The position numbers and the translations under genes are program-made. Shown here in pieces: positions 1-64,000 of a stretch of DNA of 64,000 bases. Below the pieces are notes generated by a model that had not been told where the DNA came from, ran no database searches, and was given only the letters and a program-made list of their open reading frames with translations. The stretch lies in NCBI GenBank assembly GCA_002747325.1, contig PDOZ01000028.1, positions 1-64,000 on the forward strand. The letters are read 5' to 3'. Origin of the DNA: Rhodobacterales bacterium (GTDB taxonomy: Bacteria; Pseudomonadota; Alphaproteobacteria; Rhodobacterales; Rhodobacteraceae). Every line of letters begins with the position of its first letter. Positions within the stretch are counted from its first letter, which is position 1.

Positions 1-111
<111 letters not shown>

Positions 112-266
112 TCACATTCTGGGGGGTATCTACCCGGTTCCTATCCGCGCGCGACATACGAAATGGCCCGCTAAATTGCAAGCGGCTCTACGCGCCTTTA
201 GGTGAAATTCCCCCGCCAAGGCCGGTTTTTGCCGAAAAACGCGACTTTTACGCGGGCTTTCAGACA

Positions 267-293
267 AAAGCCCCACCATTTGGCGGGGCTTTC
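267..293 (-). terminator. Intrinsic terminator of the 305-976 gene
   Basis: aaagccccacca tt tggcggggcttt inverted repeat; fully paired (one G-U) on minus strand with T-rich tail. Confidence 0.7.
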
Positions 294-304
294 GGGAAGG
301 GCGT

Positions 305-976
305 TTACCGGCTCGGTTGTGGCTTCAGCGGTTGAATCGGGCGGCCCGGAGAGGTCGTGGCCGGGTCCATCTTGGAAGCATCGCCGAACCATTCCGGGTT
401 CTTCAGCATCCAGTCATGCACCGATTTGGCCAGATTGCGCGACAGGCTTTCCATCTGTTCTTCCGCCGTGCGGGTCAGACCGGAACCCACAAGCACCTCA
501 TGCCCCTCTTCAAACACGGTGAACCGCTTCGGCTTTTCGTTGATCGGCTTGCCGCCGTCGCGGTCGTTGAACACATAAACATCGGCCATCAGCACGGATT
601 TCGGCGAGGCGACGATCGGGATACCCGGCTGCGCCAGCGCATAGCCCAGCACGGCAACGGAAATGTGGTAATACTGGTCGCCATCATAGCGCGAGAAGCG
701 GTCGTTCATCGCCTTGCGCAGCGCGGCCTGCCATTCGCCCGGCTTGGCGGTCCGCGAAGCAGGACCAACTTCAGGATTATTTTCCGTCACAATATTATGG
801 CCAAACAGGAAACGCCCCATCGGCGGCGGGGTTTCGTCGAGGTCGTTGACGGTAGCACAAGCGGCGAGCATCCCCGCCAGCGCGGCAATGAGAGAGAAAC
901 GAATCAAGCGGTGCATGGCAGCTCCTTTAGGCAACGCAGTTGGGTCTTGGATAGCGCGTTGCAGCGCGTGGCGCAA
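305..976 (-). CDS. Predicted lipoprotein of unknown function (start probably internal, MHRLIRFS)
   Basis: Lipobox-like LAGMLAAC after hydrophobic signal. Confidence 0.7.
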   Translation of the reverse strand: MRHALQRAIQDPTALPKGAAMHRLIRFSLIAALAGMLAACATVNDLDETPPPMGRFLFGHNIVTENNPEVGPASRTAKPGEWQAALRKAMNDRFSRYDGDQYYHISVAVLGYALAQPGIPIVASPKSVLMADVYVFNDRDGGKPINEKPKRFTVFEEGHEVLVGSGLTRTAEEQMESLSRNLAKSVHDWMLKNPEWFGDASKMDPATTSPGRPIQPLKPQPSR

Positions 977-982
977 TCAAAG

Positions 983-2134
983 CTATTTTTTCCGCTGGCT
1001 GGACTGGGAGAAATCACGCACCGGACCGCCGCAAATCGCCCGCAGCGCCTGCCATTCCGCCGCGCTCAGCGCTGGCTCCGTCAACTTGCCCGCCGCTTCC
1101 GCCTCCGCCTGCGCCGCAAGCGACGCCTCGATGCGGGCGGTCATGCTCGGGTGGCTCGCCAGATGGGCCGCAAATCCGTCCAGATCGCCATACTCCGCCC
1201 GCAACCGCTCGAAGAAGGTGCCAATGGCAGCAGGCGGCAGACCCGCTTCGCTCAACTTGCCATGTGCATATTCATCGGCACGGGTTTCGGCGGCCTGCGA
1301 ATAGCTCGCGTCCACCATCTGATTGGCGAGCATCAGCATCACCGTGCCGCCGGCAAAATCACCAAACAACAGGCCCAGAACCCCAAACGATCCCGCATAG
1401 CGCAGCGCATCGCGGGTCGGGTCGCGGTAGACCACATGACCGATTTCATGCGCCAGAACGGCGGCAACCTCGTCCGGGTTCTGCGCCGCCTCGATCAACC
1501 CGCGAAACAGGACAACCTGCCCGCCCGGAAGCGCAAAGGCATTCTCCAGCTCGTGATCCAGAACGCTGACGCGGACCGGATAGGGCAGGTCCGCTTCAAC
1601 GTTCAACCGCGCTTCCATTTTCTCCAGCGCGGCCAGCCCTTCAGGCGCAGTGCAAAGCCCGACGGGTTGGTCAAAATCTTCCCCCATGGCGCTGCGAATC
1701 TGTTCAAACACGGTCTCGCCCAGCGCCCGCTCGCCCTCGGGCGGTAGCAATCTGGCCAGTTGCGCCGCCATGATCGGCACCAGCACAAAGATGATCAACG
1801 CGACAGAAGCCAGCGCCCCGGTGGCCCAGGCAAGGATCTTGCCCTTGTTTTCTACCGGCGGACGACGGCTCAGATTGGGCGCAAAACCCTTGAGATGCTC
1901 AATCATCGCCGCGTCGCGCAGCAACAGCCGCTCCTCGCCATGTCCGGCCAGACGCAACACCATCTCCGCCGGGTCCGCATGGTCCGGCAGGGCACGAAGA
2001 TCGACCAGCGGCCAGTCCAGCGGGCGGCGCCCATAGCCGGTGATGCGCAGCCGGTCGGGCAAAAGCTCAAGCTGAACCCGCGTCAGGATCGCCCGCACCC
2101 CGTCGAGAAAATCGCCTTCCGCATAAACCGCCAT
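983..2134 (-). CDS. M48-family metalloprotease
   Basis: HEIGHVV zinc motif in VLAHEIGHVVYRD; transmembrane segment. Confidence 0.85.
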   Translation of the reverse strand: MAVYAEGDFLDGVRAILTRVQLELLPDRLRITGYGRRPLDWPLVDLRALPDHADPAEMVLRLAGHGEERLLLRDAAMIEHLKGFAPNLSRRPPVENKGKILAWATGALASVALIIFVLVPIMAAQLARLLPPEGERALGETVFEQIRSAMGEDFDQPVGLCTAPEGLAALEKMEARLNVEADLPYPVRVSVLDHELENAFALPGGQVVLFRGLIEAAQNPDEVAAVLAHEIGHVVYRDPTRDALRYAGSFGVLGLLFGDFAGGTVMLMLANQMVDASYSQAAETRADEYAHGKLSEAGLPPAAIGTFFERLRAEYGDLDGFAAHLASHPSMTARIEASLAAQAEAEAAGKLTEPALSAAEWQALRAICGGPVRDFSQSSQRKK

Positions 2135-3348
2135 CAGAACCCTCCCCCGAGCGGCAGCGCATCGGCAAACCCTTCCGCCTCGCTGAAATCATCGCGCTCG
2201 CGCTGGTGAATGCGGTCCAGCTTTTCCACCCGCACCAGCCGCGTATTCTCGGCAAAATGCTTCGCCACCGGCAGGGTGAAAAACACTTCGCGCAGGCTGT
2301 CGCCAATGAGAAAAATCGCGAAATAGGCCATCAGGCCCAACACGGTCAGCAACCAACTTGGAAGAGCAATAATGGCCTCTAAATTCATCTCACCATTCAC
2401 AAAAATTTCTGGCGAAATCAACCATCCCATCACGGCAGAAATTGCCGCGAAGAAAAGCCCCAACGCACCTACCAGCAAGTTAATTGCGATGATGCCAACA
2501 AGATAAATGCCAATAACCGAAGCGGTGGACGGATTACAGTCAAACCCCATCCCGGCAACGCTCTTCGCCTCCATCATGCGCTTGTAACTGCCAACGCGCC
2601 AATGGGCCAAACCAATGGCGGCGAGAATGCCCCCGGCGACAATCCCCCCGACCAGAAAAGGCATAGCCGCCGCCCCCTCATCCGGCGCTTCCAACGCAAC
2701 CGCCAGCCCCACAAAACTGCCCACCATCATCACCGCGCCAATATACAGCGGCAGCATGGGGCGGATCAGCATGGTCCAGCTTCCCCCCTGATGAAAATGC
2801 TCCGTGCCGAACAGGGTGCGGTCGGTCCAGTATTTCTCCAGCCGGAAGCGCTTGAGCGGCCACAGCAGGCCGAGGCTGACAATGGTCAGGGTCCAGTAAA
2901 GCATCGCCCGCCAGATATAGCCCATCACCCCCGGCTCCAGCCCGAACCGGATACCGCGCCACCGGCTGCGGGCGAAAACATAGCGCCGCGAACGGTATTG
3001 CGCGAAGAAGATGAAGGGGACGAGGCCGAGGAAACTGAGGATATAAGCCGAGGCTTCCCCATCAAGATACGCGAAGGAGAAAAACATCAGGATCAGGTTT
3101 ACCACGCCGATATAGAAGGCAAGGATGACCACAGCCGTCAGAAAACCCAGAAGCTTCTCCGTCGGTCGCCCGACATATTCCAGCGGCACCCCGCCGGGCC
3201 GGATCGCAGACCAGTAATAGCGCCGCAAGCGGGTCTTCATCCAGAAGCGGTAAAGCCCAAGAGTCAGCACCGTCAGCAACCCGGCCTTCAGCGACAGAGC
3301 CAGCACCTTGCCCTTGGTTCCGGTGTGAAACGTGTCGAGTTCCTGCAT
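2134..3348 (-). CDS. DUF898/YjgN-family multi-pass membrane protein
   Basis: Hydrophobic repeats, LTLGLYRFWMKTRLRRYYWSAI motif; stop/start overlap with 983-2134. Confidence 0.75.
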   Translation of the reverse strand: MQELDTFHTGTKGKVLALSLKAGLLTVLTLGLYRFWMKTRLRRYYWSAIRPGGVPLEYVGRPTEKLLGFLTAVVILAFYIGVVNLILMFFSFAYLDGEASAYILSFLGLVPFIFFAQYRSRRYVFARSRWRGIRFGLEPGVMGYIWRAMLYWTLTIVSLGLLWPLKRFRLEKYWTDRTLFGTEHFHQGGSWTMLIRPMLPLYIGAVMMVGSFVGLAVALEAPDEGAAAMPFLVGGIVAGGILAAIGLAHWRVGSYKRMMEAKSVAGMGFDCNPSTASVIGIYLVGIIAINLLVGALGLFFAAISAVMGWLISPEIFVNGEMNLEAIIALPSWLLTVLGLMAYFAIFLIGDSLREVFFTLPVAKHFAENTRLVRVEKLDRIHQRERDDFSEAEGFADALPLGGGF

Positions 3349-3351
3349 GGA

Positions 3352-5694
3352 TCAATCCGTGAACTTGTTGTCGCGCGGGAAGCCATGCGGCGGCAGCCGG
3401 CCAACGGAGGCGCGTTTGCCGATCCAGGGCGACATATCGACCTCGGTGCGCCGCCGGTCGCCGCCTGCGGCCCAGCTCAGCCCTTCCGACAGGGTAAAGG
3501 TGGTAATATCAGAAAGCCCACCATCCAGCTCCAACACCCCCTGTTTGCCGCGCGCGGAATTGTATTTCTGCAACCGAACCCCCTTGCCGCGCCCCATTTC
3601 CGGCAGATCGGCCAGCGGGAAAACGAGCAACTTGCGGTTCTGGCTGACAACGGCAACATAATCGCCCGAAACCGGCTTGCAGATCACTGCCTTGCCATCG
3701 CCGACATTCAGCACCTGCTTGCCGCCCTTGGTCTGCGCCACGAGGTCATCGGCGGCCACGACAAAGCCGTTCCCCTCGCTCGATGCAACGATCATTTTCG
3801 CGCCCGTCTGATGCACGAACATATCCACAATGCCGACATCATTGGGCAGATCGACCATCAACCGCACCGGCTCGCCCATGCCCCGCCCGCCGGGCAGGTT
3901 GGCAGCCAGCACAGTGTAAAACCGGCCGTTTTCGGCGAAAATCACGATCTTGTCGGTGGTCTCGGCATGGAAAGCAAACCGCGGCCCGTCGCCGTCCTTG
4001 AACTTGAACTCGCGACCAAGATCGACATGCCCGGACATGGCGCGGATCCAGCCCATCTGCGAACAGACCACGGTGATCGGTTCGCGCTCGATCATTGCTT
4101 CCAGCGGCACGTCGGCGACCTCGCCCGCCTCGGCAAACCCGGTCCGGCGCGCACCGCCCTCATAGTCTTTGCCAAAGATCCGCTTGGCCTCGCGCAACTG
4201 GTCGGTGATTTTGCTCCATTGCAACGCCTCGCTGTCGAGCAAATCCTCCAGCCCCGCGCGCTCCTCCATCAACGCATCGCGTTCGCGCACAAGCTCCATT
4301 TCCTCCAGACGCCGCAGCGAGCGCAAGCGCATGTTGAGAATGGCATCGGTCTGCACCTCGCTCAACTCCCCGCCGCCGGGCGCAGGAGAAACATAATCCG
4401 CCTCCGAGGTCGCGCGGACATGGTCGAGCGACCAATCCTCGCGCATCAGGGCCGCTTTCGGCTCCTCATCGTAGCGGATAATATCAATCACCCGGTCAAG
4501 ATTGAGAAAGGCAACGATGAACCCTTCCAGCACTTCCAGCCGGTGGTCGATCTTCTCCATCCGGTGCCGGGAACGGCGCTGCAACACGTCGCGGCGGAAA
4601 TCGAGGAACGCGCGCAAGACCTCCTTGAGCGAACAAACTTTCGGCGTCACCCCGTCAATCAGCACGTTCATATTGAGCGAAAACCGGGTTTCCAGATCGG
4701 AATTGCGGAACATGACTCCCATCAGGGTTTCCGGGTCCACATTCTTCGATTTCGGCTCCAGAACAAGGCGAATATCGTCGGCGCTCTCGTCGCGCACATC
4801 CCCGAGAATCGGCACTTTCTTGAGCTGTATCAGCTCGGCGATTTTCTCGATCAGCTTCGATTTCTGCACCTGATAGGGAATCTCTGTGACCACGATCTGC
4901 CACTGCCCCCGCCCAAGGTCTTCCACTTCCCATTTCGCGCGCAGCCGGATCGACCCACGCCCGGTGCGATACGCCTTGGCGATGACCTCGCGCGGCTCGA
5001 CAATGACGCCACCAGTCGGGAAATCAGGACCGGGCACATAATTGAGCAGGGTATCGTCGCGCGCATCCGGCGTCTTGATCAGATGCACGCAGGCATCGAC
5101 CAGTTCGGCGATATTATGCGGCGGAATGTTGGTCGCCATGCCAACCGCAATCCCCGCCGCGCCATTGGCCAACAGATGCGGGAAGGTCGCGGGCAAGACC
5201 ACCGGCTCTTCCAGACGCCCATCGTAATTCTCGCGAAAATCCACCGCATTTTCGTCGAGACCCTCCAGCATCGCCTCGGCGACGAAGGTCATGCGGGCCT
5301 CGGTGTAGCGCGAAGCGGCAGGGTTGTCGCCGTCGATATTGCCGAAATTGCCCTGCCCATCGACCAGCGGATAGCGCACGTTGAAATCCTGCGCCAGACG
5401 CGCCATCGCATCATAAATCGCCGCATCGCCGTGGGGGTGGAAATCTCCCATCGTGTCGCCGGAAATCTTGGCAGATTTCAAAAACTTACCACCGGAATTC
5501 AGCTTCAGACGGTGCATGGCATAGAGGATGCGTCGATGCACCGGCTTCAACCCGTCGCGCGCATCCGGCAGGGCGCGGTTCATGATGGTCGAAAGCGCAT
5601 AGGTCAGATAGCGCTCGCCAATGGCGCGGCGCAGCGGCTCGGAAGTCTCGAAGCCGACCGGCTCCCCGGATGTCTCGTCAATCAAATCGGTCAT
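3352..5694 (-). CDS. parC: DNA topoisomerase IV subunit A
   Basis: RALPDARDGLKPVHRRILYAM...AAIYDAMARLAQDFNVRYPLVDGQGNFG; start MTDLIDET. Confidence 0.95.
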   Translation of the reverse strand: MTDLIDETSGEPVGFETSEPLRRAIGERYLTYALSTIMNRALPDARDGLKPVHRRILYAMHRLKLNSGGKFLKSAKISGDTMGDFHPHGDAAIYDAMARLAQDFNVRYPLVDGQGNFGNIDGDNPAASRYTEARMTFVAEAMLEGLDENAVDFRENYDGRLEEPVVLPATFPHLLANGAAGIAVGMATNIPPHNIAELVDACVHLIKTPDARDDTLLNYVPGPDFPTGGVIVEPREVIAKAYRTGRGSIRLRAKWEVEDLGRGQWQIVVTEIPYQVQKSKLIEKIAELIQLKKVPILGDVRDESADDIRLVLEPKSKNVDPETLMGVMFRNSDLETRFSLNMNVLIDGVTPKVCSLKEVLRAFLDFRRDVLQRRSRHRMEKIDHRLEVLEGFIVAFLNLDRVIDIIRYDEEPKAALMREDWSLDHVRATSEADYVSPAPGGGELSEVQTDAILNMRLRSLRRLEEMELVRERDALMEERAGLEDLLDSEALQWSKITDQLREAKRIFGKDYEGGARRTGFAEAGEVADVPLEAMIEREPITVVCSQMGWIRAMSGHVDLGREFKFKDGDGPRFAFHAETTDKIVIFAENGRFYTVLAANLPGGRGMGEPVRLMVDLPNDVGIVDMFVHQTGAKMIVASSEGNGFVVAADDLVAQTKGGKQVLNVGDGKAVICKPVSGDYVAVVSQNRKLLVFPLADLPEMGRGKGVRLQKYNSARGKQGVLELDGGLSDITTFTLSEGLSWAAGGDRRRTEVDMSPWIGKRASVGRLPPHGFPRDNKFTD

Positions 5695-5798
5695 ACCGCC
5701 TCTTACCCGGACCATTTCAGCGGGGCAAGCCGGGCGGGTTTGAAAGCTCCCCCTTCCCCGATGGCGTTTCACGCTCTAGAATCAAGACAGGAGGAATC

Positions 5799-6422
5799 AT
5801 GGGCATCATCCGGTTGATACTGATCACGCTGGTCGCGTTGTTTGTCGTTTTGTGGATATGGGGCGACGATGAAGGCTTGCCGGAAACCCGGCTCGAACGC
5901 ACGCCCGAGCCGACACCCGTTGCCGAACCGGACGCGCCGCCCGCAACGGAACCGATCACCCTCGCCCCCGCTGCGACAGACCCGGCGCTGGTAGACACCG
6001 AAGCTGCGCTGGCCAATGTCGGGGGGGCAGGCGCCGTGCGCGAAAGCGTAACGGACCTGCTTGAAGAAGCCGAAACCGCGCTGGAGGAAACCGAGCCAGC
6101 AACGACACCTCCAATAGCGGTCCCGGAGACTGCCGCGCCAACACCTCCCGCGATAACCGGCGGCCCCCGCCCCGAAACACGGCCCGATTCGCAACCAACA
6201 CCCGCCCCGCAGCCCGCCACCGCGCCGAAATTCCTGACCGTCACCGGCTCACGGGTCAATCTACGCGAAGGACCAGACACCACGCACCCGGTTGTCACTG
6301 CCCTGACCTCCGGCACCCGCGTTGAAGACCTTGGCCGCGAGGCAAATGGCTGGCATCAGTTGCGCACATCGGATGGCACCGTCGGCTATATGTCCGGCGA
6401 CTTCCTGTCCCCCACCAACTAA
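5799..6422 (+). CDS. SH3 (SH3b) domain protein with Pro/Thr-rich linker
   Basis: TM segment then C-terminal VNLREGPDTTHPVVTALTSGTRVEDLG...GWHQLRTSDGTVGYMSGDFL. Confidence 0.8.
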   Translation: MGIIRLILITLVALFVVLWIWGDDEGLPETRLERTPEPTPVAEPDAPPATEPITLAPAATDPALVDTEAALANVGGAGAVRESVTDLLEEAETALEETEPATTPPIAVPETAAPTPPAITGGPRPETRPDSQPTPAPQPATAPKFLTVTGSRVNLREGPDTTHPVVTALTSGTRVEDLGREANGWHQLRTSDGTVGYMSGDFLSPTN

Positions 6423-6429
6423 GGCCCAC

Positions 6430-7257
6430 ATGACCCGTTCCATCCTGATCACCGGCTGTTCCTCCGGCATTGGCTACGACGCCGCCCACACCCTCGCCCA
6501 GCGGGGATGGCGCGTCTTTGCCACCTGCCGACAGGAAAAAGACTGCGCCCGGCTGCGCGACGAAGGGCTGATCGCGCCCCGGCTGGACCATACCGACCCC
6601 GAAAGCATCGCCGCCGCGCTGGCCGAGGCCACGGCAGACGGCCCGCTCGACGCGATTTTCGCCAACGGCGCTTTTGCCATGCCCGGCGCGCTGGAAGACC
6701 TACCCACCGGCGGCTTGCGTGAGATTTTCGAGACCAACCTCTTCGGCGTGCATGAGCTGGTGCGCCAGACCCTGCCTCATTTTCGCGCCAATGGCGGCGG
6801 GCGCATCGTGCTTTGCTCCTCGGTTCTGGGCTATTTCCCCTACAAATGGCGCGGTGCCTATACCTCCACCAAATTCGCGCTGGAAGGCTATGGCGACGTG
6901 TTGCGGTTGGAAATGGCCGATGCGGGCATTCATGTCTCGCTGATCGAGCCCGGCCCCATCACCTCGCGCATCCGCGAAAACGCCATCCCGCATTTCGAGC
7001 GCTGGTTTGACTGGCGCGCTTCACCCCGCGCGGCGCAATACGAGGGCGACCTCCTGCCCCGGCTCTATGACGACACCGCGCCGAAAGACCGCTTTGAACT
7101 GCCCGCCAGCGCCGTGACCGATGTTTTGATCCACGCCGTCGAATCCCCCCGCCCCCGCGCGCGATACCGGGTGACGCGGCCCGCGAAAATCGGTTATGCT
7201 CTGAAACGAGTTCTGACCACACGGGCGCTGGATCGCCTGTTGCGCAAGCTGGATTAA
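6430..7257 (+). CDS. Short-chain dehydrogenase/reductase
   Basis: ILITGCSSGIGYDAA; YTSTKFALEGY active-site motif. Confidence 0.9.
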   Translation: MTRSILITGCSSGIGYDAAHTLAQRGWRVFATCRQEKDCARLRDEGLIAPRLDHTDPESIAAALAEATADGPLDAIFANGAFAMPGALEDLPTGGLREIFETNLFGVHELVRQTLPHFRANGGGRIVLCSSVLGYFPYKWRGAYTSTKFALEGYGDVLRLEMADAGIHVSLIEPGPITSRIRENAIPHFERWFDWRASPRAAQYEGDLLPRLYDDTAPKDRFELPASAVTDVLIHAVESPRPRARYRVTRPAKIGYALKRVLTTRALDRLLRKLD

Positions 7258-7300
7258 CCGGAAACACAGGCGGCACGTTCGCTGCATACAGGAGCAAAAA

Positions 7301-7873
7301 ATGGTAACTCTGAGCCGCATTTACACCCGCACCGGCGACAAAGGGCAAACGGCGCTCGGTAATGGCGAGCGACGGGCGAAACATGACCTGCGGGTCGAGG
7401 CCTACGGCACGGTCGACGAGGTGAATGCCTGTGCGGGGCTGGTGCGGCTGCATACGAAAGGCGAGATGGACGCCGCGCTGGCGCGCATTCAAAACGACCT
7501 CTTCGACCTCGGTGCGGACCTGTGCCGCCCGGACATGGCCAAGGACGCCGATGCAGAATACCCACCGCTGCGGGTGGTCGATGCACAGGTCGAACGGCTG
7601 GAGGCGGAAATCGACGCCATGAATGCGGCGCTCACAACCCTGAAAAGCTTCATCCTGCCCGGCGGAAGTCCGGCGGCGGCAAACCTGCACCTGATGCGCA
7701 CGGTGAGCCGACGGGCGGAGCGGCTCGCGGTGGCGCTGGCGGAGATCGAAGACATCAATCCCGTCTGCGTGCGCTACCTGAATCGCCTCTCGGACTGGTG
7801 CTTCGTCGCCTCGCGCGCCGCAAACGATAACGGCGCAACCGACGTTCTCTGGGTTCCCGGCGCCAACCGATAG
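7301..7873 (+). CDS. PduO-type cob(I)alamin adenosyltransferase
   Basis: IYTRTGDKGQTALGNGERRAKHDLRVEAYGTVDEVNA; C-terminal CVRYLNRLSDWCFVASRAAN. Confidence 0.9.
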   Translation: MVTLSRIYTRTGDKGQTALGNGERRAKHDLRVEAYGTVDEVNACAGLVRLHTKGEMDAALARIQNDLFDLGADLCRPDMAKDADAEYPPLRVVDAQVERLEAEIDAMNAALTTLKSFILPGGSPAAANLHLMRTVSRRAERLAVALAEIEDINPVCVRYLNRLSDWCFVASRAANDNGATDVLWVPGANR

Positions 7874-8044
7874 GCCCAAACCCTGCGACAAATTCGGCAT
7901 TTTCAAAAAACGCGGCGTCGAAAACCGGAAATTTGCGCATTTTCTTGCGCAACCCCATTGTTCCACCCGCCCGCAACGGCTTAAACAAATGCCATTCAAC
8001 GCCCCATGCCTGATGCCGGGGCATTCTATTGGGAGAGACACGCA

Positions 8045-8803
8045 ATGAAGGTACTTGTGCCTGTGAAACGCGTGATCGACTACAACGTGAAAGTGCGCGT
8101 CAAAGCGGACGGAAGCGGGGTCGATCTTGCGAATGTGAAGATGTCGATGAACCCATTCGACGAAATCGCCGTCGAAGAGGCCATCCGCTTGAAAGAGGCC
8201 GGGAAGGCCGATGAAGTCGTCGTGGTATCCATCGGCGTGAAACAGGCTCAGGAAACCCTGCGCACTGCGCTGGCGATGGGCGCGGACCGGGCGATCCTCG
8301 TGGTTGCCGCCGATGACGTGCATGACGACATCGAGCCGCTCGCCGTTGCCAAGATCCTCGCCAAAGTGGTAGAAGAGGAAGCGCCGCAGCTGGTGATCGC
8401 TGGCAAACAGGCCATCGACAACGACATGAACGCCACCGGCCAGATGCTCGCCGCCCTGCTGGGCTGGGGTCAGGGCACCTTCGCTTCCGAAGTTGCGCTG
8501 GACGGCGATGCGGTCAACGTGACCCGCGAAATCGACGGCGGCCTGCAAACCGTGAAGCTGAAGCTTCCGGCCATCGTGACCGCCGACCTGCGCCTCAACG
8601 AGCCGCGTTATGCTTCGCTGCCGAACATCATGAAGGCGAAGAAAAAGCCGCTGGACGAGAAAACCGCCGCAGATTACGGCGTTGACACCGCTCCGCGCCT
8701 CGAAATCGTCAAGACCTCGGAGCCGGCAGAACGTCAGGCGGGTATCAAGGTTGCCGACGTGGCGGAGCTTGTTACGAAACTCAAAGAAGCGGGGGCAATC
8801 TGA
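8045..8803 (+). CDS. etfB: Electron transfer flavoprotein beta subunit
   Basis: [19 protein letters not shown]...[16 protein letters not shown]; stop overlaps etfA start. Confidence 0.95.
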
Positions 8804-9729
8804 TGGCAGTTCTTCTTCTTGCTGAAGTCTCCGGCGGCGAACTGGCCGTCGATGCGACCTCCAAAGCGCTGACCGCCGCCAAGGCGATGGGCGATGTGAC
8901 CGTGCTGTGCGCCTCCGCCTCCTGCGGCGGTGCAGCCGAAGCGGCGGCCAAGCTCGATGGCGTTGCCAAAGTGCTGTGCGCCGACGATGCGGCTTATGCC
9001 AATGGCCTCGCCGAGCCGGTTGCGGACCTCGTGGTTTCGCTGGCGGGCGATTATTCGCACATCGTCGCCCCGGCGACCTCGTTCGCCAAAAACGTCTTAC
9101 CGCGCGTGGCCGCGCTGCTCGACGTGATGGTGATTTCCGACGTTTCCGCCGTGGTGGATGCCGACACGTTCGAGCGTCCGGTTTACGCCGGTAACGCCGT
9201 GCAGACGGTCAAATCCTCCGACGCGACCAAGGTGGTTTCCGTGCGGACCTCTACCTTCGACGCCGCTGGCGAAGGCGGTTCGGCTGCGGTCGAAAGCGTT
9301 GCCGCTGCGGGCGATCCGGGGCTTTCCGCCTGGGTCGAGGACAAGGTTGCCGAGAGCGACCGCCCGGAGCTGACCTCCGCTGGCGTCGTGGTTTCCGGTG
9401 GTCGCGGCGTGGGTTCGGAAGAGAACTTCGCGCTGATCGAGAAGCTGGCCGACAAGCTCGGTGCAGCGGTTGGCGCTTCCCGCGCCGCTGTCGATTCGGG
9501 CTTTGCGCCGAACGACTGGCAGGTGGGTCAGACCGGCAAGGTCGTCGCCCCGGATCTCTACATCGCTGTAGGCATCTCCGGCGCGATCCAGCACCTCGCC
9601 GGCATGAAGGACTCGAAGATCATCGTTGCGATCAACAAGGACGAAGAAGCGCCGATCTTCCAGGTCGCCGATTTCGGCCTCGTTGCCGACCTGTTCGACG
9701 CGGTTCCGGCCCTGACCGACGCGCTTTAA
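8803..9729 (+). CDS. etfA: Electron transfer flavoprotein alpha subunit
   Basis: [13 protein letters not shown]...[45 protein letters not shown]-type FAD domain. Confidence 0.95.
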
Positions 9730-9747
9730 GCCAAAGCAAAACCATAG

Positions 9748-9776
9748 AAAGGCCCGCCCCTCCGGCGGGCCTTTTG
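9748..9776 (+). terminator. Intrinsic terminator after etfBA
   Basis: aaaggcccgcc cctcc ggcgggccttttgc hairpin plus T tract. Confidence 0.85.
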
Positions 9777-9778
9777 CT

Positions 9779-10609
9779 TTACCCGATCAGCTTGTCCAGA
9801 ACCGGGGTAAGCGCCTGCGCCGCCCGTTCCTGCGCGACGACGCCCAGCGCACCGCTTGCCGCGGGCGCTTCCATCTCGGCAAAGACCAGCCCCTCCTGCC
9901 CCACTTCGATTTCCTTGCTGGAAACAACCACTTCCACATAATCACTCACAAAGGGCCGCAGCGCGTTCAGCATGGCACGATCGACAAAAAGCGGGTCATG
10001 ATCAAAGGTCGGCGCGCCAATCGCATCTTCAGGCGCATGATCCGCCATCCACAGCAACACAACCTTGCTGTCAATCGACGCGATCAACGACTTCATCCGC
10101 GCGGTCCACGCCTCTTTCAACTCCTGCTCCACCAGCTCAAACTTATCCTCGGAAACCTCATACAGCGCTTGCAGCAAGTGCCGCGTGAAGTTGAATTCTG
10201 TGAAATCCACCTCGCGGTAAATGGTTTGCAGCAAAGAGGAAGCGCGCAGGAAACGGTCGTTGCGACGCGGATGCACCGCATAAAACCGATTGGACATATT
10301 CTGCGCGCCGGCGATCTGGATCACCGTCACTTCCGCCGCCGAACACATATCCAGCACCGTTTTGTCGTTAATGAACACATCGACGCCCGCATTGACGTAA
10401 CCGAGATTAAGCACCGGCATTCCCGCCGCTTCTTCGACCTGCGTCGCAAACGGCGTTTCCACGAACTTGCCGTATGTCTCCGTTCCCCCGATCATCGCCG
10501 TATATGGCCCCACGATCCGGCGTTTCGGACCGCGAAACAACAATTTGGACTTCCCATACCGACACGGCAAATAATCAAGGGAACCATCTCCCAGGTTTTC
10601 ATAGGCCAT
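9779..10609 (-). CDS. DUF6473-like protein
   Basis: MAYENLGDGSLDYLPCRYGKSKLLFRGPKR... resembles a family common in Rhodobacteraceae; recalled, not searched. Confidence 0.65.
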   Translation of the reverse strand: MAYENLGDGSLDYLPCRYGKSKLLFRGPKRRIVGPYTAMIGGTETYGKFVETPFATQVEEAAGMPVLNLGYVNAGVDVFINDKTVLDMCSAAEVTVIQIAGAQNMSNRFYAVHPRRNDRFLRASSLLQTIYREVDFTEFNFTRHLLQALYEVSEDKFELVEQELKEAWTARMKSLIASIDSKVVLLWMADHAPEDAIGAPTFDHDPLFVDRAMLNALRPFVSDYVEVVVSSKEIEVGQEGLVFAEMEAPAASGALGVVAQERAAQALTPVLDKLIG

Positions 10610-10787
10610 TCCACCCACTCCTTTAAATTTCACCCTGAGGAGAGATTCGCGCAAAAACCTTTAGATTTCCCTAAAGTCACAATTAAATGTTTTCAGGTAA
10701 GGATTTGTTAGTTTTTCGCCGCAAACGAACCCTTGCACCGCCGCTGCGGAACGGTCAAAAATGTTGCAAGGAAAAAGAGGAAATGAC

Positions 10788-11663
10788 ATGGCGGTTAAAT
10801 CGGTTGGCGTGATTGGCGCGGGGCAAATGGGCAACGGGATTGCCCATGTGATGGCGGTGGCGGGCTATGATGTCCGGCTGACGGATATCAGTCAGGATGC
10901 GTTGGACAAGGCGCTGGCGACCGTGCGCAAGAACCTCGACCGGCAGGTGACAAAGGAAAAGATCACCGAAGCGCTGCGCGATGAAGCGCTGAGCCGGATC
11001 ACCACGACCTTGCAGATGGCCGACGTGGGGCAGACCGATCTGGTGATCGAAGCCGCAACGGAACGCGAAAGCATCAAGCAGGCGATTTTCGAGGATTTGC
11101 AGCCGCATTTGAAGCCGGAAACCATCCTGACCTCGAACACCTCATCCATCTCGATCACCCGGCTTGCCTCGCGCACCGACCGCCCGGAGCGCTTCATGGG
11201 CTTCCATTTCATGAACCCGGTGCCGGTGATGAAACTGGTCGAATTGATCCGCGGCATCGCTACCGACAAAGAGACCTACGACACCTGCCTCGGCGTGGTG
11301 GAAAGCCTCGGCAAGACCGCCGCCAGTGCGGAGGATTACCCGGCCTTTATCGTCAACCGCATCCTGATCCCGATGATCAACGAGGCGGCCTATGCGCTGT
11401 ATGAGGGCGTGGGCAATGTGACGTCGATTGACCAGTCGATGAAGCTTGGCGCGAACCATCCAATGGGGCCGCTGGAACTGGGCGATTTCATCGGGCTGGA
11501 TACCTGTCTGGCTATTATGAATGTGCTGCATGACGGGCTGGCGGACACCAAATACCGCCCCTGCCCGCTCTTGGTAAAATATGTCGAAGCCGGTTGGGTC
11601 GGGCGCAAAGCCGGGCGCGGGTTTTACGATTACCGGGGCGAAACCCCCGTCCCCACGCGTTAA
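10788..11663 (+). CDS. 3-hydroxybutyryl-CoA dehydrogenase
   Basis: VGVIGAGQMGNGIAHVMAVAGYDV; GFHFMNPVPVMKLVE; NHPMGPLELGDFIGLDTCLAIM. Confidence 0.93.
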   Translation: MAVKSVGVIGAGQMGNGIAHVMAVAGYDVRLTDISQDALDKALATVRKNLDRQVTKEKITEALRDEALSRITTTLQMADVGQTDLVIEAATERESIKQAIFEDLQPHLKPETILTSNTSSISITRLASRTDRPERFMGFHFMNPVPVMKLVELIRGIATDKETYDTCLGVVESLGKTAASAEDYPAFIVNRILIPMINEAAYALYEGVGNVTSIDQSMKLGANHPMGPLELGDFIGLDTCLAIMNVLHDGLADTKYRPCPLLVKYVEAGWVGRKAGRGFYDYRGETPVPTR

Positions 11664-11684
11664 CTCTAAGCGACGGCGAGGGCG

Positions 11685-11963
11685 TCAGATCCCCTCGCCG
11701 AACTTATCCGCCACCAGCGCGTCCAGCGCGTCCATCAGTTTTTGCGCTTCCGCCCCGGAAGTCGCGACCTCAATCTCCGTGCCGCAGGACGCGCCGAGCA
11801 TCAGCAGGCCCATGATGCTGTCGCCCTCCGCCTGCATCCCGTCTTTCGCCACAATCGCGCGGGCGTCATGCGCGTCCGTTACTTCCACAAACCGGGCCGA
11901 CGCGCGTGCGTGCAAGCCCTTCTGATTCACAATCTTCATCCGGCGGGAAACGCTTTCGCTCAT
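11685..11963 (-). CDS. ptsH: HPr-family phosphocarrier protein
   Basis: NQKGLHARASARFV (His site) ... DSIMGLLMLGA (Ser site). Confidence 0.93.
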   Translation of the reverse strand: MSESVSRRMKIVNQKGLHARASARFVEVTDAHDARAIVAKDGMQAEGDSIMGLLMLGASCGTEIEVATSGAEAQKLMDALDALVADKFGEGI

Positions 11964-11972
11964 GCAATTCTC

Positions 11973-12374
11973 CTAACAAGTCCGACCGTCAATGCAGTCA
12001 ATATATTTGCGCCCGGCGGTCAGCGCGGCCTGCGTGGCCGCCTCAATAGTATCCCCCGCGACCCGGCATTTAGCGAGTTTGACCAGCATCGGCAGGTTGG
12101 CACCATACAGGATCTTGCGATCGGCCTTGCTGGCACAGGAAGGCAGCGACAGGTTGGAGGGCGAGCCGCCGAACATATCGACCACAACCACGACCCCATG
12201 CCCCGTATCCACCGCATCCGCCGCCGCCGTAATCTCACGCGCCTTGCTCGGCCGGTCGCATTCCGCCGCAATCGGGATGGCGCGCGCCTGCGGCTGCGGG
12301 CCGAGAACATGCTCAACCGCCGCCAGATATTCCCCGGCAAGCCCGCCATGCGCTACAATCACAATTCCGATCAC
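11973..12374 (-). CDS. PTS EIIA-Man family protein (GTG start)
   Basis: (V)IGIVIVAHGGLAGEYL...VVVVVDMFGGSPSNLS. Confidence 0.9.
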   Translation of the reverse strand: MIGIVIVAHGGLAGEYLAAVEHVLGPQPQARAIPIAAECDRPSKAREITAAADAVDTGHGVVVVVDMFGGSPSNLSLPSCASKADRKILYGANLPMLVKLAKCRVAGDTIEAATQAALTAGRKYIDCIDGRTC

Positions 12375-12402
12375 GTGGTGCCTTTCCCCGTCTGATCGCG
12401 TC

Positions 12403-13260
12403 TTACAATTCTCGATGCCTAGTTGACACCTGCCAGCCCGCATCCGCAAGGGTCTTTGCCATGATTTCCGCCATTGTAACGGATCGGTGTTTGCCGCCGG
12501 TGCAACCAAAGCCAATCGCAAGGTGCGCTTTACCCTCTTCGACATAGGCCGGCAGCAAAAACCGAATCAGGTCGTCCAGCTTGGCTTGAAACGGAGCGAA
12601 TCGCGGGTCTTCGGCAATATAATCGCGCACTTTGGCGTCCAGCCCGGTCAACGCGCGCAAGTCTTCCTGCCAATGCGGATTGCGCAAAAAGCGGACATCA
12701 AAGACCAAATCCACCCCGCACGGCACGCCGCGTTTATACGAAAACGAATGCACGGAAAGGGTCATCCGATCGCCGGTTTTGCGCTCGGTCAGCCCTGCAA
12801 GCGCGGCCTTGAGATCATGCGGCGAAAGGTCTGAAGTGTCGATCAACATATCAGCACGGGCGCGCACGGGGGCGAGCAGCTCGGTTTCCGTCTTGATCCC
12901 GGCCATCGGCGAAAGGCCCGCTGCGAGCGGATGCCGGCGGCGGGTTTCGGAATAGCGTCGGATCAGGATGTCGGGGCGGCACTCAAGGAAGAGAAGTTCG
13001 ACGTCGATGTCGTCACGCGCCGACAACTGATCCAGCAATTTCAGGATCGCATCGGCAGAAAACCCACGGGTGCGCACGTCGATGCCGAATGCGAGCGGAT
13101 GGTTCAGCGCGGGCCCCGTTAGCAGGCGCGGAATCAGGGAAAGCGGCAGGTTGTCGATGGCCTCAAACCCAAAATCCTCCAAGGCCTGCACGGCGGTGGT
13201 GCGCCCCGCACCAGATGCGCCGGTAACTAGGAAAACCTTTTGCACTTCAGGAGATGCCAT
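12403..13260 (-). CDS. rapZ: RNase adapter protein RapZ
   Basis: [49 protein letters not shown]. Confidence 0.95.
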
Positions 13261-13687
13261 CGGGGTAAAATCCTTTTTGCAGAAATAGTTGCAGCGCCGC
13301 CGGGAAATGGGGGCCGGGCGGACGCGCAAATTTGCGAAGCGGCAAACCGAGAATGGTGACTTCCGCCGGCTCCGGCAGGCGATCCGCTTCCTGTTCATTT
13401 AAGTCAAACACGCACACGAGTTCGGCCTGCGCGGCAAATGGGACGCTGAGAATACCAAATCCCCGCGCTTCAATAGCGCCGCGCATACGCTCCGGCGCAA
13501 GGGCAATAAGTTGCTCACCCCGCCGCTCGACGCGGGTCAGATCGTCGGAAATCAACTCCCCCCCGCGCGAGATCAACTCCAGCGCCAAAGCCGATTTTCC
13601 CGCACCCGAGGAGCCGGTGATCAAAACCGCCCGACCGGCTACGGAAACCGACGTGCCGTGCAGGGTTTCCCTTGCTGGGGCACTCAC
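13247..13687 (-). CDS. hprK: HPr kinase/phosphorylase (short alphaproteobacterial form)
   Basis: [31 protein letters not shown]...[10 protein letters not shown]. Confidence 0.9.
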
Positions 13688-15372
13688 ACCGGCAGGCCCA
13701 CGACGAAACGTGCGCCGAGGGGTTCAGACGTAATGTCCGCATCGGTCGGACGAATATTTTCCGCCCAGATCACGCCACCATGCGCCTCCACGATCTGTTT
13801 GGAAATCGCCAGACCAAGACCAGAATTGTTGCCAAACTGGTTCTCCGGGCGCTCGCTGTAGAAGCGATTAAACACCTTGGTCAGCGCCTCTTCCGGAATG
13901 CCCGGTCCGGTATCCTCTACCACAACCAGCACCCGATTCTCACGCTGCCGCGCCCAGACCCGGATCGCATCACCGTCTTCGCAGAAGCTGGTTGCATTGG
14001 TAATCAGGTTGACAAAAACCTGCGCCAGACGTGCTTCAAGCCCCTGAATAATAATGGGATTTCTGGGCAAATCGGTAATGAAATCGACCCCTTTCGCCCG
14101 CGCTTCTTCGCCCAGATATTCTGTCAGATTGCCAAGCATCTTCAGCAGATCGAAGGTTTCTTCCTCTTCCTTCACCAATTCCGCATCAAGGCGCGAGGCG
14201 TTGGAAATGTCGGAAACCAGCCGGTCCAGTCGCCGCACATCATGGTCGATCACATCGAGCAGTTTCTCGCGCTGATCGTCGCGTTTGGCAACGCGCATGG
14301 TGCCAACAGCGGAGCGCAGGGAGGCCAGCGGGTTCTTGATTTCATGCGCCACATCGGCGGCGAATTGTTCGTTGGCGTCGATCCGGTCATACAGAGCAGC
14401 AACCATATTGCGCAGGGATTTCGACAGACGGCCAATTTCATCAGGACGCGCCGAGAGGTCCGGGATGCGCACACGCCCGGCAGCCACCCGATTTTCGCTG
14501 CGTTCCCCGCTTAGTTCCGCTGCGGCGGCGAGGTCAGAAATCGGGTTGGCGATGGTTGAGGCCAGCACAAGGCTCAGGGTGATCGACACCAAAATGGCGA
14601 CCACAAACATTTGCAGGATTTGCTCTCGCCCGGCCCGCACCAATTCACCCACCTCATCGGCGGACGAAACCAGCGCCACAGCGCCCGTCACCGTGCCCGC
14701 GTTCACGATCGGCGTGACCGCAATAACTACGTCGCTTTCGCCGGGCGTGTCAGGACGGGAAATGGCGGTTGTGCCCGCATATGCCTGCGCCACCGCTGCA
14801 CGGGCCAGCGCCTCATGATCGGCGGGTTGCGCGGCTTCACTGCCCGTAAACAACCCGGCGATAGTGTCCCATAAAGAGCTCAGCATATCGGTGATCAGGG
14901 TCGATTTTTGCCCCTCGGCCAAGCCAACCACCGGCCCGGCATTGGTTCCGCCTTCCGCCCGTGCCAGCAGCGCCCCGGCGGCATCAAACACCAGAATATC
15001 CGCACTTTCACGCGGCGAAAGCCCGACGAGTAGCGCCTGTGCCGTCGCGGGATCTAAAGCCTCGCCGCTCGCCTGCTGCACCTCATATGCCCCCGCCACC
15101 ATCTCAGCGGCAACAACCATGGCGCGTTCGCGCTGTGCGGCGAAATTTTCGCGAAACGAGGTCAGAAACAACACCCCGGCGACCAGAACGATCAAACCGA
15201 TCAGGTTGAAAACAATGATTTTCCGTGCCAGCGGCGAGCGATTGATCGAAATCAGCCCACGCCGCGCCCGGCTGTCGCGCAAATCCGCATCCGTCGCCCG
15301 CTCCGGCGAGACCCAATCCTCGCCAAGCACCACGCCGGTCCTCGTCGGCTTTATTTGCGTATCGCGCACCAT
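13684..15372 (-). CDS. chvG: Sensor histidine kinase ChvG
   Basis: HAMP, FAADVAHEIKNPLASLRSAV H-box, VEDTGPGIPEEAL, NNSGLGLAISKQIVEAHGG; adjacent to chvI. Confidence 0.9.
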   Translation of the reverse strand: MVRDTQIKPTRTGVVLGEDWVSPERATDADLRDSRARRGLISINRSPLARKIIVFNLIGLIVLVAGVLFLTSFRENFAAQRERAMVVAAEMVAGAYEVQQASGEALDPATAQALLVGLSPRESADILVFDAAGALLARAEGGTNAGPVVGLAEGQKSTLITDMLSSLWDTIAGLFTGSEAAQPADHEALARAAVAQAYAGTTAISRPDTPGESDVVIAVTPIVNAGTVTGAVALVSSADEVGELVRAGREQILQMFVVAILVSITLSLVLASTIANPISDLAAAAELSGERSENRVAAGRVRIPDLSARPDEIGRLSKSLRNMVAALYDRIDANEQFAADVAHEIKNPLASLRSAVGTMRVAKRDDQREKLLDVIDHDVRRLDRLVSDISNASRLDAELVKEEEETFDLLKMLGNLTEYLGEEARAKGVDFITDLPRNPIIIQGLEARLAQVFVNLITNATSFCEDGDAIRVWARQRENRVLVVVEDTGPGIPEEALTKVFNRFYSERPENQFGNNSGLGLAISKQIVEAHGGVIWAENIRPTDADITSEPLGARFVVGLPV

Positions 15373-15390
15373 GTTCTCCCGGAGCCGATC

Positions 15391-16092
15391 TTACTCTTCG
15401 TTATACCGATAGCCGATCCCATACAGCGTTTCGATGGCGGAAAACTCATCATCCACCTGCCGCATCTTCTTGCGCAGCCGCTTGATATGGCTGTCGATGG
15501 TGCGGTCGTCGACATAAACCTGATCGTCATAGGCCACATCCATCAACTGATCGCGGCTCTTGACGAAACCGGGCCGCTGCGCCAGCGCCTGCAACAACAA
15601 AAATTCCGTAACCGTGAGCGACACATCCTTGCCCTTCCACGTCACCGCATGACGCAGGGGATCCATGGTCAACTCGCCGCGCTCCATGATCTTGGCATCT
15701 TCGCCCTGCGGCGCGGCCACACCTTCGATCGCGTCCTGACGCCGCAGAAGCGCGCGAATCCGCTCGACCAAAAGACGCTGCGAAAACGGCTTTTTCACAT
15801 AGTCATCAGCCCCCATACGCAGGCCCAGAACCTCGTCGATCTCGTCATCTTTCGAGGTCAGGAAAATCACCGGCATGTTGGTTTTCTGCCGCACACGCTG
15901 CAACAGGTCCATGCCGTCCATGCGCGGCATCTTGATGTCAAACACCGCCATATCCGGCAAACGCTTGTTGAAGGCGTCCAGCGCCGATTGTCCGTCGTTA
16001 TAGGTCTCGACCTCAAACCCCTCTGCCTCAAGGGTCATCGAAACCGATGTCAGGATGTTCCTGTCATCATCCACCAATGCAATTCTGGACAT
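15391..16092 (-). CDS. chvI: Response regulator ChvI (OmpR type)
   Basis: [28 protein letters not shown]...[13 protein letters not shown]; winged-helix C-terminus. Confidence 0.92.
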
Positions 16093-16230
16093 TGTGGTAT
16101 CCTTATTCTGCTCGTTATGTCGATTTTTCCCATCATAGAATCTGAAATGGCCTTCAGAATCAATACGAATCAGCGAATCGACACCAATCTGAGTCCATTC
16201 AGCACCATAATTTCCTAATTTTTTGCTAAA

Positions 16231-16325
16231 GCGTTTATAGTTTCTCGGAAATAAACGTATCGTTTTTCGCGTTCGACCGTTCGGGAGAGGCAGCGAACAA
16301 GCGATTCAAGGCAAACTATAAACGC
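16231..16325. promoter_or_regulatory. Perfect 13-bp inverted repeat in divergent chvI/pckA promoter region
   Basis: GCGTTTATAGTTT (16231-16243) and AAACTATAAACGC (16313-16325). Confidence 0.75.
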
Positions 16326-16526
16326 CCCAAGATTTCCGATCCGAAACCGGCGAACACGAAAGTTAGCGCAAACACCGGCGTGCTAGCGTTAACGCCCCGA
16401 TTGCCCCTGTTTCTTTCCAAAACTGCCATGATATAGCGGACTCACACCGGCCAGATGGGGTCGGTTTTGCTGGCGCACTTCGCGCCGCCCAACAGAAAGC
16501 CGGGATGCCGGCGCAGGAGTAAGCAG

Positions 16527-18125
16527 ATGAATACTGGACGGGTAAACCCCAAAAGCCGCCTGGAAGACCAAGGGATCACAGGGCTTGGGAACGTCTATTA
16601 TAACCTGATCGAACCAGCGCTGATCGAAGAGGCGGTCAAGCGTGGCGAAGGGCATCTGGGCCTTGGCGGCACGATTCTGGTCGAAACCGGGAAATTCACC
16701 GGCCGTTCGCCCGAGGACAAACATGTCGTGCGCACCGCGACGACGGAAGACACGATCTGGTGGGAGAATAACGGGTCGATGAGCCCGGAAGGGTTTGACG
16801 CGCTCTATGAAGACATGCTGGCCCATATGCAGGGCAAGGATTACTTCGTGCAGGATCTCTACGGCGGCGCCGACCCGGCTTACCGGCTTGACGTGCGCGT
16901 CGTGACCGAGCTGGCCTGGCATTCGCAGTTCATCCGCACCATGCTACGCCGCCCGGAGCGCGAGGAGCTGGACACGTTCGTGCCGGAATACACCGTCATC
17001 AACTGCCCGACCTTCCAGGCCGATCCCAAGCGGCACGACTGCCGTTCCGAGACCGTGATTGCGCTCAACTTCGACCGCAAGATGGTGCTGATCGGCGGCA
17101 CGGAATATGCGGGCGAAAACAAGAAATCGGTGTTCACCCTGCTGAACTACCTGCTGCCCGAGAAAAACGTGATGCCGATGCACTGCTCGGCCAACCACGC
17201 CACCGACAACCCGGTCGACACGGCGATCTTCTTCGGCCTGTCCGGCACCGGCAAGACAACCCTCTCCGCCGACCCGGACCGCACCCTGATCGGCGACGAT
17301 GAACACGGCTGGTCCGACGGTGGCACCTTCAACTTCGAAGGCGGCTGCTACGCCAAGACCATCAATCTGAGCGAAGAAGCCGAGCCGGAGATTTACGCCA
17401 CCACGACCATGTTCGGCACCGTGATCGAAAACATGGTCTATGATGAAGAAACGCTGGAACTGGACTTCGCCGATGACAGCCTGACGGCCAACATGCGGTG
17501 CGCTTACCCGCTGCATTACATCGCCAACGCTTCGGAAACGGCCATTGGCGGACACCCGAAGAACATCATCATGCTGACCTGTGACGCCTTCGGTGTTCTG
17601 CCGCCGATCGCGCGGCTGACCCCGGCGCAGGCCATGTATCACTTCCTCGCGGGCTTCACCTCGAAAGTGGCGGGCACCGAGCGCGGCGTGACCGAGCCGG
17701 AACCGACCTTCTCGACCTGCTTCGGCGCCCCCTTCATGCCGCGCCGCCCGGAGGCTTACGGCAACCTGCTGCGCGAAAAGATCGCGGCGCATGGCGCGAC
17801 CTGCTGGCTGGTCAATACCGGCTGGACCGGCGGCGCCTATGGCACCGGCTCGCGGATGCCAATTCGCGCCACCCGCGCCCTGCTGACCGCCGCACTGGAC
17901 GGATCGCTTTCCAACGCCGAATTCCGCAAGGACGAGAATTTCGGCTTCGATGTGCCGGTCAGTATGCGCGGCGTGGCGGAAGTGCTGCTCGACCCGCGCC
18001 GGACCTGGTGCGATCAGGATGCCTATGACGAACAAGCGAAAAAGCTGGTCGCCATGTTCGCCAAGAACTTCGAGCAATATGTGCCCTTCATCGACGATGA
18101 CGTGAAGGCCGTGATGCTAGGCTAA
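16527..18125 (+). CDS. pckA: Phosphoenolpyruvate carboxykinase (ATP)
   Basis: [38 protein letters not shown]. Confidence 0.97.
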
Positions 18126-18145
18126 ACCTCGCTTCATATTCCTCA

Positions 18146-18177
18146 AACGCCCCGCCCTTCGGTGGGGCGTTTTTATT
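18146..18177 (+). terminator. Intrinsic terminator of pckA
   Basis: acgccccgcc cttc ggtggggcgtttttattt. Confidence 0.88.
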
Positions 18178-18305
18178 TGGGCGCGACATTTTAGAACCGG
18201 GCAGGCATTCTTGACGAATTTATATTGCGCTGCACCTGCAAAATGCCTAAGCAGATTCACGGGAAAATCCCGGCATAAAAGCCGGATGATCAGACGAGGT
18301 AAGTG

Positions 18306-19961
18306 ATGACCCAGCCCATTCTCGACAACCTGCTTTCTCTCACCGAAGGCGCTCTGCCGCCGCTTGAGGAAGTGCTCGCCACCGCCACCGCCAAGGTCCG
18401 CGCCGCCGTCAGCGAGGGGGACCGGATTTCCGGCGCCAAGCTGGAGGAAGAACAGGCCGCCGCGCACGCGCTGTCCTGGTTCGCGACCTATGTCGAGGCG
18501 CTGCGGCAAATGCACCGCTGGGCGACCCGGCTTGAGGGCGAAGGCCGGCTGGGCGAGATGGAAAAGCTGATCCTGCAAATCGCTTTCGGCGAATATCTGG
18601 CGCAGATCCACGGCGGCGTGCCGATGAGTCAGGGCGAAATTGCCCGCACCAGCGATATGTTCCTCGACCCCGAGGATCTTGCCGTGCTGGTCAACCGCGA
18701 GATTCAGACCCTGATGGCCGGCGGCAACAGCAAAATCGCCCGCGCCCGCCTCGTCGCCCTGATGCGCGACAATGCGGGGCATGCGACGTTCGGCGCAACC
18801 GGGCTGGACGAAGAGCTGGAAATGATCCGCGAACAGTTTCGCCGCTACGCCGACGAGCGCGTCACACCCAACGCGCATGAATGGCACCTGAAGGATGAAT
18901 ATATCCCGATGGAGGTTCTGGAAGAGCTGGCGGAAATGGGCGTGTTCGGCCTGACCATCCCGGAGGAATATGGCGGGCTGGGCCTGTCGAAAGCCTCGAT
19001 GGTCGTGGTGTCGGAAGAATTGTCACGCGGCTACATCGGCGTTGGCTCGCTGGGCACTCGCTCCGAGATCGCCGCCGAGTTGATCCTCGCCGGAGGCACC
19101 GACGAACAAAAGGCCGAATGGCTGCCGAAAATCTCCTCCGCCGAAGTGCTGCCGACCGCCGTGTTCACCGAGCCAAACACCGGCTCTGATTTGGGCTCCC
19201 TGCGCACCCGCGCGGTGAAGGAAGGCGACGATTATGTCGTCACGGGCAACAAGACGTGGATCACCCACGCCGCCCGCGCCAACGTCATGACCCTGCTGGC
19301 GCGCACCGACCCGGACACCAAGGACCACCGCGGCCTGTCGATGTTCATCGCCGAGAAACAGGCGGGCACCGCCGAGGACGATTTCCCGACCGAAGGCATG
19401 ACTGGTGGCGAAATCGAAGTGCTGGGTTACCGGGGCATGAAAGAATTCGAGCTGGGCTTTGACGGCTTCCACGTTCCGGCGAAAAACCTGCTGGGCGGGG
19501 TGGAAAATCAGGGCTTCAAACAGCTGATGAAAACCTTTGAAGCCGCCCGCATCCAGACCGCCGCTCGCGCCATCGGCGTGGCACAAAACGCGCTGGAAGT
19601 CGGGATGCAATACGGCGAGGAACGCAAGCAATTCGGAAAGGCACTGATCGAGTTTCCGCGCGTGTCGGACAAGCTGGCGATGATAGCGGTCGAAATCATG
19701 GTCGCGCGTCAATTGACCTACTTCGCCGCCTGGGAAAAGGACCACGACCAGCGCTGCGATCTCGAAGCCGGCATGGCCAAATTGCTCGGCGCTCGCGTCG
19801 CCTGGGCCGCCGCGGATAACGGCTTGCAGATCCACGGCGGCAACGGCTTCGCGCTGGAATACCAGATCAGCCGCATTCTCTGCGACGCCCGTATCCTCAA
19901 CATCTTCGAGGGCGCCGCAGAAATTCAGGCGCAGGTCATCGCGCGGCGTTTGCTCGGATAA
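18306..19961 (+). CDS. Acyl-CoA dehydrogenase
   Basis: AVFTEPNTGSDLGSLRTRA; GYRGMKEFELGFDGFHVPA; LQIHGGNGFALEYQISRILCDARILNIFEGAAEIQ. Confidence 0.92.
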   Translation: MTQPILDNLLSLTEGALPPLEEVLATATAKVRAAVSEGDRISGAKLEEEQAAAHALSWFATYVEALRQMHRWATRLEGEGRLGEMEKLILQIAFGEYLAQIHGGVPMSQGEIARTSDMFLDPEDLAVLVNREIQTLMAGGNSKIARARLVALMRDNAGHATFGATGLDEELEMIREQFRRYADERVTPNAHEWHLKDEYIPMEVLEELAEMGVFGLTIPEEYGGLGLSKASMVVVSEELSRGYIGVGSLGTRSEIAAELILAGGTDEQKAEWLPKISSAEVLPTAVFTEPNTGSDLGSLRTRAVKEGDDYVVTGNKTWITHAARANVMTLLARTDPDTKDHRGLSMFIAEKQAGTAEDDFPTEGMTGGEIEVLGYRGMKEFELGFDGFHVPAKNLLGGVENQGFKQLMKTFEAARIQTAARAIGVAQNALEVGMQYGEERKQFGKALIEFPRVSDKLAMIAVEIMVARQLTYFAAWEKDHDQRCDLEAGMAKLLGARVAWAAADNGLQIHGGNGFALEYQISRILCDARILNIFEGAAEIQAQVIARRLLG

Positions 19962-20319
19962 AGCCCCAGAGGTTCAGGCCCACGACGGCAAGGAAGAAAA
20001 TCCAGTGGGGCATGGGCGTAAAGATATTGCCCATCAACGTCGCGCCGTAAAACAGAAACAGGGCCGCAACGGCTATATTCACCGCGCTTATCGTCAGCAT
20101 GAGCGCGGTGTTTTCCTTGCGCGCATGGACAAAGAGCGCGGCGGCAAAAATCGCCAGAAGCGCAGAGATGGCATGCCAGATCACCGAAGAAATGGCGATC
20201 AGGGGGAGAGACAGGTCCGAGGCCTGTATCGGATCAAGAACTTTTGGCGTGCCCATAAAGAGATGGACGAAAAATAGAAGCGTCATCAGGGCGGCGGCGG
20301 CGAGGTTTGGCAGGTTCAT
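19936..20319 (-). CDS. Small four-TM membrane protein, unknown function
   Basis: Four hydrophobic segments; divergent from TetR gene. Confidence 0.7.
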   Translation of the reverse strand: MNLPNLAAAALMTLLFFVHLFMGTPKVLDPIQASDLSLPLIAISSVIWHAISALLAIFAAALFVHARKENTALMLTISAVNIAVAALFLFYGATLMGNIFTPMPHWIFFLAVVGLNLWGFIRANAAR

Positions 20320-20338
20320 TGGTAGTCCCTTGTGATTC

Positions 20339-20354
20339 CATACGCTTGCGTATG
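20339..20354. promoter_or_regulatory. Candidate TetR-family operator
   Basis: CATACGC tt GCGTATG perfect palindrome between divergent TetR and membrane-protein genes. Confidence 0.6.
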
Positions 20355-20410
20355 TTGCGGTTAATTCCTATGCTGTCAATACCCAAACGTCTGCACGCAT
20401 AGGGGGCGAG

Positions 20411-20986
20411 ATGGCTGAAACAAAGAAGGCGCGGTTGAGCAGGGAGGATTGGCTTTATGCCGGGTTTCGGGCGCTGGTGGAAAGCGGGCCGGAGGGGCTG
20501 AAAGCGGAGCGGATTGCCCGCGCGCTTGGCACGACCAAGGGCAGTTTTTACTGGCATTTCAAGGACGTGCCCGATTTCAAGGCGCAGATGCTCGACCTCT
20601 GGCAAACGCGCGCTTTCGAGGACATCGTGGCGACGGTCGAACAGATTGATAACCCGACGCAGCGCCTCTACGCGCTCGCGGAAAACGTCACAAACCCTAC
20701 GGAGGCGGATGTGCTGAATTATGGCGGCCACGCCGCCGAACCCGCCATTCGCGCATGGGCGCGCAGCGATGCCGGCGCGGCCCGAGCCGTGGCAGAAATC
20801 GACGCCCGGCGGCTGGGCTTTTTGCAAAAAACCCTGAGCGAAATCGGCATCCAAAACCCGGAATTTGCCCGCGTGATCTACGGCGCCCATATCGGCATGT
20901 CGACGCTATCCGCCGGCGATGGAATCAACAACCACTCCGCCATGTCGAGCCTGCTCGCGGCGGTTGTATCAATAGGTGAAGCATGA
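20411..20986 (+). CDS. TetR/AcrR family transcriptional regulator
   Basis: N-terminal HTH ALVESGPEGLKAERIARALGTTKGSFYWHFKD. Confidence 0.9.
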   Translation: MAETKKARLSREDWLYAGFRALVESGPEGLKAERIARALGTTKGSFYWHFKDVPDFKAQMLDLWQTRAFEDIVATVEQIDNPTQRLYALAENVTNPTEADVLNYGGHAAEPAIRAWARSDAGAARAVAEIDARRLGFLQKTLSEIGIQNPEFARVIYGAHIGMSTLSAGDGINNHSAMSSLLAAVVSIGEA

Positions 20987-21369
20987 AAAAAGCACTCTGG
21001 CTGGCTCCGCTGGCACTCCTCGCCGCATGTAAGGAGGCGCCCGTGATGGAAATTATCAACCCGGACCGTGTCTGGCATTTGCAGGAAATCGACGGCGCGC
21101 CGTTTGGCGACACCGCCACCATCGCTTTCCCCAAGGAAGGTGAGGCTTACGGCAAAGCGCCCTGCAACCAGTGGTTCACCACGCTTGAAGCCCCCCTGCC
21201 CGCCTTCAAACCCGGCCCCATCGGCGCGACGATGATGGCCTGCGAAAACCTCGATCAGGAACGCGTTTTCTTCAACGCCTTGGAGCGCGCAACCAAGGTT
21301 GAGGTCACGGCAGAAGCGTTGCAGCTTCTGGACGACAGTGGCGTGATCATGGTGTTCACGCCCGAGTAA
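20983..21369 (+). CDS. META/HslJ-like lipoprotein
   Basis: ALLAAC lipobox; [18 protein letters not shown] motif. Confidence 0.75.
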
Positions 21370-22078
21370 GCAGGTCGATCAGACGGGCGCGCGCCTCTGG
21401 CAGCGGCTTGTTGCCCAGCGAATGGGCGAGGCCGTGGCGCAGGAAATGCCCCGTTGTGGTCAGCCCCGCCGCGAGGCCCGGCAGACCGGGGCGGCGCACG
21501 CCAAAGAGTTCCGGCGGCAGCGGCAGCAGCCGCTCCGCCCACTCCCCCGCCCCAGCGACACTGACCGCGCGCCCGGTTTTGGGCGAGACATAGGCCAGCC
21601 CCTCGGTCACGCCGCTGACCGCGCATTGGCTCAGGTCGAGGCCGAAACCCAACTCCTCCAGCAACGCGCGCTCCCATTGCAAATAGGCCAGCGGCCAGTC
21701 CGGGTCTTCCCCCAGCATGTCGAGCAGCGCGACGGTCTGGCCATATAACACCGGATGCGCCTCGCGTTCCGGCAGGGCGAAGCGCAGTAACGCAGCCACC
21801 GCGCCGAGCGCCGCCAGCGTCTTTCGCTCGCCCATCACCTGCGCCGCGCGGGAGCGGATCGGCTCGACCGCAAAGCTGCCCAGATGCTCCTGCAACCGCG
21901 CGCGCCAGGTCAGCGAAACCTGATTTCCCGGCTGCAAGAATGCGGCGAATTTACGCGACACGCCCCCGCGCACAACCCCCGCATGACGGCCATGCTCTCG
22001 GGTGAAAACCTCAATGATTACAGAGGTTTCGCCATGTTTTCGCGCGGAAAGCAACGCGCCCTCGCCGGTCCATTCCAT
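21356..22078 (-). CDS. recO: DNA repair protein RecO
   Basis: [39 protein letters not shown]. Confidence 0.93.
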
Positions 22079-22082
22079 GCTT

Positions 22083-22415
22083 TCAGGCGTCAAGCCCCTC
22101 CTGATCCAGCAGATGCCGCCCCCTCGGGTCCTCAACTTCAACCACCCAAAGGTCGCCATCAAAGCCGCGCTGCCGGGCAACAGAAGCATCGACCTCGCGT
22201 TCCTCCCCTTCGGTCAGAACCTCCCAGCGACGCGTATCGGTCAGCAAGTCATAGCTGCGCTGATACAGCACCGCCTGCCCGTCCATCGTCGCCAATTTCA
22301 CCAGCACCGCCCCGGCGGTCTCATCACCGCGCGCCGCGATATAGGCCGCGATGCCCTCAAGTTGCAGCCGCTTGAGATAGGCCGAAACCCAGATCCCCGT
22401 GGCCAGACGGCTCAC
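22083..22415 (-). CDS. DUF1491 family protein
   Basis: [41 protein letters not shown]; between recO and era. Confidence 0.85.
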
Positions 22416-23317
22416 GAATTGCCGTCCTTGAAATCAAGGCCCATTTCCGAATAGCGCTCCGCTTCGTCCAGCCAGTTGGGCCGCACCTTGACCTGCAAAA
22501 ACAGATGCACCTTGCGGCCAAGAAACTCTTCCAGCTCGGCGCGCGCAGATTGGCTCACCGCCTTGATGGTCTCGCCGCGTTTGCCCAGAATAATGCCCTT
22601 GTGCCCGTCACGCGCGACGTAAATCAGCTGATCCACCTTCGCCGACCCGTCCTTGCGCTCCTCCCAGTTTTCGGTCTCGACCGTAAGCTGGTAGGGCAAT
22701 TCCTGATGCAGACGCAGGGTCAGCTTTTCGCGCGTCATCTCGGCGGCAATCATGCGCAGTGGCAGGTCAGCGATCTGATCCTCGGGGTAGAGCCACGGCC
22801 CCTCCGGCATCCGCTCCGCCAGCCAACGCCGCAGATCATCAACCCCATGCCCCTTTTCCGCCGAGATCATGAAGGTTTCCTCGAACGCAAACAGCGCGTT
22901 CATTTTCTCGGTCAGGGCCAGCAGCGCCTCGCTCTTCACCCGGTCAATCTTGTTGATCGCCAGCACAACATGACGCGCGCCAAGATTATCCAGCTCCGCC
23001 ACGATGCGCTCAACCCCGGCGGTCACGCCGCGATGCGCCTCGATCAGCAGCACGACCACATCCGCATCCGCCGCCCCGCCCCACGCCGCCGCGACCATCG
23101 CACGGTCGAGCCGCCGACGCGGTTGAAACAGGCCGGGCGTGTCGACGAACACGATCTGACTGTCACCCTCCAGCGCCACGCCGCGAATGCGCGCCCGCGT
23201 GGTCTGCACCTTATGCGTCACGATCGAAACCTTCGCCCCCACCATGCGGTTGGTCAGGGTCGATTTGCCCGCATTTGGCTCGCCGATCAGGGCAACGAAT
23301 CCCGCGCGTGTGGTCAT
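22412..23317 (-). CDS. era: GTPase Era
   Basis: GFVALIGEPNAGKSTLTNRMVGAKVSIVTHKVQTTR; KH domain GKRGETIKAV. Confidence 0.97.
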   Translation of the reverse strand: MTTRAGFVALIGEPNAGKSTLTNRMVGAKVSIVTHKVQTTRARIRGVALEGDSQIVFVDTPGLFQPRRRLDRAMVAAAWGGAADADVVVLLIEAHRGVTAGVERIVAELDNLGARHVVLAINKIDRVKSEALLALTEKMNALFAFEETFMISAEKGHGVDDLRRWLAERMPEGPWLYPEDQIADLPLRMIAAEMTREKLTLRLHQELPYQLTVETENWEERKDGSAKVDQLIYVARDGHKGIILGKRGETIKAVSQSARAELEEFLGRKVHLFLQVKVRPNWLDEAERYSEMGLDFKDGNS

Positions 23318-23353
23318 GTTTCCTCCAGTGCCGGGCGCCGTTTGCCCGGCGTG

Positions 23354-24034
23354 TTAACTCTCGAGTTGCGCCAGAAGCTGCGCTGCGGCCTTTTGCTGCG
23401 CGGCGCGTTTGGATGCGGCTTTGGCCTGCGCCGAGCGCCCATCCTTGAGGCGCACCTCAATGGTAAATACCGGCGCATGGTCGGGACCGGACCGCTCGAT
23501 TTCAACATATTCCGGCGGGGGCATCCGCCGCGCCTGCGACCATTCCTGCAAGGTGGTCTTGGCATCGCGCGCATCCAGCTCCACGCTGTCAATCCGCCCG
23601 CCCCAAAGCCGCAAAATCACCTCGCGCGCCGCGTCCAGCCCCGTATCGAGATAAATGGCCGCAATCACCGCCTCCATCGCATCGCCCAACAAGGCCTGCT
23701 TGCGCCGCCCGCCGGACATGATCTCCGACCGGCCCAGCTTCAGCACCGCGCCAAGGTCGATCTCACGCGCCACATCGGCGCAGGTTTCCTTGCGCACAAG
23801 GGCGTTGAATCGCGGCGCCAACTGCCCCTCGCTCGCCGTCTTGTCCGCGCCAAGCACCGCATCCGCCATCACCAGCCCCAACACCCGGTCACCCAGAAAC
23901 TCAAACCGCTGGTTGTCCGGGCGCGAGGCCGACGACACCGACCCATGCGTCAGCGCCCGGATCAGAAATTCAGGCTGGTGAAACCGATAGCCCAGCCGAT
24001 CGGAAAAGGCCTGAATGTCGGCAGAAAGCTTCAC
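23354..24034 (-). CDS. rnc: Ribonuclease III
   Basis: [19 protein letters not shown]-terminal dsRBD. Confidence 0.96.
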
Positions 24035-24822
24035 TGCACCGCCTTGAAGAAACGATCGGGACGCCAGGTCCAGAAGAAAAACAGCGAGCGTCCGGCGGAA
24101 GAAAACATCACCCGATCGATCCGGCCCAGCAGATATTCCGCCGGCACAAACCCAACCCCGTCCGCGCGCGGGCTCACCCGGCTGTCGGTCGAATTATCGC
24201 GGTTGTCGCCCATGAAGAAATACTGCCCCTCCGGCACGGTAAACACGTCCGTATTGTCCAGCGTATTATCCCCGGGCCGCCCATTCCAGGTATTCAACAC
24301 CGCATGTTGCCGCCCACCGGGCAGGGTCTCGATGTAACGCTCCTTGATACAATCCGCCCCGTGCCCGACCACGCCGTTGGAGCAAATCGGCTTGGTGCGG
24401 AAACTCCCCTGCTCCTCGAAGGTTTCAACGAACATCCCGGCCGGGGTCTGCGGCGCGGCCTCGCCGTTGATGTAAAGGATGCCTTCCTTGACCTGAATCC
24501 GGTCACCGGGCAAGCCGATCAGGCGCTTGGTGTAATCGGTGTTCAGGGTCGGATGGCGGAACACGACCACATCGCCGCGCTCCGGTTCCGAAGCCAGAAT
24601 GCGCCCGGAAATCGGGCACGCGGCGAAGGGGCAGGAATACTTCGAATAGCCATAGGCCATCTTGTTAACGAACACGAAATCACCGATCAGCATCGTGTCT
24701 TTCATCGAGCCGGTCGGGATCCAGAAGGGCTGAAAGAACAAGGTGCGGAAAACCCCGGCAATCAGCAAGGCCCAAAAGACCGTCTTCACCGTTTCGATTA
24801 TTACATTGTCTTTCTTTTCCAT
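24031..24822 (-). CDS. lepB: Signal peptidase I
   Basis: [33 protein letters not shown]. Confidence 0.95.
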
Positions 24823-24874
24823 CGGCCCTGCCTCTTTGTTTCCCTTGGCGATATGAGCGCCGCGCCCGGTTCTG

Positions 24875-25276
24875 TCAAGCGATGGGGCGCGCTTCGATGA
24901 CGACAAAAGCCTGCGCCCAGGGCGTGTCGTCGGTCAGTGTGACATGAATGACCGCCTCATGCCCCGGTGGCGTCATCTTCGCCAACCGCTCTTCGGCCCA
25001 ACCGCTGAGCGTCATCACGGGCTGCCCACTGCGCAAATTACTCACCGCCATGTCGCGCCAGGAAATCCCCATCGCCAGCCCGGTGCCCAGCGCCTTTGAA
25101 CAGGCTTCCTTCGCCGCCCAGCGCTTGGCCAGCGTCCCCGCCTCATCCTTGCGCCGGGCCGCTTTTTGCAACTCGGCCTCAGAAAAAACACGCTGGCGAA
25201 AACGGTCGCCGAAACGGTCGAGAACGCCCTGAATGCGCTCGATATTGGCCAGATCGGTGCCGATGCCGAGGATCAC
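24875..25276 (-). CDS. acpS: Holo-ACP synthase
   Basis: [33 protein letters not shown]. Confidence 0.95.
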
Positions 25277-26013
25277 GCCCGCGCCTCATCCATCCGACGA
25301 CGCATCTCGGCGACGGATTGCGGCAGGCCAACAAACAACGCCTCGCCCATCAGGAAATGCCCGATATTCAGTTCCGCCACTTGCGGGATCGCCGCGATGG
25401 GGGCGACGGTTTCATAGGTCAACCCGTGGCCCATATGCACCTCCAGCCCAAGCTCCGCCGCCAGCGCCGCGCCCTCGCGCAACCGCTGCAACTCCGCATC
25501 CCGCGCGGCAAAATCGCCCTCGTAATGAAAGTCGCAATACGCACCCGTATGCAGCTCCACCACCGGCGCGCCGATACGGGCCGCTGCGCGGATTTGTGCC
25601 GCCTCATGGCCGATAAACAGCGACACCCGCGAACCGGCGGCACGCAGCGGCGCGATAAACTCCGCCAGCCGCGCCTCCTGCGCTGCGACTTCCAGCCCGC
25701 CTTCCGTCGTCACCTCTTCGCGCTTTTCCGGCACGATGCAGACCGCATGCGGCTGGTGCTTGAGTGCAATGGCCTGCATCTCATCCGTCGCGGCCATCTC
25801 GAAATTCAGTGGAATGGTCAGCCCCGCCATCAACCCCTCAATATCGGCATCGCGAATGTGGCGGCGGTCTTCGCGCAGATGCGCCGTGATACCATCCGCC
25901 CCCGCTTCCTGCGCCAACAGCCCGGCGCGCACCGGGTCCGGATAGGCCGAACCGCGCGCGTTTCGCACGGTAGCCACATGGTCGATATTCACCCCAAGAC
26001 GCTGTTTTTCCAT
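25273..26013 (-). CDS. pdxJ: Pyridoxine 5'-phosphate synthase
   Basis: [48 protein letters not shown]. Confidence 0.96.
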
Positions 26014-26655
26014 CTATTCCTCCTCTCGCCGTGCCGCTTCTGCCCGCTCGCGCATCCGCGCCTCATAGCGCTTCTTGAACCGCTTGATGCGCTGCTTCTG
26101 ATACATGGTCAGCACCGGCAGGGACGCATAATAGGCAATCGCCGCCGTCACCACGCCGGGGAACAACCCGCCCACCGTATAGGGCACCATCACCCGCCAC
26201 CAGAACTGAACGATCCCGCGCCAATCGGCAACCTCATCGGTAAACATCGCCATGATGTTATGCCCAATCGCGCGGATCGCGTCCCAAAATGCCTGCGCCA
26301 CTTGCGGCAGATGCATATTGACCGGCTGATCCAGCATCCGCGACCCGAGGGAAATGGAAATCTCCGCGATGATCGGGAAGGTGATCGGGTTGCCGAAAAA
26401 CGTGGCCAGAAGTGCGGCGACGACATTGCCGCGCAGGGCCAGCGCCAGGATCGTCGCCGTGAGGAAATGCAGCCCGAAAAACGGGGTGAAACACACGAAG
26501 ACCCCGATGGCGATGCCCCGGCTGATCCGATGCGCGGGGTCCGGCAGGCGGCGAATGCGGTGCAGCACATATTGCGCCGCGCGATACCAGCCGCCGCGCG
26601 GGTAAAAGAATTCCAGAATCGTGCGGGAATAACTGCGTGGCTTTCGCTTGAACAC
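26014..26655 (-). CDS. DUF2062 domain protein
   Basis: RRLPDPAHRISRGIAIGVFVCFTPFFGLHF. Confidence 0.88.
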   Translation of the reverse strand: MFKRKPRSYSRTILEFFYPRGGWYRAAQYVLHRIRRLPDPAHRISRGIAIGVFVCFTPFFGLHFLTATILALALRGNVVAALLATFFGNPITFPIIAEISISLGSRMLDQPVNMHLPQVAQAFWDAIRAIGHNIMAMFTDEVADWRGIVQFWWRVMVPYTVGGLFPGVVTAAIAYYASLPVLTMYQKQRIKRFKKRYEARMRERAEAARREEE

Positions 26656-26670
26656 CTTGGCTTGCCTTCG

Positions 26671-28806
26671 CTACGGTTTTCGCCGGAGATCGCGATGTCG
26701 CTTCACTTCCGCCACATCACGCTCCGCTTCCAAAACTAACATCACCTCCGAGAGGTGCTTACGGTCCCTCAATTCCACGTCAATGACCAGCCGGAAAAAA
26801 TCCGGCTTGCGGTCTTCAAAGCGCATGTCGGAGATATTGGCATTCTGCTCGCCGATCAACGTGCAAAGCCGGCCCAGAACCCCCGCATCGTTGGAAATGG
26901 TCACATCCAGACTGACCGTGTGTTCGGCGGCATGTTCGCCGGAATGCCAATGCACATCGACCCAGCGATCGCTTTCCTCCGCCAGTTCTTCCAGCACTTC
27001 ACAGTAAATTGCATGCACAACGATCCCACGGCCCGGATATTTGATGCCAACAATGCGTTCGCCCGGAAGCGGTTGACAACATTGAGCAATTTCATGGCTC
27101 TGACCCGGTTCAAGACCGATTACCGCGTCTTCCGGGTCGATGGTGCCGTTCTCCGTCGCCTCCGGATACACCGCTGCGATCACATCGCGCACCGCCAATT
27201 CCGACGACCCGATGCGCGCCAGCAATTCCTCTTTGTCCGGCAGGCCAAGCTGACGCGCGGCGGTTTCCAGCACCTTGTCGGTCAACTCCCGTCCCACATG
27301 CTCAAAGCCAATCCGCGCCAACGTCCGCCCCGAGGAAATGAACTTGTTGCGATTACGGATGCGCAGACGGCGACGAATCGCGCTTTTGGCCCGGCCCGTG
27401 GCGACAATATCGACCCAAACCGCCTCCGGTTCGCCGCCCTCCGCCGTGATGATCTCGACCGCCTGCCCGTTGCGCAAACGACTCCACAGCGGCACCCGGC
27501 TGCCGTTTACCTTGGCGCCGGTGCAGTTATCGCCAATATCCGTGTGAACCGCATAGGCAAAATCCAGAGGCGTCGCCCCGCGTGGCAGTTTCACCACCTC
27601 GCCCTTCGGCGTGAAGCAGAACACCTTGTCGGCGTACATTTCCAGCTTCACATGCTCGAGAAAATCCGTGTGGTCGTCGGCGTTTTCCAGCCGCTCCGAA
27701 AGACGCGCAACCCATTTGGCCGGATCGACCGCGAAGGGGTTGGAAACCCGCACCCCGTCACGATAGGACCAATGCGCCGCAACCCCAACTTCCGCCACCT
27801 GATGCATCTGCATGGTGCGGATTTGCACCTCGATGCGCCGCCCCTTATGACCGGAAACGGTGGTGTGGATCGAACGGTAGCCGTTGGTTTTGGGCTGGGA
27901 AATGTAATCCTTGAACCGCCCCGGGACCATCTCCCATTTACCATGAATCAGGCCCAGCGCGCGGTAACAATCCTCCCGCGTCCGCGTAATGACCCGAAAG
28001 CCGAAAACATCGGAAACCATTGAAAAGGTTAGCTTTTTCGCCTCCATCTTGCGCCAGATGGAATAGGGGCGCTTGGCGCGGCCATAGACCTGCGCCTCGA
28101 TGCCCTCCGCCGCAAGCATGTCGGTAATTTCCTGCTGGATCTCCTCGATCAGCGCATCCGTGCCCGTAAGCTTGGAGACATAGCGGCGCATGATCGACGC
28201 ACGCGCCTCCGGGTTCAGCGTTTTGAACGCGAGGTCTTCCAACTCCTCGCGCATGCCCTGCATCCCCATCCGCCCGGCCAGCGGCGCGTAGATATCCATG
28301 GTTTCACGCGCTTTTTGCACCTGCTTTTCCCGCCGCATGGCGTCGATGGTGCGCATATTGTGCAAACGGTCAGCGAATTTCACCAGAATGACCCGGATGT
28401 CCTTCGACATGGCCATGAACAGCTTGCGAAAATTCTCCGCCTGTTTGGTTTCCGACGACGACAACTCGATCTTGGTCAGATTGGTGACGCCATCGACCAG
28501 TTCAGCAATTTCCGGGCTAAATTCCTCGGCGATGTCCTGATAGCTCGATTCGGTGTCTTCAATCGTGTCGTGCAGCAAGCCGGTGATAATCGTCGCATCG
28601 TCCAGATTCTGCTCCGCCAGAATACCCGCCACCGCAATCGGATGGGTGAAATACGGCTCGCCGGACTTGCGCCACTGATCGCGGTGCATGTCGCGCGCAT
28701 ACCAAAACGCCTTCTCGATCAGAGCAGCATCGGTTTTCGGGTTATAGGAACGGACCTTCGCCAGAAGATTGGCGCAATCGGTCTCGAATTCCCATTCTTT
28801 CGACAA
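26671..28806 (-). CDS. RelA/SpoT bifunctional (p)ppGpp synthetase/hydrolase
   Basis: HD domain (TGLLHDTIEDT), synthetase (GYRSIHTTV), TGS and ACT domains. Confidence 0.95.
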   Translation of the reverse strand: MSKEWEFETDCANLLAKVRSYNPKTDAALIEKAFWYARDMHRDQWRKSGEPYFTHPIAVAGILAEQNLDDATIITGLLHDTIEDTESSYQDIAEEFSPEIAELVDGVTNLTKIELSSSETKQAENFRKLFMAMSKDIRVILVKFADRLHNMRTIDAMRREKQVQKARETMDIYAPLAGRMGMQGMREELEDLAFKTLNPEARASIMRRYVSKLTGTDALIEEIQQEITDMLAAEGIEAQVYGRAKRPYSIWRKMEAKKLTFSMVSDVFGFRVITRTREDCYRALGLIHGKWEMVPGRFKDYISQPKTNGYRSIHTTVSGHKGRRIEVQIRTMQMHQVAEVGVAAHWSYRDGVRVSNPFAVDPAKWVARLSERLENADDHTDFLEHVKLEMYADKVFCFTPKGEVVKLPRGATPLDFAYAVHTDIGDNCTGAKVNGSRVPLWSRLRNGQAVEIITAEGGEPEAVWVDIVATGRAKSAIRRRLRIRNRNKFISSGRTLARIGFEHVGRELTDKVLETAARQLGLPDKEELLARIGSSELAVRDVIAAVYPEATENGTIDPEDAVIGLEPGQSHEIAQCCQPLPGERIVGIKYPGRGIVVHAIYCEVLEELAEESDRWVDVHWHSGEHAAEHTVSLDVTISNDAGVLGRLCTLIGEQNANISDMRFEDRKPDFFRLVIDVELRDRKHLSEVMLVLEAERDVAEVKRHRDLRRKP

Positions 28807-28817
28807 TGAGGGGCTCC

Positions 28818-29174
28818 TCAGCCCTGGCTGTTGGCTTCCAGCAATGCCCGCAGCAGGTCTTCATCCGGCATATCGTCTTCCGCCGGTTTATCAGCGGCTT
28901 CCGCCCCCATGAGCATCGCCATATCGTCCTCTTCCGGGCGATCGACTTCGTTCTGGGTCTGGTGGCTCTCGATCATGCGCTCGCGCAGATCGGCAACCGA
29001 CTGCCGCTCCTCGGCGATTTCGCGCAGGGCCACGACCGGGTTCTTGTCGTTGTCCCGATCCACCGTAATCTCGGCGCCCGCAGAAATCTCACGCGCACGA
29101 TGCGACGCGAGCATCACCAGCTCGAAACGGTTCGGAACCTTGTCAACGCAATCTTCGACGGTAACGCGGGCCAT
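28818..29174 (-). CDS. rpoZ: RNA polymerase omega subunit
   Basis: [30 protein letters not shown]. Confidence 0.96.
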
Positions 29175-29238
29175 AGCTATGCTCCAGAAATTCGGAATTG
29201 AACCGCTTGTTTACGGGGCAAATTCCGCTTTGGCAAGG

Positions 29239-29279
29239 CTGATTCGCGGCGCCACACGGGGCAACGCCGCGAAAATCAG
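29239..29279 (-). repeat. Inverted repeat between thiolase and rpoZ
   Basis: ctgattcgcggcg / cgccgcgaaaatcag, one 2-nt bulge. Confidence 0.55.
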
Positions 29280-29290
29280 TTAAATTTTAC

Positions 29291-30469
29291 TTATCCAAGC
29301 CGTTCCAGCGCGATGGCGATGCCCTGACCGCCGCCAATGCACATGGTCACAAGACCATAGCGACCGCCGGTGCGCTCCAGCTCATAGAGCGTCTTGATGG
29401 TGATGATGGCGCCGGTCGCGCCAACCGGATGGCCCAGCGCAATGGCGCCACCATTCGGGTTCACTTTCGCAGGATCGAAGCCCAGCGCATTGCTCACCGC
29501 CAGCGCCTGTGCCGCGAAAGCCTCGTTCGATTCGATCACGTCGAAATCACCCGGCTTGAGGCCGGTTTTGGCACAAAGCTGTTCGACCGCCGGGATCGGG
29601 CCGATGCCCATCACCTCGGGGCGCACCCCGGCAACGGCATAGCCCACGATCCGGGCGCGCGGGGTCAGTCCCGCCGCTTTCGCCGCCTCCTCGCGGGCAA
29701 GCACCATCGCCGCCGCGCCGTCATTGATGCCGGAGGCGTTGCCCGCCGTAACCGTTCCGTCCTTCTGGAAGGCCGGGCGCAGACCTGCGAGTGCTTCCGC
29801 CGAGGTGGCTTTCGGGTGTTCGTCCGTGTCAAACGCCACCGTGTCGCGTTTCACACGCACCTCAATCGGCACGATCTGGTCCTTGAAATACCCGGCCTCG
29901 ATGGCCTTGGCGGCGCGGGTCTGGCTCTCAAGCGCAAACGCGTCCTGTGCTTCGCGGGTCACGCCATGTTCCGCCGCAACATTCTCCGCCGTGATCCCCA
30001 TATGGCCGGTGCCGAAGGGGCAATTCAGCGCGCCGAGCATCATGTCCTGCGCGCCCGCATCGCCCATCTTCTGCCCCCACCGCGCCTGCGGCAGGATATA
30101 AGGCGCGCGGCTCATGCTCTCCGCCCCGCCTGCGAGTGCAAAATCCGCATCGCCCAGCATCAACCCCTGCGCGGCGGAAACAATCGCCTGCGCACCGGAG
30201 CCGCACAGCCGGTTAACGTTCATCGCCGGCGTCCCATAGGGAATGCCCGCTTCCATCGCCGCGACGCGAGACAGATACATATCGCGCGGCTCGGTATTGA
30301 TGACGTGACCAAACACCACATTGCCGATCTGCTCCGGCGCAACGCCCGCACGCTGCATGGCCTCACGGGCAACAATCGCGCCCAGAGCCGAAGGCGGCGT
30401 TGCGGCCAGCGAACCGCCGAAAGCGCCAATCGCGGTGCGCGCACCGCCAAGAATCACAACATTTTCCAT
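29291..30469 (-). CDS. Acetyl-CoA C-acyltransferase (thiolase)
   Basis: NRLCGSGAQAIVSAAQ; NPNGGAIALGHPVGATGA; MCIGGGQGIA. Confidence 0.95.
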   Translation of the reverse strand: MENVVILGGARTAIGAFGGSLAATPPSALGAIVAREAMQRAGVAPEQIGNVVFGHVINTEPRDMYLSRVAAMEAGIPYGTPAMNVNRLCGSGAQAIVSAAQGLMLGDADFALAGGAESMSRAPYILPQARWGQKMGDAGAQDMMLGALNCPFGTGHMGITAENVAAEHGVTREAQDAFALESQTRAAKAIEAGYFKDQIVPIEVRVKRDTVAFDTDEHPKATSAEALAGLRPAFQKDGTVTAGNASGINDGAAAMVLAREEAAKAAGLTPRARIVGYAVAGVRPEVMGIGPIPAVEQLCAKTGLKPGDFDVIESNEAFAAQALAVSNALGFDPAKVNPNGGAIALGHPVGATGAIITIKTLYELERTGGRYGLVTMCIGGGQGIAIALERLG

Positions 30470-30604
30470 ACTGAATCTCCTCTTTGCGCCGATCCTAACG
30501 CGGAAATGCCGGGCGCGCGGCGTGACGTTCCGTCACCCACACGGAAAGCCCCTCTTGCACTTGCCCCTTATGCTGTGTCAGGTGGCGAAAACACCGGAGT
30601 CTTC

Positions 30605-31783
30605 ATGCGCCTCGCTATCGCCATCCTGATCGTCGCTTATGTGTTAAGCCAGTTTTTCCGCGCCTTTCTGCCGGTGATGACGCCCGTTCTGTCCGCCGAT
30701 CTGGGAGTGACCGCCGGGGATTTGTCGCGCGCCAACGGGCTTTGGTTCCTGATCTTTGCCGCGATGCAGATCCCGGTGGGCTGGGCGCTGGACCGTTTCG
30801 GGCCGCGCAGACTGACCTCCCTCCTGCTCGCCCTTGGCGGAGGCGGTGGCGCGGCGCTGTTTGCGCTGGCACAAAACCCGTTTCAGATCCAGATGGCCGT
30901 CGCCCTGACCGGCATCGGCTGCGCGCCAGTGCTGATGGCGTCCTATTTCATCTTCGCGCGCATGTATCCGCCCGCCCTGTTCGGCACCCTCGCGGGGCTG
31001 TCGCTGGGCATTGGGTCGCTGGGCAATATCTTTTCCTCCATGCCCACCGCCTATGCCATTGAGACCGTCGGCTGGCGCGGGACCATGTGGGGGGTCGCGG
31101 GCCTGACCTTCGCGGTATCGGCGCTAATCTTCCTGATGGTCAAAGACCCACCGCCGGTCAAACACGCCAAAACCGAAGGGTCGCTGTGGACTTTGCTGAA
31201 AATGCCCGTCCTCTGGGCCATCTTGCCGATCATGGCGATCAATTACGCGCCTTCCGCCTCGCTGCGCGGCTCCTGGGCCGGGCCGTATCTGGGCGATGTA
31301 TTCGGGCTTTCCACCACGGGGATCGGGCAGGTAACGCTGGTCATGGGGCTGGCGATGATCGCGGGGGCACTGCTGGTCAGTCCGATGGACCGCGTTCTGG
31401 GCAGCCGCAAATGGGTGGTCTTTCCGGCGGGAGCCATCTCCGTCGCCGGGCTGTTTGCCCTTTGGGCCATGCCGGATCGCGGTGTCATCCCCTCGGCGGT
31501 GATCTTCGCCATCATCGGCTTCTTCGGCTCGACTTACCCGATGATCATGGCCCATGCGCGCAGCTTCATGCCCGACCACCTTGTCGGACGCGGCGTGACC
31601 TTTTTCAACCTCGTTTCCATGGCCGGGGCCGGGATATTCCAGTTCAGCTCCGCCTGGGTTTATCAGGCCACCACCGTTCCCGGCGACCCGCTGATTGCCT
31701 ACCGCGCCCTGTTTCTTTACTTCGCCATCCCCGCCGCCATCGGCACCGCGTTGTATCTCTTCAGTCACGACCGCACCGACTGA
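30605..31783 (+). CDS. MFS transporter
   Basis: 12-TM profile, ALDRFGPRRLTSLLLAL motif. Confidence 0.88.
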   Translation: MRLAIAILIVAYVLSQFFRAFLPVMTPVLSADLGVTAGDLSRANGLWFLIFAAMQIPVGWALDRFGPRRLTSLLLALGGGGGAALFALAQNPFQIQMAVALTGIGCAPVLMASYFIFARMYPPALFGTLAGLSLGIGSLGNIFSSMPTAYAIETVGWRGTMWGVAGLTFAVSALIFLMVKDPPPVKHAKTEGSLWTLLKMPVLWAILPIMAINYAPSASLRGSWAGPYLGDVFGLSTTGIGQVTLVMGLAMIAGALLVSPMDRVLGSRKWVVFPAGAISVAGLFALWAMPDRGVIPSAVIFAIIGFFGSTYPMIMAHARSFMPDHLVGRGVTFFNLVSMAGAGIFQFSSAWVYQATTVPGDPLIAYRALFLYFAIPAAIGTALYLFSHDRTD

Positions 31784-31864
31784 CAAAACTTGTAGTTTTC
31801 CTTTTCGCTCGCTTGCGATAAACGCGGGGCCGGTCCGCTGTGGACCGGATAAAAGGAGATCCCG

Positions 31865-32887
31865 ATGGGTTACAAAGTCGTCGTCGCGGGCGCCACGGGC
31901 AATGTGGGCCGCGAAATGCTGAACATCCTGGCCGAGCGCCAGTTTCCGGTGGATGAGATTGCCGCGCTGGCAAGCCGTCGTTCGCTGGGCACCGAAGTGA
32001 GCTTTGGCGACAAGACCCTCATTACCAAAGACATTGAGGATTTCGACTTCGCCGGCTGGGACATGGCGCTGTTCGCCATCGGTTCGGACGCAACGAAGAA
32101 ATACGCGCCAATCGCGGCGGCGGCAGGCTGCACCGTGATCGACAATTCGTCGCTGCACCGCTACGACCCGGACATCCCGCTGATCGTGCCCGAGGTGAAC
32201 CCGGACGCGATCCACGATTACGCCAGGAAAAACATCATCGCCAACCCGAACTGCTCCACGGCGCAGATGGTTGTCGCCCTCAAACCGCTGCATGACCGCG
32301 CGCGGATCAAGCGGGTTGTGGTCTCGACCTATCAGTCGGTTTCCGGCTCCGGCAAGGATGCGATTGACGAGCTTTGGAACCAGACCAAGGGCATGTATGT
32401 GCCGGGACAGGAAGTTGCGCCCAAGGTTTACACCAAGCAAATCGCTTTCAACGTCATTCCGCATATCGACGTGTTCATGGATTCGGGCGACACCAAGGAA
32501 GAATGGAAGATGATCGCCGAGACCAAGAAGATCGTCGACCCGGAGATCAAGATCACGGCGACCTGCGTCCGGGTTCCGGTTTTCGTTGGCCATTCCGAAT
32601 CGATCAACATCGAATTCGAGGACTTCCTCGACGAGGACGAAGCCCGCGAAATCCTGCGCACCGCGCCGGGCCTGCTGGTTGTCGACAAGCGCGAAGACGG
32701 GGGTTACGTCACGCCGGTCGAGTGCGTTGGCGATTTCGCAACCTTCATCTCGCGCATCCGGCAGGATGTCACCGTTGAGAACGGCCTCAACCTCTGGTGT
32801 GTCTCGGACAACCTGCGCAAAGGCGCGGCGCTCAATGCGGTGCAGATTGCCGAGCTTTTGGGCCGCGAAGTGCTGAAGAAGGGTTAA
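31865..32887 (+). CDS. asd: Aspartate-semialdehyde dehydrogenase
   Basis: VAGATGNVGREMLNILAERQFPVDEI; ANPNCSTAQMVVALKPLHD. Confidence 0.96.
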   Translation: MGYKVVVAGATGNVGREMLNILAERQFPVDEIAALASRRSLGTEVSFGDKTLITKDIEDFDFAGWDMALFAIGSDATKKYAPIAAAAGCTVIDNSSLHRYDPDIPLIVPEVNPDAIHDYARKNIIANPNCSTAQMVVALKPLHDRARIKRVVVSTYQSVSGSGKDAIDELWNQTKGMYVPGQEVAPKVYTKQIAFNVIPHIDVFMDSGDTKEEWKMIAETKKIVDPEIKITATCVRVPVFVGHSESINIEFEDFLDEDEAREILRTAPGLLVVDKREDGGYVTPVECVGDFATFISRIRQDVTVENGLNLWCVSDNLRKGAALNAVQIAELLGREVLKKG

Positions 32888-32907
32888 ACCCTGTCTGAGC
32901 AGCCGGA

Positions 32908-33453
32908 TCACATCGGCTCGAAAATGTTCCAAAGGTCGTCTGCGTCTTGCGCGCGGGCGGCCTTTTTCGTTGCGCCCCTCTTTGCGTCAAAGCGCCGCGC
33001 GCGGGTTTCCATGAGCGCCAGCGCCCCGGCGGACCTCCCGCTACGCTCCAGCTTTGGTTTGAGGATACGGCGCATCTGCTTTGCATGGCCCGGCATCGGA
33101 GCGCAGAACCGGCGCACAAGCTGCCCATATGTATAGCCCAGTTCGGTGGAATCGCAGACCGCGCGCCCGTCGAAACGCGAATGCAGCCGCAGCCCCGCCC
33201 CGTCCGGGCGCAGCTCAAAGCCACGTTTGATCAGGCGCGCCTGCAAATCGTCCCAGTCGCGCGCCATCGCGAGGGCCGGACTGAGGGCCAATCGCAAATG
33301 TTCGATCATTTCCGGCGCGGTCGGGGGCGCATCGGCTTCCAGCGCAAGGTTACGGATCATCGCAGCAACGGTAATGCCTTGTGCATCTGCGGCAACAGAG
33401 AGGCGGGCAGCGACAGAATCGGGCAGGGTGATGGTGTAGTTTTGATAGGTCAT
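32908..33453 (-). CDS. Unknown protein with ribbon-helix-helix-like N-terminus
   Basis: YTITLPDSVAARLSVAADAQGITVAAMIRNLAL. Confidence 0.65.
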   Translation of the reverse strand: MTYQNYTITLPDSVAARLSVAADAQGITVAAMIRNLALEADAPPTAPEMIEHLRLALSPALAMARDWDDLQARLIKRGFELRPDGAGLRLHSRFDGRAVCDSTELGYTYGQLVRRFCAPMPGHAKQMRRILKPKLERSGRSAGALALMETRARRFDAKRGATKKAARAQDADDLWNIFEPM

Positions 33454-33604
33454 GCGCCTGTGCTACCGCCTTAACCTTAACATCCGGTGAATCGCCGCCC
33501 CTTTTTTCACCCCAACGGCCAGCTTTCGCCGATACCGCGCGGGCAACCTTGCGCAAGCGGGGCCAGCGGCTAGGGTCGCTGCATTAACCAACAAAGGACA
33601 CAAA

Positions 33605-35221
33605 ATGCGCCTCGTTACCTCCTCTCTCCTCGCCCTGCTCGCCGCCACCCCCGCTCTGGCGGATGATTATTACGACGCCGCGCCGATCCGCGCCGTGACC
33701 GTATTTTCGCAAGGCGCCGAGATGATCCGTCGGGTCGATCTGGACCTGCCGCCGGGCGAGCATCGCATTTTCCTGCCGGTCGAAACGCTCAATCCGGGCA
33801 ATCCGCTGCCGCGCCTCATGGCCAGCGAAGGCATTACCATCGGCGCCGTTGCCGCGCGCAAAGCGCCGGTCACGGGCGCAGAAGCCTTTTTCACCGAACC
33901 GCAACAGCGCGCTTTCGAGGCGCTGGAAGCCGCCGAAGACGCCCTCAAGGCGCATCAAAGCGAAAAAGCCGCCCGTGGCGCGCGGATTGAAGCGCTCAAG
34001 ACGCGGATTGCCTTTCTGCAAGCGATGCAGCCGGATAGCACCATGAGCGCGCAGGATCTGACGGAAGTCGCGGAAGTGCTGACGACGGACATCGCCAAAA
34101 GCACGGCGGAAATGGTGCGGGCACGCACGGAACTGGACGCGTTTGCGCAAGGGGGCGAGGCCTTGCAACAGGCGATGCAGGAAGCGCGCCGGGCCTTTGA
34201 GCGCAGCGGCGCGATGCTGGACGTGGCCGGGATGCTGGAAGTGCGCGTGTCGGCGCAAAAACCGGGACCGATGACGCTGGAACTGACGAATTTCACCCAT
34301 GATGCGTACTGGAACATGGATTATGACATCAATCTGGACCGGAAGGCGGGGCGCGTAACCATCGACCGCAAGCTGGCGGTGCGGCATCGCTCCGAAACCC
34401 TGTGGCGCGACGTGATGCTGACCCTGTCCACGTCACAACCGCACGGCGCGATTGAACCAAGCACGGTGTTCCCGGACAAGGCCGGGCTTTCCCAGCCGTT
34501 CAACTATTCGCCCGACGTCAGCGCAATCAAGGCGGAAGCCCGTAGCATGGAAGCGCCCGCAGGCGCGGCTGATATGATCACGGCCAGCACCGAGTTTGAC
34601 GGGCTGAACCTGACCTATACCTACCCGCAGACGGTAACGATCGGCGGGGGCGAGAGCGTGGAACTGGCGCTGGACCAACTGACCACCGCCGCCAACGCGA
34701 AAATCCTCGCCGCCCCGCGCCATGACGAAACCGCCTTCCTGCTGGCGGACATTGTGAACGACACCGGCGAGCCGCTGCTGCCCGGCGAAGTCAATTTCCT
34801 GCGCGACGGGCATTTCGTCGGGCGCTCCGGCATCGACGTGATCCCCGCCGGCGCCGAGGCCACCCTGCCCTTCGGCCCAATGCAGCAAATCCGCCTCGCA
34901 ACCCATTTCGAGAACAACGAGGAAGGCGATACCGGCATTCTGACCCGCTCCAACACGCGCTCACAAAAGATCAGCTTTACGGTCGAGAACCTCACCGGCG
35001 AGACACAGGATGTGCGCGCCCTCTTCGCCCTGCCGTTTTCCGAGCAGGAGCGGCTGACGGTCAAGGTCAAAGCCACCCCCGCGCCCGACGAAACCGACCT
35101 TGAGAAGAGGCGTGGCGTATCGGCGTGGGATCTGACATTGCAACCGGGGGAATTGCGCGAGGTGCAGATCGAGGTCGATTTGAACTGGCCGGATGGGGAA
35201 ATGCTGTTCTGGAACCCGTAA
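33605..35221 (+). CDS. DUF4139/mucoidy inhibitor A-like protein
   Basis: Signal peptide, IRAVTVFSQGAEMIRRVDLDLPPGEHRI, C-terminal GVSAWDLTLQPGELREVQIEVDLNWPDGEML. Confidence 0.82.
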   Translation: MRLVTSSLLALLAATPALADDYYDAAPIRAVTVFSQGAEMIRRVDLDLPPGEHRIFLPVETLNPGNPLPRLMASEGITIGAVAARKAPVTGAEAFFTEPQQRAFEALEAAEDALKAHQSEKAARGARIEALKTRIAFLQAMQPDSTMSAQDLTEVAEVLTTDIAKSTAEMVRARTELDAFAQGGEALQQAMQEARRAFERSGAMLDVAGMLEVRVSAQKPGPMTLELTNFTHDAYWNMDYDINLDRKAGRVTIDRKLAVRHRSETLWRDVMLTLSTSQPHGAIEPSTVFPDKAGLSQPFNYSPDVSAIKAEARSMEAPAGAADMITASTEFDGLNLTYTYPQTVTIGGGESVELALDQLTTAANAKILAAPRHDETAFLLADIVNDTGEPLLPGEVNFLRDGHFVGRSGIDVIPAGAEATLPFGPMQQIRLATHFENNEEGDTGILTRSNTRSQKISFTVENLTGETQDVRALFALPFSEQERLTVKVKATPAPDETDLEKRRGVSAWDLTLQPGELREVQIEVDLNWPDGEMLFWNP

Positions 35222-35243
35222 CTATCCCCTGATAGCCAATACC

Positions 35244-35276
35244 AAAAGCCCGTATAATGTACGGGCTTTTGTTTTT
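35244..35276 (+). terminator. Intrinsic terminator after DUF4139 gene
   Basis: aaaagcccgta taatg tacgggcttttgttttt. Confidence 0.9.
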
Positions 35277-35360
35277 ATTGCGTAGAAAATTTTCGCAAAG
35301 GGGCACCGTTTCGCCGCATTGCTGCACGAAAGCCGCCACCATCTCTGGCAAATGTTCAGG

Positions 35361-35432
35361 GGTCGGAAGCGCAGGGCGCCCCGATGGAAGGAGAACCTTC
35401 CGCCGCAAGGCACGGGCCGAGAACCGGCGACC
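35361..35432 (+). ncRNA. Predicted structured 5' leader / candidate RNA element
   Basis: Four consecutive hairpins (35362-35385, 35386-35401, 35402-35411, 35416-35428) between a terminator and a short ORF. Confidence 0.45.
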
Positions 35433-35462
35433 AACGAATCGTCAGTCCAAGGGAGCAGCACC

Positions 35463-35648
35463 ATGCACGATAACGTCATCGCATTTACTGGCCGCAAAGC
35501 CGCCCGCGCCGCCCAGATCGGCCGCAAACGTTTGGAAAACAATGTCATTTCTTTCGCGGAAAACACCCGCGAAACCCTTCACCGACACACGCCAAACGGC
35601 CTGTTCTTCACCACCGATGTTCTCGCCACACCCGGCGATTGCGCCTGA
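35463..35648 (+). CDS. Small protein (61 aa), unknown function
   Basis: MHDNVIAFTGRKAARAAQIGRKRLENNVISFAENTRETLHRH...; gggag Shine-Dalgarno-like at 35451-35455. Confidence 0.6.
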   Translation: MHDNVIAFTGRKAARAAQIGRKRLENNVISFAENTRETLHRHTPNGLFFTTDVLATPGDCA

Positions 35649-35666
35649 GCTAAAGGAGTCAAAATC

Positions 35667-35846
35667 ATGGAAACGAATTACATCGAACGCATCCGCGAAG
35701 GTCGCATCGCCGCCCTGCAATCGCTCCGGTTTCATGTGCGTCGTCAGGCAGAAGTGGTCACCATACAGACCCGCACCGCGCCGCCGACCTTCCACTCCGT
35801 GCGCAAACCCGAGCCGCTGCTGCTGACAGAGCGGGTGGCCGCGTAA
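35667..35846 (+). CDS. Small basic protein (59 aa), unknown function; absent from ORF track
   Basis: METNYIERIREGRIAALQSLRFHVRRQAEVVTIQTRTAPPTFHSVRKPEPLLLTERVAA; aaaggag at 35652-35658. Confidence 0.6.
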   Translation: METNYIERIREGRIAALQSLRFHVRRQAEVVTIQTRTAPPTFHSVRKPEPLLLTERVAA

Positions 35847-35878
35847 AAAAGGGACTGGCGGCAAGACCCGCCGGTTTA
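35845..35878. terminator. Convergent bidirectional terminator
   Basis: ctggcgg caagac ccgccgg with TTT on + and TTTTTT on - strand. Confidence 0.6.
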
Positions 35879-36811
35879 CCCCCAGAAAAACCGGGTCAGG
35901 TGAAAGAACACCGGGGCGGCGAAAAACACCGAGTCCAATCGGTCAAGAAAGCCGCCCTGCCCCGGAATCAAATGCCCCCAATCGCGCACACCTTTGTCTC
36001 GCTTGATCGCCGCCATGACCATATTGCCGCCATAGCCAAAAAACGCGGTCAGCACCGCGATGATCGGCGCCCAGAGCAGGCCGAACGGGGTGATCCACCA
36101 CAACAAAATCCCGAGAATAAACGCGGCGCCCAGCGCACCAACCATGCCTTCCCAAGAGCGCGAGCTATCCAGTTTCGGCATGATCCGATGCCGCCCGACC
36201 AGTTTCGGGAACAGGTAATGCGCCACATCCGCCCCCTGCACCACGATGATCAGCCAGGCACAGAGCAACGCACCTTTGCCAGCGAAGCCCTCGATATCGA
36301 GCAGCATCAGCGCGGGCACATGGCTCACCGCAAAGATGGTTAACATAAGTCCCCATTGAGTCTCCGCGACGCGGGCCAGAAAATGTGAAGTATCCCCGCG
36401 CGCCACCGCCAGAACCGGCAGAAAGAGGAAGGTATAGACCGGGATGAAAACGGTCATCATGCCGATCCAACCGACGCCGACAAAGAGGAATTGCGCTGGC
36501 AAGGCGACGAAAAACGAGAACATCAAGACCCAGTGATCCGCCCGTCGTTTCGCTGTTAGCGACAGGAATTCACGCAGCGCGGCGAAAGACATGAGAAAGA
36601 ACAGAATAGTGATGCCCGCGCGGCCAAACAAGCTCGCGACTGAGAGCGAAATCACCATCGCCCACCACGCATTGATCCGCGCGAACAGGGTTTCGACCAC
36701 GATATTATTGCCCTCGGGCCAGACCCAGCGGCGCAGCGCCGACGCGCCCAACGTGCCCGCCACGAGGAAGGCAACGAGGCCGGTGAGCAAAAGCGAATAT
36801 TCCCAAGCCAT
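35876..36811 (-). CDS. Phosphatidate cytidylyltransferase-like membrane protein
   Basis: C-terminal SRSWEGMVGALGAAF...KRDKGVRDWGHLIPGQGGFLDRLDSVFFAAPVFF signature. Confidence 0.88.
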   Translation of the reverse strand: MAWEYSLLLTGLVAFLVAGTLGASALRRWVWPEGNNIVVETLFARINAWWAMVISLSVASLFGRAGITILFFLMSFAALREFLSLTAKRRADHWVLMFSFFVALPAQFLFVGVGWIGMMTVFIPVYTFLFLPVLAVARGDTSHFLARVAETQWGLMLTIFAVSHVPALMLLDIEGFAGKGALLCAWLIIVVQGADVAHYLFPKLVGRHRIMPKLDSSRSWEGMVGALGAAFILGILLWWITPFGLLWAPIIAVLTAFFGYGGNMVMAAIKRDKGVRDWGHLIPGQGGFLDRLDSVFFAAPVFFHLTRFFWG

Positions 36812-37566
36812 CAGCGTCCCTCCGTCTGCGCGGCCAGCGCCTGCAACGCCTCACGCGCCCGCCCAAGAAACGCATCGCGCTCCTCATTCGGCTTGATATG
36901 CAGCGGCGCGCCATAGGTCACGGTGCAGATCAACGGCACCGGAACCACCTCGCCCTTAGGCAAGACCGAGTTCAGATTGTTGATCCATGTCGGCACGAAA
37001 TCGACCTCCGGCATCCGCTTAGCCAAGTGATAAATCCCCGTCTTGAAAGGCAAAACCGGCTCATCGGTCAGGTTCCGCAACCCCTCGGGGAAAAGGATCA
37101 GACTGTCGCCATCCTCCAACGCCGCCGCCATTTTCGCCACCGGATCCTCCTCCGGGTCGCGATTATCCTTGTCGCGATTGATCAACACGGCGCGGAACAC
37201 ATCCCGCCCGGCAAAGGCGCGCAAAGCGCTTTTCAACCAGTAATCCGACGCTGCAACCGGCCGCGTCTGGCGCCGCAGATACGCGGGCAGGATGCCCCAG
37301 ATCAGCACGAAATCAGCGTTGGACGTGTGGTTGGCGAAATACACCCGACGGCGCGGCACCGGCTCGCTCCCGGCCCAAATCGCCCGCGGCGCGGTAATCA
37401 ACCGGATGAACACAACCAGCGCATTGGCCACAATATCCGCAAAAAATCTTTTCAAACGCTTCGCTCCCGAGTTTTGCCCTGGATAGAGCAAGTTATGGCG
37501 AGTTTGAACTAAACCTGCGGTATTTTCCACGGTTTTAGCAACACTTTCTTGAGGAATTTGCACCAT
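36811..37566 (-). CDS. 1-acyl-glycerol-3-phosphate acyltransferase-like (PlsC domain); true start uncertain
   Basis: FANHTSNADFVLIW (HX4D), LILFPEGLRN. Confidence 0.85.
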   Translation of the reverse strand: MVQIPQESVAKTVENTAGLVQTRHNLLYPGQNSGAKRLKRFFADIVANALVVFIRLITAPRAIWAGSEPVPRRRVYFANHTSNADFVLIWGILPAYLRRQTRPVAASDYWLKSALRAFAGRDVFRAVLINRDKDNRDPEEDPVAKMAAALEDGDSLILFPEGLRNLTDEPVLPFKTGIYHLAKRMPEVDFVPTWINNLNSVLPKGEVVPVPLICTVTYGAPLHIKPNEERDAFLGRAREALQALAAQTEGR

Positions 37567-37575
37567 AGTAAGGCT

Positions 37576-37986
37576 ATGGGTTGGGGCCAGAAAGAGGGGT
37601 GTGTCGTGGGGAGCATTGAGCGACTGCTAATCATTGAAGAAGTGCGGCTGGATCGGGAACAGCTGCGGGTTCTGGTGGAAAATATGGGGCCGGCAGCGGC
37701 GGATGATCTGGTGTCGCAATCCATGGAGCGGCTGACGGAACTGCTTCAACGCACAGGCAAGAATTACCGCAACTCCAATTTTGCCGCGATGGAGCCGTCC
37801 CTGCGCGCCATTATTGGCCTGTCGCGACAAGTCGGGATGACGTTGCTGGCGCGGGTAGCCAAGGATACGCTGGAGCTTTGCGCTTCCAACGATGTCATTG
37901 CCCTCGGCGCAACGGTGGCGCGGCTGGAACGAATCGGAGAAAACTCGCTCGTCGCCATGTGGAACATGCAGGATTTGTCGGTCTGA
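37576..37986 (+). CDS. Conserved-looking helical protein of unknown function (start may be the internal GTG, VGSIERLL)
   Basis: Long ORF following divergent promoter region; Hpt-like helical character. Confidence 0.6.
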   Translation: MGWGQKEGCVVGSIERLLIIEEVRLDREQLRVLVENMGPAAADDLVSQSMERLTELLQRTGKNYRNSNFAAMEPSLRAIIGLSRQVGMTLLARVAKDTLELCASNDVIALGATVARLERIGENSLVAMWNMQDLSV

Positions 37987-38036
37987 GCTTGCGCCCGCCG
38001 CCCGGCGCGTTACCTTGGCGCAAAATGGAGTGCGCC

Positions 38037-39443
38037 ATGTCAGATAATGCTGCCCAGAACCCGATGATGTTTGCCGCAAAAGGCGGCGATACCCTGCCGT
38101 TACACCTTGTTGCCAGCGCCGATTGCGAAGCGTTTTTGCAAACATTGAGCGCGACGGAACGGGCTTGGGCCGAGGCTTGCGGGTTTCGTGCCGGGTTGGG
38201 CGAGGTTGTGCTGTTTCCCGGCGAAAGCGGCGTGGCGAAGGCGGCGGTCGGCTATGGCGACGAAACCGCCCGCGCGCGCACCCGTTTCGGCACCGCCGCC
38301 GCCCGCGCGCATCTGCCCGAAGGCACTTATGAACTGATCTCTGATCTTGAAGGCAGCGCGCTGGAAGAGGTGCTGCTTGGTTGGCTTCTCGCCGGGTATC
38401 GCTTTGACAGATATGCCCAATCTCCGGCACCAAGGGCGATGCTCGTGGCGCCGGACGGGATCGACGCGGAACGGCTGGAAATCATCGCAGCCGGCGAGAC
38501 CCTCACCCGCGATCTGATCAACCTCCCCGCCAACGACATGGGGCCGGAAGAACTGGCCGCAACCGCAAGCGAGTTGGCGGAGTATTTCGGCGCGGCCTTG
38601 GATGTTATCGTTGATGATGCGTTGCTCGACGGGAATTTCCCGATGATCCACACGGTCGGCCGCGCCGCGCCCCGACGTCCCCGCTTGATCGACATGCGTT
38701 GGGGCGAGAAGGGACCGAAGCTGACGCTGGTCGGCAAAGGGGTTTCGTTCGACACCGGCGGGCTGAACCTGAAGCCCGGCGCGTCGATGGCCTTGATGAA
38801 AAAAGACATGGGCGGCGGCGCTGCGGTGTTGGGTCTCGCTTACATGATCATGGCGCTGAACCTGCCGCTGCAACTGCGTGTGCTGATTCCTGCGGTGGAA
38901 AACGCCGTTGCTGGCAACGCCTTCCGCCCGGGCGACATCCTGACCAGCCGTAAGGGGCTGACGGTCGAGATCAACAACACCGACGCAGAAGGGCGTCTGG
39001 TTCTGGCCGATGCGCTGGCTCTCGCGGATGAGGACGCGCCGGATCTGATCATCTCCATGGCCACCCTGACCGGCGCGGCGCGGGTTGCCGTCGGCGCGGA
39101 CCTGTCCCCATTTTACGCCACCGAGCCGGAAGACGCGGATATCATACGGCAGGCAGCCCGCGACGTGCGCGATCCGGTCTGGGAAATGCCGTTCTGGCAA
39201 CCTTATCAGAAAATGATCGAACCGGGCATTGCCGATCTCGACAACGCACCCAAAGGCGGCATGGCGGGGTCCATCACCGCCGCACTGTTCCTCAAAGCCT
39301 TCGTCACCGACACGGCGCGCTACATGCACTTCGACATTTACGGCTGGAATCCAACGGCAGCGCCAGCACGACCCAAGGGCGGCGTTGGCATGGGCGCGCG
39401 GGCGATTCTGGAGGCATTGCCGGAGCTGTTGCCCAAGGATTAA
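38037..39443 (+). CDS. Leucyl aminopeptidase family (M17)
   Basis: GKGVSFDTGGLNLKPGASMALMKKDMGGGA; NTDAEGRLVLADAL. Confidence 0.95.
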   Translation: MSDNAAQNPMMFAAKGGDTLPLHLVASADCEAFLQTLSATERAWAEACGFRAGLGEVVLFPGESGVAKAAVGYGDETARARTRFGTAAARAHLPEGTYELISDLEGSALEEVLLGWLLAGYRFDRYAQSPAPRAMLVAPDGIDAERLEIIAAGETLTRDLINLPANDMGPEELAATASELAEYFGAALDVIVDDALLDGNFPMIHTVGRAAPRRPRLIDMRWGEKGPKLTLVGKGVSFDTGGLNLKPGASMALMKKDMGGGAAVLGLAYMIMALNLPLQLRVLIPAVENAVAGNAFRPGDILTSRKGLTVEINNTDAEGRLVLADALALADEDAPDLIISMATLTGAARVAVGADLSPFYATEPEDADIIRQAARDVRDPVWEMPFWQPYQKMIEPGIADLDNAPKGGMAGSITAALFLKAFVTDTARYMHFDIYGWNPTAAPARPKGGVGMGARAILEALPELLPKD

Positions 39444-39654
39444 GATCGTTATCAAGGCGGTTTTCGATATGTCATGCGGACAAGATACCCCGCATCTGTT
39501 ACAAAATCGTTAAGCGCCACATTATTTCCCCGATTGCACCGCATCCACGCCGGAATCGAGAGCCAGATTGGCCGCTGTAGCGAGTTTATGCTCACCCCGG
39601 CGTCGCATTCAACAGCCCCACCCAGTTTGCGACGACGGGGGCTACATCGGAGAC

Positions 39655-39680
39655 AGCCCGTCCTTGTGGCGGGCTTTCTT
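39655..39680 (+). terminator. Terminator-like hairpin upstream of cytochrome c gene
   Basis: agcccg t cc ttgt gg cgggct ttctt. Confidence 0.5.
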
Positions 39681-39773
39681 CCGTTTTGCGCGCGGAATGC
39701 ACAGCGCTGGACAAACCGGGCAAATCCGTTAGGCTCCGCCGCAAACACAGGCCAAACGAACCGACAAACCCTT

Positions 39774-40211
39774 ATGAAAAAACCTAAAATTCTCATTTTA
39801 ACCATCATGATCTGCGCCATGACCGGCGCAGCGCTGGCCTATTCGAACAACCCGGTGGTGCAGGCGCGGCAGGAAGCTATGGGACTGATGCGCGCCGGGC
39901 TGAAAAACCTGTTTGCCATGGCCAATGGCAGCGCGGATTTTGACCCACGGCTGGCCAAGCGGTCATTGGATCGGCTGGCCGCGAAAACCGCCGCCATCCC
40001 GGATCTGTTTGCCGACGAACAATATGCCAACGGGGCCGACGCATTGCCGGAAATCTGGACCAATTGGGAGGATTTTCTCGCCAAGGCAGAGGCGGCACGA
40101 CTGGCAGCGCTGGCGGCGCAAGCGGAGGCCAACGCGGACAATCTGGCGCAATATCTCGCCCCAATCGCACAGTCCTGCAAAGCCTGTCACAACATTTATA
40201 AACGCGAGTAA
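39774..40211 (+). CDS. Cytochrome c' family protein
   Basis: Signal peptide; C-terminal CKACHNIYKRE heme motif; four-helix profile. Confidence 0.9.
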   Translation: MKKPKILILTIMICAMTGAALAYSNNPVVQARQEAMGLMRAGLKNLFAMANGSADFDPRLAKRSLDRLAAKTAAIPDLFADEQYANGADALPEIWTNWEDFLAKAEAARLAALAAQAEANADNLAQYLAPIAQSCKACHNIYKRE

Positions 40212-40220
40212 CCGGGCGGC

Positions 40221-41147
40221 ATGGTTGCGATATTTCTGCAAACATTGCCCTTCTTTGCCCTGATCGGGCTGGGCTATGGCGCGGGGCGGCGCGGGTTTTT
40301 CTCGCCCGAGGCCACGGCGGCGTTAACCAGGTTCGTGTTCTATTTCGCCCTGTCCGCCATGATTTTCGGCTTCGCGGCCCGGCTGGATCTGGCGGAGGTT
40401 CTGGATTGGAACCTGATCTGGGCCTACCTCCTCGCCACCAGCGCGGTCTATCTCATCGCCACTGCGGTCGCGCTGATCCGGCGGCGCGGGATCGAGGAAG
40501 CGGCGGTCGAGGCGCAAATCGCGGCGATTGGCAATGTGGGTTTTCTCGGCATTCCGATGTTGGCGCAGATTTTCGGAGCGGAAGCGGTGGGCACGATCAT
40601 GCTGATCCTCGCGGTGGACCTGATCGTGTTTTCCTCACTGATCGTCATCCTGATCACCGGCTCGCGCGACGGACGCCTGTCGCCACGTGTTCTGGCCACG
40701 GTCGGGCGCGGTTTGCTGGCCAACCCGATGATTGTTGCGATTACGCTGGGCTTTGCATGGTCGGCGACCGGCTGGACCATCCCCGCCCCTGCCGACCGTT
40801 TCCTGTCTATCTTAGGCTCCGCCGCCACGCCGGGCGCGCTTTTCGCCATTGGCGCTTCGCTGGCGAGCAAATCAGCGGAGAAGCTGGTCATTGCGGGGTG
40901 GCTCAGTTTCGCCAAGCTGGTGTTGCACCCGGCGGCGGTCGCGGTGACGACCCTCCTGCTGTTTCCGGTCCCGCCCTATACCGCCGCCGTCGCCATTGCC
41001 GCCGCATCGCTGCCGGTTGCGGGCAATGTCTACATGCTGGCGCAGCATTACGGCGTTGCCCCCTCGCGCGCCTCCGCCGCCATTCTGGTTTCCACCACGC
41101 TTTCGATTATCACCGTGTCTCTGGTCATCTCATGGGTCTTTCCCTGA
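40221..41147 (+). CDS. AEC family transporter
   Basis: LPFFALIGLGYGAGRRGFFSPEATAALTRFVFYFALSAMIF. Confidence 0.88.
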   Translation: MVAIFLQTLPFFALIGLGYGAGRRGFFSPEATAALTRFVFYFALSAMIFGFAARLDLAEVLDWNLIWAYLLATSAVYLIATAVALIRRRGIEEAAVEAQIAAIGNVGFLGIPMLAQIFGAEAVGTIMLILAVDLIVFSSLIVILITGSRDGRLSPRVLATVGRGLLANPMIVAITLGFAWSATGWTIPAPADRFLSILGSAATPGALFAIGASLASKSAEKLVIAGWLSFAKLVLHPAAVAVTTLLLFPVPPYTAAVAIAAASLPVAGNVYMLAQHYGVAPSRASAAILVSTTLSIITVSLVISWVFP

Positions 41148-41210
41148 CCATTTTCCTTGCCTCAAAAAGGCGGCATGGTTAGCAAGAAGAGACATATAGA
41201 AGGAACAGCC

Positions 41211-42068
41211 ATGCCGCATTCTGATCCGAAGACCCTGGTATCCACCGACTGGCTCGCCCGCCATTTGAACGACCCCGATCTGCGTATCATCGACGCCACC
41301 TGGTATCTGCCGCCCACCGACGCCGATGCCCGCGCCGATTACGAGGCGGCGCATATTCCCGGCGCGCGGTTCTGGGACATTGACGACATTGCCGACACCC
41401 GCTCCGAGCTGCCCCATATGGCGCCGCCGGTAGAGAAATTCATGTCGCGGATGCGTGCGATGGGGATTGGCGACGGGCATCAGGTGGTGGTCTATGACCG
41501 CTCCGGCATTTTCTCCGCGCCGCGCGTCTGGTGGACGTTTCGGCTGATGGGCAAGACCGATATTGCGGTGCTGGATGGCGGCTTGCAGAAATGGATCGAC
41601 GAGGGGCACCCGGTTGAGGATTTGCCGCCCGTGGTGCGCGACCGGCACATGACGACCTCGCGGCAGGCGGATCTGGTCAAGGACGTGACGCAGGTTGCCG
41701 CCGCCGTCAAGCTGGGCGACTGGGAGATCGTTGATGCCCGCCCGGCGGATCGCTTTCGCGGCGAGGTGGATGAACCGCGCCCCGGTCTGCGCAAAGGGCA
41801 TATTCCCGGCTCGAAAAACGTGCCCTTCGATCAGCTACTCAACGCCGATGGCACGATGAAAGACCCGGCCGCGCTGAAAGCGGCAATCCTGAAAAGCGGG
41901 GTCGATCTCGACAAACCGATCATTACCTCCTGCGGTTCCGGCGTTACTGCCGCGCTGCTGGCCTTCGCGCTGGAGCGCATCGGGCACACCCGGCACGCGG
42001 TCTATGACGGCAGCTGGGCCGAATGGGGGATGTATAACGACCTGAAAGTAGAAACCGGAGAAGGCTGA
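41211..42068 (+). CDS. sseA: 3-mercaptopyruvate sulfurtransferase
   Basis: Two rhodanese domains; HIPGARFWDIDDIAD; CGSGVTAALLAFAL. Confidence 0.93.
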   Translation: MPHSDPKTLVSTDWLARHLNDPDLRIIDATWYLPPTDADARADYEAAHIPGARFWDIDDIADTRSELPHMAPPVEKFMSRMRAMGIGDGHQVVVYDRSGIFSAPRVWWTFRLMGKTDIAVLDGGLQKWIDEGHPVEDLPPVVRDRHMTTSRQADLVKDVTQVAAAVKLGDWEIVDARPADRFRGEVDEPRPGLRKGHIPGSKNVPFDQLLNADGTMKDPAALKAAILKSGVDLDKPIITSCGSGVTAALLAFALERIGHTRHAVYDGSWAEWGMYNDLKVETGEG

Positions 42069-43252
42069 TGTTTGAACATTTGAAACCGCAACCCGAGGAC
42101 AAGATCATCGCCCTGATCGCGCAGTTCCGCGCCGATAAGCGGGAAAACAAGGTCGATCTCGGCGTTGGCGTTTACAAGAATGCCGAGGGCGTGACCCCGG
42201 TCATGCGCGCTGTGAAAGAGGCGGAAAAGCAGCTTTGGGAAGCGGAAACCACCAAGACCTACACCGCCCTGTGCGGTGAACCGGCCTTTGGCACCACCCT
42301 GTCCAGCCTGATTCTGGGCGACACGGTATCGGCGGACAAGCTCTCCTTCGCGGCCCAGCCCGGCGGCACCGGCGCGGTTCATCAGGCAGCGGAGCTGATC
42401 AAGATGGCCAATGCGGGCGCAACCGTCTGGCTCTCCGCCCCGACCTGGCCGAACCACCCCTCGATCCTCAAGCATCTCGGCATTGCCATGGCCGAGTATT
42501 GCTATTTCGACAACGCCACCCGCGCGGTCGATTTCGCCGGCATGATGGAAGATTTGCAGGGCGTGAAAGCGGGCGACGTGGTTCTGCTGCACGGGTGCTG
42601 TCACAACCCGACCGGCGCCAACCTGACGCTGCCGGAATGGGAAGAAGTGGCGAAACTCCTTGAAAACAAGGGGGCAACGCCGCTGATCGACATCGCCTAT
42701 CAGGGCTTTGGCGACGGGCTGGAAGCGGATGCGGCGGGCGTGCGGCTGATGGCCTCTGCCGTGCCGGAAACCCTGATCGCGGCGTCCTGCTCGAAGAATT
42801 TCGGCGTGTATCGCGAGCGCACTGGCCTGTTGCTGGCGGTCAGTCAGGATCCGGGCGCGCAGGCCGTGACGCAGGCCAACCTTGCCTATCTCAACCGGCA
42901 AAACTTCTCCTTCCCGCCCGATCACGGCGCGCGTCTGGTGAGCATGATCCTTGAGGATGCGGCGCTGAAAAAGGTCTGGATGGATGAGCTGGAAGAGGTG
43001 CGCCTCAGCATGTTGAACCTGCGCACCAAGCTGGCAGATGCGCTGCAGGCACGCGCCGGGTCGGATCGTTTCGGCTTCCTCGCCCAGCACCGCGGCATGT
43101 TTTCCCGTCTTGGCGCCACGCCGGAGCAAGTCGCCCATATGCGCGACAAGCACGCCATTTACATGGTCGGCGATTCGCGCATCAACATCGCGGGTCTCAA
43201 CGAGAACACGATCGACGTTCTGGCCGACGCCATCATCGACGCAGGCGTCTGA
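42068..43252 (+). CDS. Aspartate/aromatic aminotransferase
   Basis: VDLGVGVYKNAEGVTPVM; HGCCHNPTGANLT; SCSKNFGVYRERTG. Confidence 0.94.
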   Translation: MFEHLKPQPEDKIIALIAQFRADKRENKVDLGVGVYKNAEGVTPVMRAVKEAEKQLWEAETTKTYTALCGEPAFGTTLSSLILGDTVSADKLSFAAQPGGTGAVHQAAELIKMANAGATVWLSAPTWPNHPSILKHLGIAMAEYCYFDNATRAVDFAGMMEDLQGVKAGDVVLLHGCCHNPTGANLTLPEWEEVAKLLENKGATPLIDIAYQGFGDGLEADAAGVRLMASAVPETLIAASCSKNFGVYRERTGLLLAVSQDPGAQAVTQANLAYLNRQNFSFPPDHGARLVSMILEDAALKKVWMDELEEVRLSMLNLRTKLADALQARAGSDRFGFLAQHRGMFSRLGATPEQVAHMRDKHAIYMVGDSRINIAGLNENTIDVLADAIIDAGV

Positions 43253-43274
43253 TACACGCTCCCAATACGCTCTG

Positions 43275-43304
43275 AAGACCGGTCCACGTGGCCGGTCTTT
43301 TCCC
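43275..43304 (+). terminator. Intrinsic terminator after aminotransferase
   Basis: aagaccgg tccacgtgg ccggtcttttcccc. Confidence 0.75.
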
Positions 43305-43364
43305 CTTCGCTTTTTGCGCCCGACCCGTTAGATTCGCTGTAAAACAGAGCAGGTCTTCCGAGAT

Positions 43365-45539
43365 ATGGCGCAAAACGGCAAGAAACGCCCGCCGCTGGTG
43401 GCGGAAAAACGGTATGATCGCAGGTCCGAGAAGCCTGCGCCCAAAAAGCCGCGCAAGAAACCGGCGAAGAAACCGCGCAGCCCAAAGCGGACGTATCCGT
43501 GGTTCCTCGCCCTGCCGCTATTTCTCATTCGGCTGGTTTTCCGGTTCACCTTCCGCTTAGCACTTATTTCCGCCGTGATCGTGACGCTGATTGTCGCGGC
43601 GGCGGTGTTTTACACCTCGACCACCATCCCGCCGATCTCGGAACTGGTCGACGGGCGGGCGCGCGGTTCGGTCACGCTGCTCGACCGTTATGGCCAGACC
43701 TATGCCTGGCGCGGCAACCAGTTCGGCGGCATTGTCACCGCCGACACGGTCAGCCCCTATGTGCGCGACGCCGTGATCGCCACGGAAGACAAGCGTTTTT
43801 ACCGCCATTTCGGCCTGTCACCGCGCGGCATCGCCTCCGCCATCCGCATCAACCTGCGCGAAGGGCGCGGGCCACTGTCCGGGCATGGCGGTTCGACGCT
43901 GACGCAGCAGGTCGCCAAGTTGCTATGTCTGGGCGAGCCCTATGATCCTTTGAGCGGCATGACGGAGCGGGAATATGAGGCCGATTGCCGTCGTTCCTCG
44001 CTGGTGCGCAAGGGCAAAGAGGCGATTTATGCCATGGCGCTGGAGCTGAAATTCTCCAAGGATGAGATCCTGTCGATCTACCTGAACCGCGCCTTTCTCG
44101 GTGCCGGGGCGCATGGATTTGAAGCCGCCGCGCAGCGCTATTTCGGCAAACCTGCCTCTGACCTGTCCGCCTCGGAAGCCGCAATCCTCGCCGGCGCCCT
44201 GACCGCCCCGACGCGCTACGCCCCGACCAACAACATGGAGCGTTCCTGGGCGCGTGCGCAGACCGTGCTGAAGCTCATGCAGGAGCAGGGCTATCTGACG
44301 CAGGCTGAGGCCGATTATGCCCGCGCCCACCCCGCCGTTCTGTCCAAGGCGGCAGAGGCACGCGCCGGGGGGTATTTCGCCGATTGGGTGATGGCTTCCG
44401 GTCCCGCCTTTCTGACCCGCGACACGACGGAAGACGTGATCATCCGCACCACGCTCGACCCCGCGATCCAGCAAGCCGCCGAGGAAGCCGTCGCCCATAT
44501 CTTCAAGGAAAAAGTGTCCGAAGGCTCCAAGGCACAGGCCGCCGTTGTGGTGATGAGCGCGGACGGGGCCGTGCGCGGCATGGTCGGCGGACGCGCGACG
44601 CAGGTCACCGGCGCTTTCAACCGTGCCACGCAGGCCATGCGCCAGACCGGCTCTTCCTTCAAACCCTTCGTTTACGCCGCCGCGCTTGATCTCGGCTGGA
44701 CCTATGACGCGATCATTGAGGACGCACCGCTGACGCTGAACATCCCCGGTTCCGGGTCGTGGTCCCCCGCCAATTACACCAACAAATTCGCCGGATGGGT
44801 CACGCTGACCGACGCCCTGCGCGATTCGCTGAACGTGCCGGCGGTGAAGCTGTCGGAAAGCGTTGGGCGGGAAAATGTGCGCGCCGTGGCCTCCATGTTC
44901 GGCATCCAATCCGACCTCGCCCTCGGCCCCGCGCTGGCGCTTGGCGCATCTGAAAGCACGCTGCTGGAGATGACCGGCGCCTATGCCGGCATTCTGAACG
45001 GGGGATCTTCGGTAACGCCTTATGGCCTCGTGGACCTGCGGTTGCTGGGCGAAGAAACCCCGCTGATGGAACAGGCGGGCGGTATTGGCGAACGCGTCAT
45101 CACCCCCGCCGCCGCGCAACAGTTGATCTACATGATGAATCAGGTGGTTGAACGCGGCACCGGGCGGCGCGCCGCGCTCAAAGACCGCGAAGTGGCGGGC
45201 AAAACCGGCACCACAACCGCCGCCCGCGATGCGTGGTTTCTGGGCTTTACTGCCGATTATGTCGCCGGGGTCTGGATGGGCTATGACGATAACACGCCGC
45301 TACGGGGCGTGACCGGCGGCGGGCTTCCGGCAGATATCTGGCGCGAAACCATGCAGCGGGTGCATGCGGACCTGCCCGCAAAGCCCCTGCCGATGATTCG
45401 CCCCGACGCCCCGCCGCGCGCGGAAGCTGGGTTTGGTCAGCCTACGGGCACCCCAACCCCGCAAAGCCCAACCCGCACCCCTGGCGGCGCAGATGGCCTT
45501 CTCGGCATCCTGCAAGACATTCTTGGCATCGGAAACTGA
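43365..45539 (+). CDS. PBP1A-family penicillin-binding protein (transglycosylase/transpeptidase)
   Basis: ATEDKRFYRHFGLSPRGIASA...GGSTLTQQVAKLL; QTGSSFKPFVYAAAL; KTGTTTAARDAWFLGFT. Confidence 0.95.
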   Translation: MAQNGKKRPPLVAEKRYDRRSEKPAPKKPRKKPAKKPRSPKRTYPWFLALPLFLIRLVFRFTFRLALISAVIVTLIVAAAVFYTSTTIPPISELVDGRARGSVTLLDRYGQTYAWRGNQFGGIVTADTVSPYVRDAVIATEDKRFYRHFGLSPRGIASAIRINLREGRGPLSGHGGSTLTQQVAKLLCLGEPYDPLSGMTEREYEADCRRSSLVRKGKEAIYAMALELKFSKDEILSIYLNRAFLGAGAHGFEAAAQRYFGKPASDLSASEAAILAGALTAPTRYAPTNNMERSWARAQTVLKLMQEQGYLTQAEADYARAHPAVLSKAAEARAGGYFADWVMASGPAFLTRDTTEDVIIRTTLDPAIQQAAEEAVAHIFKEKVSEGSKAQAAVVVMSADGAVRGMVGGRATQVTGAFNRATQAMRQTGSSFKPFVYAAALDLGWTYDAIIEDAPLTLNIPGSGSWSPANYTNKFAGWVTLTDALRDSLNVPAVKLSESVGRENVRAVASMFGIQSDLALGPALALGASESTLLEMTGAYAGILNGGSSVTPYGLVDLRLLGEETPLMEQAGGIGERVITPAAAQQLIYMMNQVVERGTGRRAALKDREVAGKTGTTTAARDAWFLGFTADYVAGVWMGYDDNTPLRGVTGGGLPADIWRETMQRVHADLPAKPLPMIRPDAPPRAEAGFGQPTGTPTPQSPTRTPGGADGLLGILQDILGIGN

Positions 45540-45616
45540 AAAAATACGAAAATGTAGAGTTTTTATTAAGAAATCGTCGCTATAAACACAGGCAGGAATA
45601 GTCGGAGCCAAAACAT

Positions 45617-47365
45617 ATGTCACCGGACCAAAAGGACAAAGGCGCGGCGGAACTGCGTTCCATTCGCCGTGAAAGCAACGGGTTGCTCTGGGCCGTGGCG
45701 CTGTTTTCCGTCTTCACCAACCTGTTGATGCTGACCGGCCCGCTATACATGCTGCAAATCTATGACCGGGTGCTGGGTTCGCGCTCGGAAGAAACCCTAC
45801 TCGGCCTGACCGTGCTGATGGGGTTCCTCTTCGCCATGATGGGGGTGCTGGATTATGCGCGCGGGCGGGTGTTGGCGCGCGTCGGGGCGCGCTTTCAGGC
45901 CCGTCTGGACCGCCGCGTCTTTCGCGCAGTACTGCGCCGCGAGGCTTTGCGCCCCGCCGGAGAAGAGGGCAACCGAAGCGGTTTGCGCGATTTGGAAGCG
46001 GTGCAAAAGCTGATCTCTTCCCCGGTTTTCATGGCCCTGTTCGATCTGCCCTGGACACCGATTTTTCTCGCCGCCATCCTGTTGTTTCACCCTTGGCTCG
46101 GCTACCTCGCACTGGCTGGAGGTGCGCTGCTGGTGCTGGTCTCCTGGCTCAATCAGGCGACAACTTCCGGCCCAACCGCCGCCGTTAACCTTGCCGCCGC
46201 GCAAGCAGAACATATGGCCGGGCAGTTGCGCTCCGAAGCAGAGATGGTCGCGGCTCTGGGTATGTCCGACAATGCCTATGCCCGCTGGCTTACCGCCCGG
46301 CGCACCGCCCTGAGCGAAGGGGTGCGCGTTGCCGACCGTGCCGGGCGATTTTCCGCGATTTCCAAGACCTTTCGCATGTTTTTGCAATCCGCCATGCTTG
46401 GCCTCGGCGCGCTGCTCGTGCTGCGCGGAGAAATGACTGCCGGGGGCATGATTGCCGCCTCGATCCTCTTGGGCCGCGCCCTCGCGCCCGTGGATATGCT
46501 GATCGCACAATGGCCTTTGGTGCATGCAGGCAGCACCGGGCGCAAACGCCTGATCGACCTTCTGGGCACCATCGCCCCGGAACCGGACAAAACCCAATTA
46601 CCGCGTCCGCGTGGGCTTCTGACCGCCGAGAACCTGACCATCGTGCCGCCGGGACAGGCGCAAGCCTCCCTGCGCATGGTAAATTTCCGCGTCGAACCGG
46701 GGCAGGCGATGGGCGTCATCGGCCCTTCCGGCGCGGGCAAATCGACGCTGGCGCGCGCCGCAACCGGAGTCTGGCGTCCCGCTGGCGGCAAGTTGCGCCT
46801 CGACGGCGCCGCACTCAGCCAATTCAGCGAAGCCGCCCTCGGCCAATATGTCGGCTACCTGCCGCAGCGGGTGCAATTATTCGACGGCACGGTGGCGGAA
46901 AACATCGCCGGACTGGCCCCAACGCCTGACGACGCCGCGGTGGTTGCCGCCGCCAAACGCGCCGCCGCACATGAAATGATCCTCGCCCTGCCCGAAGGAT
47001 ATGACACACAGGTCTCCGCCGGAGGGGGCATGTTGTCCGGCGGACAAATGCAACGCATCGGACTGGCCCGCGCTCTCTATGGCGACCCGGTTTTGCTGGT
47101 GCTGGACGAACCCAATTCCAACCTCGACAACGAAGGCAGCCTCGCCCTGAACCGCGCGGTTGCGGAGGTTAAGGCCAACGGCGGCGCGGTGTTGATCATG
47201 GCGCACCGCCCATCTGCGATCGCCCAATGTGAATTGCTCCTGATGCTGGATGGCGGCGCCGTTCAAGCCTATGGCCCGCGCGACAAAGTCCTTGCGCAAG
47301 TCACTCAAAACGCACAACAAATTCGCGAAAGCGCGGCTGAAAATAACACGGGCGGGGTCACATAA
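45617..47365 (+). CDS. Type I secretion system permease/ATPase (PrtD-like ABC)
   Basis: [51 protein letters not shown]. Confidence 0.93.
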
Positions 47366-48684
47366 TGCACGATCAACGCACAGATATCGCGAAACAAATC
47401 CCCGTGCGCAGACCGCTCTGGACCGGATTTTTTGCCCTGCTCCTTCTGATCGGCGGCTTCGGCGCTTGGGGATTTTTGACAGAAATTTCCGGCGCCATCG
47501 TTGCCCCCGGCGCCATTGAACTCGAGGAAAACCGGCAAGCGGTGCAACACCCGGATGGCGGCGTGGTATCCGAAATTCTGGTGCGCGATGGCGATCTGGT
47601 CGCCGCAGGAGATGTGCTGATTCGCCTCGACCCGGTGCGGCTGGAAAGCGAACGCGTGATCCTTGAAAGCCAGCTCTTCGACCTCACAGCCCGCCGCGCC
47701 CGCTTAGAGGCAGAGCGCGACGAAGCAGCGGAAATTCACTTCCCCCCGGAATTGCTCGACGCCGCAAACCGTGACCCCGACGTCGCCGAAATCCTTGAAA
47801 GCAATCGAAAACTTTTCGCCCAACGCCGCGAAACCCTCGAAGCCTCGGTCGAACAACTCCGCAAACGAACCGCCCAGATCACCAGCCAAATCGAGGGCAT
47901 TCAGGCGCAAATCACCGCCCTGACACGACAGGTCGAACTGGTCACAATCGAGCGCAACGACCTGCAATCCCTGCTGGAAAAAGGCCTCGCACAAGCCAGC
48001 CGGGTCAGCGCGCTGGAACGCGAACTGGCGCGGCTAAACGGATTAATCGGCGAGGCCATCGCCAATAAAGCACAAGCCAGCGGACGCATCACCGAAATCG
48101 AGATCGAAATCCTGAAACAACGCGCCGCTCTGCGCGAAGACGCCATCGCAACACTTTCCGCCCAAGAGGGCAAGGAGCTGGAACTGGCGGAACGGCTGCG
48201 CGCCGTAACCAGTCGGCTTGAGCGCCTCGACATTCGCGCGCCGGTTTCGGGCATGGTCCACGCCATGTCGGTTTTGGGCGAGAAAGCCGTGATCGGCAGC
48301 GCCGAGCCGGTAATGTATCTGGTGCCGCAAGACCGCCCGCTGCGCATCGCGGTTCAGGTCGACCCGATCCACGTCGATCAGGTCGCCATCGGACAACAAG
48401 TCATGCTGCGATTCGCCGCCTTTGACAGCCGCCAAACCCCGGAGCTTTACGGCACGGTGCGCACCATCAGCCCCGACGCGCTAGTCAATCAAACCACAGG
48501 GCAAAGCTATTACCGCGCGCGCATCGAACTGTCCGAAGGTGAAACCGCCAAACTGCCGGAGGGCGCCGTCCTGATCCCCGGCATGCCGGTCGAGGTCTAC
48601 CTGCAAACCAAAGACCGCACCCCCATCGCCTTCCTGACCAAGCCGCTCGCGGACTATTTCGCCCGCGCTTTCCGAGAAGATTGA
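47365..48684 (+). CDS. HlyD-family type I secretion periplasmic adaptor
   Basis: Single TM, coiled coils, [15 protein letters not shown]-terminal [35 protein letters not shown]. Confidence 0.93.
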
Positions 48685-48733
48685 TTGCCCTGCCCGTCCC
48701 CCCGCGTTAGCCTCGCGCCAACAGGAGGACCTC

Positions 48734-49195
48734 ATGAGCAAATATGAAAACCGCCTTGCCGAACTCGGCATCACCCTGCCCGACGCCCCGGCCCCCGCCG
48801 CCAATTATGTGCCATATGTCGTCACCGGCAATCTGGTGCATGTCTCTGGCCAAATCCCGTTTGACAACGGCGAACTGATCCTGGGCAAACTCGGCGCGGA
48901 CATGGACGCCGAAACCGGCGCGAAAGCCGCAAAAGCCTGCGCCATCGGCTTGATCGCACAGGTAAAAGCAGCCTGCGGCGGCGATCTCGACCGGCTCAAA
49001 CGCGTGATCAAGCTCACCGGCTTTGTCAATTCCACTGCCGATTTCGGCGACCAACCCAAAGTCATCAACGGCGCCTCCGATTTCTTCGTCGAAGTCTTTG
49101 GCAATGCCGGGCGCCATGCCCGTTCCGCTGTGTCCGCCGCCTCGCTGCCTTTCGGCGTCGCGGTAGAAATCGAAGGCATTTTTGAAATCAAATGA
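48734..49195 (+). CDS. RidA family protein
   Basis: VPYVVTGNLVHVSGQIPF; NAGRHARSAVSAASLPFGVAVEIEGIFEI. Confidence 0.92.
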   Translation: MSKYENRLAELGITLPDAPAPAANYVPYVVTGNLVHVSGQIPFDNGELILGKLGADMDAETGAKAAKACAIGLIAQVKAACGGDLDRLKRVIKLTGFVNSTADFGDQPKVINGASDFFVEVFGNAGRHARSAVSAASLPFGVAVEIEGIFEIK

Positions 49196-49950
49196 GCGCC
49201 CCCCTTCCCCCGGAATTTCTCGCCCGCCCGATTACCCATCGCGCCCTGCATGACCGCGCCGCCGGACGGATCGAAAACAGCCCCACCGCCATCAAAGCGG
49301 CGGTGGAACATGGCTACGGTATCGAAATTGACCTGCAACTCTCCGCCGACGGACAGGCCATCGTCTTCCACGATTACGACCTGTCGCGCCTGACCGAAGC
49401 AAAGGGTCCGGTGCAGTTGCGCACAGCAGAAGAGCTAGCGCAAATTGCGTTAAAAGACAGCACCGACACCATCCGCACCCTACCAGAAATCCTTGAAATC
49501 GTCGCCGGGAAATCCCCTCTCCTCATTGAAATCAAAGATCAGGACGGCGCAATGGGGCGCGATGTGGGGCTGCTGGAAAACGCGGTCGTGGTGGCATTGG
49601 AAACGTATTCCGGTCCCGCTGCGGTCATGTCGTTCAACCCACATTCCGTCGCCCTTTTCGCCGATCTGGCACCGAATCTGCCCCGCGGCCTCACTACTTG
49701 CGCCTATACGCAACAAGACATGCCGCATCTATCCCCCGCCACCCGCGCCAGCCTCGCCGGTTTCCCCGATTTCGAACGCATCGGCGCCAGCTTCATCAGC
49801 CACGACGCCAAAGACCTCGACGCCCCGCGCGTGCATGAAATCAAACAGACGGGATACCCCGTTTTATGCTGGACCATCCGCTCCGCTGACGAGGAACGCG
49901 CCGCCCGGCGGATCGCCGATAATGTGACATTCGAGGGGTACTTGCCGTAG
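49192..49950 (+). CDS. Glycerophosphodiester phosphodiesterase family protein
   Basis: ITHRALHDRAAGRIENSPTAIKAAVEHGYGIEIDLQLSADGQAIVFHD. Confidence 0.92.
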   Translation: MSAPLPPEFLARPITHRALHDRAAGRIENSPTAIKAAVEHGYGIEIDLQLSADGQAIVFHDYDLSRLTEAKGPVQLRTAEELAQIALKDSTDTIRTLPEILEIVAGKSPLLIEIKDQDGAMGRDVGLLENAVVVALETYSGPAAVMSFNPHSVALFADLAPNLPRGLTTCAYTQQDMPHLSPATRASLAGFPDFERIGASFISHDAKDLDAPRVHEIKQTGYPVLCWTIRSADEERAARRIADNVTFEGYLP

Positions 49951-49982
49951 CCATTCGCGGCGCAGCGGGGTAGGCAAGAGAT

Positions 49983-50540
49983 ATGCGGATCATCGCGGGA
50001 CATAACCGAGGCATCGCGTTGGCCTCGTTGGGCAAGGGAGATGCCAGCGCGCATCTACGACCGACAACGGACCGGGTGCGCGAAAGCCTGTTTTCCATCC
50101 TGCGAGGCGGGCGATTTGGCGCGCCGATTGAAGGAGCGCGGGTGCTGGACCTGTTCGCGGGGACCGGGGCGCTGGCCTTGGAGGCCCTGTCGCGCGGCGC
50201 GGCAAGCGCAGTATTGGTGGAAAATGGCCGGGTCGGGCAGCGGTTGATTGCCGAAAACATTCAACGCTGCAAGGCCGAAGACACCGCACATTTATTGCGC
50301 CGGGACGCGCGGCGGATCGGCCCGGCCAACGCCCCCGCCAACCTGATCTTCCTCGACCCGCCCTACGATAAAAAGCTCGGGGAACAAGCCCTTAGCGCGG
50401 CGATGCGCGGCGGCTGGATCGCACCGGAGGCGTTAATCGTCTGGGAAGAACGAGCGGAAATTGTCGTGCCGGATGGGCTGGCTCTGCTGGATCAGCGCCG
50501 CTTTGGCGACACGCAGATTTCCTTCCTGCGCGCCGTCTGA
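49983..50540 (+). CDS. rsmD: 16S rRNA (guanine966-N2)-methyltransferase
   Basis: MRIIAGHNRGIALA...RPTTDRVRESLFSIL; VLDLFAGTGALALEALSRGA; FLDPPYDK. Confidence 0.95.
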   Translation: MRIIAGHNRGIALASLGKGDASAHLRPTTDRVRESLFSILRGGRFGAPIEGARVLDLFAGTGALALEALSRGAASAVLVENGRVGQRLIAENIQRCKAEDTAHLLRRDARRIGPANAPANLIFLDPPYDKKLGEQALSAAMRGGWIAPEALIVWEERAEIVVPDGLALLDQRRFGDTQISFLRAV

Positions 50541-50596
50541 CCTTTTGCAATTTGGCAAAACCGCGTTTTGGCGGTAAAATCCTCGTGGAGGGTCGT

Positions 50597-51031
50597 ATGT
50601 CTGATTGGGTCCAAAACCTGAAACACACCTTGCTCGGCAAGCGGGATTTGACCCGCACCGATGCCCGTCATTTGCGCGCCGAACGCGAACGGCGTAGCGC
50701 GCATCCGACGCATATCGACTGCCCCGGCTGCGGCGCAAAGCTGCCATTCATCGAGCGCTATCCTGTGTATTTCTGCCCGGAATGCCTCAAACAAGCCGTT
50801 GATTTTGAAGGGAAAAAGCTGGAGTTTTCCAACATATCCCTATCCGGCGGTTTCGCCTGGCGGCACGTCGGTAATGCGGAATGGCAGGAATGCCTCGGCG
50901 TGTTGGCAACCATTCGCGGCACAAGCGCATTCGTGACCGAAGCCCGGTTCGGCGGCGTGGTCGCACAACCGGAAACGGCGGCGCACCAGCAAGCGGGCGT
51001 TACAGACTTGTCGCGCCGCCAAACCGCTTAA
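50597..51031 (+). CDS. Zinc-ribbon protein of unknown function
   Basis: CPGCGAKLPFIERYPVYFCPEC pair of CxxC motifs. Confidence 0.7.
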   Translation: MSDWVQNLKHTLLGKRDLTRTDARHLRAERERRSAHPTHIDCPGCGAKLPFIERYPVYFCPECLKQAVDFEGKKLEFSNISLSGGFAWRHVGNAEWQECLGVLATIRGTSAFVTEARFGGVVAQPETAAHQQAGVTDLSRRQTA

Positions 51032-51034
51032 GCG

Positions 51035-52066
51035 TCACTTCCGCGCGGCTTCAACCGCAGCGCGGGCGTCTTTAACCATCTGCGCCCCGTCCAGCCCGCG
51101 TCCGTTCATTTCCTCGATCCACTCGGCAATCACCTCATCGCCCAGCGCCACGATGCGCGCGGTTTCTTCCGCCGACAATTCTGCAATCTCGTTGCCCGCG
51201 TCTTCCATGACCAGCTTGCCCTCCGCGTCGCCCGTATCATGCGCGCGGCCCGCCCAAGCGGATGCCATCCGGCCAGAATTGGCGTCGATCACGGCTTTCA
51301 GCTCGTCGTCCAACCCCTCATACACATCCTTGTTCATCGCCCAGATGAAATAGAGATTATAGAGCGACTTTTCGCCCGCAACGTCGGTATGGCTATCGGT
51401 CAACTCATCCAGCTTGAGCGACGGAGACATCTCCCAGGTAATCACGCCCCCATCCACCACGCCCAGCGCGAGGCTTTCCGGGAAAGCAGGCACCGGCATA
51501 CCAACCGGAATCGCGCCGAGTTTTTCCAAGAGCAGCGTCGCGGCACGGGATGGACCGCGCAGTTTCAGCCCCGCGAAATCTTCGACCTCCGCAATCGCCG
51601 GGCCGGTCTTATGCACCAACCCCGGACCGTGCATATGAATCGCCAGCACATGCACGTCTTGGAAATCATCCATCAGGTATTTCTGCGAGTATTCCCATGC
51701 CGCAATGGAAGCCTCCTCAGCGGATTTGGTCACCATGAAGGGCAATTCGAGCGCTTCCGCCTCCGGGAAACGGCCCGGTTCATAGCCCGGAATCACCCAG
51801 CCGCCATCGACAATGCCATCCGCGATCTGGTCATACATCTCGGCGGCGGACCCACCTAATTGCATGAACGGATAGAGTTTGATCTTCAGACGCCCGTTGC
51901 TGTCGGCCTCGATCTTATCGGCCCAGGGCTGCATGAAATGTTTCGGATTGGCGGATTCCGGTGACACGAAATGCTGAAAACGAAGGGTCACTTCCTGCGC
52001 CAGTGCCGCAGACGTGGACAGGGCAATGGCGGTGGCCAGCATGGCCGGTTTCATCAGTGATTTCAT
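51035..52066 (-). CDS. TRAP transporter substrate-binding protein (DctP family)
   Basis: Signal peptide; VTLRFQHFVSPESANPKHFMQPWADKIEADSNGRLKIKLYPFMQLGGSAAEMYDQIADG. Confidence 0.93.
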   Translation of the reverse strand: MKSLMKPAMLATAIALSTSAALAQEVTLRFQHFVSPESANPKHFMQPWADKIEADSNGRLKIKLYPFMQLGGSAAEMYDQIADGIVDGGWVIPGYEPGRFPEAEALELPFMVTKSAEEASIAAWEYSQKYLMDDFQDVHVLAIHMHGPGLVHKTGPAIAEVEDFAGLKLRGPSRAATLLLEKLGAIPVGMPVPAFPESLALGVVDGGVITWEMSPSLKLDELTDSHTDVAGEKSLYNLYFIWAMNKDVYEGLDDELKAVIDANSGRMASAWAGRAHDTGDAEGKLVMEDAGNEIAELSAEETARIVALGDEVIAEWIEEMNGRGLDGAQMVKDARAAVEAARK

Positions 52067-52080
52067 GTCTGGTTCCTTCA

Positions 52081-52106
52081 TGGGCCGCCGGTTTCGTTGC
52101 GGCCCA
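52081..52106 (-). repeat. Inverted repeat upstream of dctP-like gene
   Basis: tgggccgc cggtttcgtt gcggccca, 8-bp perfect arms. Confidence 0.65.
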
Positions 52107-52147
52107 AGGAAGGTAAGCACGCGCGGCACAAAGATCAAGAAAAGCGC

Positions 52148-53008
52148 TCAGAACCAGGTGGGGTAATACCGACCCGCCGGGCTTTCGGTGAAGATTTCCG
52201 CGCCGGTTTCGGTCACGCCAAGCGAATGCTCGAACTGCGCCGACAGGGATTTATCGCGGGTGATCGCGGTCCAGCCATCGCCCAGCACGCGGGTTTCCGG
52301 GCGGCCAAGGTTGATCATCGGTTCGATGGTGAAGAACATGCCCGGCTCCAGCACGGGGCCGGTGCCCGCTCGGCCATAATGCAGCACGTTGGGCGGTGCA
52401 TGAAACACCCGGCCCAGCCCATGCCCGCAAAAATCGCGCACCACCGACATGCGCTGGCGTTCGGCAAAGCTCTGGATCGCGTGGCCAATATCGCCGAAAG
52501 TGTTACCGGGTTTGACCGCCTCAATACCGCGCATCAGCGCTTCATGCGTCACGTCGATCAGCCGCGCGGCGAAAGGCTTGATCTTGCCCACCTTATACAT
52601 GCGCGACGTATCCCCGAACCAGCCATCAACGATCACCGTCACATCGACGTTCAGAATGTCGCCATCAATCAATTCATCATGTTTGCGCGGCCCGCGCTCG
52701 TTTTTGCCCTTCGGCACTTTCGCGCCGGGAATGCCGTGACAAACAACGTGGTTGAGCGAAATGCAGGTGGCGTGTTCATAGCCCTTGTAGCCGATGGTGG
52801 CGGAGGTCGCGCCCGCCGCATTGACCAGCCGTTCCACCTCGGCGTCGATCTGCGCCGTGGTCACGCCGGGAGCGATCATGTCAGCGATCTGGTCGAGAAT
52901 TTCCGCCGCCAGCTTGCCCGCCTTGTGCATACCGGCAAAATCGGCGGCGTCATAAATGCGAATCCCGTCTTTCGTGATGCGGCCAGACTTGTCCACGGTG
53001 ATCTCCAT
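52148..53008 (-). CDS. map: Methionine aminopeptidase type I
   Basis: LNHVVCHGIPG; DVTVIVDGWFGDTSRMYKVG; CGHGLGRVFH. Confidence 0.96.
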   Translation of the reverse strand: MEITVDKSGRITKDGIRIYDAADFAGMHKAGKLAAEILDQIADMIAPGVTTAQIDAEVERLVNAAGATSATIGYKGYEHATCISLNHVVCHGIPGAKVPKGKNERGPRKHDELIDGDILNVDVTVIVDGWFGDTSRMYKVGKIKPFAARLIDVTHEALMRGIEAVKPGNTFGDIGHAIQSFAERQRMSVVRDFCGHGLGRVFHAPPNVLHYGRAGTGPVLEPGMFFTIEPMINLGRPETRVLGDGWTAITRDKSLSAQFEHSLGVTETGAEIFTESPAGRYYPTWF

Positions 53009-53029
53009 CTTTGTTCGCCCCCGTATAGG

Positions 53030-53740
53030 CTAGTCCCGGCGGTCAAGGAAGGGCAATTCCGGGCCAAGCTCGATGCCCTGCGGCGACAATTCCGCCCGAT
53101 GCGCCAGCACCTCCACCCCCGCATCGACCGCCGCCCGAAAGGCCGCACCGTAGCCCGGATCGAGATCAGAAGCGACCGCAACACGCTGGGCATCGCTGCG
53201 TTGGGCGAGGAAAAACACCATCGCCCGCCCGCCTTGCGCCACCACATCGGCCAGCTCGGCCATGTGTTTTGCGCCGCGCTTGGTCACACAATCGGGAAAC
53301 TCCGCCAGACCCGGCTGGCGCAAAGTCGTCACCGATTTGACCTCCACATGCAGCGGCCCTTCCGGCCCGCTCAGCAGAAAATCCACCCGGCTGTTCGTCC
53401 CATACGGCACCTCCGCGCGCAGATTGGGAAAGCCCGCAAGCCGCGGCACCTTCCCCGCCAGCAACGCTTCTTTCAGCATCCGGTTCGGCTGCGACGTATC
53501 GACCCCAACCAGTGCCCCCTCCGGGGTTTCCAACAGCCGCCAGCCATAATCGAGCTTCTTCTTCGGATCGTCATTCGGCTCCAGCCAGATACGCGACCCC
53601 GGTTCGGTCAACCCCGTCATCGCCCCCGGATTGGCCACATGCGCCACCACCTCGCGTCCATCAGACAGGCGACAATCGGCAAGAAAGCGTTTGTAACGCC
53701 TTATTAGGGTCGCGGGGATAAGTTCTCTTTGAAAGCGCAT
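53030..53740 (-). CDS. sfsA: SfsA family protein
   Basis: RFLADCRLSDGREVVAHVANPGAMTGL; FPDCVTKRGAKHMAEL. Confidence 0.95.
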   Translation of the reverse strand: MRFQRELIPATLIRRYKRFLADCRLSDGREVVAHVANPGAMTGLTEPGSRIWLEPNDDPKKKLDYGWRLLETPEGALVGVDTSQPNRMLKEALLAGKVPRLAGFPNLRAEVPYGTNSRVDFLLSGPEGPLHVEVKSVTTLRQPGLAEFPDCVTKRGAKHMAELADVVAQGGRAMVFFLAQRSDAQRVAVASDLDPGYGAAFRAAVDAGVEVLAHRAELSPQGIELGPELPFLDRRD

Positions 53741-53766
53741 GGCTCCGGCCTATAGATTAGGAACAG

Positions 53767-54513
53767 ATGGAGCAAGAGATGACGCAAAACCCCACCGCCG
53801 CCATGCTGGTCATTGGCGATGAAATCCTTTCCGGTCGCACCCGCGACGCCAATATGCACCACCTCGCCGGGCAACTGGCCCCGCTGGGGATTGACCTCAA
53901 GGAGGTGCGCGTGGTGGCCGATGATCACGACGCGATCGTGGCCGCCCTGCGCGCGCTTTCTGCGGGTTTCACCCATGTGTTCACCTCCGGCGGCATCGGC
54001 CCGACGCATGACGACATCACGGCAGACGCAGTTGCGGCAGCGTTCGAGCGCCCGATTGACGTGCGCGAAGATGCAAAGACGCTGTTGGTAAACTATTACG
54101 AGGCGCGCGGCGATGTGGCGACTCCCGCGCGGCTGCGCATGGCGCGCATCCCGGAAGGTGCGGCGCTGATCGACAACCCGGTTTCCATCGCACCGGGCTT
54201 CACCATTGGAAACGTGCATGTCTTAGCGGGGGTGCCGGCGGTGTTTCAGGCCATGCTGGTTTCCATTTTGCCAAAGCTGACCGGCGGGCGGCCGCTTCTC
54301 AGCCAAAGCCTGCGCATTGAGCGGCCCGAGAGCGAGATTGCAGGTGTGCTGGCGGAACTCGCTGCGGCCCATCCCGGCGTCGCCATCGGCTCTTACCCCT
54401 TCAACGACAAGGGAGTTTACGGCGCAAATATCGTGGTGCGCGGCCATGAAGGGGCGGAGGTTGACGCCGCCATCGTCGCCATTTCCACCGAATTCAGCGA
54501 GGCGATCCAATGA
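53767..54513 (+). CDS. CinA/MoaB-like molybdopterin-binding domain protein
   Basis: AAMLVIGDEILSGRTRDANMHHLAGQLAPLGIDLKEVRVVADD; FTSGGIGPTHDD. Confidence 0.9.
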   Translation: MEQEMTQNPTAAMLVIGDEILSGRTRDANMHHLAGQLAPLGIDLKEVRVVADDHDAIVAALRALSAGFTHVFTSGGIGPTHDDITADAVAAAFERPIDVREDAKTLLVNYYEARGDVATPARLRMARIPEGAALIDNPVSIAPGFTIGNVHVLAGVPAVFQAMLVSILPKLTGGRPLLSQSLRIERPESEIAGVLAELAAAHPGVAIGSYPFNDKGVYGANIVVRGHEGAEVDAAIVAISTEFSEAIQ

Positions 54514-55247
54514 ACAAACCAGAAAACCTCCCTGCTCTGCGCGACATCCTGAGCGCTTCCGAGATCACCTGGCCCGCCGCGTCCCGCCGCCATATCGGCG
54601 CCTGGACCGTGCGGGAGGGGCAGGATGGCGGCAAGCGGGTTTCGGCCGCGACAAAGGACTGGCCCGTGACCGAAGCCGATCTTTTTGCCGCAGAAAACGC
54701 CATGCGCGCCCTGCACCAAACCCCGCTGTTTTGTGTGCGCGACGGGGAGGAGGCGCTTGACAAAATGCTGGAAGATCACGGCTACGGCGTGATCGACCCG
54801 GTGAATGTTTACGCGATGCCGGTGGCGGAACTGGCGGGCAACGTGCCGGATCCGGGCACCGTGTTTACCATGTGGCCGCCCATCGCGATCGTAAAAGAGT
54901 TTTTCGAGGAAGGCGGCATCGGATCGGGGCGTCAGGCGGTCATGGAGCGAGCGGATTGCGAAAAAGCTGCAATCTTTGTGCAAATTAGCGCCGAACCCGG
55001 CGGCGCGGCCTATATTGGCATTTCAAAGGGCATCGCCGTGATTCACGCGATTTTCGTGCCCGAACGCGTCCGGCGGCGCGGCGCGGCCACCCTGATCCTC
55101 AAAACCGCCGCCAACTGGGCACAAAAACACGGCGCGACAACCCTCGCCCTCATCGTGACGCAGGGTAATCACGCCGCCAACCCGCTCTATGCTTCCCTCG
55201 GTATGCGTCTTGTGGGCCACTATCATTACCGCATCAAGGAGGCATAA
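54510..55247 (+). CDS. GNAT family N-acetyltransferase
   Basis: IHAIFVPERVRRRGAATLILKTAANWAQKHGATTLALIVTQGNHAANPLYASLGM. Confidence 0.87.
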   Translation: MNKPENLPALRDILSASEITWPAASRRHIGAWTVREGQDGGKRVSAATKDWPVTEADLFAAENAMRALHQTPLFCVRDGEEALDKMLEDHGYGVIDPVNVYAMPVAELAGNVPDPGTVFTMWPPIAIVKEFFEEGGIGSGRQAVMERADCEKAAIFVQISAEPGGAAYIGISKGIAVIHAIFVPERVRRRGAATLILKTAANWAQKHGATTLALIVTQGNHAANPLYASLGMRLVGHYHYRIKEA

Positions 55248-55814
55248 ATGACCGAAAAGATTACCGCGCTGGACCTGCCGATAGTCGATCCGCTGCCCGA
55301 GAACATTCAGGCCTATTTCGACCTGTGCGACGAAAAGCTGGGCCTCGTGCCCAACGTGCTGAAAGCCTACGCGTTCGACATGGAAAAGCTGAATGCTTTC
55401 AGCGCCTTTTATAACGACCTGATGCTGGGCGACAGCGGGTTAAGCAAGCTCGAACGCGAGATGATCGCGGTTGTGGTCTCGTCGACCAACCGCTGCTGGT
55501 ATTGTCAGGTCGCGCACGGCGCGGCGGTGCGCGAATTGTCCGGCGACCCGGCGCTTGGCGAAGCAATGGTGATGAATTTCCGCGCCGCGAACCTGTCTGA
55601 CCGGCACCATGCGATGCTGGAATTTGCCGAGAAGCTGACGCAAACCCCGAGCAAGGTTGATGCGCCGGATCGTGCCGCCCTGCGCGAAGCGGGCTTTTCG
55701 GATCGCGATATTTGGGATATTGCGTCCGTGGTTGGCTTTTTCAACATGACCAACCGCGTGGCACAGGCCACGGATATGCAACCCAATGACGCCTATCACG
55801 CGCAGGCAAGATGA
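55248..55814 (+). CDS. AhpD-like peroxidase-related enzyme
   Basis: NRCWYCQVAHGAAVRELSGDPAL, CxxCxxxH motif. Confidence 0.9.
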   Translation: MTEKITALDLPIVDPLPENIQAYFDLCDEKLGLVPNVLKAYAFDMEKLNAFSAFYNDLMLGDSGLSKLEREMIAVVVSSTNRCWYCQVAHGAAVRELSGDPALGEAMVMNFRAANLSDRHHAMLEFAEKLTQTPSKVDAPDRAALREAGFSDRDIWDIASVVGFFNMTNRVAQATDMQPNDAYHAQAR

Positions 55815-56740
55815 TCCGAACCCTTCCGCTCCTTTTCGCTCTGATCCCGGCCCCGCTCGCGGCGGCAACGCTGGAACTACCGGCGGGGGCGGAATTGCGC
55901 GCGGAGGTCGTGGACCCGGCGGGGCGCTATGCGCTGCCGCTGGCGCCGTGGGCTGCGGGAAGCGGGGTCAAAGCGCGCGAGACAACCGGGCAGATCAGCC
56001 GGCAAGCCTGGCGACTTGGCGGCACGGGGCTTTCGAGCTTTCAAATTCTGTCCGACCTGCGCGCGCAATTGGAGTCGGACGGTTTTTCCATCCTGTTTGA
56101 ATGCTCAACCCGCGAATGCGGCGGCTTTGATTTCCGTTATGGCACCGAGGTGCTGACGGAACCGGCGATGCACGTAAACCTTGGGGATTTTCATTTTCTA
56201 TCGGCGGAAAATGAGGCGAATAATCTGGTCAGCCTGCTGGTCAGCCGTTCCGCCTCCGCCGCCTTCGTGCAGGTGATACAGGTCGGCGACGCCGCACCGA
56301 TCACGCAGCCGGTCACGTCAACGCGGGCGGTTCCGGGCACGGCCCTGCCGACGGCGGAACTGTCCGAGATTGGTCCGGCAATGGAAAGCGTTGGGCGCTA
56401 TATCCTTGCCGATCTGGTGTTTGAAACCGGCTCGGCGGCGCTCGGCCCCGGCGATTTTACCTCGCTGACCGATCTCGCCGCTTATCTCAAAGCCGACACA
56501 TCGCGGCGCGTGGCGCTGGTTGGGCATACGGATGCGACCGGCTCGCTGTCCGGCAACGTATCGCTTTCGAAACGACGGGCGGAAAGCGTCATGGCGCGGT
56601 TGATTTCCGATTTCGGCGTCCCGGCCGCACAGCTTGAAGCAGACGGCATTGGCTACCTCGCCCCGATCGCAACCAACCAGACGGAAGAAGGGCGCGCGAC
56701 GAACCGTCGGGTTGAGGCTATTTTGGTTTCCACCCGTTAG
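55811..56740 (+). CDS. OmpA family protein
   Basis: Signal peptide; VFETGSAALGPGDFTSLTDLAAYL...VALVGHTDATGSLSGNVSLSKRRAESV. Confidence 0.9.
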   Translation: MIRTLPLLFALIPAPLAAATLELPAGAELRAEVVDPAGRYALPLAPWAAGSGVKARETTGQISRQAWRLGGTGLSSFQILSDLRAQLESDGFSILFECSTRECGGFDFRYGTEVLTEPAMHVNLGDFHFLSAENEANNLVSLLVSRSASAAFVQVIQVGDAAPITQPVTSTRAVPGTALPTAELSEIGPAMESVGRYILADLVFETGSAALGPGDFTSLTDLAAYLKADTSRRVALVGHTDATGSLSGNVSLSKRRAESVMARLISDFGVPAAQLEADGIGYLAPIATNQTEEGRATNRRVEAILVSTR

Positions 56741-56744
56741 AGCA

Positions 56745-56845
56745 GAAATCGATAAATCTGAATCAAAATTCCCTGCCTCTCAATCAGCATCTTGCTGATT
56801 TCAAACGTGAATTTTGATGCCGATATTACAAATTAAATCGATTTC
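56745..56845. repeat. ~100-bp triple-nested inverted-repeat element
   Basis: GAAATCGAT/ATCGATTTC, ATCAAAATTC/GAATTTTGAT, AATCAGCA/TGCTGATT nested about 56791. Confidence 0.85.
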
Positions 56846-56849
56846 GCTG

Positions 56850-56878
56850 TAAAAAAACGCCCCGCACGAAGCGGGGCG
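56850..56878 (-). terminator. Intrinsic terminator of LysR gene
   Basis: Minus strand cgccccgc ttcgt gcggggcgttttttt. Confidence 0.88.
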
Positions 56879-56910
56879 AAAGTGCGTGCGTTCCCAAGTC
56901 GCAAGCGGTA

Positions 56911-57816
56911 TTACCAGATTTCCGGGCCTTTATCGGCGAAAGAATGCACCAGAAAATCAATGAAAGCGCGGACCTTTGGCTGCGTGAAGCGACCGGGCGG
57001 ATAGACCGCATAAATGCCCTGTTCATCCGCCGGTAGCCCCGGAATGGCCTCTTCAATCAGCCCCTTCTGCATGGCGTCGGCGTATAGGAAGCTCGGCAGA
57101 TAGGCGATGCCAAGACCCGCGATGGCGGCGTTAAGCAGGGATTGCCCGTCATTGACCGATAGCCAGCCCGCCGTGCGCACCTGACGCACCTCGCCCGATG
57201 GCGCGGGCACTTTCCACACATTGCCCGAACTTTGGCTCGAATAATGCAGCAACTTATGGTCGTTCAGGTCGTCGATCCGCTCCGGATGGCCGTATTTTGC
57301 AAAATATTCCGGCGAGCCGACCATACGGCGATTGGTTGTCGCAAATTTACGGGCGCGCAAAGAGCTGTCTTCCAACTCGCCCACGCGAATCGCCATATCA
57401 AAACCTTCGGAAATCAATTCAACATAACGGTTGTTCAGGACCATATTCACCGTCACATCCGGAAAATCCCCAAGGAATTCGCCCAGAACCGGCGAAAGGT
57501 GGTTCACACCAAAATCGGTTGCAACCGAGAGGCGCAAGACACCGGACGGGGCAGATTGCATCGACGTGACCAACGCGTCCGCTTCCCCGGCATCGTTCAG
57601 CACCCGGCGGGCGCGATCATAATAAGCGAGGCCAATTTCCGTTGGGGAAACCCGGCGCGTCGTGCGGTTGAGAAGCCGCGCGCCCAACCGTGCTTCCAGC
57701 GAGGAAACATGCTTGGAAACGGCGGATTTGGAAATCCCCATCTTCTTCGCAGCGTCAGTAAAGCCGCCCTGATCCACCACAGTGGCGAATGCTTCCATTT
57801 CAGTCAGTCGGTCCAT
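56911..57816 (-). CDS. LysR family transcriptional regulator
   Basis: MDRLTEMEAFATVVDQGGFTDAAKKMGISKSAVSKHVSSLEARLGARLLNRTTR. Confidence 0.93.
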   Translation of the reverse strand: MDRLTEMEAFATVVDQGGFTDAAKKMGISKSAVSKHVSSLEARLGARLLNRTTRRVSPTEIGLAYYDRARRVLNDAGEADALVTSMQSAPSGVLRLSVATDFGVNHLSPVLGEFLGDFPDVTVNMVLNNRYVELISEGFDMAIRVGELEDSSLRARKFATTNRRMVGSPEYFAKYGHPERIDDLNDHKLLHYSSQSSGNVWKVPAPSGEVRQVRTAGWLSVNDGQSLLNAAIAGLGIAYLPSFLYADAMQKGLIEEAIPGLPADEQGIYAVYPPGRFTQPKVRAFIDFLVHSFADKGPEIW

Positions 57817-57942
57817 TTTTGTTCTTTCGTCCTTGCCGAATACAAACTGTTTCGCAGTCAAATTGGGCAAGAAAGTGGAACGAACCTGACAAAAGCGCGA
57901 TTATTGGAGGAATTGTTCGTGACTTAGAAACGCTTTCTTAAC

Positions 57943-58311
57943 TCACGCGGTCTCAACACAATGCCGCCGGAACGCTTTTTTCAGCATATCCAGTTCGGCG
58001 CGCAAAAGATCCAGTTCGGCGCGGAAGTCCTCTGACAGCGGCTGACCCGCAAGGATAGCGAAGCTGGCGAGCTTGTCGCCCGTTTCACGGTCGGTGATGA
58101 CATAGGTCTGCACCCCGTCCGCAATGGTTTCCGGCGGGATTGCCACGCGCAAAAGAAAATCCTTTGGTGCGTCCGGCTGTTCGATCACCCGCACATCTTC
58201 CAACGGTTTCGCGAGGTGATGCACCGCGATGTCAGGCATGGTATCGCACCCGGTCAACACCCCCTCCCAGAAGCCAGCGTGAATTCGCGTTGGGGTCAAA
58301 TGCATGGCCAT
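57943..58311 (-). CDS. Small protein of unknown function
   Basis: MAMHLTPTRIHAGFWEGVLTGCDTMPDIAVHHL...; immediately follows DUF6478-like gene. Confidence 0.65.
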   Translation of the reverse strand: MAMHLTPTRIHAGFWEGVLTGCDTMPDIAVHHLAKPLEDVRVIEQPDAPKDFLLRVAIPPETIADGVQTYVITDRETGDKLASFAILAGQPLSEDFRAELDLLRAELDMLKKAFRRHCVETA

Positions 58312-58315
58312 CTCC

Positions 58316-59089
58316 TCACATTTCGGCGCGCGGGCGGCGGCTGAAGGTAACATCGCGCAGGAATACCTGATTCATCTCCGCCCCCTCGAAAATCAGGTCC
58401 ACCCAGGCACCATCGACCCGTTTTTCGTTCAACTCGGTATAGGCCAAATCAAATTCCACCACGGATTTTCCATTCGAAAGCGGCAATTCACGTACCAACT
58501 GCACCGAATTGGGCCCGTGGCGCACATTGAGGCGGGCAAAAAGCTCCATCGGTTGCTCGGTCTCGACCAGCGCTTCCATCCGCACGATATGGCGCCGGGT
58601 CAGCCCCTCAACCGCCTCTTTTGGCAAATTGATCACCAGTGACATGAAGGAACCGTCGAAACGGAACACGTCCACTTGCAGACCAAACGGCGCGATGTCT
58701 TCTTCCCGGCGGTTGCGCACCTGTCGCACGGTGAGTTCCGAGGTTTTGCAATCGTGGAACAGGGTCACTTCCGAGCCGATGGTCGATTTGGTCTCCGCCG
58801 CTGCGATTCCCGGCGGAAAGATCGGCCCGCGCCACACTTCCGGTCGCCACGCCCAGTCGCTATTCAACGGTTTCTGCACCGCCTTCGATCCATCCACCGG
58901 CAGCGCCAACCGCCCCTCGGCGTGAAACAGCACCCGGTCCATCAACTCCTTCATCGCCAGCGCCCGCGCCCGCACCTTGCGCAGCGACGCCAGCCGCATA
59001 TTCGGCGCCGCATCGGCAATCGCCGTCCAGCGCGACAAAGCGCGACGATGCAACCAGCGTTGAATAAAAGAGTTCTGACTTTCCGACAT
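58316..59089 (-). CDS. DUF6478-like protein
   Basis: Long ORF with RWLHRRALSRWTAIADAAPN N-terminus; family from recall. Confidence 0.65.
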   Translation of the reverse strand: MSESQNSFIQRWLHRRALSRWTAIADAAPNMRLASLRKVRARALAMKELMDRVLFHAEGRLALPVDGSKAVQKPLNSDWAWRPEVWRGPIFPPGIAAAETKSTIGSEVTLFHDCKTSELTVRQVRNRREEDIAPFGLQVDVFRFDGSFMSLVINLPKEAVEGLTRRHIVRMEALVETEQPMELFARLNVRHGPNSVQLVRELPLSNGKSVVEFDLAYTELNEKRVDGAWVDLIFEGAEMNQVFLRDVTFSRRPRAEM

Positions 59090-59144
59090 GGAGGGGAATC
59101 ACACCTGCTCTGACCACACCCATTCTTAAAACAAAATTGTTAAT

Positions 59145-59837
59145 TTAGGGCAAACGATTGAACCAATCGGCCAAAGGATTTGCCGAATTGGCTTCGCCCG
59201 GTGCCGGATTGGCACGGCGCAGGCGGGTCATCAGGTCTTCGAGCAAAGCACGCGCCGCGTCCGAGCCGCCTTCTTGCCCGCGATAGGTTGAAGCGGTCGC
59301 GCTGACCAGCCGTCCGCCCGCGGCAAAAATCGCGCGCCAGTAGGTGTCAGAAAGCTTGCCCTTGCCGCCGCCATCATTGGCCAGAACCAAAACGTGATTC
59401 TCGCCCCGGCTCAAATCCAGAATGGTCGCCGCACCCGCCCCTTTGCGCGCCACCATCTCCCGCCCGGTCTCGGTCGACAAAAAGGCGGTCATCTGGTCCA
59501 GCGCACCGGCATCCAGCGCCAGCTCCACCGCCGTGACCGAAACCGTCAGCAGCGCCGCCATTTTGGGCTTGGCGTCTTTCGGATTGCCGGAAATAGCGGA
59601 GCAGGACCCCAGAACCGCAAACGCCTCACCGCCGCGTTCACGCACCGACCCGGTATCGACACAAAAGCCGCGCGGCCCTTCGACGTTGAAACTGCCCAAC
59701 AACACCGCCTTTTGGGGCGCTTTGCCCGCAGGCGCCTCCCCCCGGCCGGAAAGCTGCGGGAAGCCCTCCCCAAAACACCCCGACAGCGCGGCAACCAGCC
59801 CGAGCAGAACCAGCGATCTGAACATTCCCCTTTTCAA
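59145..59837 (-). CDS. Predicted lipoprotein of unknown function
   Basis: VAALSGCFGEG lipobox. Confidence 0.7.
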   Translation of the reverse strand: MKRGMFRSLVLLGLVAALSGCFGEGFPQLSGRGEAPAGKAPQKAVLLGSFNVEGPRGFCVDTGSVRERGGEAFAVLGSCSAISGNPKDAKPKMAALLTVSVTAVELALDAGALDQMTAFLSTETGREMVARKGAGAATILDLSRGENHVLVLANDGGGKGKLSDTYWRAIFAAGGRLVSATASTYRGQEGGSDAARALLEDLMTRLRRANPAPGEANSANPLADWFNRLP

Positions 59838-59917
59838 TGTCTTCTCCCCCGTTACACTGCGCTTGTTACGAAAGCGAACGGATCGGTCAAGTCTTGGTCA
59901 AGTCGGAGGGACGCGAA

Positions 59918-60823
59918 ATGTTTTGGGAAGTTGCAGAGACGCGCCGGGAAATCTGGCGATTGCTTCTGGCGGTGGTTTTGATCGTAGTCACCTGGGGCGG
60001 CACCATGTTCGTCCTGGCTAAGGCGATTCAGGCGATCCGCATGTTGTTCGGCGCAACTACACTCCCCAAAGTGCTGGATTTCAGCAGCAGCCCCGGCCCC
60101 GTGGTCATACTATTGCTAACCTATGCCGGGCTGACGCTCGGCATTGCCCTCGCAGTCTGGTTCCTCTACCGCCGCCGTTTCCGCACCCTGTTCGGCGCAA
60201 GCGAACGCATCCGCTGGGACCATTTCGGGCTTGGCGTCCTCGCCATTCTCGCAATAACCCTCGCTATGTTATTGCTGACATTCCTGGCGCCGCTTTTCCT
60301 GCCCGCCGACATTCTGCCGGAAATCCGCAGGAACCTTGATCTGTCGCAATGGCTGACCTACCTGCTGCCGGGTCTTGTCGCCGTGGCCATCCAAACCTCT
60401 GCCGAAGAATTTGCTTTCCGCGGGCTTTTGCTGCAACAACTGCGCGCCCGGTCTGCCAATCCGCTGATCTGGGCCGTGCTGCCCTCCTGCGTTTTCGGCC
60501 TCATCCATTTCGATCCGTCTGCCTTCGGCGAGACCGCCGCCGTGCTATATGTTCTATACACCACGCTGGCCGGCATCTTCCTCAGCATCATCACCCTGCG
60601 CACCGGCAATCTCGGCGCTGCCCTCGGCCTGCACTTCGCCAACAACGCGCTCTTTGTGCTGTTTGTCAGCTTGCATACCTACCTCAGCGGCGCCTCGCTC
60701 TATGTTATCGCCCCAAACATGGTTGCAAGTTACTTTAACTTTTCCCTGTTCATTACCTATGCCCTGATCGCTTACACCCTCATCCTGTGCGCGGCATTTT
60801 TCCTTTGGTGGCGGAGAGCCTGA
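59918..60823 (+). CDS. CPBP family intramembrane metalloprotease
   Basis: SAEEFAFRGLLLQQLRAR (EExxxR), FGLIHFD. Confidence 0.9.
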   Translation: MFWEVAETRREIWRLLLAVVLIVVTWGGTMFVLAKAIQAIRMLFGATTLPKVLDFSSSPGPVVILLLTYAGLTLGIALAVWFLYRRRFRTLFGASERIRWDHFGLGVLAILAITLAMLLLTFLAPLFLPADILPEIRRNLDLSQWLTYLLPGLVAVAIQTSAEEFAFRGLLLQQLRARSANPLIWAVLPSCVFGLIHFDPSAFGETAAVLYVLYTTLAGIFLSIITLRTGNLGAALGLHFANNALFVLFVSLHTYLSGASLYVIAPNMVASYFNFSLFITYALIAYTLILCAAFFLWWRRA

Positions 60824-60873
60824 TTGCAAATTCCCTCGCGGCACCCTAACTATGCCCAAAAGCTGGAGGCGAC

Positions 60874-61827
60874 ATGAACTGGATCACAAACTATGTGCGG
60901 CCGCGAATCAATTCGTTGTTTTCGCGTCGCGAGGTTCCGGAAAACCTGTGGATCAAATGCACGGAATGCGGCCAGATGCTGTTTCACCGCGAGTTGGCGG
61001 AGAACCTGAACGTCTGCACCTCCTGCGATCATCACATGGCCATGTCGCCGCGCGAGCGTTTCACTGCGCTGTTTGATGGCGGGATTTTCACGGAGATCGA
61101 GGTGGAAAAACCCATCGAAGACCCGCTGAAATTCCGCGATCAGAAGCGCTATCCCGAACGGATGAAAGCGGCGCAGAAAAAGACCGGAGAGGCGGAAGCC
61201 ATGCTGGTGGCGGAAGGGGAAATCGGACGCACCCCGATCGTCGCCGCCGCGCAGGACTTTTCCTTCATGGGCGGGTCGATGTCGATGTATGTCGGCAACG
61301 CGATCCTCGCCGCCGCTGAACGCGCCGTGGCAACCAAACGCCCGCTGGTGCTGTTCTCCGCCGCGGGCGGGGCGCGGATGCAGGAGGGCATTCTGGGCCT
61401 GATGCAAATGCCGCGCACCACGATTGCCGTCGACATGCTGAAAGAAGCGGGCCTGCCCTATATTGTGGTCCTGACGCATCCGACCACCGGCGGCGTCACC
61501 GCCTCTTACGCCATGCTGGGGGATGTGCATATCGCCGAACCGAACGCGCTGATCGGCTTTGCGGGCGCGCGCGTTATCGAACAAACCATCCGCGAGAAGC
61601 TGCCGGAAGGGTTCCAGCGAGCCGAATATTTGCTCGACCACGGCATGTTGGACCGGGTGACGCATCGCAAGGACATCAAGGATGAGCTGGTAACCATCCT
61701 GCGCATGTTGATGGGGCTGGACCCGGCGGTGCGCGGTGATCTGCCTGCGCCGGAGGAAAAGGCCGCGCCGGAAGAGGCGGCGCCCGAAGAGGCCAAAGCC
61801 CCGGAAGAAAAGGCTCCCGAAGCGTGA
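60874..61827 (+). CDS. accD: Acetyl-CoA carboxylase carboxyltransferase subunit beta
   Basis: [30 protein letters not shown] zinc finger; [15 protein letters not shown]. Confidence 0.96.
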
Positions 61828-63089
61828 GCAGCGGCTCGGACGCCATCCTTGAGCGGATGATGCGGCTGCACCCGAAGATCATCGACCTGACGCTGGACCG
61901 GGTTTGGCGCCTGTTGGAGGCGCTGGACCACCCGGAGCGCAAATTGCCGCCGGTCGTGCATATCGCCGGCACCAACGGCAAAGGGTCAACGCTGGCCATG
62001 ATCCGCGCCGGGCTGGAAGGGGCGGGCCAGCGCGCCCATGCCTATACCTCGCCGCATCTGGCCCGCTTTCACGAACGCATCCGCATCGCGGGCGAGTTGA
62101 TCAGCGAACCCGCGCTGGAGGCGCTACTGGCGCGCTGTGAGGCGGCCAATGGCGGTGCACCGATCACCTATTTCGAGATTACCACGGTCGCCGGGTTGCT
62201 CGCCTTCGCCGAGGCGGAAGCGGATTACACCCTGCTGGAAGTCGGCCTTGGCGGGCGGCTGGATGCCACCAATGTCGTCGATCCGGCGCTTACCATCATC
62301 ACCCCGATCTCCATCGACCACACGCAGTTTCTCGGCAACACGCTGGCGGAAATCGCGGGCGAAAAGGCGGGGATTATCAAACGCGGGGTGCCGGTGATTG
62401 TCGGGCCGCAGCCAGATGAGGCGCTGGAGGTGATCGAAGCCCGCGCCGCCCGGCTCGGCGCCCCGGTCTTCGCGCATGGCCAGCATTGGCATGTTTTCGA
62501 GGAGCGCGGACGGTTGATCTATCAGGACGAAACCGGCCTGCTCGACCTGCCGCTCCCCGCCCTGACCGGCCCACATCAGATCCAGAACGCCGGCGCCGCC
62601 ATCGCCGCGCTGCGCCAGCTTGGGTTCGGCGAAAGCGCCTGCGAAGCAGCGATGCGCGATGTGCGCTGGCCCGCGCGGATGCAACGGCTCAGCGCCGGGC
62701 CACTGATCGAGCGCGCCGCGCCTGCCGAGCTTTGGCTCGATGGGGGGCATAACCCGGCAGCGGGAAAGATGCTGGCGCAGGTGCTGCGCGACCTGCCCCC
62801 GCGCCCGACGCATCTGATCTGTGGTATGCTCAACACCAAGGACGTGACCGGCTATCTGCGCCCGCTGGCGGAGGTTGCGGACAGCTTAACCGCAGTAGAA
62901 ATCCCCGGCGAAACCGCGACGCTCAGCGCTGAAGACACGGCCCGCGCCGCACGCGAAGCCGGGTTTGCGCGCGTATCGGAAGCGCCGGACGTGGCGCGCG
63001 CCATCGAAGCGCTGGAACGCGAAAACACCCGCATCCTGATTTGCGGCTCGCTCTACCTTGCCGGGAATGTGCTGCGGGAAAATCGCTGA
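61824..63089 (+). CDS. folC: Folylpolyglutamate/dihydrofolate synthase
   Basis: [46 protein letters not shown]. Confidence 0.95.
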
Positions 63090-63217
63090 TTTCCGCCATT
63101 TTTCGCTCATGCCGTCAGAAAAAATTTTCCCGGCGAATCCGCGAAAATGCCCAAAATCCCCGCAACCCTTTGATGCGACTCAGTTTTATCCGACAAACCG
63201 AGTCGTTTCACCTGTCA

Positions 63218-63263
63218 ACCCATAATATTGACCCTCAGGCGCAAATCACACTATATCTTGTGT
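63218..63263 (+). promoter_or_regulatory. Candidate promoter overlapped by NrdR-box-like palindrome
   Basis: TTGACC (63228-63233), 17-nt spacer, CTATAT; ACACTATATCTTGTGT at 63248-63263. Confidence 0.45.
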
Positions 63264-63348
63264 GAACTGCACAGGACTTCAAGAACAGGCGTAAGAATAA
63301 AAATGAGCAGAACGGACTTGGGGTCGCTTTCGGGCGGCCCCTTTTTTG
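63263..63348 (+). ncRNA. Candidate small RNA
   Basis: Region between candidate promoter and a strong terminator, no convincing ORF. Confidence 0.35.
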
Positions 63349-63350
63349 TT
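63320..63350 (+). terminator. Intrinsic terminator
   Basis: ggggtcgc tttcgg gcggcccctttttt. Confidence 0.85.
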
Positions 63351-64000
63351 CACGCCTCCAAACCCCATTCTTCGCCCTGCATCTCGCGCAGCCGCGACGC
63401 GGTGCGCTCGAACTCAAACGAACCTTCGCCCTCGTGGTAGAGAAATTCCGGCTCTGCGGCGGCGGTGGCGATCAAGCGCACATTGGCTTCATAAAGCGCG
63501 TCGATCAGGGTGACAAACCGCTTGGCTTCGTTGAAATTCTGCCGCGACAGGGCCGGGATGCCCTCCAGAAACAGAACCCGCACCGACCCCGCAATGGCGA
63601 GGTAATCGGCGGGGCCAAGTAACGCGGCGCACAGGTCAAAAAAGCTGGTGCGCGCCGCCCCCGCCGCCGCTTCGCGCAGGGTAATCTCGCGGCCCTTGAC
63701 CGTGATCACCATTGGCTCCGGCACCGCCTGCCCGATCAAATCGCGCCACATCACATCCATCGCCGAGCGCGCCGCAGCATCATCAGGGCAGAAATAAACC
63801 TGCGCTCCGGCGAGGCGATTTTGCCGATAATCCGTCGGGCTGACGAGTTCATGCACCACAAGCTGCTCTTTGATCAGGGCGATGAAGGGCAGGAAAAGCT
63901 GCCGGTTCAGCCCGTCTTTATACAGATCATCCGGCACGCGATTCGAGGTCGTCACAATGACGACGCCCGCGTCAAACAACATCTGAAACAGACGGCCGAC
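63350..64000 (-). CDS. zapE: Cell division protein ZapE (AFG1-like ATPase), C-terminal part, runs off window end
   Basis: VVIVTTSNRVPDDLYKDGLNRQLFLPFI; ALSRQNFNEAKRFVTLIDALYE. Confidence 0.93.
   Translation of the reverse strand, partial: VGRLFQMLFDAGVVIVTTSNRVPDDLYKDGLNRQLFLPFIALIKEQLVVHELVSPTDYRQNRLAGAQVYFCPDDAAARSAMDVMWRDLIGQAVPEPMVITVKGREITLREAAAGAARTSFFDLCAALLGPADYLAIAGSVRVLFLEGIPALSRQNFNEAKRFVTLIDALYEANVRLIATAAAEPEFLYHEGEGSFEFERTASRLREMQGEEWGLEA

Follow-up and report, generated by a model that had tools for sequence, protein, structure and literature searches.

The nested palindrome between the OmpA-family gene and the convergent LysR gene is one copy of a dispersed, hairpin-forming element that runs from TA to TA. 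We consider it very likely (probability roughly 0.87) that this feature belongs to a non-autonomous, TA-targeting, MITE-like mobile family of Rhodobacterales that encodes no protein itself. A transposase provided in trans would recognise the inverted-repeat ends and insert the element at TA; the copy described here would have landed on the stop codon of the OmpA-family gene, adjoining the U-tract of the LysR terminator, and would now constitute a hairpin-rich 3' UTR of the OmpA-family gene. Several properties by which MITEs are recognised are found, i.e. a length below 500 bp, no transposase gene, many dispersed copies, terminal inverted repeats, and a target site duplication, the latter at one clean empty site.

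The copy at the OmpA-family gene and its relatives

The features of the element and its neighbours are compiled in Table 1, where all positions refer to the window, i.e. the whole 64,000-nt stretch of DNA that was analysed.

Table 1. Positions of the element, its structural parts and adjacent features in the window
Feature	Position	Strand	Basis or remark
OmpA-family protein gene, 309 aa, stop codon supplied by the element	55811..56740	+	
Entire element (subfamily A, 115-bp type) with the flanking TA on either side	56738..56851	+	alignment of copies
First triplet of the element, TAG, also serving as stop codon for the OmpA-family gene	56738..56740	+	
Presumed TA target duplication, left copy	56738..56739	.	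Y-TA...TA-R flanks family-wide; occupied/empty site in another genus
Outer stem / terminal inverted repeat, 5' arm, with A bulge	56738..56760	+	
Middle stem, 5' arm	56762..56771	+	
Conserved loop motif CTGCCT	56773..56778	+	fully or almost invariant across most subfamilies and genera
Apical hairpin region AATCAGCA/TGCTGATT	56779..56803	+	length differs among subfamilies
Conserved loop motif AACG, opposite CTGCCT	56804..56807	+	
Middle stem, 3' arm	56809..56818	+	
Outer stem / terminal inverted repeat, 3' arm	56829..56851	+	
Presumed TA target duplication, right copy	56850..56851	.	as for left copy
Intrinsic terminator of the convergent LysR gene, outside the element, U-tract abutting it	56858..56878	-	
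Second, divergent copy of another subfamily, outer stem GCGTTTATAGTTT	16227..16329	-	covariance-model match, E 1.4e-13

The preliminary description had located the palindrome correctly, and its extent of 56741-56850 needs only a slight widening to the TA borders. Two of the nested arm pairs that it listed, 56745-56753/56837-56845 and 56782-56789/56793-56800, are perfect, and the third, 56762-56771/56809-56818, is part of a 16-nt pair of 88% (56756-56771/56809-56824). The element is indeed AT-rich, with a GC content of 35% versus 61% for the window. RNA folding, proposed as a check, gave -31.3 kcal/mol on the given strand versus a shuffle mean of -17.5 kcal/mol (z -4.6, equalled by 0 of 200 shuffles), and z -3.7 against shuffles on the opposite strand. 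The element had been said to begin within a few bases of the ompA-like stop; the position is right, but the stop codon TAG is itself the first triplet of the element. It had also been called possibly decayed. With 90% identity over 115 bp to the subfamily A consensus of the dispersed family and a single deleted base, the copy is only mildly decayed.

In the host assembly (1.99 Mb in 46 contigs, 78% complete), a sequence search with the palindrome segment detected 40 dispersed copies, and a covariance model that was built from copies of several genera brought the number to about 79 distinct copies, which fall into three or more subfamilies. When host copies are aligned together with their flanks, the similarity ends sharply at TAGAGC...GCTCTA. 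The earlier impression that the window contains no second copy has to be revised, since the covariance model recovered a divergent one on the minus strand, the right end of which is decayed.

Beyond the host, a search by plain DNA similarity failed to detect the family in 40 related genomes, and such a search of 397 genomes found traces in a few, with matches also in other Rhodobacterales bins. The covariance model found relatives in 26 of the 101 Rhodobacteraceae genera sampled, some with many matches, and the width of the distribution is visible only through this model. The family thus covers about a quarter of the sampled Rhodobacteraceae genera and seems to be unnamed, as no name for it was found in open-licence papers. 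The genome richest in copies, G010, has 201 copies of the element end sequence, which corresponds to about 100 elements, and a reversed-pattern control gave 0. Plasmids carry the element in Roseobacter litoralis, R. denitrificans, Alisedimentitalea, Pseudosulfitobacter and Sulfitobacter, and also in Roseovarius, Marinovum, Salipiger and Phaeobacter. In conjugative plasmids of the Roseobacter group, a copy lies between virB5 and virB8 of a type IV secretion operon (L292, L294, L295, L296, L298, L300, L304-L306), and this copy is retained at the orthologous place in many plasmids of different genera. Phage genomes gave no match when queried with one subfamily sequence.

A 97% match in another metagenome bin was considered as a transfer and rejected, as the contig is shared. 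Contig PDRY01000026.1 (L068) of the Rhodobacterales bin DOLJORAL78_64_13 is identical to host contig C7 (L008) over the compared 3.1 kb, which is probably a case of mis-binning and points to a common sample as the source of the host and this bin. In another bin, DOLJORAL78_66_20, two copies at unrelated loci (L070, L071) are cut at the same point, about 17 bp before the right end.

Insertion at TA and at stop codons

The TA target was duplicated upon insertion at the one site with clean empty counterparts, among species of the genus of G010, where CCGC-TA-AGCTCGCCC stands against the occupied CCGC-TA-element-TA-GGCTGCCC. The flanks of the host copies show a pyrimidine before the left TA in 70 of 79 cases and a purine after the right TA in 66 of 79. 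About a quarter of the host left ends have CA or TG in place of TA, and for these either decay or a looser target must be assumed. Occupied and empty states were also found in a plasmid-borne helix-turn-helix gene of the Roseobacter group. In six records of this gene (L193-L198) the element lies in frame, adding 102 bp or 34 codons close to the C-terminal end, and it is absent from five others (L199-L203), the products having 240 versus 206 aa. On these mobilizable plasmids, the gene is directly followed by a relaxase gene. Presence and absence across species are thus confirmed at this site, with no clear TA duplication; the relaxase gene that lies downstream is disrupted in the Ruegeria record.

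Among the 40 gene ends that continue into an element, 28 are in the stop-codon frame (p 2e-6 against one third, with an ORF caller made for this analysis and therefore approximate), and 23 of the 40 stop exactly on the terminal triplet of the element. Several of the affected genes are complete up to the element stop when compared with their profiles: dihydroorotase (340 of 341 positions), adenine phosphoribosyltransferase (181 of 182), thiolase (392 of 392) and octaprenyl diphosphate synthase (321 of 323). As these genes are complete at that point, the element inserted into their original stop codons, in place of which it supplies a TAG or TAA from its own sequence. The OmpA-family gene belongs to the genes that end on the terminal triplet, and the Pfam OmpA domain of its product (residues 204-299 of 309) is complete, being matched to the last position of the domain. 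Judging from the right flank, its original stop codon was probably TAA, in the predicted context ...CGT TAA AAA AAC.... Stop codons would be natural targets in GC-rich genes because TAA or TAG after a pyrimidine reads YTAR, and an insertion would rebuild TAG or TAA because the element mostly has G or A after its TA. Such self-repair after landing on a stop codon offers a mobile element a simple, testable means of remaining harmless.

Stem covariation and alternative readings

The elements are 93-115 bp long and follow an almost fixed plan of terminal TA, outer stem, middle stem, a small hairpin, and the loop motifs CTGCCT and AACG. In most subfamilies, the segments hardly vary in length: 24 nt precede the 11-nt first strand of the middle stem and CTGCCT, and the hairpin, which is variable, is followed by AACG, the 11-nt second strand of the middle stem and 34 nt. 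The terminal inverted repeats TAnAGC...GCTnTA continue into an outer stem of about 15 bp. A 93-bp subfamily (L172) without the typical loop motifs is among the exceptions. In one copy (L127, G306:C1:437177-437300), the apical hairpin is enlarged by two additional 10-bp units CTCGCTGTCT, as though through hairpin slippage.

Between genera, the stem sequences differ wholesale while pairing is kept, with 27 of 39 pairs changed on both sides. In the stems, 81% of the cells are paired, versus 63% after shuffling and about 40% after sliding. In 27 copies from genera or plasmids outside model building, 80% of the cells at positions 7-16 of the outer stem are paired, versus 56% (sd 2.6) after the arms of different copies were exchanged. 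The three observations that the preliminary description had named as contrary to a dispersed element, namely a single-copy sequence, a syntenically conserved 3' UTR and a lack of compensatory changes in relatives, were each examined, and none of them holds.

What does the covariation reflect? It can originate from a functional hairpin or from two ends that are recognised by one protein. According to the latter reading, which is compatible with a MITE-like family and which we regard as a serious contender at somewhat below even odds, the two inverted ends are bound as double-stranded DNA by one transposase and the hairpin never forms. A single protein that recognises both ends would produce the same co-variation, and the wobble pairs without strand bias agree with this, but the middle stem and the apical hairpin, 25-50 bp away from the ends, co-vary as well, and CTGCCT and AACG face each other in the fold. 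A more far-reaching and rather doubtful proposal is that the Rhodobacterales-wide element transposes via a folded single strand that presents the CTGCCT/AACG loop and the compensated stems, is moved by a transposase outside the families commonly associated with such repeats, and resides on stop codons because it restores them.

It is still less probable that the element is a structured RNA gene or a regulatory RNA of 3' UTRs that has been amplified but is kept for its RNA function. Strong folding, compensating changes, the conserved internal-loop motif, and the persistence of a copy between virB5 and virB8 across conjugative plasmids from several genera would all suit an RNA, but copies occur at unrelated loci and in both orientations relative to genes, and Rfam returned no family above its gathering score. 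Moreover, the imperfect pairs comprise 58 G-T and 44 A-C, which is no clear G-T excess; neither RNA strand is therefore favoured, and an RNA is not claimed.

Of the two families invoked by the initial label "REP/MITE-like", the MITE part is retained and the REP part is not. A REP/BIME-type element that is spread by a Y1 (RAYT) transposase would likewise form dispersed extragenic palindromes with conserved loops, and some carriers do have Y1 transposases. However, Y1 does not track the element: Y1_Tnp was not detected in G010 with its approximately 100 copies, nor in G079, G003, G005 and G001. The unit of 93-115 bp with TA ends and TA duplication also differs from a tagged palindrome of 20-40 bp, and no need for Y1 is apparent, which makes this reading very improbable. 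An ordinary terminator or attenuator that serves the ompA/lysR pair in both directions can practically be dismissed despite the position between convergent genes, as no T-tract follows the element stem, many copies lie elsewhere, and the separate terminator that had been noticed beside the element is confirmed as that of the LysR gene on the minus strand; the initial preference for a dispersed palindrome over a terminator is thus borne out by the approximately 79 genome copies, the empty and occupied sites, and the compensating stem changes between genera.

Candidate transposases and known repeat families

If the element belongs to a MITE-like family, an enzyme would move it in trans, and the genome with about 100 close copies makes the search for this transposase a tractable question. 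The scan of this highest-copy genome covered Y1, DDE_3 and DUF4096. No autonomous partner or parental IS with matching ends was seen in these comparisons or among the matches listed for the 201 end hits in G010, where isolated ends might have marked such a parent. An IS630 partner was rejected, as DDE_3 is absent from most carriers tested, with no detection in G010, G428, G435, G079, G116, G003, G005 and G071. An IS5/IS427 partner was rejected as well: the IS427-type elements of other carriers also target TA, but their ends differ, and proteins with DUF4096 are absent from several carriers, including G010. For the RUP element of Streptococcus pneumoniae, mobilisation by IS630-Spn1, with ends common to both, has been proposed; in this respect the Rhodobacterales element differs, as no such partner was found and DDE_3 is lacking in several carriers.

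By size, TA ends and target, the element is comparable to RUP, ERIC and Correia. RUP has about 107 bp, terminal inverted repeats, TA ends and a TA target, many copies and no ORF (PMC2229807), and the Rhodobacterales element resembles it in all these respects, with the difference that several subfamilies with compensated stems coexist per genome. ERIC/IRU and Correia/NEMIS are palindromes of about 100-200 bp with TA ends that form stable hairpins when transcribed and are usually found near genes, sometimes fused in frame (PMC2229807, PMC10969869). They are likened here by description, and their hosts differ. A limited paper search found no report of frequent stop-codon landing for ERIC or Correia, a property that was measured for the Rhodobacterales element.

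The CcrM-associated intergenic repeats (CIR) of Caulobacter and Brucella are alphaproteobacterial, about 110 bp long, with TA termini, a fold of two arms with a linker, and a conserved GANTC (PMC2229807). By description, the Rhodobacterales element differs in having one long arm, and its GANTC content argues against membership: the site occurs at the corresponding position of just 41 of the 79 copies, and its obligate A (position 24) is the variable base. Rickettsia palindromic elements are palindromes of 105-146 bp that can insert in frame in proteins (PMC2229807). The helix-turn-helix gene of the plasmids (240 versus 206 aa) is one clear parallel, for which no membership is claimed, whereas most Rhodobacterales copies are intergenic or lie at stop codons.

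With its hairpins located at the ends of genes, between genes for type IV secretion and within one plasmid protein, the element can influence mRNA ends, the expression of operons and gene calling, and also assembly, as contigs break beside some copies. Four copies at the ends of host contigs C31, C20, C25 and C10 (L016, L022, L033, L081) abut the same IS end, TA-GGCTGAATCGACATTC..., and the assembly breaks there; the IS is apparently an IS5/IS427-type element that inserted at the TA border of the palindrome. Six further copies (L024, L025, L026, L028, L040, L082) lie within or beside another repeated motif, TTCTTCTTAGCAAAAATACTC.
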